From assembly GCA_937876775.1 (NCBI GenBank), contig CALEFA010000008.1, positions 1 to 48,843 of the forward strand: a DNA stretch of 48,843 bases, read 5' to 3'. Under the pieces are notes generated by a model. It did no database searches and was not told the DNA's origin. It saw nothing but the letters and a program-made list of their open reading frames with translations. The DNA comes from an uncultured Rhodobiaceae bacterium (GTDB taxonomy: Bacteria; Pseudomonadota; Alphaproteobacteria; RS24). Numbering within the stretch: the stretch's first letter is position 1; the number at the start of each line of letters is the position of its first letter. Positions 1 to 48,843 of the stretch are shown here, in pieces. The translations under genes were made by a program, and so were the position numbers.

Positions 1-270
1 GAACGCGGCTATCAAGTACAAAAATTCTTTCCCGCCAGCGCGATTGGCGGCAGCGCTGCGCTGAAAGCCCTCGCCGCCCCGCTTGCGAACATTTCATTCA
101 TGCCGACGGGAGGGATTAACGGCACAAATAGGCAGGAATATCTATCCCTGCCCAATGTGGTCGCTGTCGGCGGCTCATGGATGATTGATAAAGCCTCGGT
201 GGCGCAAGCCGATTGGGAACAGGTCACCCGTTTTGCACAGCAGCAAAAATCGTTAGACTCAACCAAATGA
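1..270 (+). CDS. eda: 2-dehydro-3-deoxyphosphogluconate (KDPG) aldolase, C-terminal part
   Basis: The window opens inside this gene; only the last 89 codons are present, ending in TGA at 268-270. The reading frame contains the family signatures KFFPA (Schiff-base lysine followed by the phosphate-binding FPA), MPTGGI and VVAVGGSWM, which mark the C-terminal half of class I KDPG/KHG aldolases. The enzyme splits KDPG into pyruvate and glyceraldehyde-3-phosphate, the last step of the Entner-Doudoroff pathway in the cytoplasm. Its stop codon overlaps the start of the PEP carboxylase gene (ATGA), so the two are probably translated together. The N-terminal half lies outside the window. Confidence 0.93.
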   Translation, partial: ERGYQVQKFFPASAIGGSAALKALAAPLANISFMPTGGINGTNRQEYLSLPNVVAVGGSWMIDKASVAQADWEQVTRFAQQQKSLDSTK

Positions 271-3101
271 CCGCTCCAAAGGTAAATGCCGCTTCTCTTC
301 GCCATGATTTGATGGGTTTTCTCGCCATGCGTGCGCAAGACCCGCACGCCAATCCAGCGAAATTATTAGCCTTTCGGCTGTCAGAGCATATTGCGACGGG
401 TCATTTGCCGCTCACTCAGTTGGAAGATATTCTGTGCGACCTTTGCCGAACCTCTGCCAATGCCCGTGGTAAGCGTTTGGCGGCGCGGGCTGGCGTGCCA
501 GAAATTAATGATTGGCAGCGCCAGTTCAAACGTTTGCTCAGCCATCAGGCTAAATTGGGCTTTGCCGCGTTCCGCAAATGGGCGGAAAGCGAAGCCATTG
601 GTCTGGTGGTCACCGCCCACCCAACTTTCGCCCTGACCCCCAAAATGCGCCAACGCGTTTTATCAGCGGCAGCCGGCAAAACGTCGCGCGGGAAACTGAC
701 CGCCGAAGACATTATCCGCGCCGAACCCCCCAGTCTGCAGGGCGAGCATAGGTTGGCGCAAGATTGCATTACCGTGATGCATCAAGTCATCGACCAGACC
801 AGCCGCCTTATTTTTGCGCAAGCAGCCAAAAGCTTTCCTAAAGACTACACAAAGCTCACCCCCAAACTGGTCAGCGTTGCCAGCTGGGTCGGTTATGATC
901 TTGATGGGAGGCGCGACATTCAATGGACCGACACATTCCGTTTGAAGCTGAGCGAGAAAGCCGCGAAACTGAGCGAATACTTAGCCATGGCGCAGGCCAT
1001 TGCCGATGGTTTAAGCGAAAGCGGCAAACCGATACCAGCTGGGCTTTCGCGCTTTTTGAGCACGGCTGAAAAAGCCGGAGCCGCTGCCAGACTGGAGCAG
1101 CAGGCCTTTGAAAAAGATCTGAACGACAAGGATAATTTAGTGGCGGCGGCTAATTTGCTGACCGGTGACAATGGCGATCGTTGGCTGGACACTAAGCCTG
1201 CGATCAGCCATTTGAACGCCGCCATTAAACAAGCGAGCCATCAGGCGCTTAAACAAGAGCTATTGGTCTTGCGCACGCATATCCAACGCGGCGGCATGGG
1301 GACGGCAGCTTTGCATTTGCGGGTCAATGCGCAACAAGTATTGCACGCCATGGACGCGCATGTGCCGATTACCCCTGACGAGAGGCTCAACTCGCGGACT
1401 TTCCTGCGGCGCGTCAGTAGCTATGCCGAGAAGGTCAAACCGGTCAGTACAAATTTTGCCGATCTTGATGCCGAAGAAAGCACCGTCAACAGACAGTTAA
1501 TCCTAGCCGCACAAATCGCCAAACATATCGACCGTTCTATGCCCATACGCTTCCTCATCGCCGAGTGCGATCAGGCCAGCATTGTGTTGAGCGCGCTGGC
1601 GCTGGCGCGCTATTTTGGCGTTGCCGATCAGCTCGATATTTCGCCACTGTTCGAAACCCCCAATGCGTTGCGTAACGGGGGGCGTGTGGTGGCGCAAATG
1701 CTCGAACAAGCCGCCTATCGCGCGCATGTGAAGAAACGCGGCGTCATTGCCGTGCAAACAGGCTTCTCCGACGCCGGACGCTTTATGGGGCAAATCGCGG
1801 CAGTTTTGGCGATTGAACGCCTACAGTCGCATTTGGCCGCTGCCATTGCCGATAGTCAGCTGACCGATTTACGCGCCATTGTCTTTAACACCCACGGCGA
1901 GTCGTGCGGTCGTGGCGGCCATCCCGGCTCGTTGAAGCAACGCGTGGATTATATTATGAGCCCTTGGGTTTTGGCCCGGTTCCAGCACCACAAGATTGCC
2001 TTGACCCATGAATTTAGCTTCCAAGGCGGCGACGGCTATTTATGGTTCGCTGATAAGCAAATTGGCGAAGCCGCGCTCATGCAGCTTTTATGCGCCCGCT
2101 TTCAACCGACTGACGATGCGCTGAACGATGAATTTTACGACGATGCCGATTTTGTCTGGGATTTCTATAATGAGGTCATCACCCAGCAAGATAGCCTGTA
2201 TCACGATGATGACTATCGTTTCATTCTCAGCGGTTTTGCTCGCAATTTCCTAATTCCGACTGGTTCGCGGCCAGAAATCCGCCAAGCAAGCGGGCCGATG
2301 GAGCAATCCACCTTTACCCCTCGGCGTATTCGTGCCATTCCGCACAATGCGATTTTGCAGCAGCTTTCACTGCCCACCAATGTTACCTTTGGGATAGGAC
2401 GAGCAGCACGTATTGACCCTAATCGTTTCAACATGATTTTCACCAAATCACCGCGTGGGCGCACGGTTTTAGATATGGTCTTGGGCAGTTGGCGCAATAC
2501 CCATTTGCCAGTGCTGGCCGCCTATGGTGATTTCCAAGACCCGAATTTCTGGATTTCGCGGTCAATATCTCAGGGCAATAACCCTGTGCGCTTGCAATAT
2601 CGCGTGGTCGCCCAACAGCTTTACAAACGCAATGCGAATGCAAAATTGCGGCAATTCCTCTATCGGTTGCGGGCCGACGGTGATTTGCTTGAAGGGGTTT
2701 TGCAAGATGCCGACGACAAAATCCAATTAGGGTTGTCAGCCGATGCAGATGTTGCGACGCAAAACCAGATTCTGTTTCATTGCATCCGACTGGCTTTGTT
2801 GATGCATGCGCAATTCACCTGCGCCAGCCTGCCTACCAATGCCCCCCCCGGCGCATCACGCGATGAGATTATGGAAAAAATTTGCAATTATGATTTGCAG
2901 CAAGTCATCTCCACGCTGGAGGCCAATTATCCGCCGCATGAAAGCGCCGACACATGGTCTCAAGCCTTGGCCGAAAGCGGCCTTAAGAGCAGCGCCAATC
3001 AGACCAGAGGCCATAAAGTCCTAGACAGCCTAAAACAATGCCAACGTCTGCTGCAGCTCACCAATCAAGGCTTGGTGCAGGCCTATAATGCTTATGGCTA
3101 A
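267..3101 (+). CDS. ppc: Phosphoenolpyruvate carboxylase, divergent type
   Basis: This 944-residue protein matches the PEP carboxylase family in length and motif order, which would make it the anaplerotic enzyme converting PEP plus bicarbonate to oxaloacetate. Visible motifs are VTAHPTF with the catalytic histidine near residue 118, LHLRVNAQQ, PLFETPNAL near 460, FNTHGESCGRGG at about 540-551 and IRAIP further on. Several differ from the classical forms (HPTE, LDIRQES, FETLDD, FHGRGGxxGRGG), so it belongs to an atypical branch, which I believe is widespread in Alphaproteobacteria. The ATG at 267 is preferred because it overlaps the eda stop by 4 nt; the in-frame reading to 213 would run deep into eda. 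It converges on the TPR gene, with one base between the stops. Confidence 0.85.
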   Translation: MTAPKVNAASLRHDLMGFLAMRAQDPHANPAKLLAFRLSEHIATGHLPLTQLEDILCDLCRTSANARGKRLAARAGVPEINDWQRQFKRLLSHQAKLGFAAFRKWAESEAIGLVVTAHPTFALTPKMRQRVLSAAAGKTSRGKLTAEDIIRAEPPSLQGEHRLAQDCITVMHQVIDQTSRLIFAQAAKSFPKDYTKLTPKLVSVASWVGYDLDGRRDIQWTDTFRLKLSEKAAKLSEYLAMAQAIADGLSESGKPIPAGLSRFLSTAEKAGAAARLEQQAFEKDLNDKDNLVAAANLLTGDNGDRWLDTKPAISHLNAAIKQASHQALKQELLVLRTHIQRGGMGTAALHLRVNAQQVLHAMDAHVPITPDERLNSRTFLRRVSSYAEKVKPVSTNFADLDAEESTVNRQLILAAQIAKHIDRSMPIRFLIAECDQASIVLSALALARYFGVADQLDISPLFETPNALRNGGRVVAQMLEQAAYRAHVKKRGVIAVQTGFSDAGRFMGQIAAVLAIERLQSHLAAAIADSQLTDLRAIVFNTHGESCGRGGHPGSLKQRVDYIMSPWVLARFQHHKIALTHEFSFQGGDGYLWFADKQIGEAALMQLLCARFQPTDDALNDEFYDDADFVWDFYNEVITQQDSLYHDDDYRFILSGFARNFLIPTGSRPEIRQASGPMEQSTFTPRRIRAIPHNAILQQLSLPTNVTFGIGRAARIDPNRFNMIFTKSPRGRTVLDMVLGSWRNTHLPVLAAYGDFQDPNFWISRSISQGNNPVRLQYRVVAQQLYKRNANAKLRQFLYRLRADGDLLEGVLQDADDKIQLGLSADADVATQNQILFHCIRLALLMHAQFTCASLPTNAPPGASRDEIMEKICNYDLQQVISTLEANYPPHESADTWSQALAESGLKSSANQTRGHKVLDSLKQCQRLLQLTNQGLVQAYNAYG

Positions 3102-3102
3102 A

Positions 3103-4398
3103 TCAGCCGTCGCCTTGTTCGGCTTCGCGATTTTTCTCTGCCAAACGACGCTCGATTGAACGGATCCAGCGAAACGCATCTTTGGCGAGTTCATCATCAT
3201 CGCCAGCTTTTCGGAAAGCTTTAATGGCTGAATCATATTGTTCAATGCGGGTGCGGGCGATGCCCAGCAACAACCAGCTATTGGCTTCATTTTCGAGACC
3301 GCCTTTATCAAGCGCTTTCACCAAAGCCGCCTCTGCCTTTTCCCACTCCTCGTCTTGCACATAAGACTCGGCCAGTTGAACATAAAACTTGCCCTTATCG
3401 GACATTTCGGCGGCGCGCGTCAGCGGCTCAATCGCATCAGACCACTCACGCGCATGCATATAGGCCGAGGCCAAGGTCTCATAGTTTTTCTCGGTCTTCT
3501 CAATGGTGCCGTTATCCATACCGACTTGCAGAATCTGCGCCGCTTTAATCGGCACATTGTGATACAGATACAACTGCGCCATCGACGATAATTCGCGGCT
3601 GGTGGTCAACATACCCTGCACATGCATGGCGCGCTGCGCAACAAAGGCCAGTTTCTCATCATTTAATTCATAATATACTGAGGTCAGATGTTGCCAAAAA
3701 GCCTTCACTCCTGGCCAGCGTTCTACGGCATCGACCAAAACCGGCTGCGCCTCTTTATAGCGTTCCTGTTGCAATAAAACCGAGAGTAACACCCTGATCC
3801 ATTGCTGCTTGGGCTCTTCAGTGCGCGACAAAGCGTTGCGAATGGCATCTTCAGCTGGTGAGAATTGATCCAGCGATAAATGTGCCTGAGCTTTCAAAGC
3901 AAACGCCTCGGCGGGTGGATCGCCCTCAAAGCCAGCAAACCATTTATCGAGCAATTCTATCGCCTTTTCTGGCCGATCTTCCGCCAGATTGAGCTGCGCT
4001 AAATTATAGCTCAGGCTATTGACCACGCGGGCAGGCAAATCGCCGGTGGCGATGGCACGTTCAAATGTGGCGATGGTCTTCGGGTAATCGCCTTGTCCGG
4101 CATAGACATAGCCCATGGTTTGAATGGCAACCGCTTTTTCATAGGGCTTAAAGCGATCACTATCGAGCATTGACTGGAGAACTTCGAGGGACTCGGCATA
4201 TTTTTCTTCGCCCAACAGGACTTGCGCCTCTTCAATACGATTGAAAGCATTTTTACCGAGCACTTCCGATCGCACGGTTTTTGGCTTTGACGGCTTTTCC
4301 TTCTTGGCGCTTTGCGCCTCGGCCACCTGCCAGCCAGACATGCTTAATGGCACAGCAAAAAGCGTCAAGGTTAACAATAGAGGGGCCAGTCGTTTCAT
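3103..4398 (-). CDS. Periplasmic TPR-repeat protein of the TonB2-type cluster
   Basis: A 431-residue protein with a Sec signal peptide (KR, then a hydrophobic stretch to about residue 20, AEA-Q cleavage-like site near 28) followed by repeated helical TPR units covering most of the chain (for example AVAIQTMGYVYAGQGDYPKT, and LLLGIARTRIEQYDSAIKAF near the end). The C-terminus is basic and charged. It is the last gene of a minus-strand run DUF3450, ttpC-like, exbB, exbD, tonB, TPR, 23 nt after tonB. A TPR protein in this position is known from extended TonB2 clusters, where it is thought to assist TonB-dependent uptake; its biochemical role is not established. It is probably exported to the periplasm. 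Confidence 0.85.
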   Translation of the reverse strand: MKRLAPLLLTLTLFAVPLSMSGWQVAEAQSAKKEKPSKPKTVRSEVLGKNAFNRIEEAQVLLGEEKYAESLEVLQSMLDSDRFKPYEKAVAIQTMGYVYAGQGDYPKTIATFERAIATGDLPARVVNSLSYNLAQLNLAEDRPEKAIELLDKWFAGFEGDPPAEAFALKAQAHLSLDQFSPAEDAIRNALSRTEEPKQQWIRVLLSVLLQQERYKEAQPVLVDAVERWPGVKAFWQHLTSVYYELNDEKLAFVAQRAMHVQGMLTTSRELSSMAQLYLYHNVPIKAAQILQVGMDNGTIEKTEKNYETLASAYMHAREWSDAIEPLTRAAEMSDKGKFYVQLAESYVQDEEWEKAEAALVKALDKGGLENEANSWLLLGIARTRIEQYDSAIKAFRKAGDDDELAKDAFRWIRSIERRLAEKNREAEQGDG

Positions 4399-4421
4399 CG
4401 CTTCATCCTGATTAAATCTGC

Positions 4422-5039
4422 CTATTTGGCAATCTCATAGCTGAATAACTGCCGCACACCATGGCGCACGGCTGGTTTGCCGTTTTCCACCATTGGGCGG
4501 TATTTCCATTTGGCCACCGCACGCAGGGCCGAGCTGTTGAACATACCCGGCGGATCAGCTTCAACCACCTTCGGGTTTATCGCCCTACCCAATTGGTCGA
4601 TTGAAAACTCCAACAGCACCCAGCCTTCTATGCCCCGTGATAAGGCGCGGCTGGGATATCGCGGTAACACGCGCACAATCGCCAAAGCGTCGCCATCAAC
4701 AGGCGCGTCTAAATTCATGCCACCCAAATCAAAGCCACTTAAATCGGCACTCATGGAAGCATTGTCCATATTCGGACGGCTGGCTTGCTGCAATTTCGGC
4801 GGCGGCGGCGGTTCATCGGGCTGTTCCTGGCTCGGTCGCTTCAAGGCCCGACCTTTGGTGTTGAGGTCTTCGTCGCGCTCCACCCGAACAAAATCAATGC
4901 CCAAAGACGCCAACTCTTCCTCGACTTCATAATTTTGGCCCGTAATCAGCACTTTCATGGTCAAAAACAAGGCAATCGTCGTTACCAGCGCCAAACCGGC
5001 GGATGCAAAAACCCGAAGATTGACCATTGCCAAAGTCAT
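4422..5039 (-). CDS. tonB: TonB family energy transducer (TonB2-like)
   Basis: A 205-residue inner-membrane protein with a single N-terminal membrane segment (about residues 9-31), a proline-rich spacer (PDEPPPPPKL near 74-83) and a C-terminal TonB domain containing YPSRALSRGIEGWVLLEF and the closing AVAKWKYRP stretch. It passes proton-motive force from ExbB/ExbD to outer-membrane TonB-dependent receptors. The spacer is short and acidic/proline-type rather than the long EPxKP spacer of classical TonB, as in TonB2 proteins. The start overlaps the exbD stop by one base (TAATG), which implies coupled translation. No receptor gene is nearby, so the substrate is unknown. Confidence 0.92.
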   Translation of the reverse strand: MTLAMVNLRVFASAGLALVTTIALFLTMKVLITGQNYEVEEELASLGIDFVRVERDEDLNTKGRALKRPSQEQPDEPPPPPKLQQASRPNMDNASMSADLSGFDLGGMNLDAPVDGDALAIVRVLPRYPSRALSRGIEGWVLLEFSIDQLGRAINPKVVEADPPGMFNSSALRAVAKWKYRPMVENGKPAVRHGVRQLFSYEIAK

Positions 5040-5440
5040 TATTTCTCTTCCGCCGCAATCGCAATCGAGCCAACGCCAGCCAAACGAACTTGATCCATTA
5101 CTTCAATCAAAGTGCCGGTTTGGGCGCCTTTATCGGCCTGAATCACCGCCCCGCCCTGCGGGTTTTCGGCGTGTAAACGCTCAACATTGGCGCGCACGGC
5201 AGCCAAATCAATCTGTCGACGATTAATCCAAACTTCATTGTTATTGCGAATGGCGATGAGAATCCCGACCCGCGATTGTTTCACGGCGGTCTCGGCGTCC
5301 GGCCGCGTCACATCAATGCCGCTTTCCTTGACGAAAGTTGCGGTCACGATAAAGAAAATCAGCATGATGAAAACAATGTCGAGCATTGGCGTCATATCAA
5401 TGGCTGTGTCTTCCTCTTGGCGTGTGTGTCTACGTCTCAT
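5039..5440 (-). CDS. exbD: Biopolymer transport protein ExbD
   Basis: A 133-residue ExbD/TolR protein. It has a short cytoplasmic N-terminus, one membrane helix (about 20-38) and a periplasmic domain. The helix begins with the family signature DMTPMLDIVF; Asp21 corresponds to the conserved intramembrane aspartate needed for proton-driven function. It lies 16 nt after exbB and shares one base with tonB. With ExbB it would form the proton-conducting motor that energises the adjacent TonB. Confidence 0.93.
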   Translation of the reverse strand: MRRRHTRQEEDTAIDMTPMLDIVFIMLIFFIVTATFVKESGIDVTRPDAETAVKQSRVGILIAIRNNNEVWINRRQIDLAAVRANVERLHAENPQGGAVIQADKGAQTGTLIEVMDQVRLAGVGSIAIAAEEK

Positions 5441-5456
5441 TTCCTACCCCTTGAGC

Positions 5457-6011
5457 CTAATCGGCCAATTCCAATTGGTCTTCGAGCTGCTCAACCGACC
5501 ATTCGGCCTTGCGTTCCAAACTTGATGCGAAAAATAACCCTGACAAAGCCACAACCATGCCGGCCATGGTCGGCAAAGTGGCTTTTGAAATGCCAGCAGC
5601 CATGGCGCGCGCATTTCCCGAGCCGGTAACCGCCATGACATCAAACACTTCAATCATGCCAGTGACTGTGCCCAATAGGCCAAGAAACGGCGCCAAAGCC
5701 ACCAAGACTTTAATATATGACAAATTGGCCGATGTTTTGAGTTTGGCGTCGGAGATAATCATCTCGCGAATACGCCGTGCGTTCCAGCTTTGGTGCTCAG
5801 AACGGGCTTGCCATTCTGCCAAACGCTGTTGCTTAAGCTGCTCAAAATCACGCCGCAGATAACTATAGCGCTCATAAATCAACGCCCATAGCACCAGCGT
5901 CGCCAACATGATGATCACCAACACATTGCCGCCCAGTTCGAGGAAGTCACGCACACCGCGCACCGCCTCAAAGGGGTTCACAAACAGCCAGAGAATTTCG
6001 CTAAATTCCAC
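5457..6011 (-). CDS. exbB: Biopolymer transport protein ExbB (ExbB2-like)
   Basis: A 184-residue MotA/TolQ/ExbB-family membrane protein with three predicted membrane helices. The first is near residues 27-46; the second and third surround the signature PFLGLLGTVTGMIEVFDVMA and the following glycine-rich GISKATLPTMAGMVVALSGL. It would assemble as a pentamer around the ExbD helices to make the TonB motor. It sits 12 nt downstream of the larger TtpC-like ExbB paralogue; such pairs of a long and a short ExbB protein are typical of TonB2 clusters. Confidence 0.92.
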   Translation of the reverse strand: MEFSEILWLFVNPFEAVRGVRDFLELGGNVLVIIMLATLVLWALIYERYSYLRRDFEQLKQQRLAEWQARSEHQSWNARRIREMIISDAKLKTSANLSYIKVLVALAPFLGLLGTVTGMIEVFDVMAVTGSGNARAMAAGISKATLPTMAGMVVALSGLFFASSLERKAEWSVEQLEDQLELAD

Positions 6012-6023
6012 TGTCCCGCTCCG

Positions 6024-7412
6024 CTATTTCTTCTCCGCATGCGCGGCAATCATGCCAGCGGCTTGCTCTTCGAGAACTTGCACGATTTCACGCGACCGCG
6101 TGGCCGCCACTGAATGTAGAAGCAATATCGGAATCGCCACCACCAAACCGAGCACTGTCGTAATCAGAGCCTGCGAAATACCGCCAGCCATGAGTTTCGG
6201 ATCACCCGTGCCGAACAATGTAATCGCCTGGAAGGTCAAAATCATGCCGGTCACCGTGCCCAACAGCCCCAAAAGCGGTGCCACGCCAGACAACAGTTTG
6301 AGCAAGGAAAGATTCTTCTCAAGAGCCGGCATTTCTTTCAAAATAGCGTCATCTAGTTTCAACTCCAGCGTTTCCACATTGGCCGAGCTGTTTGACTCAT
6401 AAGCCGCCCAAACCCGAGCTAATGGTGTGTTGCCCGAGGCTTGCCCGCTGGCCAGTTGCGTTTTCACGGCGCGCCCCGTCATGGTGAGCCGAACAATGCG
6501 TTCAATGGCTACGCCGACACCAAACAGGCCAAGAATAATAATAATATAGCCGACAAGACCACCTTGATTAATGCGCTCCGCCAGAGTTGGCATTTGCAAG
6601 AATAGGTTCAAAATTGCCCCGCGTGACGGGTCAACCGGTGCCGCTACCAAATCGCCAGCGTCGCCATCCAGCAAGTCATCAGCGGCATCCCCGAAACGGG
6701 CTGGTGGCTGACGACCGAGGTCGGCATAGCGGCCATTACCGGCGTAACGGACGAATTGACCGTCAGCCAAAGTGGTGAACGGGCCGACGCGCAAAATTTC
6801 CGCATTGCGCAATGAGCCGTCCAAATTAATCACTTCACCGGCAAACCGTTTAACTTCGCCCTGAGCGGTCATTTCTTGCTGCAAGGCAAACCACAAATGC
6901 TCAAGCTCTGCCATTGGCGGCAGGCCGGTGCTTTTGGCCAGCACTTCCAGACGGGCAGAACGGCTTTTCAACTCGCCAGAAATTGCGCTTTCGTCGACCT
7001 GCGCTTTGGTTTCGCCAGCGACTTGCCGAACAATACCGAATAATTCGCCAAACACGCCAAGGCGCTCATTCAACAGGCCCTCTAGTTCGGCCAGTTTCAG
7101 CTCATTTTCAGAAAAGTCTTTTTCCAATCGTTCAGAGCGTGCTTCTTCGCGTTTGATGGCGTTTCGTGTTTTCTTGAGAAGCGAGTCTTGTTTATTTCGA
7201 TTGTTACGAAACTCAGCCTCGCGGGCTTGAAATTCCGCATTATCGGACACCCGCCCCTGCCGAACCTGGTCAAGCAATTGTTGCAAAGTCAGCGTATCTG
7301 CACTGGCCACATCGGTTTTAGTATCCTGAGCGGAGAGCGGCAGCGTCACGGTCAAGGTCATGGCGAGAGCCAGTGTCACGGTGGCGATTGAATGTTTTAT
7401 TAGCGTTTTCAT
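6024..7412 (-). CDS. TtpC-like MotA/TolQ/ExbB proton channel protein with periplasmic coiled-coil domain
   Basis: A 462-residue protein. A signal peptide (to about residue 30, cleavage after SAQ) is followed by a charged, coiled-coil-rich periplasmic region (about 45-260). A C-terminal ExbB domain follows, with helices at GYIIIILGLFGVGVAIE and around the signature PLLGLLGTVTGMILTFQAIT. This architecture matches TtpC, the fourth component of TonB2 systems in Vibrio. In-frame starts exist at 7421 (GTG), 7418 and 7412 (ATG). I chose 7412 because AGGAG lies 8 nt upstream of it and only about 2 nt from 7418. It follows the DUF3450 gene closely and precedes exbB by 12 nt. Confidence 0.88.
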   Translation of the reverse strand: MKTLIKHSIATVTLALAMTLTVTLPLSAQDTKTDVASADTLTLQQLLDQVRQGRVSDNAEFQAREAEFRNNRNKQDSLLKKTRNAIKREEARSERLEKDFSENELKLAELEGLLNERLGVFGELFGIVRQVAGETKAQVDESAISGELKSRSARLEVLAKSTGLPPMAELEHLWFALQQEMTAQGEVKRFAGEVINLDGSLRNAEILRVGPFTTLADGQFVRYAGNGRYADLGRQPPARFGDAADDLLDGDAGDLVAAPVDPSRGAILNLFLQMPTLAERINQGGLVGYIIIILGLFGVGVAIERIVRLTMTGRAVKTQLASGQASGNTPLARVWAAYESNSSANVETLELKLDDAILKEMPALEKNLSLLKLLSGVAPLLGLLGTVTGMILTFQAITLFGTGDPKLMAGGISQALITTVLGLVVAIPILLLHSVAATRSREIVQVLEEQAAGMIAAHAEKK

Positions 7413-7423
7413 TTTCATCACTC

Positions 7424-8182
7424 CTATTGACCGACCAGCACCGGCACGACCAGAAGATCAGGGGCTGCTTGTTGTTTGGCAATCCGCAGGGCGGAACGCA
7501 GTTCGGAGTCAAAATCACCATCCAAGTCAACAAACCCATTAGCTTGCTGGCTCCAGGCGCCGCTCTCGTCAGCGTCCAGCGTTTGATAAATCAGCGCCAC
7601 CCGACCGATGCGCAGGAAGGCAACGGTGCGTTCTTCGCCGTTAACATCCATTTGCCCTTCATAGGCCTCAATCGTGCGGCCATATTCGTTTTCGATTTCA
7701 TAGGCTTCTAGGATTTTGCGATATTTCTCGGCTGGATTGGCGTCTGAGCGATCCATAAGGGCGCGCAAGTTTTGCACCCGCGCGCGACGCTCATCAATCA
7801 AGAACGGCACATCCAATTCAACAAATTTTTCAAGCGACTCAATCATCCGAAACATCAGCGGCACGATGGTCCGGTCGACATTGGTGACGTCTTCAATTTG
7901 CTGTCGAATGGAAACCATTTCGACTTTCTGCGCTTCGATGAGCTTTTCCAATTTGGCATTATACTCGCGCAAAGAGGCCAATTGTTTCAAAGCCGCGCGA
8001 TAATTGCGGGTCAGTTCATCGGTTTCATCATCGAGCAAGTCGACCCGTTCTTGTGAGGCCTGACCGTCCGACGTCGCGGCTTGCGCGACCTCGGTTACAT
8101 TATCAAGCGATTGCCCCAAAACTGGCTGGCTGGCGCACATCGCACCTCCCAACAGGGCGATTATCAAGCCGAAATTCTTCAT
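7424..8182 (-). CDS. DUF3450 family periplasmic coiled-coil protein
   Basis: A 252-residue exported protein with a signal peptide of about 23 residues (MKNFGLIIALLGG, then VLGQS), a central coiled coil and a C-terminal globular part. These match the DUF3450 family, which is found almost only next to TtpC/ExbB/ExbD/TonB/TPR genes. Its exact role is not known; a periplasmic partner of the TtpC coiled coil is a reasonable inference. The start at 8182 has a good ribosome-binding site (GAGGA about 6 nt upstream); an in-frame start at 8242 would add 20 residues in front of the signal peptide and is rejected. It is the first gene of the six-gene minus-strand operon. Confidence 0.85.
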   Translation of the reverse strand: MKNFGLIIALLGGAMCASQPVLGQSLDNVTEVAQAATSDGQASQERVDLLDDETDELTRNYRAALKQLASLREYNAKLEKLIEAQKVEMVSIRQQIEDVTNVDRTIVPLMFRMIESLEKFVELDVPFLIDERRARVQNLRALMDRSDANPAEKYRKILEAYEIENEYGRTIEAYEGQMDVNGEERTVAFLRIGRVALIYQTLDADESGAWSQQANGFVDLDGDFDSELRSALRIAKQQAAPDLLVVPVLVGQ

Positions 8183-8351
8183 TATAATCCTCAAAATTAA
8201 CTTTGGTTTATCTGGGCAAGCGTAACTTAGATTCGAAGCCACTCAACTGCACAAGTAAAACTCCCTGACGCAAAAGTGCAAAATCACCGCAAAAAATGTA
8301 GCGTCTTTAGAGGTTCAAGGATACGACAGCCACTCTCTTAGTCAACCTAAA

Positions 8352-8378
8352 ACGGCAAAAAACCTGGGTTTTTTCCGT
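8352..8378. repeat. Inverted repeat with A6/T6 arms
   Basis: The left arm is ACGG, one bulged C, then AAAAAACC; the right arm is GGTTTTTT followed by CCGT; the centre is TG. This gives 12 possible pairs around a very small loop. The T-run resembles an intrinsic terminator on either strand, but no gene reads into it. It may therefore end a short transcript or act as an operator. Confidence 0.5.
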
Positions 8379-8414
8379 GGAGTATTAGAAATCGTACCCA
8401 AAAATGTGATGACA

Positions 8415-8449
8415 CGGTGTTTACAAAATTTCGCGCGCGCGAAACACCG
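8415..8449. repeat. Inverted repeat enclosing a CG-alternating palindrome
   Basis: CGGTGTTT (8415-8422) is complementary to AAACACCG (8442-8449). Inside lies a perfect 16-base palindrome, TTT, five CG steps, AAA (8429-8444). The two structures share the AAA triplet, so they are alternatives. Position about 70 nt before the rhodanese start suggests an operator for that gene. This is inference only. Confidence 0.45.
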
Positions 8450-8520
8450 CTAATTTTACTGGCAAGAAGTGTAGAACTGCGGTAGACCTTGGTCTGATGG
8501 ATTTGAATGAGGAGCGCGCC

Positions 8521-9036
8521 ATGAATGTGCAGACCATAGACGCTAAAACTTCCAAAAGCTGGATTGAAGCTGGAGACGCCATTTTAGTGGATGTGCGTGA
8601 ACCGGCCGAACATGCGGCGCAAAATATCGCCGCCGCGCAACTGGTGCCGCTGAACACAGTAAGCCTCGCCACATTGCCCAAGACGGACGGCAAGATTATC
8701 ATTCACTGCCAGAAAGGCATGCGCGGCAATCAGGCGTGCGAGAAACTTCTGGCGGAAAAGCCAGACTTGCAAGTTTTCAATCTAGAAGGCGGCATTGAAG
8801 TCTGGCAACAGGCCGGTTTTGCCACGCAAAGCTCTGGCAAAAAACACCTGCCGCTTGACCGGCAAGTGCAAATGGCGATTGGCTCATTTGTTCTGGGCTT
8901 CAGCCTGTTAGGCTATTTCGTCAATCCGAATTTCATTTTCGGCGCCGCCTTTTTTGGCGCTGGCTTGCTGAACGCCGGCCTCACCGGCTGGTGCGGCTTC
9001 GCCAAATTAATGGCGAAAATGCCGTGGAACCGCTAA
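8521..9036 (+). CDS. YgaP-like membrane rhodanese (sulfurtransferase) with DUF2892 domain
   Basis: A 171-residue protein with an N-terminal rhodanese domain (about residues 3-100), where the active-site loop reads HCQKGMRG with the sulfur-carrying Cys63. The C-terminus has two membrane helices (about 118-155) of DUF2892 type. Length and layout match E. coli YgaP, an inner-membrane rhodanese that transfers sulfur to acceptors such as cyanide. The start at 8521 is set by GAGGAG 6 nt upstream; an alternative 24 nt earlier lacks this. No ArsR-type regulator or other sulfur gene is adjacent, so the physiological partner is unknown. Confidence 0.9.
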   Translation: MNVQTIDAKTSKSWIEAGDAILVDVREPAEHAAQNIAAAQLVPLNTVSLATLPKTDGKIIIHCQKGMRGNQACEKLLAEKPDLQVFNLEGGIEVWQQAGFATQSSGKKHLPLDRQVQMAIGSFVLGFSLLGYFVNPNFIFGAAFFGAGLLNAGLTGWCGFAKLMAKMPWNR

Positions 9037-9053
9037 GGCACCCCTATATCGGT

Positions 9054-9095
9054 CAAACTGTTTTAGGCGGCCAAGGCAAGAGCCGCTTGAGTTTG
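9054..9095 (+). terminator. Compound hairpin downstream of the rhodanese gene
   Basis: CAAACT (9054-9059) pairs with AGTTTG (9090-9095), and inside it AGGCGGC (9065-9071) pairs with GCCGCTT (9082-9088, one G-T pair), leaving a 10-base loop. It starts 18 nt after the rhodanese stop. There is no T-run after it, so it is at best a weak or factor-assisted terminator. Confidence 0.4.
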
Positions 9096-9142
9096 CGCAC
9101 AATTTATAATGAGATTTAGGTCAGTAATAACAATTAAGACTA

Positions 9143-9394
9143 ATGAGTGAAGTGACTTTTCAGCTACCCGCCATTGTCAGTTCACTTTTGAAACTTAGCA
9201 GATCAGAATTACATTGTTCGGCCCTCACCGTTCTTGATGAAGACAAATTCTTTAGAACGATAAGTTTAGATGTTGAGTTTTATAAACCAATTAAAAAAGG
9301 CGTTCTCAATATTCCCGGAGCAGTAAGTCTTAAAAGCAAAACAAGATTTCACTGCCAAATTTCATTTGAACAAGTTGGTAAATTGATGGCGTAA
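9143..9394 (+). CDS. Small hypothetical protein, AT-rich
   Basis: An open frame of 83 codons with an ATG start and TAA stop. I do not recognise the product. It has no signal peptide or membrane helix; the predicted chain is mixed alpha/beta with a KxKxK-type basic patch. The DNA is clearly more AT-rich than the neighbours (many AAA, TTA and ATT codons), so the stretch may be acquired or simply non-coding. No clear Shine-Dalgarno sequence precedes the ATG. It occupies most of a gap of about 400 bases between the rhodanese and CoA-lyase genes, which is unusually long for this window. Confidence 0.4.
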   Translation: MSEVTFQLPAIVSSLLKLSRSELHCSALTVLDEDKFFRTISLDVEFYKPIKKGVLNIPGAVSLKSKTRFHCQISFEQVGKLMA

Positions 9395-9441
9395 GCGAAG
9401 GGTATACAGCAACTCGTATAAAAACAGAGGCTTATATTAGG

Positions 9442-10353
9442 TCACATGCCAATCAAATCAGCCCGATTGACGGTGTTTTGAAACAGCCGCGCCGAAGCGG
9501 CGTCGACCATCACACCTTTATGACCAACCGAGCCAATGCCGTCGGCCTCGGCCTGACGATAAACGGCGATGACCTCGCGGGCGAAATCAACGTCTTCTTG
9601 GCTTGGTGAAAATACATCAAGGGCGGTGTCTATTTGCGATGGGTGAATGGCCCATTTGCCAACCATGCCGAGGCTTAATGAGCGCTGACATTCAATGCGA
9701 TAGGCAGCCTCATTTTTGAAATCAACGAATGGCCCATCAACCGCATCAAGCCCAGCAGCGCGCGCCGCAATGGTCATATGATAGCGCGGATAATGGAAAA
9801 TATCGCCCGGATAGCTCTCATTCAGGCCGATGTTTTCCATCACCAAACCTTGACTGGCGGCGTAATCGCCCATGCCGAAAATCATACATTCAAGACGGGC
9901 GCAACTATTGGCAATCTCGGCGATGTTCTGCATGGCCTGCACTTCTTCAATCAGCACTTCCAGCCCAATTTTATGTGTCAGGCCGAGCTTCATTTCCAAT
10001 TGGCTGAGTAAAGTATCGGCGAATTGCACGTCGGCGGCACGTAATGGTTTGGGCAGCATAATGGTGTCAATATTGGCACCCGCTTTTTCAACCACAGTGA
10101 CAATGTCTTCATAGCACCACTGGGTGCCAGTATCATTAACCCGCACACAGCGCACTTTATTGCCCCAGTCCAATTGGTTGAGCGCATCACAAATCGTCTG
10201 GCGGGCGCCGGCCTTGGCCGATGGCGCCACCGCGTCTTCGAGATCGCAAAACACATGATCGGCATTTGAGGCGGCGGCTTTGGTCAGCATTTTTTCGCTT
10301 ACCCCAGGCACGGCTAATTGTGAACGGCGTAAACGCATTGGCTTTTTCGACAT
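9442..10353 (-). CDS. HpcH/HpaI aldolase / citrate lyase beta-like CoA-ester lyase
   Basis: A 303-residue TIM-barrel protein of the CitE/malyl-CoA lyase group. Visible features are CDLEDAV (about 36-42), the substrate arginine in RVND (71), Glu132 in IGLEVLIEE and Asp163 in FGMGDYAAS, which together bind Mg2+, plus GKWAIHPSQI near the C-terminus. Such enzymes cleave or form malyl-CoA, beta-methylmalyl-CoA or citramalyl-CoA; which one applies cannot be read from sequence. The start at 10353 is preferred over 10374 because GGGAGAGAG lies just upstream of it. It is divergent from the SulP transporter and has no clear operon partner. Confidence 0.85.
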   Translation of the reverse strand: MSKKPMRLRRSQLAVPGVSEKMLTKAAASNADHVFCDLEDAVAPSAKAGARQTICDALNQLDWGNKVRCVRVNDTGTQWCYEDIVTVVEKAGANIDTIMLPKPLRAADVQFADTLLSQLEMKLGLTHKIGLEVLIEEVQAMQNIAEIANSCARLECMIFGMGDYAASQGLVMENIGLNESYPGDIFHYPRYHMTIAARAAGLDAVDGPFVDFKNEAAYRIECQRSLSLGMVGKWAIHPSQIDTALDVFSPSQEDVDFAREVIAVYRQAEADGIGSVGHKGVMVDAASARLFQNTVNRADLIGM

Positions 10354-10543
10354 GGTGACTCTCTCCCGTTTCATCGGCGCCGCTGCGACGCTTTAACTTT
10401 AATATCATAAACCAGCAAATGAGAGAATGACTGTTCTACAGCTGACAGTTGCAGGTTTTTCTGTGAAGCAGCGCCCGCTTAGGCTAGTCTTAGATTCTAT
10501 CTGATGTCGCAGAAGCAGTAATCACGGGGAGCGCGCAAAGATA

Positions 10544-12316
10544 ATGCGGGGACTTAAGTCTTATTTCCCAATCATTCAATGGGCTTACACCTATCAAAGG
10601 GCGCAGTTCTCCAGCGATGCGACGGCGGCACTGATTGTCACCATTATGCTGATTCCACAATCCTTGGCCTATGCCCTGCTGGCCGGCCTGCCGCCGCATA
10701 TTGGCCTTTATGCCTCTATTTTGCCGCTCCTCGGCTATATGATTTTCGGCACCAGCAATGCGCTGGCTGTTGGGCCGGTGGCGGTTGTGTCGCTGATGAC
10801 AGCAGCCAGCATTGGCACGATTGCCGAAACCGGCACGGCGGGATATTTGGCGGCGGCAATTATGCTGGCGCTGTTATCGGGCGGTATTCTGCTTCTTATG
10901 GGCCTGTTCCGGCTCGGCTTTTTGTCTGACTTTTTGAGTCATCCGGTTGTCTCTGGCTTTATCACCGCGTCCGGCATTTTGATCGCTTTTAGCCAAATGC
11001 GCCACATTCTTGGCGTCGAAGCCGGTGGCTATTCGCTGCTTGAAATCATCGGCTCTTTGCTGACCGCCCTGCCCGATACCAACTGGGTGGCGGTCAGCTT
11101 TGGGGTTTCGGCTTTGGTGTTTTTATTCTGGGTGCGCAGTTTTATGAAAGCCGCCTTGCAGCGACTTGGCTTATCGGCAACGATGGCGGGAAATCTGGCC
11201 AAAGCCGGGCCGCTACTGGCGGTGTTTGTGTCGGTTGTTTGCGTGCATATGTTGCAGCTCGACCATGCCCTGCCTCTGGTCGGCGCCATTCCCAATCAGC
11301 TCCCGGCGTTGGGGGTGCCTGCGTTTAATCTCGACTTGATACAAAGCCTGTTGCTGCCAGCTTTATTGATCAGCGCCATTGGCTTTGTCGAAAGTGTGTC
11401 GGTGGCGCGCACTCTGGCGGCACGGCGGAACGAATATATCGACCCCAACCAAGAGCTTATCGGCTTGGGCAGTGCCAATGTGCTGTCATCGCTGTCTGGC
11501 GGTTATCCAGTAACCGGCGGGCTGGCGCGCTCGGTGGTCAATCTTGATGCCGGTGCCGTGACCCCTGCCGCCGGTGGCTTGACGGCCCTTGGCATTGCGC
11601 TGGCGACGGTGTTTTTCACCCCCTATTTATATTTCCTACCGAAAGCGATTTTGGCGGCAACGATTATTGTGGCGGTATTGTCGCTGGTTGATTTTTCAGT
11701 GCTCAAAAGCAGTTGGATTTATTCTAAATCTGATTTTTCTGCCGCCATGCTGACCATATTGGTGACCCTTTTTGCCGGCGTTGAACTGGGGGTCAGCACC
11801 GGAGCCGCCGCCTCTATTGCGCTGTATTTAATCACCACCAGCCAGCCGCATATTGCCGAGATTGGTCTGGTGCCCGACACCCAGCATTTCCGCAATGTGT
11901 TGCGCCATAAGGTTATTGTCAGCCCGTCGATTTTATCGCTGCGGGTCGATGAAAACCTGTTTTTCGCCAATGCGCTGCATATTGAAAAACATATCACCGG
12001 CCAGCTTGCTGGGCGCCCTGAATTGCGCCATGTGGTGCTCAATTGCTCATCAGTGAGCCTGATCGATAGGTCGGCGCTGGAAGTGTTAGAAGCCCTGAAC
12101 GCGCAACTGAAAACGCGTGATATTCAGTTTCATTTGGTGGAGCTGAAAGGCCCGGTTGAAGATCGTCTGCGACGGCAGGATTTCATCGGCCAGTTGTCTG
12201 GCGATTTGTTCCTGCATCAATATCAGGCGGTGTCGACGCTCGACCCTAAAACCTATCCGCCGCTGTCGCTCTCGCGTAGCGAATTGGTCGAAGCCATGGA
12301 TGGCAGCCATATTTAA
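10544..12316 (+). CDS. SulP family anion permease with STAS domain
   Basis: A 590-residue protein with about 10-12 membrane helices (roughly residues 24-430) and a C-terminal cytoplasmic STAS domain (about 450-560; VVLNCSSVSLIDRSALEVLE). The N-terminal signature IMLIPQSLAYALLAGLPPHI is diagnostic of SulP transporters. These import sulfate, bicarbonate or dicarboxylates, usually coupled to Na+ or H+. The substrate here is open: no carbonic anhydrase or sulfate-assimilation gene is adjacent. GGGGAG lies about 12 nt before the chosen ATG, slightly far but acceptable. Confidence 0.92.
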   Translation: MRGLKSYFPIIQWAYTYQRAQFSSDATAALIVTIMLIPQSLAYALLAGLPPHIGLYASILPLLGYMIFGTSNALAVGPVAVVSLMTAASIGTIAETGTAGYLAAAIMLALLSGGILLLMGLFRLGFLSDFLSHPVVSGFITASGILIAFSQMRHILGVEAGGYSLLEIIGSLLTALPDTNWVAVSFGVSALVFLFWVRSFMKAALQRLGLSATMAGNLAKAGPLLAVFVSVVCVHMLQLDHALPLVGAIPNQLPALGVPAFNLDLIQSLLLPALLISAIGFVESVSVARTLAARRNEYIDPNQELIGLGSANVLSSLSGGYPVTGGLARSVVNLDAGAVTPAAGGLTALGIALATVFFTPYLYFLPKAILAATIIVAVLSLVDFSVLKSSWIYSKSDFSAAMLTILVTLFAGVELGVSTGAAASIALYLITTSQPHIAEIGLVPDTQHFRNVLRHKVIVSPSILSLRVDENLFFANALHIEKHITGQLAGRPELRHVVLNCSSVSLIDRSALEVLEALNAQLKTRDIQFHLVELKGPVEDRLRRQDFIGQLSGDLFLHQYQAVSTLDPKTYPPLSLSRSELVEAMDGSHI

Positions 12317-12394
12317 TCACCCCATTGAATAGCTTGTGGCAGCCCCTTGTTAGAATGGCGGGCTTGGCTTAGAGTTTTACTAAGGGAGAGGCTT

Positions 12395-14146
12395 ATGAGC
12401 ACACATGATTTGATTATCCGTAATGGTCTGGTTTACGACGGCACGGGCGCGGCCGCTTTTCAGGCCGACATTGCCATTGATGCCGGACATATCAGCCGCA
12501 TCGGGCCGATTGGTGAAAAACTCGATGCCAGCGGGCGCGAGGAAATTGACGCGAGCGGTAAGATTGTGACGCCGGGCTTTGTTGATATTCACACCCATTA
12601 TGATGGGCAGGTGAGCTGGGGCGAGACGCTTGATCCGTCGTCTTTGCATGGCGTCACCACAGCGGTGATGGGCAATTGCGGCGTCGGTTTCGCACCGTGC
12701 CATGAGAAAGACCATGATCGCCTCATCCGCCTGATGGAAGGAGTTGAGGACATTCCTTTTCCCGTCTTGACCGAAGGTCTACCTTGGAAATGGAAAAGCT
12801 TTGGCGATTATCTAGATTTTCTCGCGCCACGGCGGTTTGACATTGATGTGGCGGCGCAATTACCGCATGCCGCCCTACGGGTGTTTGTTATGGGCGAACG
12901 CGGCGCCAATCGCAAAGATGCGACGGCAGATGAGATTGCTGAGATGCAAAAACTAGCCTGCGAGGCCATGCAGGCCGGTGCCCTTGGCTTTTCAACCTCA
13001 CGGACGCTCAACCACCGCACCGCCGACGGCCAACCGACGCCGACACTGACGGCCAGCGAAGAAGAGTTGACCGGCATTGCACTTGGCTTGAAACAAGCCG
13101 GTCGCGGCGTGCTGCAATTTGTCTCTGATTTCAACGATCCGGAAAATGAAGCGATGATGCTGCGCCGTATTGTCGAAACATCTGGCCGCCCGCTCTCAGT
13201 TTCTTTGGCGCAGGCCGATGTCGCCCCGCATAGCTGGCGGCGCTTATTGGACGTGATTGAACAGGCCAGCCAAGATGGCTTGCCCATGCGCGCTCAGGTG
13301 GGGCCGCGTCCGGTCGGCGTTTTGCTCGGTCTTGAACTGACGCTCAACCCGTTTTCAGCGCACCCAAGTTTTGCTGAAATTGCCCATTTGCCACTTGCCG
13401 AGAAGCAACAAAAATTGCGCGATCCGACTTTCCGCGCCAAACTTTTGGCCGAGACACCAAGTGCTGACGACCCGTTTGTGGTCTCGCTATTACGCAATTT
13501 CGGCAAATTATTCACCCTTGGCAATCCGCCAAATTATGAGCCAACGGCTGACCGCACAATCGAAGCAATTGCCGCCAAACGCCATGTCAGTGCCGAAGAA
13601 GTGGCGCTTGACCTGATGTTGGATGACGACGGAACCGGCATGTTGTATTTGCCGTTTTTGAATTATGCGCAAGGCTCGCTTGACCCGTGCTATGACATGC
13701 TGAAAAGCGACGCCTCCCTGCCCGGCCTGTCCGATGGTGGCGCTCATGTCGGGATGATTTGTGACGGGTCATTTCCAACCACGCTGCTCACCCATTGGAC
13801 GCGTGACCGGACGCGTGGCGAAAAATTACCGCTCGAATTTGTCATTCACAAACAAACAATGGCAACCGCGCATTGGGTTGGCCTGCATGACCGAGGCGTG
13901 TTGGCGGCCGGTTATCGCGCCGATGTGAATATCATCGACCACGACAATCTGACCCTGCACGCGCCTCATGTGACTTTTGACCTGCCAGCACAGGGGCGAC
14001 GTCTGATGCAACACGCCAGCGGCTATGTCGCGACAATTGTTGCCGGTGAGGTGATTTATCGCGATGGCAAGCCAACCGGTGCCCGCCCCGGCCGTTTGGT
14101 GCGCGGCGCGCAAGCTGCTCCCGCTGTGAAACTCGCTGCTGAGTAA
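12395..14146 (+). CDS. D-aminoacylase / N-acyl-D-amino-acid deacylase family amidohydrolase
   Basis: A 583-residue metal-dependent amidohydrolase. It opens with the small beta-sandwich half ([13 protein letters not shown]), then the barrel with the metal motif [10 protein letters not shown] (His66, His68), GNCGVG, and later [10 protein letters not shown] and the closing beta domain ([12 protein letters not shown]). This pattern fits the family that removes acyl groups from N-acyl-D-amino acids, but family members also hydrolyse other amides. Cytoplasmic: no signal peptide. The ATG at 12395 follows GGGAGAGG; an earlier in-frame start at 12347 lacks this. Its stop shares a base with the start of the next gene. 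Confidence 0.88.
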
Positions 14147-14370
14147 TGGATACTGAAACACATGAAATAATTGAGCTGGCGTGGCGCGATGAGGTGACCT
14201 TTGCGCAAATCGAAGCGCAGACAGGGATTGCCGAGAAGCAGGTGATTAAGCTGATGCGCGCCAATCTGAAACCATCAAGTTTTCGCATGTGGCGCAAACG
14301 GGTGACCAGCGGCAATGCTCGTAAGTCAATGAAACCACAAATCACTGATCCTTCAGACGACGAAAGCTAA
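14146..14370 (+). CDS. DUF2805 / TIGR03643 family small protein
   Basis: A 74-residue protein with the family pattern EIIELAWRDEVTF, then EKQVIKLMRANLKPSSFRMWRKRV. The predicted helix-turn-helix-like fold and basic C-terminus (WRKRVTSG) suggest nucleic-acid binding, but the function of the family is unknown to me. It starts at the last base of the amidohydrolase stop codon (TAATG), so translation is coupled. I recall family members near photolyase/cryptochrome genes in marine bacteria; coupling to a D-aminoacylase-like gene looks unusual. Confidence 0.85.
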   Translation: MDTETHEIIELAWRDEVTFAQIEAQTGIAEKQVIKLMRANLKPSSFRMWRKRVTSGNARKSMKPQITDPSDDES

Positions 14371-14387
14371 AGCGTCAGCATTTTAGC
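14366..14387. terminator. Hairpin between converging genes
   Basis: GCTAAA (14366-14371) is complementary to TTTAGC (14382-14387), with a 10-base loop. It spans the stop of the DUF2805 gene and faces the end of the SDR gene. The stem is only 6 bp and A/T-rich, so terminator function on either strand is tentative. Confidence 0.33.
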
Positions 14388-14394
14388 GCCCGAA

Positions 14395-15135
14395 CTAAAG
14401 TGAAAGGCCGCCGTCGACAATCAATGTTTGGCCAACGACATATTTGGCCAATGGCGAGGCCAGAAACAATACCGCGCCAGCCATATCATCCGGCTCACCC
14501 ATGCGTCCCAAGGGGATGGCGCGCAAGGCACCGGCCATGCGTTTAGGGTTTTCCGTCGTTACTTTGGTTAGTTTGGTGTCGACAAGGCCGGGTGCAATGC
14601 CATTGACCCGAATACCATCGCGGGCCCAAGCCTGCCCCAGAGTTTTGGTGAGGCTGACGGCGCCGGCTTTAGACGCACCATAGGCCGGATTGCCAATATT
14701 GGCCTGATAGCCGGACACGGAACTGACGGTGATAATCGAGCCTTGGCTTTGTTTTAACGCGTCATAGAACTTATTGCTGCAATGCATCAAACTATCGAGA
14801 TTAACCGACACCACTTGATCCCAGCCAGCTTTTTCAAACTCACCGCCCTTATAAACCACCGTGCCCTGACACAGAACCAGCACATCTAACTGGCCATCAA
14901 AGGGAAGCGCGGCAGCTTGAATGGCGTCATAATCGCCGACATTAACGCAGCTATAGCCTAAGCCCGTGAGATCCGAGCCATCCGCTGCATCATAGTCAGA
15001 TGCGGCAGCGCGGGTTCCCCAAACATGCACCTGCGCGCCGCGCGCGGCAAAGCCACGCGCTACACCATTGCCAATGCCGCTGGAGCCGCCAACCACCAAA
15101 ACCCGCTTATTGGTGAAATCTAAAGGGTCAGACAT
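14395..15135 (-). CDS. Short-chain dehydrogenase/reductase (SDR)
   Basis: A 246-residue classical SDR with the nucleotide-binding motif VVGGSSGIGNG near residues 15-25, a SSVSGYQANIGNPAYGASKAG segment carrying the catalytic Ser, Tyr and Lys, and the C-terminal VVGQTLIVDGG. Such enzymes are NAD(P)-dependent oxidoreductases acting on alcohols or ketones; the substrate is unknown. AGGAG lies about 5 nt before the ATG. It is the last gene of a four-gene run (GST, thioesterase, DUF3604, SDR), 8 nt after the DUF3604 gene, which suggests it acts on a product of that pathway. Confidence 0.9.
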   Translation of the reverse strand: MSDPLDFTNKRVLVVGGSSGIGNGVARGFAARGAQVHVWGTRAAASDYDAADGSDLTGLGYSCVNVGDYDAIQAAALPFDGQLDVLVLCQGTVVYKGGEFEKAGWDQVVSVNLDSLMHCSNKFYDALKQSQGSIITVSSVSGYQANIGNPAYGASKAGAVSLTKTLGQAWARDGIRVNGIAPGLVDTKLTKVTTENPKRMAGALRAIPLGRMGEPDDMAGAVLFLASPLAKYVVGQTLIVDGGLSL

Positions 15136-15143
15136 GGTCGCTC

Positions 15144-17375
15144 CTATTTGGCTTGGTAATTGACATAAATCGGTGACGACCAGGCGCGTTCTTCAATGGC
15201 TGACTTGCAGTCATCGTCGACCGAGGTCCGGTCATCGCCGTAACAAATGTTCAGCTTGATACAATTGCCGTTGTCGTCATAGGTACAGCCAAGATTGTCG
15301 CCATTGATTTTCATCGTCGGCTCCTGAATGGCACGGGCGTAATAAGTGGCAGGCCGCTGGCTGTCGGCAAATTCTGGATCGGTAAAGCTGAACGAACACC
15401 CATTGCCGTCATCCTTGCACTGATGCACTTTCCAATTATCCTCAATCAGCTTGTTGACATCCTCCCCCTCATAGCTTTGCGGGCGAATGCGGATGATCTC
15501 GATACGGGTAATTTTCAAACGCTCATTGGACGGGTTGAAACATTCATTGGCGCATAGTTTTTGAATCCGATCTTCCCCTAAAGCAGCCACAGCATCTTCC
15601 GGACACCCGTCTTTTTGCTTAAACGCACCGACCGCTTTCACCTCAAATTCAGGTGAGTTTTTGGCCTCGACAGTGGAACCCATAGGGTCGCCGCTTTTGG
15701 TGTTGAACCAGAGTAAAATGCGGGCGCCACTGGTGCCATAGGTTTCACGACGCACCATGGCGTCATAAATTTCTTCACGCGACCGCCCTGCCGCATGCAC
15801 GGCCGCCAGACCGCCAGTTGTCCAGAAACTGGCCTGACGCTCCATTTCGGTGGCGCCAAAGCCCATTCTTTGCACCACTTCAGGCACAATTTCTTGCGAC
15901 GAGGACTGAACTTCCGTTTTCGGGAACAGTCGATCTCGCCAGCTGGACGACAAGCTCACTTCTTCCGTGTTGAGCAGACGTTTGACGTTTTTATAACCCG
16001 TGCCGGGCCGCGCGCGGTGGTTATCACTAGAGGCGATAAAGCCCATATTCATGCGCAACGGATTGTCCGGATCGTCAAAGTTTTGAATGGCCAGCGCGTA
16101 TTGAACGCTATTGCCCGGGCGATAACCGAAGGACGGCAAGAAGCAATCGCGGCATTGGCCCGCATCCAACCAATCTTCAATGTTGACGCCGGGCACGCTT
16201 AAATGCGCGGCCACACTGCCATTGGCCGCATGATGACGAGCCAAAATCGCACGGCTTTCGCATTCTTGCGTGCTTTCACCATCGGCCAAGCAACGCTTAC
16301 GGATAATCTCACCGGCTTGCCAGCACATCGGCAGATAATTTGCCTGCGGCGCTGGACAAACCCCGATTTGCTTTTCTTCATCCCAAGTCACAGACCGCCA
16401 GTCGCGATATTCTTCCGAATTGCCATGTCCCGACATAACTTCAATCAACGGGAATTTTTCCGGGCGATTGCTGGCTTTTAAATGTTTGTCAAAAGTCACA
16501 CCGGTCGGCGTGTAGAACCCCCATGCGGTGCCGTGCGGAATAATCAGCGGATCAAGCCCTTGTTGCTCAAAACTGGCAACCAGCGCGCCGGGATTATCGG
16601 CAATCTCAAAACAACTATCGGATAATTCATTGGCTGGCACATCGCTTGGGCAAAGCGGCACATTCGCTGCTTCATCCAAAAACCGGCGCATATCAAAATA
16701 GTTCTGCCGATTGCTGAAGTCTAAAAGCGGCAAAGCCAACGGCACCAGACTTTTGCCATTGGTGCGCAAGGCGGTAACCGTCACCCCGCCTGAGGCAATC
16801 GGACGGGCGGCCAATTTGCTATCTTCTAAATCCTTGAAAATCACATTTTTATGGCCGTAATGTTCCTCCGGACGGGCGCCAACTTGCGTCCATTCAAAGC
16901 CGATGAAACTGACCAAATCCGGGCTTTTTGAGGCGCCAGAAAGCGCGTTACAGGCACGAATGCTTTGCTTGGTATTTTCCCAACGCTCCGGCGTCGAGGC
17001 TTCGGCATGGTCGGTAATGGCCCAAAAATCAATGGCCGAACAATGGCGGGCGTAATCACACGCATCGGCCAGCGGGTGCGAACCTTCGCCACCAAAAATC
17101 GGCATCGACCAGAGAAACGCATCGGTTGAATATGTGGTGTGAACATGCAAATCACCAAACAGGATTTGCTTATTTTGATCGATGTTTTGCGTCATGCCAG
17201 CGCGAATGGCGGCTTGTTCAGCATCGCGGGTGGAGACCAAAATCGGCGCCCGCTCGCGGCCAACGATTTCGCCCGGCCCACGCGGCTGTCCATACCAGTC
17301 GCGAACCAATCCGGTGGCGTAAACCGCCGCCAGAATCACCAGGCTGAAAGCCAAAAGCAAAATTTTACGTGCCAT
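15144..17375 (-). CDS. DUF3604 family protein (PHP-like metal hydrolase fold), membrane-anchored or exported
   Basis: A 743-residue protein. An N-terminal hydrophobic helix (about 4-24) anchors or exports it. A PHP-like metal site follows: FGDLHVHTTYSTDAF (His77, His79) and FWAITDHAEAS (Asp122, His123), with a late IASSDNHRARPGTGY. Many cysteines sit in CX-type pairs in the last third, as expected for an extracytoplasmic, disulfide-containing protein. No activity is established for DUF3604 that I know of; a metal-dependent phosphoesterase or related hydrolase is an inference from the fold. The ATG at 17375 is favoured over the adjacent 17378 by spacing from AGGGG (7 versus 4 nt). It begins 10 nt after the thioesterase stop. 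Confidence 0.85.
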   Translation of the reverse strand: MARKILLLAFSLVILAAVYATGLVRDWYGQPRGPGEIVGRERAPILVSTRDAEQAAIRAGMTQNIDQNKQILFGDLHVHTTYSTDAFLWSMPIFGGEGSHPLADACDYARHCSAIDFWAITDHAEASTPERWENTKQSIRACNALSGASKSPDLVSFIGFEWTQVGARPEEHYGHKNVIFKDLEDSKLAARPIASGGVTVTALRTNGKSLVPLALPLLDFSNRQNYFDMRRFLDEAANVPLCPSDVPANELSDSCFEIADNPGALVASFEQQGLDPLIIPHGTAWGFYTPTGVTFDKHLKASNRPEKFPLIEVMSGHGNSEEYRDWRSVTWDEEKQIGVCPAPQANYLPMCWQAGEIIRKRCLADGESTQECESRAILARHHAANGSVAAHLSVPGVNIEDWLDAGQCRDCFLPSFGYRPGNSVQYALAIQNFDDPDNPLRMNMGFIASSDNHRARPGTGYKNVKRLLNTEEVSLSSSWRDRLFPKTEVQSSSQEIVPEVVQRMGFGATEMERQASFWTTGGLAAVHAAGRSREEIYDAMVRRETYGTSGARILLWFNTKSGDPMGSTVEAKNSPEFEVKAVGAFKQKDGCPEDAVAALGEDRIQKLCANECFNPSNERLKITRIEIIRIRPQSYEGEDVNKLIEDNWKVHQCKDDGNGCSFSFTDPEFADSQRPATYYARAIQEPTMKINGDNLGCTYDDNGNCIKLNICYGDDRTSVDDDCKSAIEERAWSSPIYVNYQAK

Positions 17376-17385
17376 CATATGTCCC

Positions 17386-17829
17386 CTAATCTTTAATTTC
17401 GGCTGGCTTTTTACGCAGGCGCAATTTGAAGGTTGCGCTGGCACGGCCCACCAGCTCGTCAGCATCATTAAACAAATCTGCCTCGACAAAAGCAATCGAT
17501 TTACCAATCCGTCGGACATAGCCTTTGGCGATATAATGGCCCGGCGCACCGCCCTTCAGAAAACTGGTTTTTAATTCCAGCGTCGAGCTGCCGCCATAGA
17601 CTGACATATCAAGCTTACCGCGTATCGCCACCCCGCAAGCGGTGTCGAGCATGGTGGCATAAGCCCCGCCATGCAACACGCCTTGCATATTCAAAAACAC
17701 GTCGGGAATGCAGAAACTGACCACCGATGTGCCGGTTTCCTTGTCCATGGAAATCACTTCGCGTTGCAATAAAGTGCTCAGTGCCGAATCACTGGAGGTG
17801 CCGGCATTTTCAGGAATGTCATGAATCAT
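17386..17829 (-). CDS. PaaI-type hotdog-fold thioesterase
   Basis: A 147-residue single hotdog-domain protein with the signature LNMQGVLHGGAYATMLDTACGVA (about 47-69) of the PaaI/YbgC-like acyl-CoA thioesterases. It probably hydrolyses a CoA thioester, possibly aromatic or medium-chain. It shares one base with the GST stop (TAATG), so the two are translated together, and it is followed by the DUF3604 gene after 10 nt. That places a CoA-linked step inside this putative catabolic operon. Confidence 0.88.
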   Translation of the reverse strand: MIHDIPENAGTSSDSALSTLLQREVISMDKETGTSVVSFCIPDVFLNMQGVLHGGAYATMLDTACGVAIRGKLDMSVYGGSSTLELKTSFLKGGAPGHYIAKGYVRRIGKSIAFVEADLFNDADELVGRASATFKLRLRKKPAEIKD

Positions 17830-18446
17830 TATTTTTGTCCGATAATCTCGTGCTGCGAAAGACGCTCAAAATAGGCCGTGAGATGCGTCAAAGATGGGTC
17901 AATCGGCAAACTTACTTTGGCCAAAAAACCAACCAGACAGTAAAAGGCAACGTCGACATAGGTCAACCGATCGCCGCATATATAGGGTTTATCGGCCAAT
18001 AGATTATTGACCCATTTCAACCCCTCGGCGGCTATCTGCTTTGACGGCGCGCCATAGTCATCGAGCAATAACATGCGGCCTTCAAAAAACCCCTTGCCTT
18101 CGCTATGGCGATAGCCCGCCATCATCGGTGCCAGCACCAAATAGTCAAGCTGGCGCATACGCATACGGGTTTCAGCCCGCTGGCCAGCGGTATTGCCACC
18201 AAGCACTGGATCGGGCTTGATTTCTTCAATATATTCAGCGATCGCCGCGACTTCGGCAATCACCATGCCATCATCCAATTGCAGGCATGGCAATTGACCG
18301 GCTGGATTGATTTTTAAAAATTCTTCACTGCGGTTTTGGCCGCCCATCATATCGATTTCTTCAACCTCAATATCCAATTTTTTGAGCGCCAGTATTTTTC
18401 TCAGCGCTTCCGGGTTGGGGCCAATTTTTGACGTAAAAAGTTTCAT
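17829..18446 (-). CDS. Glutathione S-transferase family protein
   Basis: A 205-residue protein with an N-terminal thioredoxin-like GST domain (MKLFTSKIGPNP; the cis-proline loop in NPAGQLPCLQLDDG, then the glutathione-contacting VIAEVAAIAEYIEE) and an all-helical C-terminal domain with the capping-box-like DRLTYVDVAFY. The start at 18446 is set by AAGGA about 6 nt upstream; an in-frame frame reaching 18596 would overlap the divergent MFS gene. It heads the four-gene operon. A GST here suggests either substrate conjugation or isomerisation, or protection from a reactive intermediate. Confidence 0.9.
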   Translation of the reverse strand: MKLFTSKIGPNPEALRKILALKKLDIEVEEIDMMGGQNRSEEFLKINPAGQLPCLQLDDGMVIAEVAAIAEYIEEIKPDPVLGGNTAGQRAETRMRMRQLDYLVLAPMMAGYRHSEGKGFFEGRMLLLDDYGAPSKQIAAEGLKWVNNLLADKPYICGDRLTYVDVAFYCLVGFLAKVSLPIDPSLTHLTAYFERLSQHEIIGQK

Positions 18447-18464
18447 AACCATCCTTTTGATTGC

Positions 18465-18495
18465 AAGTCTCAATTTGCTCGCTATTTTGAGACTT
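18465..18495. promoter_or_regulatory. Operator-like 9-bp perfect inverted repeat between GST and MFS genes
   Basis: AAGTCTCAA (18465-18473) and TTGAGACTT (18487-18495) are exact reverse complements separated by 13 bases, a centre-to-centre distance of 22 bp, about two helical turns. It lies 18 nt upstream of the GST start and 48 nt upstream of the MFS start, in a 97-base divergent promoter region. This is the expected form of a binding site for a dimeric regulator controlling both directions. No regulator gene is seen nearby. Confidence 0.6.
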
Positions 18496-18543
18496 ATGAA
18501 GGGCAATTCAAGCCTATTCTGCATTGAGCTTGGGAGAGCGCTT

Positions 18544-19788
18544 ATGTCCAAAACCAGCACCGGCCCGTTTTTTGGATGGGCGGTTTTAATCGCCATTGGT
18601 TACAGTCTAATGATTGGCGCCGGTTTGGTGTTTTATGCCATGTCGGTTTTGCTGGAGACGATTGTTTCATCGACCAGTTTTTCAGTGTCGCAAATCTCAA
18701 CAGCCAATACGATTTTTCTGCTGACGGCGGGCTTTATGGGCATTGCCGTCGGCGAAATGATTTCGCGCTATGACGTGCGCTATACGGTGTGTAGCGGGGC
18801 GCTTGTTCTGCTGGGGGCGTTTTATCTTTTGCCTGAAGTCAGCAGCCTTTGGGAGATTTACGCCTGTTATGTGCTGATTGGCATTGGCTATGCAATGACC
18901 GCGCTAGTACCCGCCACAACATTGGTTGCCCGCTGGTTCATCCGTCGCCGGGCGCTGGCTTTGGCGCTGACCCAATCGGGGCTATCGCTGGGCGGTATTG
19001 TGCTGACGCCGCTTTTGGCCGGCTTATTGTCTGACTACGGCCTCACTGCCATGCGCGGGCCGGTGCCGGTAATACTGATTTTGCTCATCGTGCCATTGTC
19101 TTTAATGCTGATGCGCCCCGACCCGCATGACATGGGGCTGACACCGGACGGCGACAAATTGGAAGCTGGCCAGATACCGGCCTCGCAAATCGGCATGAGC
19201 GCCAAACAAGCCATTCGTACGCGGTTCTTTATTCTGAGCGCCATCGCTTCGGTTTTTGCCATGGCGACGCAGGTCGGCACGATTGCGCATATTTTTAATT
19301 GGGGATTGGAACGCGCCGACGCCGCTACCGCCGCCGCCACTTTGGCGCTCATGGCGTTTTGTTCGCTCACTGGACGGCTGGTCTGCGGCGCCTTTCTAGA
19401 TCGGCTGAACATTTACCCGTTTGTGTTAACTTTATATCTGCTGCAAGCGCTGGCGATGATTGGCATTGCTTTTGCCGAGGGTTATTTGATGGTCACGGGG
19501 ATGACGGTGCTGTTTGGCGTCACCGTCGGCAATATTTTGATGTCGCAGCCCTTGCTGATTGGCAAGGCCTTTGGTGTGCGCGAGTTTCCGCGCATTTTGA
19601 GCATTAATCAATTGATTATGAATGGTGGCGTTTCGCTGGGGCCGCTGCTCATTGGTTTGGTCTATGACTTTGGTGGCGGCTATCAAAACGCGTTTGTTCT
19701 GGTCGGGCTGGTGAGCCTGCTGGCTTTCGTATGCCTATGGCTGGCCGGCAGCCCCGCCTCGGTATCGGCCGAGACGGAAACAAATTAA
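18544..19788 (+). CDS. MFS transporter, monocarboxylate/oxalate-formate antiporter-like
   Basis: A 414-residue major facilitator protein with 12 predicted membrane helices in two six-helix halves separated by a cytoplasmic loop (about residues 185-220, HDMGLTPDGDKLE). The pattern of YDVRYTVCSGAL and WFIRRRALALALTQSGLSLGG in the first half and FLDRLNIYPF in the second is typical of the organic-anion (OFA/MCT-like) MFS group. The ATG at 18544 follows GGGAGAG; the open frame continues upstream to 18307 inside GST but without a good start. It is divergent from the GST operon with an operator-like repeat between, so it is probably the importer for that pathway. Confidence 0.88.
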   Translation: MSKTSTGPFFGWAVLIAIGYSLMIGAGLVFYAMSVLLETIVSSTSFSVSQISTANTIFLLTAGFMGIAVGEMISRYDVRYTVCSGALVLLGAFYLLPEVSSLWEIYACYVLIGIGYAMTALVPATTLVARWFIRRRALALALTQSGLSLGGIVLTPLLAGLLSDYGLTAMRGPVPVILILLIVPLSLMLMRPDPHDMGLTPDGDKLEAGQIPASQIGMSAKQAIRTRFFILSAIASVFAMATQVGTIAHIFNWGLERADAATAAATLALMAFCSLTGRLVCGAFLDRLNIYPFVLTLYLLQALAMIGIAFAEGYLMVTGMTVLFGVTVGNILMSQPLLIGKAFGVREFPRILSINQLIMNGGVSLGPLLIGLVYDFGGGYQNAFVLVGLVSLLAFVCLWLAGSPASVSAETETN

Positions 19789-19820
19789 ACGGCAATAAGA
19801 GCCGCGCCCCTATTGCCGTT
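19788..19820. terminator. Bidirectional terminator hairpin between MFS and OYE genes
   Basis: AACGGCAATA (19788-19797) pairs perfectly with TATTGCCGTT (19811-19820) around a 13-base loop. It begins at the last base of the MFS stop codon and sits 17 nt from the end of the convergent flavin oxidoreductase gene. A/T-rich flanks on both sides are short, so it may serve both directions with modest strength. Confidence 0.65.
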
Positions 19821-19837
19821 AAATCGAACGCTAGCGC

Positions 19838-20938
19838 TTACGTTAAGCGCGATAAATCTTCTTTTGTGTAGGCCTTGAGATCAGCAATGTGACCATCACG
19901 CACTTTATTGGCCCAATCAGGATTGGCCAAAAGCGCACGACCGACACCGACCAAATCAAACTCGCCCTCGTCAAGACGTTGCACCAGACCATCAATCGGT
20001 GCCGCAGCCGACCCTTCGCCAACAAAGGCGTTGATGAAATCGCTATCGAGACCCACTGAACCAACGGTGATAGTTGGCACGCCAGTGAGTTTTTTTACCC
20101 AACCGGCCAAGTTCAGTTCCGAGCCTTCAAATTCCGGCTCCCAGAAACGCCGTGTTGAACAATCGAAACAGTCAACGCCTGCCGCTTGCAACGGCTCAAG
20201 GAAGGCTTTCAGCTTGTCTGGGTCTGTCGCCATTTTGTGTTCGAAGTCTTGCTGTTTCCATTGTGAGAAACGCAGAATAAGCGGGAAATCATCACCAACT
20301 TCGGCCCGTGTGCGGGCGATAATCTCGCTGGCAAAGCGCGTACGCTCAGGCAAATCACCGCCGAATTCGTCATCGCGCACATTGGTGCCTTCCCAGAAAA
20401 ACAGATCAATCAAATAGCCGTGCGCGCCGTGGAATTGCACACCGTCAAAACCGAGCTCTTTAGCTGAAACGGCGGCGCTAACATATGCGTCGATAATATC
20501 TTCAACTTCTTGCTTGCTCAGCGACACACCGGTTTCTTTACCGGGATATTTCAATCCGGACGGCGACACGGTGCGGGTTTCCGGCGAGGGGCCAGTGCCT
20601 TCGGGGCGCATCGCACCCATATGCCAGATTTGCGGCATAATCAGGCCACCGCCCTCATGCACTTCATCAACCACACGCTGCCAACCAGCCAAAGCCTCTT
20701 GCGTGTGAAAGTTTGGAATTTTCGGGTCGCCACTGGCGGAGCCATGATTAATGGTTGTGCCTTCGGTGATAATCAGGCCGGTGCCGCCTTCGGCACGGCT
20801 ACGATAATAGGCCGCCACATCTTCGGTGGGAATGCCATCTGGCGAAAAACTGCGCGTCATTGGCGCCATCACAATACGATTGGGAATTTCCAATTTATTA
20901 AGGGTGAAGGGGTTAAACAGTGCAGGAAAATGTGTCAT
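19838..20938 (-). CDS. Old Yellow Enzyme family NADH:flavin oxidoreductase
   Basis: A 366-residue FMN-binding TIM barrel. It has the N-terminal IPNRIVMAPMTRSFS segment, the active-site region FDGVQFHGAHGYLIDLFFW, the segment FGGDLPERTRF and the phosphate-binding VGVGRALLANPDW near the C-terminus. These are standard for Old Yellow Enzymes, which reduce activated C=C bonds, nitro groups or nitrate esters using NAD(P)H. The usual HGAN tetrad reads HGAH here, a variant known in some OYE classes. AAGGT lies just upstream of the ATG. The gene is divergent from hspQ, and its natural substrate is unknown. Confidence 0.9.
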   Translation of the reverse strand: MTHFPALFNPFTLNKLEIPNRIVMAPMTRSFSPDGIPTEDVAAYYRSRAEGGTGLIITEGTTINHGSASGDPKIPNFHTQEALAGWQRVVDEVHEGGGLIMPQIWHMGAMRPEGTGPSPETRTVSPSGLKYPGKETGVSLSKQEVEDIIDAYVSAAVSAKELGFDGVQFHGAHGYLIDLFFWEGTNVRDDEFGGDLPERTRFASEIIARTRAEVGDDFPLILRFSQWKQQDFEHKMATDPDKLKAFLEPLQAAGVDCFDCSTRRFWEPEFEGSELNLAGWVKKLTGVPTITVGSVGLDSDFINAFVGEGSAAAPIDGLVQRLDEGEFDLVGVGRALLANPDWANKVRDGHIADLKAYTKEDLSRLT

Positions 20939-21046
20939 GTGACTACCTTTGTTGAATATGTTATGTTGCGAGAGACACTATCGGTTGATGTGCGTATGTT
21001 CAAGCTCCAAACAAAACGCGAAAGCAAAGGCAAGAAAAGAAACAAG

Positions 21047-21376
21047 ATGATTGAAAGAGAAGCAAAATTCCAAATCGGTGAAGTCGTTAAGCACAGAGTT
21101 TTTGCTTTTCGCGGGGTCATTTTTGATGTCGACCCGACGTTTAACAATACAGAGGAATGGTGGATGTCCATCCCCGCCGAAGTGCGCCCCAAGAAAGATC
21201 AGCCGTTTTACCATTTGTTAGCCGAAAGCGATGACAGTGAATATATCGCTTATGTATCGGAGCAAAATCTTTTGCGCGATACCAGCGAACAACCCATTCG
21301 GCACCCTGAGGTTAATCAAATATTTGAAAAATTCGACGGCACGCGCTATTCCGTGCGTGTTAACAATACGCATTAA
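21047..21376 (+). CDS. hspQ: Heat shock protein HspQ (YccV-like, hemimethylated-DNA-binding fold)
   Basis: A 109-residue protein with the HspQ/YccV hallmark run FQIGEVVKHRVFAFRGVIFD, then FNNTEEWW, QPFYHLL and the final YIAYVSEQNLL. In enterobacteria HspQ is a specificity factor for Lon and binds hemimethylated oriC DNA. The ATG at 21047 is chosen because homologues begin just before the AKFQIGEVV segment; in-frame ATGs at 20963 and 20996 would add a lysine-rich extension not expected in the family. No strong Shine-Dalgarno is visible. The next gene starts 20 nt downstream. Confidence 0.85.
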   Translation: MIEREAKFQIGEVVKHRVFAFRGVIFDVDPTFNNTEEWWMSIPAEVRPKKDQPFYHLLAESDDSEYIAYVSEQNLLRDTSEQPIRHPEVNQIFEKFDGTRYSVRVNNTH

Positions 21377-21396
21377 TTTTTTAGAAAATTAGGTTC

Positions 21397-22200
21397 ATGC
21401 TTCGTCACATATCGCGTTTCTTTGCCGGGCTCATTATCCGCTATATCCAAAAGCCGATAATGAATTATCAGTCCTATCAGTTCATTCCGCTTGCCGAACT
21501 TGAGAAAAACATGCGGCCCGGCGATGTGCTGCTGGTCGAGGGCAATCAGCGGGTGTCTTCGGCGATTAAGTATCTCACCCAATCGACATGGTCACACGCC
21601 GCCTTTTATGTCGGACGCGAAGCCGGATTGAAGGACGAGCACGGCCATGCCGCCGCTCTGGTCGAGGCGGATTTGAGCTATGGCGTTATCAGCGTCTCAA
21701 TGACCAAATATCTTGGCTATAACACCCGCATTTGCCGCCCATCGCTGATTACCGCTGAGGACAATGCGGCGGTGCAGAAGTTCATCATCGACTCGCTGGG
21801 CATGAGTTATGACGTTAAGAATGTTATCGATTTAGCGCGGTTTTTACTGCCGCAACCGCCGGTACCGGAAAGCTGGAAACGGCGGATGATTGCGCTGGGT
21901 AGCGGCGAACCATCGCAAGCGATTTGTTCGACCCTAATTGCCCGCGCCTTTCAGACGGTTGGCTATCCTATTTTGCCGCAAATTACCCGCGAAAATCAGC
22001 GCGAAGTCATGCATATCCGTCACCATTCGCTATTTACCCCGCGCGATTTCGATTTGTCGCCGTATTTTGAGGTGATCAAGCCAACCATACAAAAACGGCC
22101 TGATTATAAGAAGTTCGAATGGCGCGAAATGCCGCCCGAAGACACCCAAAAGCCCGCCAAAGTGGCGGCTCTCGAGGAGTTACCGGGCCGTGAGGCGTGA
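21397..22200 (+). CDS. YiiX/YaeF-type permuted NlpC/P60 (C92) amidase
   Basis: A 267-residue protein resembling the permuted papain-like YiiX/YebB-type family. The segment MRPGDVLLVEGNQRVSSAIK is followed by STWSHAAFYVG with the predicted catalytic His67; the nucleophile appears much later in SQAICSTLIARAF (Cys177), the circularly permuted order. Family members are predicted amidases or acyl hydrolases acting on peptides or lipids; the substrate is unknown. No lipobox or signal peptide is visible. Its end overlaps the next gene by 11 nt. Confidence 0.75.
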   Translation: MLRHISRFFAGLIIRYIQKPIMNYQSYQFIPLAELEKNMRPGDVLLVEGNQRVSSAIKYLTQSTWSHAAFYVGREAGLKDEHGHAAALVEADLSYGVISVSMTKYLGYNTRICRPSLITAEDNAAVQKFIIDSLGMSYDVKNVIDLARFLLPQPPVPESWKRRMIALGSGEPSQAICSTLIARAFQTVGYPILPQITRENQREVMHIRHHSLFTPRDFDLSPYFEVIKPTIQKRPDYKKFEWREMPPEDTQKPAKVAALEELPGREA

Positions 22201-22915
22201 CCATAAACCCTATGCCATTCGGCGGTTGATTAATTTCTGCCGCAGGGTTTACACGCGCTACCGTATTGAACCGCAATTTGACAGCGTCGGCAGTGGCTTA
22301 GAGGTAATTGGCCCGCGTGGGCTCGAAATCTATGGCAAAGATATTCATCTTGGCGACCGCGTGCATATCTCAACGGCTCGTGGGCAAATGTCACGATTGT
22401 GTACTTGGCCCGACGGCACGGGCGGCCATGGCCGGATTGATATTGGCAGCTATTGCCTGCTGACCCCAGGATTGCAGATTGTGTCGGCGGCGCATGTGCA
22501 GATTGGCGATAATGTGATGATCGCCAGTCGGGTTTACATTTCCGACGCCGATTGGCACGGTATTTATGACCGTGTGGCCTCGCCCGGCCAAATGGCGCCG
22601 ATTGTTTTGGGTGATAATGTATGGCTCGGTGAAGGGGTGAAAGTGTGCAAGGGCGTGACGATTGGCGACAATAGCGTGATTGGTGCCGGTTCGGTGGTGA
22701 CCAGCGATATTCCGGCCAATGTTATCGCCGCCGGAAATCCGGCCCGCGAGATTAAGAAACTCGATGCGGCGACCCCGCTTAACCGTCGAGAAACGATGTT
22801 TGAAGATGTAGAAAAATATGAAAAAACAATGTCTTATTTACATTACTTAAATCACAAAGATAACTCTTTTATACATTGGTTCAGACATTTACTCTGGCCG
22901 CGACGGGACGATTAA
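22190..22915 (+). CDS. Hexapeptide-repeat (left-handed beta-helix) acyltransferase
   Basis: A 241-residue acyltransferase with imperfect hexapeptide repeats from about residue 45 to 185 (VQIGDNVMIASRVYISD, then LGDNVWLGEGVKVCKGVTIG and VIGAGSVVTSDI) and the family close VIAAGNPAREIKKL. Such enzymes usually transfer acetyl groups from acetyl-CoA to sugars or small amines. The start is a GTG at 22190, supported by GAGGAG 10 nt upstream, inside the end of the amidase gene. The last 60 bases are more AT-rich than the rest. The peptide-binding protein gene starts 2 nt after its stop. Confidence 0.88.
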   Translation: MRRDHKPYAIRRLINFCRRVYTRYRIEPQFDSVGSGLEVIGPRGLEIYGKDIHLGDRVHISTARGQMSRLCTWPDGTGGHGRIDIGSYCLLTPGLQIVSAAHVQIGDNVMIASRVYISDADWHGIYDRVASPGQMAPIVLGDNVWLGEGVKVCKGVTIGDNSVIGAGSVVTSDIPANVIAAGNPAREIKKLDAATPLNRRETMFEDVEKYEKTMSYLHYLNHKDNSFIHWFRHLLWPRRDD

Positions 22916-22917
22916 TC

Positions 22918-24705
22918 ATGCGGTTTTTACTCTCGACTTTAGTTATTGGCTTATTTGCGGTGACCCAAAATGCGGCGGCGCAACAAGCGACGCACGGGCT
23001 CGCCATGCATGGTGAACTGGCTCTGGCGGCGGATTTCACTCATTATCAGCACGCCGACCCACGGGCCTTGAAGGGCGGCACCTTGCGGCAAGCGCAATTG
23101 GGCAGTTTTGATAGCCTCAACCCGTTTTCCATTCGCGGCAATGCGGCGCGCAATATTCGTGAACGGGTTTTCGAAAGCTTGCTCGACCGCAATTATGATG
23201 AAGCCTTCAGCCTTTATGGGCTTTTGGCGGAAAGCGTCAGCACAGCTGAAGACCGTTCCAGCGTCACCTTTCGTTTGCGGCCACAAGCGCGGTTTTCAGA
23301 CGGTGTGCCAGTAACCGCCGCTGATGTCGCCTTCACCCTCGAATTGCTAAAAACCCAAGGGCGACCCAATCATCGCTATTATTATGGCAAGGTCGAAAGT
23401 TTTGAGATTACCGACAACCGCACAATTACCCTGAATTTTGATGCCAATAATCCAGACCGTGAATTACCGCTGATTTTGGGGCTGATGCCGATTTTGCCTC
23501 GGCATATCTATGAAAGCCGCGATATTCAAGCTGCCTCCTTACAATTGCCGATCGGTTCCGGCCCCTATGTGATTGAAGAAATCACGCCCGGCGCGCAAGT
23601 GCGGTTTCAAAAACAGGCGGATTATTGGGCCGACGATTTGCCGTTAATGGTCGGACGACACAATTTCCAGCTTATTGTCGAGGACTATTTCCGCGATGAA
23701 AACACCGCTTTTGAGGCTTTCAAGGCCGGTAATGTCGATATTTGGTTCGAACGCAAACCGCAACGCTGGCTGTCGGGCTATCAATTTCCAGCAGCCAAAG
23801 ACGGGCGGGTTCGAAAACAGGCAATTCCGCTTGCCACCCCATCGGGCTTGCGCGCCTTTGTCTTGAACACCCGCCGCAACCGCCTGCAAAGCCCTGAATT
23901 ACGACAAGCACTCGACCTACTTTTTGATTTTCAATGGGTCAATAAAGTGCTGTATGGCGGCGTTTACCAGCGCACCGATAGCTATTTTGGCAATACGCCG
24001 TTGAGCGCCCAAGGGCAGCCAGCCTCAGACGAAGAAATGGCGCTATTGCAAGATAGCCCGATCGATAAAGCCAAGCTGGCGCAAGGCTATCTGGCGCCAC
24101 AAAGCGACGGTTCCGGTCGTGACCGGCAGTTGCGCGGCCAAGCGATGGACTTATTGCAAGCCGCCGGCTACCAGCTACAAGGAGCCCAATTATATGCCCC
24201 TAACGGCCAAGCCGTGCGTCTGGAAATCATTGTGCAACGCCGCGAGGATGAGCGCTTGGCGCTGGCGTGGCGGCGTATGCTGGCGCAAGTTGGCATTGAT
24301 TTATCGGTGAGGCTGCTCGACGCCAGCCAATATCAGCGCCGCCTCCAGACCTTTGACTTTGATATTATGGTGTATCAGTACTTCGCCTCTTTATCGCCGG
24401 GCAATGAACAGGCGTATTATTGGGGCTCCGAGGCGGCCAGTTCGCAAGGTAGCCGCAATTATGCCGGCCTAAGCGATGCTGGATTGGACAATGCCATTGA
24501 GGCGCTAACAAAAGCACGCGCCAGCGACGATTTTATCACCACTGCCCGCGCCCTTGATCGGGCTTTGATGACCAGTGGGCATTTCGTGCCGCTGTTTCAC
24601 AATCCCATGCAATGGGTGGCCGCTTGGCATTATGTCGAACACCCCGACGCCCACGCCCTCTATGGGGCGCGGGTCGATAGTTGGTGGCTCAATGCCGAGA
24701 ATTAA
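22918..24705 (+). CDS. YejA-like periplasmic peptide-binding protein (ABC family 5)
   Basis: A 595-residue extracellular solute-binding protein with a signal peptide (to about residue 21, AAAQQA). The YejA-type opening LKGGTLRQAQLG and FDSLNPFSIRG is followed by the family 5 core (FRLRPQARFSDGVPVTAADV, then LPIGSGPYVIEE). YejA delivers peptides, including microcin C in E. coli, to the YejBEF permease. Here no permease or ATPase gene follows: the next gene is on the other strand. It is therefore an orphan binding protein, expressed with the upstream amidase and acyltransferase. The start at 22918 places the signal peptide at the terminus. Confidence 0.88.
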   Translation: MRFLLSTLVIGLFAVTQNAAAQQATHGLAMHGELALAADFTHYQHADPRALKGGTLRQAQLGSFDSLNPFSIRGNAARNIRERVFESLLDRNYDEAFSLYGLLAESVSTAEDRSSVTFRLRPQARFSDGVPVTAADVAFTLELLKTQGRPNHRYYYGKVESFEITDNRTITLNFDANNPDRELPLILGLMPILPRHIYESRDIQAASLQLPIGSGPYVIEEITPGAQVRFQKQADYWADDLPLMVGRHNFQLIVEDYFRDENTAFEAFKAGNVDIWFERKPQRWLSGYQFPAAKDGRVRKQAIPLATPSGLRAFVLNTRRNRLQSPELRQALDLLFDFQWVNKVLYGGVYQRTDSYFGNTPLSAQGQPASDEEMALLQDSPIDKAKLAQGYLAPQSDGSGRDRQLRGQAMDLLQAAGYQLQGAQLYAPNGQAVRLEIIVQRREDERLALAWRRMLAQVGIDLSVRLLDASQYQRRLQTFDFDIMVYQYFASLSPGNEQAYYWGSEAASSQGSRNYAGLSDAGLDNAIEALTKARASDDFITTARALDRALMTSGHFVPLFHNPMQWVAAWHYVEHPDAHALYGARVDSWWLNAEN

Positions 24706-24708
24706 ACG

Positions 24709-25836
24709 CTAAATCGCGTCAGCCGCTTTCAACGCCGCGACCTCATCATCTGAAAAGCCCCATTCATTGAGGGCGGTATCATTATGCTGACCATTGGTCG
24801 GCGCCGGCCCTTGGATTTTGCTTTCCGTTCGGCTGAAACGCGGTGCCACATTGGGTTGCACCACGCCGTCGATTTCCACCAGCGTTTCGCGCGCCTGATT
24901 GTGCGGGTGATGATAGGCTTCATCCATATCAAGAACCGGTGCATAGCAAATGTCGGTGCCCAGCATGATGGCGTCCCATTCATCGCGGTTTTTTGTCTTA
25001 AAGGCATCGGCCACCTTTTGTTTTAACTCCGGCCAAGCGCTACGATTCATTTGCGCATCAAAGGCGCTGTCATCAAACCCTGCTTTTTCGCGCAATAGCG
25101 CATAAAACTGCGGTTCAATTGACCCAATGGAAACAAATTTGCCATCTGCGGTTTCGTAAACGTCATAAAAATGCGCCGCCCCATCGAGCATATTATCGCT
25201 GCGATTGGTGCTCCAAATGCCTGAGGCTTTCATGCCATAGAACATGCTCATCAAAGAGGTAGCGCCATCAGTCATGGCGCAATCAACGACTTGTCCCTTG
25301 CCCGATTTGGCAGCTTCAATCAGCGCCGCACAAATGCCCATTGCCAGATATAAAGCGCCGCCGCCAAAGTCGCCGACCAAATTCAACGGTGGCACGGGGG
25401 CTTCTTTGCGGCCAATGGCAGCTAAAGCGCCGGTTAAGGCGATGTAGTTAATGTCATGGCCAGCGGCATTGGCCAGCGGCCCATATTGTCCCCAACCGGT
25501 CATCCGGCCATAAACCAGTTTCGGATTGCGCGCCAAACATACATATGGCCCCAAGCCAAGGCGTTCCATCACACCCGGGCGGAAACCCTCTTGCACAACA
25601 TCAGCGTTTTCAATTAATTTCAAACAGGCTTCAATGCCTTCCGGTTTCTTCAAATCCAGAGCAACCGATTTGCGGCCACGTGAACCAATATCGTTGACCG
25701 AGCCACCGCGACTGCCTTTGCGGTCAATACGGATAATTTCAGCCCCCATATCGGACAGCAACATGGCGCAAAACGGCCCTGGCCCGATACCTGCGAATTC
25801 AACGATTTTAATGCCATTAAGTGGACCTTGTCCCAT
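24709..25836 (-). CDS. CaiB/BaiF family CoA-transferase (alpha-methylacyl-CoA racemase-like)
   Basis: A 375-residue type III CoA-transferase/racemase. It begins [29 protein letters not shown], the family N-terminus, and has the catalytic aspartate in [15 protein letters not shown] near residue 153. Close similarity of [10 protein letters not shown] and [14 protein letters not shown] suggests the alpha-methylacyl-CoA racemase subgroup, which epimerises 2-methyl-branched acyl-CoAs. The ATG at 25836 follows GGGGAGAA; an earlier in-frame start at 25893 would run up to ntrC without a ribosome-binding site. It is downstream of ntrC on the same strand, 65 nt apart, where ntrY would be expected. Confidence 0.87.
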
Positions 25837-25901
25837 TTGATTCTCCCCTATCAATCTAGCCGTAAGCTTATCGACAGATGAAACCAGCGACAAGCCGCAT
25901 T

Positions 25902-27353
25902 TTATTTCTTGCTACCGCGCACCACATCGATTTCGAGATCGCGGATTTTTTTGCGCAATGTATTGCGGTTCAGCCCCAAAAGCTCAGCGGTTTTAATTTG
26001 ATTGCCGCGCGTTGCCTGCAAGCTTAGTTCAATCAAGGGCACTTCAACCTCGCGCAGAACGCGCTCATATAGGCCATTGGGCGGCAGGTCATCGCCATGA
26101 CCTTCGAAATAACTGTTCAAATGGTAATACAGGCTGTCAATCAAGCTGCCCGACTCGCTGGCACTATGGGGCGCGGCGGTGTTTTCCGCCTGATTATCGC
26201 TCAACTCCATGCGCACAATGTCACCGGTAATTACATCCTCGGCATAAAGCGCCGAAATGCGGCGCACGAGATTTTCCAACTCGCGCACATTGCCAGGCCA
26301 AGAATAAGCGCGCATCGCCTCCATGGCGTCGCTGTCATAGGTTTTCGTGGCCAACCCATCGCGCCCACCCAGAGCCATGAAATGACGCACCAAATCGGCA
26401 ATATCCTCACGCCGCTCGCGCAAAGGTGGCAAGCGCAAAGGCACCACATTGAGGCGGAAATACAAATCTTCGCGAAATAGGCCCTGACGGATTAACTGGC
26501 GTAAATCCTGATGGGTAGCGGCGATAATACGCGCATCCGTCTTAATCGCGCGGCGCCCGCCAATCGTCGTATATTCGCCCTCCTGCAAAACCCGCAATAA
26601 GCGGGTTTGCGTTTCCATCGGCATATCGCCGATTTCATCGAGAAACAAGGTTCCCCCCTCGGCTTGGGCAAAACGCCCTTCCATGCGCTGATTGGCGCCG
26701 GTGAAAGCGCCTTTTTCATGGCCGAATAATTCGCTTTCAATCAATTCGCGCGGAATCGCCGCCATGTTCAAAGCGACAAATTCGCCCCGTTTGCGGCGGC
26801 CATAATCATGCAGGGCGCGGGCCACCAGCTCTTTGCCGGTGCCGCTGTCGCCGGTGATCAACACCGATAAATCATTTTGCGTCAGCCGCGCGACCGACCG
26901 ATAAATATCCTGCATGGCCGGCGAACCACCAACCAGTGGCAAGGCGTCGTCGTCAGCGGCAGGCTGAGAAGTGCTGGCCCCTTGCGCCGGCAAATCAATG
27001 GCGCGTTGCACCAGACCGGTTAACTCAGCCAGATCGAAGGGTTTGGGGAGATAGTCAAAAGCGCCCTTTTCTGCCGCTGTAATAGCGGTTGCCAGCGTGT
27101 TTTTGGCGCTGACAACAATAATCGGTAAATCAGGCCGCAATTTTTTAATCCGTGGAATCAAATCAAAGGCGTTTTGGTCTGGCATCATCACATCGGTCAC
27201 AATGACATCGCCTTCGCCATTGCTGACCCATTGCCAGAGAGAGGCGGCAGTGCTGGCGGCGCGAACATCAAATCCAGCGCGCCCCAAGGCTTGCGTTAAA
27301 ACTGTGCGAATGGCTTTGTCGTCATCGGCGACCAGAACTGTGCCTTTACTCAT
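25902..27353 (-). CDS. ntrC: Nitrogen regulation response regulator NtrC
   Basis: A 483-residue sigma-54 activator with a receiver domain (phospho-acceptor Asp54 in VTDVMMPD), an AAA+ domain with GDSGTGKE (Walker A), GAFTGA for sigma-54 contact and [13 protein letters not shown] (Walker B), and a Fis-type helix-turn-helix near the end ([20 protein letters not shown]). It activates genes for nitrogen scavenging when phosphorylated by NtrB. The ATG at 27353 follows AGGAGA and overlaps the ntrB stop by 8 nt; the open frame extends into ntrB but not as part of this protein. No ntrY or ntrX follows. Confidence 0.95.
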
Positions 27354-28449
27354 TGGCGTCTCCTGTTTGAATGGCGTCGGTTGCGACCGGCAGGCGTACG
27401 CAAAATACAGTTCGGCCCGGCTGGCTTTCGCACTCAATGGTGCCGCCATGGTCGCCAATAATTTTGGCAACCAAAGCCAGTCCCAAGCCAGAGCCACCTG
27501 ATTTGGTGGTCACAAAGGGATCGAATAAATGCGGCTTGATATCTTCCGGCACCCCATTGCCATTATCAATAATGCAAAATTCCAGCGGCAGGCTGACCGG
27601 CCTTGCCCGCCCTGGCACCGATAAGCGCACACCTGGGCGATAGGCCGAGGTCAAACGCACCTCGCCCTTCTTGCCGTCGACAGCTTCAGCGGCATTTTTA
27701 ACCAAATTCAAAAACACTTGCGTTAGCAAGTCCTTATTGCCCAAAACCGGCGGCAAGGATGGGTCATAGGCTTCAATGAATTTCACATGTTTGCCAAAGC
27801 CACTGCGCGCCAGCAAGCGCACATTTTCAAGCACAGCATGGACATTGACCGAGCTTTCCAAATCGGCGTGGGTTTCGGTGAATTGCTCAAATTCATCAAC
27901 CAGTCCAGCAATCCGGTCGGTCTCACTGCAAATCAATTGGGTAAGCTCGATATTCTCGTCGCTGACATCGGCTTCCAATAATTGCGCCGCCCCCTTAATG
28001 CCCGATAGTGGGTTTTTAATTTCATGCGCCAACATCGCCGACATAGCACTGACGGAACGCGCCGCCCCCCGATGGGTCAATTGCCGGTCAATGTGATGGG
28101 CGATCGAGCGCATTTGAATGACCACCAAAGCCTGCTCGCCATCGGCCAAACGCAAAGGCGTCACATGCATATCGACCATGCGGTCATTGCCCATGGTGGG
28201 GCCGGCCAAATCAAGACCATATTCGTTGAAACTAATGCCCTCGGTCAGGCATTTTTCGACCAAACCAACCACCGGACTGCCAAATGGCGCCACTTGGGCA
28301 AAGGATAATTTCTTCAACATATTCAAGCTGGAGCCAAAAAACTCCTGCGCCGCAAAATTGGCATAGCTGATGCGGCCATTTTTGCCGACCGACAGCACCG
28401 GCTGGGGTATCGCATCAAGCACGAGTTTTTCATGGCTGGAGGTATTCAT
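27346..28449 (-). CDS. ntrB: Nitrogen regulation sensor histidine kinase NtrB
   Basis: A 367-residue soluble kinase with an N-terminal PAS domain (about 10-115), the H-box [10 protein letters not shown] with His142, and a HATPase domain ([36 protein letters not shown]). It senses nitrogen status through PII and phosphorylates NtrC. The start overlaps the dusB stop by 4 nt (ATGA) and the stop overlaps ntrC, so dusB, ntrB and ntrC form one translationally coupled operon, the usual alphaproteobacterial order. Confidence 0.95.
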
Positions 28450-29453
28450 GCCGCAACCTCACTGGATTTGTCGCGCCGATAAAGCGCCTGCATAGCCGCT
28501 TCGACCTGTAGCGGATCGCTAAGCCGGCAAATTTGCGCCCGCACCTCCCGCCCGCTTTCGGCCCCAAGATGCGCCTCGATAAAGCCCGCAATATGTTTGC
28601 GGCCAATACGCACCCCCAATTTTTCGCCATAAAGCGCCAAGCAAGCGCGATACCATTCGACGAAAATCTCGGCTTGTTGCGCTGCATCCGGCGCCGCTGG
28701 CCAAACACCATTTTTCAGAAAGCTACCAATTTGACCGAGCAACCAAGGTTGCCCAATGGCGGCCCGTCCAACCATGACATGGCGGGCGGTGGATGCGGTT
28801 AAAGCGGCTTGCGCCGACGCGCCATCAACAATGTCGCCATTGACCACCACCGGAATGGATACCGCCTCGACGACGCGGCGCACGGCGGCCCAATCGGCCT
28901 GCCCTTTATAAAACTGGCAGCGCGTGCGGCCATGAATGGTAATCATCGCCACCCCCGTTTGCTCGGCTATCTGCGCCAATTGCGGCGCATTAAGGGAGTG
29001 GTGATCCCAGCCCAACCGCATTTTCAAAGTCACCGGCTTGCGACTACCCTCGCAGGTCGCCTCAATAATTTGCCGCGCCAAATCCTCATCGCGCATCAGC
29101 GCCGACCCCGACAAGCCGCCGGTAACCTGTCGCGACGGACAGCCCATGTTAATATCCACGACATCGGCGCCCGCCTCACAGGCCAGTCGCGCGCCTTCGC
29201 GCATCCAAGCCGGATCCCGACCGGCCAATTGCATGATAAACGGTTGCAAGCCCTTGCCCTCAGCCCTCACCACGACATCTTTGCGTTGCCGCGCCAATTC
29301 CTCGCTGGCGACCATTTCCGAAACCACATAAGCCCCGCTGACCGCCGCCACACTGCGGCGAAACGCGTGATCGGTCACCCCCGACATTGGCGCCAAGAAT
29401 ATCGACGGCGCAGCATCTGATGCGGGCGCGAGGGCTGATAAGGCGTTGGTCAT
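28446..29453 (-). CDS. dusB: tRNA-dihydrouridine synthase (DusB / NifR3 type)
   Basis: A 335-residue FMN enzyme reducing uridine to dihydrouridine in tRNA. Motifs are [14 protein letters not shown] near the start, [22 protein letters not shown] with the catalytic cysteine, [15 protein letters not shown] and VVVNGDIVD. The NifR3 subgroup is named for its place upstream of ntrB-ntrC in Rhodobacter, which is exactly its place here. It is divergent from ispDF, with a 118-base gap between the two starts. Confidence 0.94.
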
Positions 29454-29571
29454 TATTTGTGCAAAACCCCAAGAACAAAATGAGTGCCTAAAATGCAGGC
29501 AAAGTGTACACAGGGCAAGCCATTTTAAGAAAAATATCGCCTTTCTTTTAACATCAGGCTAACTTATCGCC

Positions 29572-30810
29572 ATGAAAACAACGGATTCATCTGTGGCCTC
29601 TGCCATAACTGACAGCAATATGGCTGGTGTCGCCACTGCCGCCATTGTTCTTGCGGGTGGGCGCGGCCAACGGGCGGGCGACGGCTTGCCGAAGCAATAT
29701 CGCCCGCTACCCGGCGACCCGCATGGCCGTATGGTATTGCGCGCCAGCCTTGACGCTTTCGCCCGCCATAAGCAGATTGGCACCATTTGCGTGGTCATTC
29801 ATAAAGATGATGTAGAACTTTATGATGAGTGTATTAAACATATGAACTACAACGATATTATGATTTCCTATGGTGGCGAAAGCCGGCAGGAATCCGTGCT
29901 TGCCGGACTGACCGCTTTGGGGGCCGCAAAGCCCAAACAAGTGGTCATTCACGACGGCGCCCGCCCCTATGTTTCGGCGCCCCTGATCTCGCGCTGCCTG
30001 GCTGGTCTCGGCTCTGCGGCCGGCGCCATTCCGGCGCTGGCGGTGACCAATACGCTGAAACGTGTGGACAATGGCGCGATTGTGGAAACCGTCTCGCGCG
30101 ATGGCTTATGGCAAGCGCAAACCCCGCAGGCTTTCCATTATGAGGCGATTTTGGCGGCCCATTTGAAAGCACCGGCCAATCTGACCGATGACGCGGCCGT
30201 GGCGGAAATGGCCGGACTGAGTTTGGCGCTGGTGGCCGGTGATGCGGCCAATATTAAGCTGACCCATGAAGAGGACTTTCTCCCCCCACAGCGCGCCGCA
30301 TTATGGCCACGCACTGGCACGGGGTTTGACGTGCACAAGCTCGACACGGTCGGCAGTGCTGAGCGGATTACGCTATGTGGCGTTGAGATTGCCCATAATC
30401 GCGCGCTGATTGGCCATTCTGATGCCGATGTGGCGCTGCATGCGCTGACCGATGCGCTTTTGGGGGCTTTGGCTATGGGCGATATTGGCGACCATTTTCC
30501 CGATACGCAAAAAGCCAATAAAGGCCGCCCCTCGGCCGATTTTCTGCGCCATGCCGTGGCGCTAGCGCACCAGCACCACGGACAAATCAGCCATATGGAT
30601 GTCACGATTATTTGCCAAGAGCCGAAAATTGGCCCGCACCGCGACGCCATGCGCGCCTCAATTGCAGCCATTGTCGGCCTGCCACTCGGTTGTATTTCGG
30701 TGAAAGCCACGACAACAGAGGGATTGGGCTTTACCGGTCGCGGTGAGGGCATTGCCGCCCAAGCCAGCGTGACGCTAATGATGCCGCCGGCGAGCCATGC
30801 CGATGATTAA
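29572..30810 (+). CDS. ispDF: Bifunctional IspD/IspF isoprenoid biosynthesis enzyme
   Basis: A 412-residue fusion. The IspD part (about 16-230; AIVLAGGRGQRAG, LPKQYRP, IHDGARPYV) attaches CMP to methylerythritol phosphate. The IspF part (about 245-412; RTGTGFDVHKL, IGHSDADVALHALTDAL, MGDIGDHFPD, TTTEGLGFTGRGEG) forms the cyclic diphosphate. Both active-site sets look intact. Such fusions are typical of Alphaproteobacteria. Neither the ATG at 29572 nor the one at 29620, just before the catalytic segment, has a clear Shine-Dalgarno; the shorter form remains possible. Its 3' end overlaps pgpA by 14 nt. Confidence 0.94.
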   Translation: MKTTDSSVASAITDSNMAGVATAAIVLAGGRGQRAGDGLPKQYRPLPGDPHGRMVLRASLDAFARHKQIGTICVVIHKDDVELYDECIKHMNYNDIMISYGGESRQESVLAGLTALGAAKPKQVVIHDGARPYVSAPLISRCLAGLGSAAGAIPALAVTNTLKRVDNGAIVETVSRDGLWQAQTPQAFHYEAILAAHLKAPANLTDDAAVAEMAGLSLALVAGDAANIKLTHEEDFLPPQRAALWPRTGTGFDVHKLDTVGSAERITLCGVEIAHNRALIGHSDADVALHALTDALLGALAMGDIGDHFPDTQKANKGRPSADFLRHAVALAHQHHGQISHMDVTIICQEPKIGPHRDAMRASIAAIVGLPLGCISVKATTTEGLGFTGRGEGIAAQASVTLMMPPASHADD

Positions 30811-31297
30811 ACTGCACCCCCTGCCCGCCCATTTGGGGTTTTTTCATCCTGCGGTGTTGATCGGCAGTTTCTTTGGTAGCGGTTTATTGCGCCCGGCTTC
30901 GGGCACATGGGGATCTTTAGCGGCAGTGCTGCCGGCGCTTTTGATTGGCCATTATTTTGGCGCGCTCGGCCTGCTTGTCGCCTGCCTTGTCACCTATGCG
31001 TTGGGCTATGCCGCCTGCCGCCTATGGCTGGCCAATAGCCAAGACCCAGACCCCTCACCGATTGTCATTGATGAGGTGGCGGGCTTGTTTCTGGCGATGA
31101 GCGCGGCGCCGCTGACGCTGGCCGGAGTGACCGTCGCGTTTGTTTTGTTCCGCCTGTTAGACATCGCCAAGCCGTTTCCGATCAGCTGGGCCGATGCCAA
31201 TCTAAAAGGCGCACATGGGGTGATGTTTGATGATATTTTAGCTGGCGGCGGGGCGGCGCTTGTGCTGCTGTTGGCGCAAGCCTATGGTTGGCTTTAA
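30797..31297 (+). CDS. pgpA: Phosphatidylglycerophosphatase A
   Basis: A 166-residue membrane protein with four hydrophobic segments and the PgpA signatures GSGLLRPASGTWGS near residue 27, DPSPIVIDEVAGL with the catalytic acidic residues, and FRLLDIAKPFPISWA, then GVMFDDILAGG at the end. It removes phosphate from phosphatidylglycerophosphate to give phosphatidylglycerol. Start choices are 30797 or 30803 (both ATG), within the end of ispDF. cinA follows 11 nt downstream. Confidence 0.92.
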   Translation: MPMIKLHPLPAHLGFFHPAVLIGSFFGSGLLRPASGTWGSLAAVLPALLIGHYFGALGLLVACLVTYALGYAACRLWLANSQDPDPSPIVIDEVAGLFLAMSAAPLTLAGVTVAFVLFRLLDIAKPFPISWADANLKGAHGVMFDDILAGGGAALVLLLAQAYGWL

Positions 31298-31308
31298 GGG
31301 AGATAATA

Positions 31309-31797
31309 ATGTTTGATGCCATGCTGATTGAAAAGGCCGAGCGCCTGCTGAAAACCTGCGGTGAGCGCCATATGCGAGTGGCCACGGCGGAATCGTGCAC
31401 CGGCGGCTTGATTGCCGCCCTCTTGACTGAAATCCCCGGCTCATCAGTGGTGATTGGGCGCAGTTTCATCACCTATTCAAATCGTGCCAAACGCGAAGTG
31501 CTAAATGTGCCAGCCGAACTGCTGCAACAGCATGGCGCGGTGAGTGAACAAGTGGTGCGGGCCATGGCGCAAAATACTTTCGATATGACGACGGCGCATT
31601 TGACGGTGGCGGTGTCTGGCATTGCTGGCCCAGGTGGCGGTTCGGCCGAAAAACCGGCCGGCACGGTACATATGGCGACGGCGACAGCCGATGGCGTAAC
31701 GCATATGTGCCATCAGTTTGGTGATATTGGCCGTACACAAGTCCGGCTTGCCACGGTCAATGCGGCGATGGATATGATGTTGGGGCGGCTGGCTTAA
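31309..31797 (+). CDS. pncC: CinA C-terminal domain protein, nicotinamide-nucleotide amidohydrolase
   Basis: A 162-residue stand-alone CinA C-terminal domain. Signatures are TAESCTGGLIAALLTEIPGSS with the nucleophilic serine, and VAVSGIAGPGGGSAEKPAGTV. It deamidates NMN to nicotinate mononucleotide in NAD recycling. The ATG at 31309 has GGGAG 6 nt upstream. It converges with the coq10 gene, and their stop codons overlap (TTAA at 31794-31797), leaving no room for a dedicated terminator. Confidence 0.92.
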   Translation: MFDAMLIEKAERLLKTCGERHMRVATAESCTGGLIAALLTEIPGSSVVIGRSFITYSNRAKREVLNVPAELLQQHGAVSEQVVRAMAQNTFDMTTAHLTVAVSGIAGPGGGSAEKPAGTVHMATATADGVTHMCHQFGDIGRTQVRLATVNAAMDMMLGRLA

Positions 31798-32246
31798 CGC
31801 GGGTCGCGCTCATCCCCATAAAGCGCCAGCGCGCGCGCTTCAAAGGCTTCGATAAAACGCTCAACCACGCGGGTCATCATGGGCGCAATTATTTTGCGCA
31901 AGAGCGGCACGGCAAACTCAAATTGCAATTCGAATATTACATCACTGCCGCTATCGGTATCGATGAACTGCCATTGATTGAACAAATGCCGAAACGGCCC
32001 GCGATCCTGATTTACCGTGACCCGCAAAGGCGCTTGATCGAGCACGATCTCACTGCGATAGGTTTCGCGCAAAAACTTATAGGCAATCACCAAATCGGCC
32101 AGCATGGAGCCGTCGTCGCGCCGCTCACGCACCCGCGATGCGGTGCAATGCGGCACAAAGGCGTGATAGTGGTCGACATCAATCACCATGTCGTACATTT
32201 GCTGTGCGGTGAACGGGCTTTGACGCGTGAGTTTAATGGTCTGCAC
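31794..32246 (-). CDS. COQ10 / RatA-type START-domain protein
   Basis: A 150-residue START-like protein with the family opening FTAQQMYDMVIDVDHYHAFVPHC and central LVIAYKFLRETYRSEIVL. Homologues include mitochondrial Coq10, which chaperones ubiquinone, and RatA, once described as a ribosome-association toxin. Position just after lipA is the usual alphaproteobacterial one, and ubiquinone delivery is the more likely role. The gene starts 4 nt after the lipA stop and its own stop overlaps that of cinA on the other strand. Confidence 0.88.
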   Translation of the reverse strand: MQTIKLTRQSPFTAQQMYDMVIDVDHYHAFVPHCTASRVRERRDDGSMLADLVIAYKFLRETYRSEIVLDQAPLRVTVNQDRGPFRHLFNQWQFIDTDSGSDVIFELQFEFAVPLLRKIIAPMMTRVVERFIEAFEARALALYGDERDPR

Positions 32247-32250
32247 GAGA

Positions 32251-33204
32251 TTAGGCTTTTTTGGCTGCCCGCGCAGCTTTCAGCTTTTCAAAATCATCAT
32301 CGGCATGGTGCGATGAGCGCGTAAGCGGCGTCGCGGAGACCATCATAAAGCCTTTTGAGCGGGCCAGTGTTGCAAAGCCGTCAAACTCTTCCGGTGTCAC
32401 GAAACGGTCAATGGCGGCGTGTTTGCGGGTCGGCTGCAAATATTGTCCAATGGTGATGAAATCAATATCGGCAGAGCGCATGTCATCCATCACTTGCATG
32501 ACCTCATCACGCGCCTCGCCAAGCCCGACCATAATACCGGATTTGGTAAAAATCGTCGGGTCGAGCTGTTTGACGCGCTGCAATAAGCTCAAGGAATGAA
32601 AATAACGCGCGCCGGGACGAATTGATAAATACAAGCGCGGCACGGTTTCCAGATTATGGTTAAAAACATCGGGACGCGCGGCCACGACAATCTCAAGCGC
32701 ACCATCTTTGCGCAGAAAATCCGGCGTGAGAATTTCAATCGTCGTGGTCGGTGATTTATCGCGAATGGCGAAAATTGTATCGGCGAAATGCTGCGCCCCG
32801 CCGTCGGCCAAGTCATCACGATCCACTGAGGTGATGACGACATGGCGTAAACCCAATTTAGCCACCGCATCGGCCACATGATGCGGCTCATTGACATCCA
32901 GCGCTTGCGGCACGCCGGTGGCGACATTGCAAAAGGCGCACGCGCGGGTGCAAATCTCACCCATAATCATGAACGTGGCGTGGCGCTGAGACCAGCACTC
33001 GCCAATGTTTGGACAGGCTGCCTCTTCGCACACGGTGACCAGACCATTTTCTTTCACAATCGCCTTGGTTTCGGCATAAACCGGCGAGCCGGGGGCTTTT
33101 GCCCTTATCCAGCTCGGCTTACGCAACAGCGGCGTGTCAGCATTTTTTTGCTTTTCAGGATGGCGAACACGCGCGCCCGAAGTGTTATCAATCACGACAG
33201 TCAT
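32251..33204 (-). CDS. lipA: Lipoyl synthase
   Basis: A 317-residue radical-SAM enzyme inserting two sulfurs into octanoyl-carrier domains. Both iron-sulfur clusters are visible: the auxiliary-cluster motif [12 protein letters not shown] (Cys59, 64, 70) and the radical-SAM motif CTRACAFC (about 85-92), plus the C-terminal RSSHHAD containing the conserved serine. It lies between ftsB and coq10. In many alphaproteobacteria the pyruvate dehydrogenase genes stand immediately upstream of lipA; here they are absent. Confidence 0.95.
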
Positions 33205-33251
33205 GCAGAATATATACGCTGATTAGCTCGGAAAATATAGAGGATTTAGGC

Positions 33252-33596
33252 TCAGTTGCGGCGAAGGTGTTGATTAAACACAACCACTTCATTGGGGCCG
33301 ACGAGGCCGAGCACTTTGCGAGCCCGTTCATCGAGGAAATCATGATCCAGCGTGTCGCCGTTGAGACGCGCTATTTGCTGATGCAAATCGTCATTGGCCT
33401 GCTGCAGGCCGGTTAATTCATGTTGTTTGGCGGCTCGTTGGCGCTGCAAGTCTTGCCAGCCACTCACCCCACGATTGCCCTGAAGGGATTGATAGGTCAA
33501 CCCGACCATCACCAGCACCATAGCCAAGGTTGGTAAAAACTGGCGCAAACGCACTGGCGGCTTGCCAATGGTGCGGCTTGAGGGCCGAGATGTCAT
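33252..33596 (-). CDS. FtsB/DivIC-type septum formation initiator
   Basis: A small (114-residue) bitopic protein. It has a basic cytoplasmic tail, one membrane helix (about 20-40, LPTLAMVLVMVGLTYQSLQG), a coiled coil (LQRQRAAKQHELTGLQQAND) and a short C-terminal domain with the family close DHDFLDERARKVLG. It would join the FtsQBL complex at the division site. In-frame starts exist at 33623 (GTG), 33608 and 33596 (ATG), none with a clear Shine-Dalgarno; the last is listed. The start region is crowded with GANTC sites. It is downstream of eno, as usual in this class. Confidence 0.8.
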   Translation of the reverse strand: MTSRPSSRTIGKPPVRLRQFLPTLAMVLVMVGLTYQSLQGNRGVSGWQDLQRQRAAKQHELTGLQQANDDLHQQIARLNGDTLDHDFLDERARKVLGLVGPNEVVVFNQHLRRN

Positions 33597-33601
33597 AAAA
33601 C

Positions 33602-34983
<1,382 letters not shown>

Positions 34984-35090
34984 TTAACCCTTTTCCTGCC
35001 CCCTTGCAAATATAAGTAGATGCAGCTTGACGAAGCGGCAGGAGTTGGGTCAATTGCAGCTCATTGGAAGTAAGTAAAGTGACACAAAAG

Positions 35091-35792
35091 ATGAGCGCGC
35101 AACAAACAGCATTAGTATTGTTTTCCGGCGGACAAGATTCCGCCGTGTGCTTGGCCCATGCGCTGACCCATTATCAGCGCGTTGAAACCCTCGGTTTTGA
35201 CTATGGGCAAACGCACAAGGTTGAACTGAGCTGTCGAGAAAATTTGCGCCGGAAAATGGTGACGCTGAAACCAGATTGGGCGGACAAATTGGCCGATGAC
35301 CACACGCTATCGCTGCCTGCCCTAGCCGAGATTGGCGGCACCGCGCTGATTGGCGATGGCGAAATCACCATGCTCGACAATGATCTGCCCTCGACCTTTG
35401 TGCCCGGCCGCAATTTACTATTTCTGACCTATGGCGCAGCTTTGGCCTATCGACGCGGTCTGCATGTTTTGATCGGCGGTATGTGCGAGACCGATTTTTC
35501 CGGCTACCCTGATTGTCGCCGCGATACGCTGGACGCGCTGCAACTGGCCCTTGAAAAAGGTATGCAGAGCCAAATCACCATTGAAACGCCGCTGATGTCT
35601 ATTGATAAGGCGGCGACATGGGCGCTGGCCGAGCATCTTGGCGGCGCGGCTCTGGTTGAGCTGATTATTGAAGAAAGCCATAGCTGCTATCGTGGCGACC
35701 GCAGCCAGCGCCATGACTGGGGCTATGGGTGTGGCGATTGCCCAGCTTGCGACTTGCGCCAAGCGGGTTTTGAAAAATGGAAAAACGCATGA
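35091..35792 (+). CDS. queC: 7-cyano-7-deazaguanine (preQ0) synthase QueC
   Basis: A 233-residue ATP-dependent enzyme making preQ0 from 7-carboxy-7-deazaguanine and ammonia. The PP-loop [11 protein letters not shown] is near the start and the zinc site is in the C-terminal run CYRGDR then [10 protein letters not shown]. The ATG at 35091 is close to the PP-loop, as in homologues; a GTG at 35079 has GGAAG 8 nt upstream and could be the true start. The gene opens a four-gene que operon; its stop overlaps the queE start (ATGA). Confidence 0.93.
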
Positions 35793-36436
35793 GCTATGCT
35801 GTCAAAGAAATGTTTCTCACCCTGCAAGGAGAAGGCGCGCAAGCGGGCCGCCCGGCAGTTTTCTGCCGCTTTTCCGGATGCAATTTATGGTCTGGACTTG
35901 AGCGCGATCGAGCCACCGCCCAATGCCAATTCTGCGACACTGATTTTGTCGGCACGGATGGCCAAAATGGCGGCAAATTTGCCAATGCCGAAGCCTTGGC
36001 CGACGCCCTGCAGGCGCTGTGGCCAGAAGAGGTTGTCGGCGCCGATGCGTATATTGTGTTCACCGGCGGCGAGCCGTGTTTGCAATTGGACGCCGACTTA
36101 TTGGACATTTTGGCGGTGCGCGGTTTTGAAACAGCAGTGGAAACCAATGGCACGCTTGAGGTGCCCGAAGCGGTCGATTGGATCTGCGTAAGCCCCAAGC
36201 CGCAAGCACCACTGAAACAAACACGTGGCCACGAATTAAAATTTGTCTATCCGCAAGACACGCTCTCACCCGATGATTTTGCTGACCTCGATTTTGAGCA
36301 TTTTTTCTTGCAGCCAATGGACACTGGCGAAGCCGAAAGCAGTTGGCATAATGTGCAGGCCGCCATCAGCTATTGCCTACAAAACCCGCAATGGCGGCTG
36401 AGCCTGCAAACCCATAAAATTATCGGCATTGATTAG
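35789..36436 (+). CDS. queE: 7-carboxy-7-deazaguanine synthase QueE
   Basis: A 215-residue radical-SAM enzyme that contracts 6-carboxytetrahydropterin to 7-carboxy-7-deazaguanine. The opening [21 protein letters not shown] is typical. The cluster motif is C-x14-C-x2-C (Cys31, Cys46, Cys49) instead of the canonical CxxxCxxC, a spacing known in one QueE subgroup. It overlaps queC by 4 nt. Downstream are 43 bases to queD. Confidence 0.93.
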
Positions 36437-36479
36437 CCCGTGATTGACCATGCCATGCTAATCGGGCATAAACCGCTGC

Positions 36480-36848
36480 ATGAAACTATCGCGTGAATTT
36501 AACTTTGATGCCGCCCACACCCTTGACCATTATCCGCAAGGGCATCCGAACACGCGCGTGCACGGCCATAGCTTTCGCGCGCGGATAACGGTGGAAGGCC
36601 TGCCCGACGCCAATGGTCAAATTGTCGACCTCGAACGGGTCGGCATCCTGCTGGACGCGGCGCGCGGACAACTTGACCACGCCATGCTCAATGACATTAA
36701 GGGCTTGGAAAAGCCGACGCTGGAAAATATCTGCTTATGGCTGTGGGGAGAGTTGCAACAAGATTTGCCGCAGCTATGCGCGGTTGAAGTGTTCCGCGAC
36801 AGTCTCGGCCATTCATGTCTTTATCAGGGGAGTCAACATGGCCACTAA
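36480..36848 (+). CDS. queD: 6-carboxytetrahydropterin synthase QueD (Cys-less variant)
   Basis: A 122-residue PTPS-fold protein. It has [19 protein letters not shown] and QLDHAML, giving the zinc histidines (13, 28, 30) and the Asp-His pair (66-67). At the position of the catalytic cysteine of E. coli QueD (KCxRLHGH) it has Asn24 instead. I recall similar Cys-less forms in other alphaproteobacteria. It makes carboxytetrahydropterin from dihydroneopterin triphosphate in the queuosine route. Its end overlaps queF by 11 nt. Confidence 0.87.
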
Positions 36849-37305
36849 AGGCAGCGACACAACTGGCGCCACTATGCTTGGGCAACAGAGCAAGCTGCCC
36901 GCTTCGCCCGATGAAGCGGTGCTGGAGCGGGTGCCAAACCCACACGCTGACACACAATATGTGGCGCGCTTTGCGGTGCCCGAGTTCACATCAATTTGTC
37001 CGGTCACCGGACAGCCAGATTTCGCCCATATTGTGATTGACTATGTGCCTGATCAGTTTTTGGTTGAGAGCAAAAGTTTCAAATTATTCATGTCAAGTTT
37101 TCGTAACCACGGTGCTTTTCACGAAGATTGCACTTTGCTGGTGGCCAAACGTTTGATTGCCTGTATGCAGCCGACATGGTTGCGCATTGGTGGCTATTGG
37201 TATCCGCGTGGCGGTATTCCGATTGATGTGTTCTGGCAGACCAGCGAACCACCGGTTGGGCTTTTCATTCCCGACCAAGGTGTGCCGCCCTATCGCGGCC
37301 GCTAA
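36838..37305 (+). CDS. queF: NADPH-dependent preQ0 reductase QueF
   Basis: A 155-residue unimodular QueF reducing preQ0 to preQ1. It has [15 protein letters not shown] with Cys54 and Asp61, the substrate-binding Glu77 in [10 protein letters not shown], and [10 protein letters not shown] with His95 and Glu96. The ATG at 36838 has GGGGAG 6 nt upstream and lies within the end of queD; the open frame upstream of it only shadows queD. It converges on kdsA, 12 bases away. Confidence 0.94.
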
Positions 37306-37307
37306 GT

Positions 37308-37328
37308 CAGTTACAGCTCAATTAACTG
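37308..37328. terminator. Short hairpin between queF and kdsA
   Basis: CAGTTA (37308-37313) pairs with TAACTG (37323-37328) around a 9-base loop. It covers the gap between the two converging genes and the kdsA stop codon. The stem is only 6 bp with no T-run, so this is tentative. Confidence 0.3.
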
Positions 37329-38166
37329 CGAGGTGAATGGCTTTCAGCGTTGTCAATAAATCGCGGGCGCCATCCAATGGCAGACAGCTCGGCGCATCGC
37401 ACAAAGCCTCATCAGGTCGCGGGTGAAACTCAAGAAAGACACCATTGGCTCCGGCCGCAATTGCCGCTTTCGCCAACACGCTTACGCCATCGCGGCGACC
37501 GCCCGTGCTGGCACCTGCTGTGCGCGGGTCGGCGCCAGGCAATTGTACCGCGTGCGTGGCATCCATGGTAACCGGCACGCCGAGTTTTTTCATTTCCGGA
37601 ATGCCGAGCATGTCGACGACCAGATTATTATAGCCAAAGCTTGAGCCGCGATCGCACAAAATCACTTGCACGTCAGGCGCTGCTTCACGGGCTTTGGAAA
37701 TAATATTGGCGCAATCCCATGGCGCTAAAAATTGCGCCTTCTTGGCATGGAGCCAGCCGCCCTGCGCGGCCACAGCTTGCGCCGCCGCGACTACGAGATC
37801 GGTTTGCCGCACCAAAAACGCTGGCAATTGAACAACATCGGCGATTTCCGCCACTGGCGCGGCCTGCTCAGGCGTGTGAATATCGGTCACCACGGGCACA
37901 TTATGAGCGGCTTTGACGGCCGCCAAAATTGGCAAGCCCGCGTCTTGGCCCGGGCCGCGATAGCTTTTGATGGAAGAGCGATTGGCTTTGTCAAAACTGG
38001 CTTTGAAAATATACGGCAATTGCAAATCAGCGCAGATGGACTTTAGTTCGGCGCAGACTTCCATCGCCAGCCCTTCATCTTCCAGAACATTGAGACCGGC
38101 CATGACCACCAATGGGGCGCCGTCGCCAATTTTTATGTCGTAATTTTTGAGGCTCAAAAGGCTCAT
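37318..38166 (-). CDS. kdsA: 2-dehydro-3-deoxyphosphooctonate aldolase (Kdo-8-phosphate synthase)
   Basis: A 282-residue enzyme condensing arabinose-5-phosphate with PEP for lipopolysaccharide core synthesis. Signatures include FKASFDKANRSSIKSYRGPG, VVTDIHTPEQ, DRGSSFGYNNLVVDM and FLEFHPRPDEALCD. Residue 26 is Asn (GLNVLE), which marks the metal-independent class, where metal-dependent forms have Cys. AAGGATAG precedes the ATG by 3 nt. It is 21 nt after pyrG and 18 nt from no other gene on its strand; the usual alphaproteobacterial neighbour eno lies further on, separated by the que operon. Confidence 0.95.
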   Translation of the reverse strand: MSLLSLKNYDIKIGDGAPLVVMAGLNVLEDEGLAMEVCAELKSICADLQLPYIFKASFDKANRSSIKSYRGPGQDAGLPILAAVKAAHNVPVVTDIHTPEQAAPVAEIADVVQLPAFLVRQTDLVVAAAQAVAAQGGWLHAKKAQFLAPWDCANIISKAREAAPDVQVILCDRGSSFGYNNLVVDMLGIPEMKKLGVPVTMDATHAVQLPGADPRTAGASTGGRRDGVSVLAKAAIAAGANGVFLEFHPRPDEALCDAPSCLPLDGARDLLTTLKAIHLAVN

Positions 38167-38187
38167 CTTCTATCCTTGCCCGCCGGC

Positions 38188-39876
<1,689 letters not shown>

Positions 39877-39906
39877 TTATCCGCAGATAAGTTAAAAAAC
39901 TGAGTT

Positions 39907-40233
39907 TTACTCAGGGCTTGGCAAATCCAAATCCGGCAAAATCGGGGCTGGCGCAAGGATTTGATTCTGACCATCCGACTCAATAACCGAATCAAGCACG
40001 GAGGTGTTTTTATCAACGGTCGATAAAACCGTAAGCCCAATGCTGGTCAGAAAGAAAACGCCGGCCAGAATACCGGTCGAACGGGTCAGCGCATTGCCGA
40101 GGCCACGGCTGGACATCATCCCATTGCCGCCGCCACCGATCCCCAAGGCCCCGCCTTCGGATCGTTGCAGCAAAATCAAAACAATCATCGCTATAGCGAT
40201 AATCAAGTGGATCACCAGAAGAATGGTGGTCAT
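39907..40233 (-). CDS. secG: Preprotein translocase subunit SecG
   Basis: A 108-residue SecG with two membrane helices (about 4-21 and 53-71). Between them is the glycine-rich loop LLQRSEGGALGIGGGG followed by SSRGLGNALTRSTG, the SecG signature. The C-terminus is a proline-rich acidic tail (APAPILPDLDLPSPE). It assists SecYE protein export. AGGAG is 6 nt before the ATG. It stands between tpiA and pyrG, the normal alphaproteobacterial order. Confidence 0.93.
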   Translation of the reverse strand: MTTILLVIHLIIAIAMIVLILLQRSEGGALGIGGGGNGMMSSRGLGNALTRSTGILAGVFFLTSIGLTVLSTVDKNTSVLDSVIESDGQNQILAPAPILPDLDLPSPE

Positions 40234-40297
40234 AGCAAGCTCCTAAAATTTCCGGTGTTTTAGACCATAAGTCGGCATTTGACCAGTGTTTTACAAT

Positions 40298-41086
40298 CTA
40301 TTGTTGATAGGCCGCCAAAATGCCCAAAAAATCACCGGCTTTAAGGCTTGCCCCACCGACCAAAGCGCCATTGACATGCGGCACTGCCATGAGCTCTTGC
40401 GCATTGCTCGGCTTCACCGAACCGCCATAGAGAATACGCATAGCCGCGCCCTGTTCGCCGAACCGACGCACCAGCGCTTTTCGTAAGGCCAAATGCACTT
40501 GCGCCACTTGCTCAGCGGTCGGAGTCAGTCCGCTGCCAATGGCCCAAACCGGTTCATAGGCAATCACCGTATTGGCGCTGGTGCAACCATCGGGCAATGA
40601 ACCCCGCAATTGCTTGCCAACAACCTTTAATGTGTCGCCAGACTTTCTCTCTTTCAGCGACTCGCCGACGCACATAATGGCGGTCAATCCAGCCTTATGC
40701 GCCGCTTCGACTTTGGCTTTAACGAGTTTGTCAGTTTCACCATGATCGCTGCGGCGCTCGGAATGACCAATAATGACGGCGCTGGCCTTGGCCTGTTTCA
40801 GCATCTCGGCGCTGATGTCACCGGTATGAGCGCCAGACGCATGAGGATGACAATCCTGCCCACCCAAAGCCAGTCGCGTGCGGGCTTTCATGCGGGCGCG
40901 CAAATCTGCCATTGGCGCCAATAATGTCGCTGGCGGGCAAATCATGGTGTCGCACTCATAACGTGTCTTGCCGGATAATTTGGTAATCAACGCCCGAATT
41001 TGTTTCAAATCGGCTGGCGTGCCATTCATTTTCCAATTGCCAGCAATCAGCGGGCGCGGCGATTTAGGGGTTTTTTGAGCGGGCAT
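40298..41086 (-). CDS. tpiA: Triosephosphate isomerase
   Basis: A 262-residue TIM with IAGNWKMNG (catalytic Lys19), [14 protein letters not shown] (catalytic His) and [13 protein letters not shown] (catalytic Glu), then [12 protein letters not shown] for the phosphate. It interconverts dihydroxyacetone phosphate and glyceraldehyde-3-phosphate. The N-terminus has about 12 residues more than the minimal enzyme. The ATG at 41086 follows AGGAAA; the frame extends to 41218 without a ribosome-binding site. It is divergent from ppiD. Confidence 0.95.
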
Positions 41087-41238
41087 GGGTTTTCCTATTT
41101 GCATTTGTTTTCGGACTTTTACATACAGTGTTATAAGTTGCATGTCACCCGCTTGCCGACAACGCTTAGGTTGACTATGATGCGCGGCAACGGCTGGCTG
41201 GAACCAGCAGATAACCATGATAGCTGAAAGAAAATCTC

Positions 41239-43134
41239 ATGCTCGACATTATGCGTAAGTCCGTCAACGGTTTCGTTGGCATCCTCCTCATCGCCCTTCT
41301 GGTGGTTGCCTTTGGCCTATGGGGAATTGCTGACACATTCACCGGTTTCTCAAATAATGTGCTGGCCAAAGTCGGCGATGAAGAGATTGAACGGGTTGAG
41401 TTTCAATTACGCTATCTGCAGCAATTGCAAGCGATAGAGCAGCAATTCGGCACGTCAGTTAGCCCCGACCAAACCCGTAGCCTTGGATTGGATCGCGACG
41501 TTTTGCGCAATATGATTGGTTCGGCCGCCTTGCGCGCTTCCGCCGTTGACCTCGGTCTGGGGCAATCTGATGAAGCGCTGGCGGCAGAGATTATCGCCGA
41601 CCCAAATTTCGCCGGGCCAAATGGAAAATTTGACGAACCAACTTTCCGCGCTGTTTTGCAACGCAATGGTCTGAGCGAAAAACTATATGTGAAAGACCAA
41701 CGCGATTTTAATATTCGTGCGCAAATGTCGAACGCTTCCTATGAGCGCGCCATTATGCCGGCGATGATGAGTGAAAAATTATTCAGCCATTTCCTCGAAC
41801 GCCGCGTGGCCAAATATCTTATCCTCACCCTCGAGTCGATTGACGATGTTGGTGAGCCAACCGAGGAAGAGCTGGAAAGCTTCTACGAGCAAGCCAAATT
41901 GCGCTTCACCGAAGCCGAACGCCGCTCGGCTGATTTGCTGGTGCTGACGGCGGAACGTTTCTCGGAGAATATGAGTTTTTCAGATGAAGAATTGCGGGCC
42001 GAATATGAGCAGTCTATTGACCTGTTCACCCAAGCCGAAGAACGCGCCATTGACCAGCTGGTGTTGGCCGATGATGTCGAGATTGCCAAGGTCAGCGCGC
42101 TGATTGCGCAAAACAAGCCGTTTGTTGACATCGTCAGGGCTGCCGGACAAGATTTTGACAATACCGATTTGGGATGGGTCAAAACCAGCGATATTATTTC
42201 AGCCGAATTGAGCGAAAAAGCTTTCGCCATGGAAAAAGGCGAGATTAGCAATGTCATTGAAGGTCCATTGGGCGCCGTGGTGTTGCGCGTGCGCGATATT
42301 AAGCCGGAAGTGGTGCAGAGCTTTGAGGACGTGGCCGATAATTTGCGTCAGGCGATTGCGCTGGATCGGGCGTTGGAAGACATGCTGGCATTTTCTGAAA
42401 CCGTCGAGGACAATCGCGCAGCCGGCGTGAGCTTACAGGAAATTGGCCAGCGCTTTGATTTGCCAGTGGTGAGCGTTGAGAAATTCACCCGTGACGGCAC
42501 ATTGGAAGACGGCAAGTCGTCGGAAATTTTGCAACGCTACCCTAGCCTGCTCGAAAGCCTTTATGGGGCTGTGACTGGCGAAGATATTGCCATGTTTGAA
42601 GCACCAGACGGCAGCTTTGTTTGGGCGCAAGTGAATGATATTCAGCCGAGCCAAGTGCAACCATTAACCGCCGTGCGTCAAGACGCCATCGCACAATGGA
42701 AAGTGGCCGAGCAAGCGAAATTATTGGAAGCCATGGCGGCGCATTTAGTGTCGCAAGGCAATAGCGGTGTTGCTTTTGACACGCTTGCCAAAGACTTCCC
42801 CCGCCGCACGTTGACCTCGGAGCCAATGACCCGTCAGGTCAGCAATGATACGTTCTCCGAGCAAGCGGTCGAAAGACTATTCGCCGTCGAGAAAAATAAA
42901 TTTGCCTGGGCGCCGGTCGGCTTTGGTAGCGAATTATTGGTCATGCAGGCGGTCGACGTTATTGACGCTGAGCTGAAAGATGGCGAAGCCAAGGATTTGA
43001 TTTACGGCGGTGAGCTGCGCAAATATCGCGCCGATTTGGTTAACCAATTCATTATGAGCTTGCGCACCACTTATGGCGTAGAGGTTTACGATAGCGCCGT
43101 GCAACAAGCCCTCAACCAATTGGCGGCGCGATGA
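41239..43134 (+). CDS. ppiD: PpiD-like periplasmic folding chaperone / peptidyl-prolyl isomerase
   Basis: A 631-residue protein with one N-terminal membrane anchor (about 12-32, GFVGILLIALLVVAFGLWGI), a SurA_N-like domain (about 38-180), a parvulin-type domain (about 255-360; IDQLVLADDVEIAKVSALI, DLGWVKTSDI, VVLRVRDIKPE) and an extended C-terminal chaperone part. It helps fold proteins emerging from the Sec translocon. The start lacks a strong Shine-Dalgarno. Its stop overlaps the trpE start (ATGA at 43131), so the trp genes are probably read from the ppiD promoter, a common alphaproteobacterial arrangement. Confidence 0.9.
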   Translation: MLDIMRKSVNGFVGILLIALLVVAFGLWGIADTFTGFSNNVLAKVGDEEIERVEFQLRYLQQLQAIEQQFGTSVSPDQTRSLGLDRDVLRNMIGSAALRASAVDLGLGQSDEALAAEIIADPNFAGPNGKFDEPTFRAVLQRNGLSEKLYVKDQRDFNIRAQMSNASYERAIMPAMMSEKLFSHFLERRVAKYLILTLESIDDVGEPTEEELESFYEQAKLRFTEAERRSADLLVLTAERFSENMSFSDEELRAEYEQSIDLFTQAEERAIDQLVLADDVEIAKVSALIAQNKPFVDIVRAAGQDFDNTDLGWVKTSDIISAELSEKAFAMEKGEISNVIEGPLGAVVLRVRDIKPEVVQSFEDVADNLRQAIALDRALEDMLAFSETVEDNRAAGVSLQEIGQRFDLPVVSVEKFTRDGTLEDGKSSEILQRYPSLLESLYGAVTGEDIAMFEAPDGSFVWAQVNDIQPSQVQPLTAVRQDAIAQWKVAEQAKLLEAMAAHLVSQGNSGVAFDTLAKDFPRRTLTSEPMTRQVSNDTFSEQAVERLFAVEKNKFAWAPVGFGSELLVMQAVDVIDAELKDGEAKDLIYGGELRKYRADLVNQFIMSLRTTYGVEVYDSAVQQALNQLAAR

Positions 43135-44642
43135 CATCTGACTCGGGTGCCTTTTCGGAATTTGAAAAAACCTATCTCGCGGGAACCCCTCAACTTGTCT
43201 GGTCGGAACTGATTGCCGATTTGGAAACACCGGTCGCCGCCTATTTGAAATTATCGCAAGACCAGCCCTATTCGTTTTTGCTGGAGTCCGTGGAAGATGG
43301 CGACATTCGCGGCCGCTATTCAATGATTGGTCTGTCTCCGGATTTGCTGTTTCGCATTCGTGATGGCCAACCGGAAATCAATCGCAACGCCAGCGCTGAT
43401 CTCGACAATTACCAACCGATGGAACATGCCCCGCTGGACGCTTTGCGACTGGTGCTGAAAGAATCGCGGCTGGAGATTCCAGAGGGTTTGGCGCCGATGT
43501 CGGCCGGGGTTTTTGGCTATATGGCCTATGATATGGTGCGCCATATGGAAGATTTGCCGAACAATAATCCGGACGTGCTTGGGGTGCCTGATTGCCTGTT
43601 CATGCGACCAACCGTGATTGCCGTTTTCGACAGCGTCACCGACACCATTCGTTTGGTCACGCCAGTGCGCCATGATGCTGACATGTCTGCCCAGCAAGCC
43701 CATGACGCGGCGCAGGAACGTCTGCAAAGCGCCACTGATTGCCTGTATGAACCGATTGGCGCGCGCGAGATAAATGTGCCCAATGCCTTCGCCCCGCCAC
43801 AGTCTAATATGAGCCAAGAAGCCTATTTCGATATGGTGACGCGCTCGAAAGCCTATATTGAAGCCGGCGATATTTTTCAGGTGGTGGTCAGCCAGCGGTT
43901 TCATATTGATTATGATTTACCAGCTTTTGATTTATATCGGGCGCTGCGGCGGGTTAATCCATCGCCATATTTATTCTTTTTGAATATGCGCGATTTCTCA
44001 ATTGTTGGCTCCAGTCCGGAAGTGCTTGTCGGGGTTAAAAATCGGCAAGTCAATATTCGCCCGATTGCCGGCACACGATTGCGCGGCAGCAATGCGGCTG
44101 AAGATGAAGCCATTGGCGCCGACTTGCTCAGCGATGAAAAAGAACGGGCCGAACATTTGATGCTGCTTGATTTGGGCCGCAATGATGTCGGGCACGTGTC
44201 TGAAATCGGCAGTGTGAAAGTCAACACAGCTTTCGGGCTGCAGAAAACCTCGCACCTGATTCACATTGTTTCCGATGTCACGGGCAAGCTATTGCCTGAG
44301 TGCGATGAGATTGACGCCCTGAGCGCTGGCTTTCCGGCGGGCACTGTGTCGGGGGCGCCGAAAATTCGGGCGATGGAGATTATTGACGAGTTGGAGCCAG
44401 AGCGGCGCGGCGTTTATGCTGGTTGCGTCGGCTATTTTTCCGCCAATGGCGATATGGACACCTGTATTGCCTTGCGCACGGCGCTAATCAAAGACGGCAA
44501 GTTATATGTGCAAGCCGGTGGCGGTGTTGTGTATGACAGCACGCCACAATATGAATATGATGAGACTGTGAATAAAGCCGCCGCCCTGTTCCGCGCCGCC
44601 GAAGTATCGCTAGAACTGGCACGCGAGAGAAAGAACCGCTGA
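43131..44642 (+). CDS. trpE: Anthranilate synthase component I
   Basis: A 503-residue chorismate-using enzyme for the first step of tryptophan synthesis. The N-terminal FLLESVEDGD segment contains the LLES element that binds tryptophan for feedback inhibition. The catalytic half has SPEVLVG, IRPIAGTRLRG, DLGRNDVGHV, GTVSGAPKIRAMEII and YVQAGGGVVYDS. It overlaps ppiD by 4 nt and is followed by trpG after 4 bases. No leader peptide or attenuator is possible at its start because of the overlap. Confidence 0.96.
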   Translation: MTSDSGAFSEFEKTYLAGTPQLVWSELIADLETPVAAYLKLSQDQPYSFLLESVEDGDIRGRYSMIGLSPDLLFRIRDGQPEINRNASADLDNYQPMEHAPLDALRLVLKESRLEIPEGLAPMSAGVFGYMAYDMVRHMEDLPNNNPDVLGVPDCLFMRPTVIAVFDSVTDTIRLVTPVRHDADMSAQQAHDAAQERLQSATDCLYEPIGAREINVPNAFAPPQSNMSQEAYFDMVTRSKAYIEAGDIFQVVVSQRFHIDYDLPAFDLYRALRRVNPSPYLFFLNMRDFSIVGSSPEVLVGVKNRQVNIRPIAGTRLRGSNAAEDEAIGADLLSDEKERAEHLMLLDLGRNDVGHVSEIGSVKVNTAFGLQKTSHLIHIVSDVTGKLLPECDEIDALSAGFPAGTVSGAPKIRAMEIIDELEPERRGVYAGCVGYFSANGDMDTCIALRTALIKDGKLYVQAGGGVVYDSTPQYEYDETVNKAAALFRAAEVSLELARERKNR

Positions 44643-44646
44643 CCAC

Positions 44647-45264
44647 ATGCTGACCTTGATTGATAATTATGACAGCTTCACCTTCAACCTCGTGCAATTT
44701 CTCGGGGATTTGGGCGCGCCGTGCAAAGTCATTCGTAATGACAAGGCCAGCGTCGAAGAGGTGCTGGCCGATGCGCCGTCCGGACTGATTATTTCACCCG
44801 GCCCGTGCGACCCAGACCGCGCTGGCATTTGCCTTGAGCTGATCCGCCAAGCACCAGAAGATTTGCCAATTTTGGGCGTCTGCCTTGGCCACCAGTCAAT
44901 CGCCCAAGCCTATGGTTCAACGATTATTCGGGCGCCAGAAATTATGCATGGCAAACTCAGCGAGATCAGCCATCAGGGCGATGATTTGTTCGACGGCCTG
45001 CCCAGCCCGTTAACTGTGACCCGCTATCATTCATTGATTGTTGAGGAAACCAGCCTAGCCGACTGCCTAGAGGTGACGGCGCGCACGGATGATGGGGTGA
45101 TTATGGCCATCAAGCACAAACAACGGCCAGTCTATGGCGTGCAATTTCACCCCGAAAGCATTGCCTCGCAAAAAGGCCATCAGTTACTAAGCAATTTTTT
45201 GAAAACAACCAATTTGGACGTCGCCCAAGTGCCTGAAGACCGGCATTTGGTGCTAACGACATAG
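44647..45264 (+). CDS. trpG: Anthranilate synthase component II (glutamine amidotransferase)
   Basis: A 205-residue class I amidotransferase supplying ammonia to TrpE. It opens LTLIDNYDSFTFNLVQ, has SPGPCDP, the nucleophile elbow GVCLGHQSIAQA and the catalytic His/Glu in VQFHPESI. It has intact catalytic residues and normal length. It is spaced 4 nt after trpE and 8 nt before trpD. Confidence 0.95.
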   Translation: MLTLIDNYDSFTFNLVQFLGDLGAPCKVIRNDKASVEEVLADAPSGLIISPGPCDPDRAGICLELIRQAPEDLPILGVCLGHQSIAQAYGSTIIRAPEIMHGKLSEISHQGDDLFDGLPSPLTVTRYHSLIVEETSLADCLEVTARTDDGVIMAIKHKQRPVYGVQFHPESIASQKGHQLLSNFLKTTNLDVAQVPEDRHLVLTT

Positions 45265-45272
45265 AGGCAATA

Positions 45273-46295
45273 ATGGATGCGTTGAAACCAATTTTGCAGA
45301 AACTGGCGCAGGGTAACAGTTTGTCTTCATCTGAAGCGAGCCAAGCGTTTGACATAATTCTGAATGGTGGAGCGAGTAGCGGCCAAATTGGCGGGTTTTT
45401 GATGGCCCTGCAACAGCGCGGCGAGACCATTGAAGAAATCACCGCCGGTGCGCAAGTGATGCGCAAGAACGCCCTGCATGTGAAAGCCCCAACCGACGCC
45501 GTGGATACCTGCGGCACTGGCGGTGACGGCAGCGGCACTTATAATATTTCAACTGCTGTGGCCTTGGTGGCGGCAGCATGTGGCGCCCATGTCGCCAAAC
45601 ATGGCAATCGTGCGCTCAGCTCAAAATCTGGCTCATCGGAAGTTCTCGAAGCCCTCGGCGTGCGCCTTGATTTGTCGCCAGATGCGTTGGAAACCTGTAT
45701 TCAGGAGGTCGGCATTGGCTTTCTTTTTGCCCCCAATCATCATGCGGCCATGCGCCATGTTGGCCCCACCCGACAAGAGCTGGGCTTTCGCACAATATTT
45801 AACTTGCTAGGGCCGCTGTCTAATCCGGCAGGTGCTAGGCGGCAATTGCTCGGCGTTTATGACAAACGCTGGGTCGAACCTCTGGCCCATGTGTTGAAAA
45901 AACTCGGCTCCGAACGCGCCTGGGTGGTGCATGGCAGCGATGGTCTCGACGAGTTGACGACCACCGGCAAAAGCACCGTGGCTGAATTACGCAAAGACGA
46001 AGTGCGGGTGTTTGAAATCACGCCAGAAGAGGCAGGGCTGAGCCGCGCCGCGCCGGAAGATTTAGTCGGTGGCACGCCCGCCGAAAACGCTGAAGCGCTG
46101 ACCGCTTTGCTGGATGGCGAAAAAAGCGCCTATCGCGATATTGTGTTGCTCAATGCGGCGGCGGCGCTATGCATCACCAATAAGGCGCCAAATTTAGCCG
46201 ATGGTGTCGAGATGGCGGCCTTGGCAATTGACGATGGTGGCGCCAAAAAAACCCTCGCAGAGCTGGTCAAAACAAGCCAGCGTTTGGCCTCATAA
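45273..46295 (+). CDS. trpD: Anthranilate phosphoribosyltransferase
   Basis: A 340-residue enzyme joining anthranilate to PRPP. It has [18 protein letters not shown] for PRPP binding, [33 protein letters not shown] and [16 protein letters not shown] precedes the ATG. The stop shares one base with the trpC start (TAATG). Confidence 0.96.
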
Positions 46296-47107
46296 TGCAG
46301 CCACAAAAAGACATTCTGGCGCATATCACGGCTTATAAGCTGGAAGAAATCGCCGCCGCCAAAGCGCAACGTCCGGCGGCGCAGCTGCGTGCTGAAGCCG
46401 AGGCGGCGCACAATGACAATCCGACACGCGGGTTTCTGGCGGCATTGCGCAAAGCGCAGGCTGACAAACGCCCGGCGCTGATCGCTGAGATTAAAAAAGC
46501 CAGCCCATCAAAAGGTCTTATTCGTGCCGACTTTGATCCGGCGATTTTGGCCCAAGCCTATGAAGCCGGAGGTGCCAGTTGCCTGTCCGTGCTGACCGAT
46601 ACGCCTTCATTTCAAGGGGCGCCAGATTATCTCAGGCACGCGCGCCAAGCTTGTTCCCTGCCCGCCTTGCGCAAAGATTTTATGTATGACGTCTATCAGG
46701 TCGACGAAGCGCGCGCTTGGGGGGCTGATGCGATTTTGATTATCATGGCCGCCGTCAGCGACAGACAAGCGCAAGACCTTTATGCCGCCGCCAGCGAGTT
46801 ATCCATGGATGCGCTTTTCGAAGTGCATGATGACGCGGAGTTAGACCGCGCTCTGGCTTTATCGCCGCAGCTTATTGGCATTAATAATCGCAATTTGCGC
46901 AGTTTTGAGACCAGTCTTGAGACCACACGTCAACTTATGCGCCGCGTGCCAGAAAATATTTTGCTAGTGAGTGAAAGCGGCATCGCCACCTCCGATGATG
47001 TGCAAGGACTGATGAATGACGGAATTCCAGCATTTTTGGTAGGCGAAAGTTTAATGCGACAAGATAATGTAACTGAAGCGACAAAAAATCTAATCGAATC
47101 GTTTTAA
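46295..47107 (+). CDS. trpC: Indole-3-glycerol-phosphate synthase
   Basis: A 270-residue stand-alone TIM barrel closing the indole ring. Motifs are [39 protein letters not shown] and [12 protein letters not shown], with the phosphate site [10 protein letters not shown]. It is not fused to trpF. It overlaps trpD by one base; lexA follows after 87 bases. The moaC and moeA genes that often separate trpC and lexA in this class are missing. Confidence 0.95.
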
Positions 47108-47147
47108 AGAACTTGCCCCCAAAAGCGAATAAAAGTAGAACATAGAA

Positions 47148-47162
47148 GTTAGTGATTCGTTC
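47148..47162 (+). promoter_or_regulatory. Putative LexA (SOS) box upstream of lexA
   Basis: GTTA-N7-GTTC matches the alphaproteobacterial SOS box GTTC-N7-GTTC with one mismatch. It lies 33 bases before the lexA start. An overlapping inverted repeat, TAGAAC (47136-47141) and GTTCTA (47159-47164), surrounds it. Autoregulation of lexA through such a site is known in the class. Confidence 0.6.
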
Positions 47163-47194
47163 TATTTTTCGTTATATATCTGGGGGATTAAGCC

Positions 47195-47857
47195 GTGCTC
47201 ACAAAGAAACAAAGTGAACTTTTGATGTTCATCAACGAACGGTTAAAAGAATCCGGCGTGTCTCCGAGTTTCGATGAAATGAAGGAAGCGCTTAATCTCA
47301 AGTCAAAGTCTGGCATTCACCGTCTTATTACAGCGCTTGAAGAGCGCGGCTTTATTCGCCGCTTGCCGCATCGCGCCCGTGCACTCGACGTGGTGAAACT
47401 TCCAGACAATATGAAATCAAGCCTGTCGGCCCCATCGCGCGCCACAGCCCCTCCTTTTGCCGCCAATGATGACCGCAGCGTATCGATTTCTGTGATGGGA
47501 CGGATTGCGGCGGGGACACCGATTGAGGCCTTGCAAGAAGAGGTCAACCAAATCTCTATTCCCATGGAAATGATGCGCTCAGGCGAACATTACGCCTTGG
47601 AAGTGCATGGTGACTCGATGATTGAAGCCGGTATTTTAGACGGTGACACGGCGGTTATTCAAACCACCCCATCGGCTGAGAATGGCGAAATTGTTGTGGC
47701 TTTGGTCGAAGGTCACGAAGCGACACTCAAACGCCTGCGCCGAAAAGGCGATATGATTGCGCTGGAATCGGCTAATTCGGCCTACGAAACCCGCCTGTTC
47801 CGCTCCGATCAAGTGCGCGTTCAGGGTCGTTTGGTCGGGCTTATCCGCAAATATTAA
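47195..47857 (+). CDS. lexA: LexA repressor
   Basis: A 220-residue SOS repressor with an N-terminal winged helix-turn-helix (about 1-68; [20 protein letters not shown]), a linker, the self-cleavage site Ala106-Gly107 (MGRIAAGTP), nucleophile Ser141 in [10 protein letters not shown] and Lys179 in EGHEATLKR. RecA-triggered autocleavage releases SOS genes. The start is a GTG at 47195 supported by GGGGGA about 8 nt upstream. Its stop overlaps that of comEC on the opposite strand. Confidence 0.96.
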
Positions 47858-48843
47858 TCCACCTTACTGCGTCTCACTCCGCCTTCCTCGTCTTGCTGCG
47901 CCTTAGCGTGCCAAAGCCGCGCCTGATTGGAGGTGACGATTTGTTTGGCGTTCGGGTAAATCTCCACATTTGGCTTGGCTGACAGGGCCGCCTTATCCAA
48001 CAACAGAGCTTGGCACGGATATTGCGCACTCACCCGTGGCGCCACGACAATATCGAAATCATTGCAGGCTTGGGTTAACGCATGGCGATAAATCACCAAT
48101 GCCAAACGCCGCCCATCAGCCAGCTGATGAGGACATAGCGCTCTGTCGCAAGCTGGTGCTGGCGCTGTCGTGGGGCGCCAATAGTCGCGCAGCAATTGCA
48201 GCTGATAAGGATTGCCGCGCTGGCGAATGACGCGCAGCCCATGTTCGCTGTCCTGCACCAAAATGCCATCACCCGATTGAACAATGGCCAACACCGGCTT
48301 TTCGCTGCGCCCCAACATCATCAGCGCCAGACAAATTGATACGAATGCCAGCCGCCGCCCAAGACGACCGCCCAGCGCCCACAAAATCAATCCGACTATG
48401 GCGCAAAGGAAAGCCCAAGGCGGGGTCGGCGCGACATACCAAACGGCTTGAGTGGTGGTGGCAACCCATTGGGCAATAGCGATAATTTGGGCCAAGCCCC
48501 AGCCCATAATCGCCAGACTGAAACCATGTAGGCCAAACGGCAAAAGCGCCAGAGAGAGCGCTGCCATAGGCATCACCAAAAGCGAGAAAATCGGCATCGC
48601 CAGCATATTGGTCACCAATCCGAAACCGGCCATTTGCCCAAAATGATAGGCCGCAATATAGCCCGTCACGCTGCCGGCAATCAGGCTGGTTGAAAACAAG
48701 CCCCAAAGCCCGATACGCAAATAACGCCAAAGGCGTTGGTGCACCGCAAACCCCTCATAGTGGCGGAAAACCTGATTGCGACTTTGCCAGTATTCATAAT
48801 AGGCAATCAGCGCCATGACGGCGGCAAAGGACATTTGAAAACC
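47854..48843 (-). CDS. comEC: ComEC/Rec2-family competence membrane protein, C-terminal part
   Basis: The 5' part lies beyond the right edge; the frame is open to base 48843 and begins with [14 protein letters not shown], the conserved ComEC core motif, so this is the downstream portion of a longer gene. What is present has about six membrane helices, then a soluble C-terminal region of roughly 150 residues with four or five cysteines. The metallo-beta-lactamase-like domain of long ComEC forms is not obvious here; the C-terminal part looks shortened or degenerate. ComEC forms the DNA-uptake channel. It converges on lexA with overlapping stops. Confidence 0.87.

Follow-up and report, generated by a model that had tools for sequence, protein, structure and literature searches.

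The operon at positions 3103 to 8182 of the window (the whole 48,843-nucleotide stretch of DNA analysed) is best explained as the sole, generalist TonB engine of its host, equipped with coiled-coil stalks. The probability of this reading as a whole is put at about 0.8. A new observation is the single TonB_C match in 23 of the 28 genomes of the PS1 order, including all 15 that are near-complete (completeness of 90% or more, contamination of 5% or less); the five genomes without a match are 74–85% complete. TonB was counted by PF03544, and a TonB with a C-terminal domain of another family would escape this count.

The draft genome (G000), with the window as its contig C8, totals 1.72 Mb in 80 contigs and is listed as 100% complete. 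The host, a marine bacterium with a small, streamlined genome, is a relative of the PS1-clade strain alpha proteobacterium IMCC14465 (PS1 placement according to NCBI), in agreement with the alphaproteobacterial background proposed in the first-pass annotation. In the genome collection used, the PS1 order comprises one family with 28 species, or genomes. OCS116-like is a working name for its sister family f49, where NCBI mixes the names OCS116 cluster, PS1 clade and Rhodobiaceae. No paper or experiment on the six-gene operon in PS1 bacteria was found in a literature search that reached few subscription journals.

The operon is composed of six open reading frames of the minus strand (Table 1). 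The first-pass annotation had described it as complete, with short gaps, and the Pfam matches, with scores far above chance level for all six proteins, agree. The start codon of the DUF3450 gene is either the ATG at 8182 or an alternative GTG at 8242. The spacings, taken from the coordinates, are 2 nt (DUF3450-TtpC), 12 nt (TtpC-ExbB), 16 nt (ExbB-ExbD) and 23 nt (TonB-TPR), with a 1-nt overlap of ExbD and TonB. The order ttpB-ttpC-exbB-exbD-tonB-ttpD is present in all 15 complete loci of the PS1 order that were fetched. The proposed TonB2/TtpC-type identity is likewise borne out by the gene order and by the match of all six proteins to Vibrio campbellii. The TtpC protein has an ExbB/TolQ-like membrane part following a long periplasmic part, as expected of the TonB2 type, according to its structural model and Foldseek.

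Table 1. Genes of the operon, listed in order of transcription (window positions)
Protein	Length (aa)	Position	Strand	Pfam match
DUF3450 protein (TtpB-like)	252	7424..8182	-	PF11932, 289 bits
TtpC-like protein	465	6024..7421	-	PF01618, 103 bits, residues 344-451
ExbB	184	5457..6011	-	PF01618 (MotA_ExbB), 85 bits
ExbD	133	5039..5440	-	PF02472, 109 bits
TonB, spacer contains proline	205	4422..5039	-	PF03544 (TonB_C), 62 bits
TPR protein (TtpD-like)	431	3103..4398	-	TPR families, up to 64 bits

The flanks of the operon vary from one PS1 genus to another. In the window, a gene for a divergent PEP-carboxylase-like protein (213-3101, 962 aa), which scores 79 bits against Pfam and 78 bits against a model whose cut-off is 815, is convergent with the operon and lies 1 base from its end, and a rhodanese gene flanks the opposite side. 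TonB2/TtpC-type systems are expected to be up-regulated under iron limitation; the upstream stretches of the operon in the PS1 genera do not align, and visual inspection of those listed revealed no conserved regulatory box.

The count of receptors and tonB genes suggested in the first-pass annotation gave three receptor matches and one TonB_C match in G000. This supports its proposal that the operon may serve several receptors, which is probably the case. It was also correct in noting the absence of an adjoining receptor: the window is without a receptor match, and the three in the genome are located on other contigs. A BLAST search, weak as it used three receptor queries only, placed receptors near the operon in 3 of 134 loci (duplicates included). 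The first receptor of G000 has a B12-receptor-like profile (255 bits, below cut-off) and adjoins genes for a FecCD permease, a binding protein and an ATPase. The second is of siderophore-type profile (121 bits, below cut-off). The third, with 537 bits (above cut-off), belongs to the Xanthomonas-Caulobacter type, and its neighbours, genes for a GH3-like glucosidase and a regulator of the LacI type, suggest sugar as its cargo. Genes that by eye resemble those of glucose catabolism also adjoin this receptor (G000:C1, L090:74-12314), and the region may be a small locus for beta-glucan.

Across the PS1 order, receptor matches range from 1 to 18 per genome. TonB and DUF3450 are on one contig, approximately 3 kb apart, in 18 of the 21 genomes that have both; in the remaining three, DUF3450 lies no more than 1.5 kb from a contig end. 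One TonB_C match was also recorded in each of the four genomes of the OCS116-like family. Among 20 other alphaproteobacterial genomes with the operon, two have one match and 18 have between 2 and 12. The state of a sole TonB is therefore typical of the PS1 order and its sister family, not of the operon as such.

A second TonB was sought on contig C52 of G000, where the candidate, a 374-aa protein, was found to match VWA weakly and to lack TonB_C. This membrane protein follows an ExbB-ExbD-ExbD series and precedes a 779-aa protein for which Pfam gave no match (L092:2505-7570), in what resembles an orphan stator-like set. A fifth MotA/ExbB-like match of the genome (G000:C70:194454-194678, L094; 225-aa frame, 37 bits) adjoins two small ORFs whose starts are hydrophobic. 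Elsewhere on this contig, a stronger MotA/ExbB-like match (L007) is followed by an ExbD/TolR-like gene.

One of the closest known counterparts is the Vibrio TonB2 system (ttpB2-ttpC2-exbB2-exbD2-tonB2-ttpD2), which contains the same six gene types, also with ttpB first and ttpD last (Barnes et al., PMC6957404, available part). The TonB lengths are alike, 205 aa in the host and 206 aa in Vibrio. In V. vulnificus, all six TonB2 proteins, TtpB2 and TtpD2 included, have been reported as essential for siderophore uptake (PMC6957404, available part). Thus, the statement in the first-pass annotation that the roles of DUF3450 and the TPR protein are unknown was out of date, as TtpB and TtpD have already been tested in that species. 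By analogy with Vibrio, all six proteins may be needed here. The systems differ in that V. vulnificus has three TonB systems (same source), whereas the host genome has a single TonB_C match. A stretch of V. campbellii (L255), unannotated in its record and possibly ‘tonB2’ or ‘tonB3’, contains all six genes in the same order. Its identities to the host proteins, from DUF3450 to TPR, are 32, 37, 52, 52, 32 and 23%, with E-values from 2e-10 (TPR, 23% over 322 aa) to 2e-88 (TtpC).

The same six genes in order are found on the Alteromonas macleodii plasmid pBGP9 (L256), annotated there as DUF3450, MotA/TolQ/ExbB twice, ExbD, TonB and TPR, with identities to the host of 44, 47, 51, 69, 36 and 29%. 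Unlike the host operon, that of pBGP9 has a TonB-dependent receptor gene directly upstream. Its location on a plasmid is a possible route of spread in other lineages. The DUF3450 query returned 22 records from the plasmid collection, gammaproteobacterial throughout, and the TtpC query 24, gammaproteobacterial except for one Fusobacterium match covering 14% of the query. Teredinibacter turnerae has homologues of the six genes in its TonB2 and TonB3 clusters, likened here by their description, and possesses four tonB genes as opposed to one in the host (PMC10734418, available part).

The E. coli-type TonB-ExbB-ExbD system has the ExbB, ExbD and TonB_C domains in common with that of the host, which differs in adding three extra proteins. 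The transmembrane helix of E. coli TonB contains an SxxxH motif. This transmembrane motif was found in none of the 90 TonB proteins from these operons. The TonB proteins are short, with a median of 205 aa in PS1 and of 204 to 226 aa in the other groups.

The AlphaFold model of DUF3450 (pLDDT 80) consists of a 100-residue helix followed by short helices and a small beta domain. That of TtpC (pLDDT 85) has a periplasmic 99-residue helix and a beta domain, followed by a TolQ/ExbB-type membrane part; Foldseek matched it to TolQ/ExbB, with a best E of 1.3e-6 (TolQ). The order of elements is near-identical in the two, namely a long helix, two short helices, five strands and a helix, with three short helices (one of 4 residues) in TtpC where DUF3450 has two. 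Both models are monomers (pTM 0.51 and 0.55), compared by order of elements and not by superposition. Comparison of the profiles from full alignments gave an E of 5e-4 and an hhalign probability of 32%. When the profiles were sliced, the whole periplasmic parts gave an E of 0.02 (equalled by 1 of 100 column shuffles) and the beta parts an E of 0.002 (equalled by 0 of 100), while the coil part alone did not surpass the shuffles, 16 of 100 equalling it. DUF3450 and the periplasmic part of TtpC are thus probably related, with weak to modest support from sequence. No solved relative of DUF3450 was found: the sequence search reached an E of 0.011 at best, with matches of coiled-coil character, and the fold search 0.38. 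In a study of stator evolution, DUF3450 is mentioned as an appendage at the N-terminus of such subunits (PMC12505986, available part).

In the proposed mechanism, ExbB/ExbD, together with the TolQ/ExbB-like part of TtpC, would convert the proton-motive force into work by TonB. The C-terminal domain of TonB would then pull the plugs of all receptors. With one TonB_C match to 1–18 receptors, we infer that a single accessory-rich machine should drive the B12-like, siderophore-type and sugar-type receptors alike. The periplasmic domains of TtpC and DUF3450, each with a helix of approximately 100 residues (~15 nm if straight), may form a stalk. Together with the TPR protein, this putative stalk may position the short TonB or extend it across the periplasm. 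A more specific proposal is tentative and leans towards the doubtful. According to this, TtpB, TtpC and TtpD would be obligatory for all TonB-dependent uptake (B12, glycans) in the PS1 and OCS116-like groups, where they would belong to the sole TonB engine. In addition, TtpB and the periplasmic part of TtpC would be paralogous stalks that together make up a coiled-coil column of ~15 nm; the stalk anchored in the membrane would be fused to a TolQ/ExbB motor.

Much of the Vibrio TonB2 work would suggest instead a system dedicated to one substrate, such as one siderophore, and the V. vulnificus study does concern siderophores (PMC6957404, available part). Such dedication is improbable here, as three receptor types occur in G000 with no further TonB_C match, and the TonB2 system of T. 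turnerae has been reported to serve both iron and carbohydrate, including growth on cellulose (PMC10734418, available part). The TonB3 operon of V. vulnificus also carries ttpB, ttpC and ttpD, and TtpB3 and TtpD3 were reported to be inactive in iron transport (PMC6957404, available part). The gene set alone is therefore no proof of iron uptake, and the inactivity speaks for an alternative in which the operon is a TonB3-like set that does not energize receptors but serves, for instance, the envelope. In that case no known TonB would be left for the 1–18 receptors of each genome, and this alternative is regarded as very unlikely.

The remaining alternative concerns the origin of the operon, which the first-pass annotation had suggested to be lateral transfer from gammaproteobacteria. 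The patchy distribution in the class is in line with this, with DUF3450 above the Pfam cut-off in 24 of 385 sampled genomes, five of the 24 being from the family of the host. Within the PS1 order, DUF3450 is above the cut-off in 22 of 28 genomes and in all 15 near-complete ones, which argues against transfer. A 90-row tree of DUF3450, TtpC and ExbB (quick search) was built from rows chosen by hand among 133 loci, with duplicates, fragments and some of the near-copies excluded; one further locus, L224, yielded no DUF3450. The 12 PS1 rows group together, join 11 OCS116-like rows and fall with them within a 43-row alphaproteobacterial group, each with an SH-aLRT of 99. In a more careful operon tree of 28 genomes, PS1 and OCS116-like are paired with support of 100/100, in agreement with the RpoB tree (100/98). 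RpoB was searched for in 30 genomes, of which 28 were kept (G022 had no match and G009 was split); the G163 row, with a total branch of 10 and probably a bad frame, was retained. Quick single-gene trees of the 28 genomes recover this pair in six of six cases (SH-aLRT 71-99) and PS1 as one clade in five, ExbD being the exception. The pair groups with ten other alphaproteobacteria in four of the six; the exceptions, ExbD and TonB, are compatible with transfer.

Constraining PS1 with the gamma-type rows was rejected with a p-AU of 7e-5, where the four alphaproteobacteria in the gamma-type set were named post hoc from the tree. Earlier tests (p-AU 1.7e-46 for PS1 with gamma rows, 2.4e-77 for PS1 and OCS116-like with gamma rows) were confounded by these four rows. 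Transfers do occur in the class, as 4 of 48 alphaproteobacterial rows (L078, L159, L215, L217) are among the gamma rows of the 90-row tree. A fifth, L068, has a poorly settled position outside the alphaproteobacterial group there, and its genome groups with gamma-type rows in the 28-row tree. A single clade of the 24 alphaproteobacterial rows in the 28-row set was also rejected (p 7.5e-6), so that, taken over the whole class, the operon has multiple origins. At the level of the PS1/OCS116-like pair, the gene trees follow the alphaproteobacterial species tree and the operon does not nest with gamma rows against it. A recent import into PS1 was thus discarded, and transfer from a gammaproteobacterium to this lineage is considered very unlikely. 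Judged by these trees, which are unrooted and speak to relationships within the alphaproteobacterial group rather than to its deep source, the operon appears to have been inherited within alphaproteobacteria in the PS1 group.

The operon of G026 (L082/L097, G026:C58) is closer to that of the window's genus (94/92) than to that of its congener G006, and it also has the PEP-carboxylase neighbour seen in the window's genus. Contrary to this, RpoB joins G026 with G006 (100/100). Either exchange or misbinning of the contig (contamination is listed as 5%) would account for the conflict.

The first-pass annotation considered the gene set best known from gammaproteobacteria. Gammaproteobacterial counterparts do exist, but the operon also occurs in alphaproteobacteria, Myxococcota, Bdellovibrionota and others. 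All four named groups are represented among the best 80 of 569 confirmed stretches in a scan of named records, with single records labelled Acidobacteriota, Binatota and Spirochaeta. Across the phylum, DUF3450 was above the cut-off in 57 of 398 sampled genomes. The exact six-gene order is present in 83 of the 133 loci with DUF3450 (duplicates and cut contigs included), and 29 have two successive ExbD genes. All 15 complete PS1-order loci that were fetched and the complete OCS116-like loci have a single ExbD; most alphaproteobacterial loci beyond these groups have two. Tandem pairs of both ExbD and TonB genes were seen in the alphaproteobacterial operons L063, L069 (the same place as L145) and L072.

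The known range, given as ‘vibrios and some marine bacteria’ (PMC10734418, available part), is thereby widened to alphaproteobacteria, Myxococcota, Bdellovibrionota and others. If TtpB and the periplasmic part of TtpC are indeed paralogous stalks that form such a column, TonB systems would have a second means of bridging the periplasm, one that replaces a long TonB spacer. PS1-type cells, which would have the extra proteins of TonB2 without a TonB1 backup, would offer a minimal case in nature for testing the role of these proteins cleanly.
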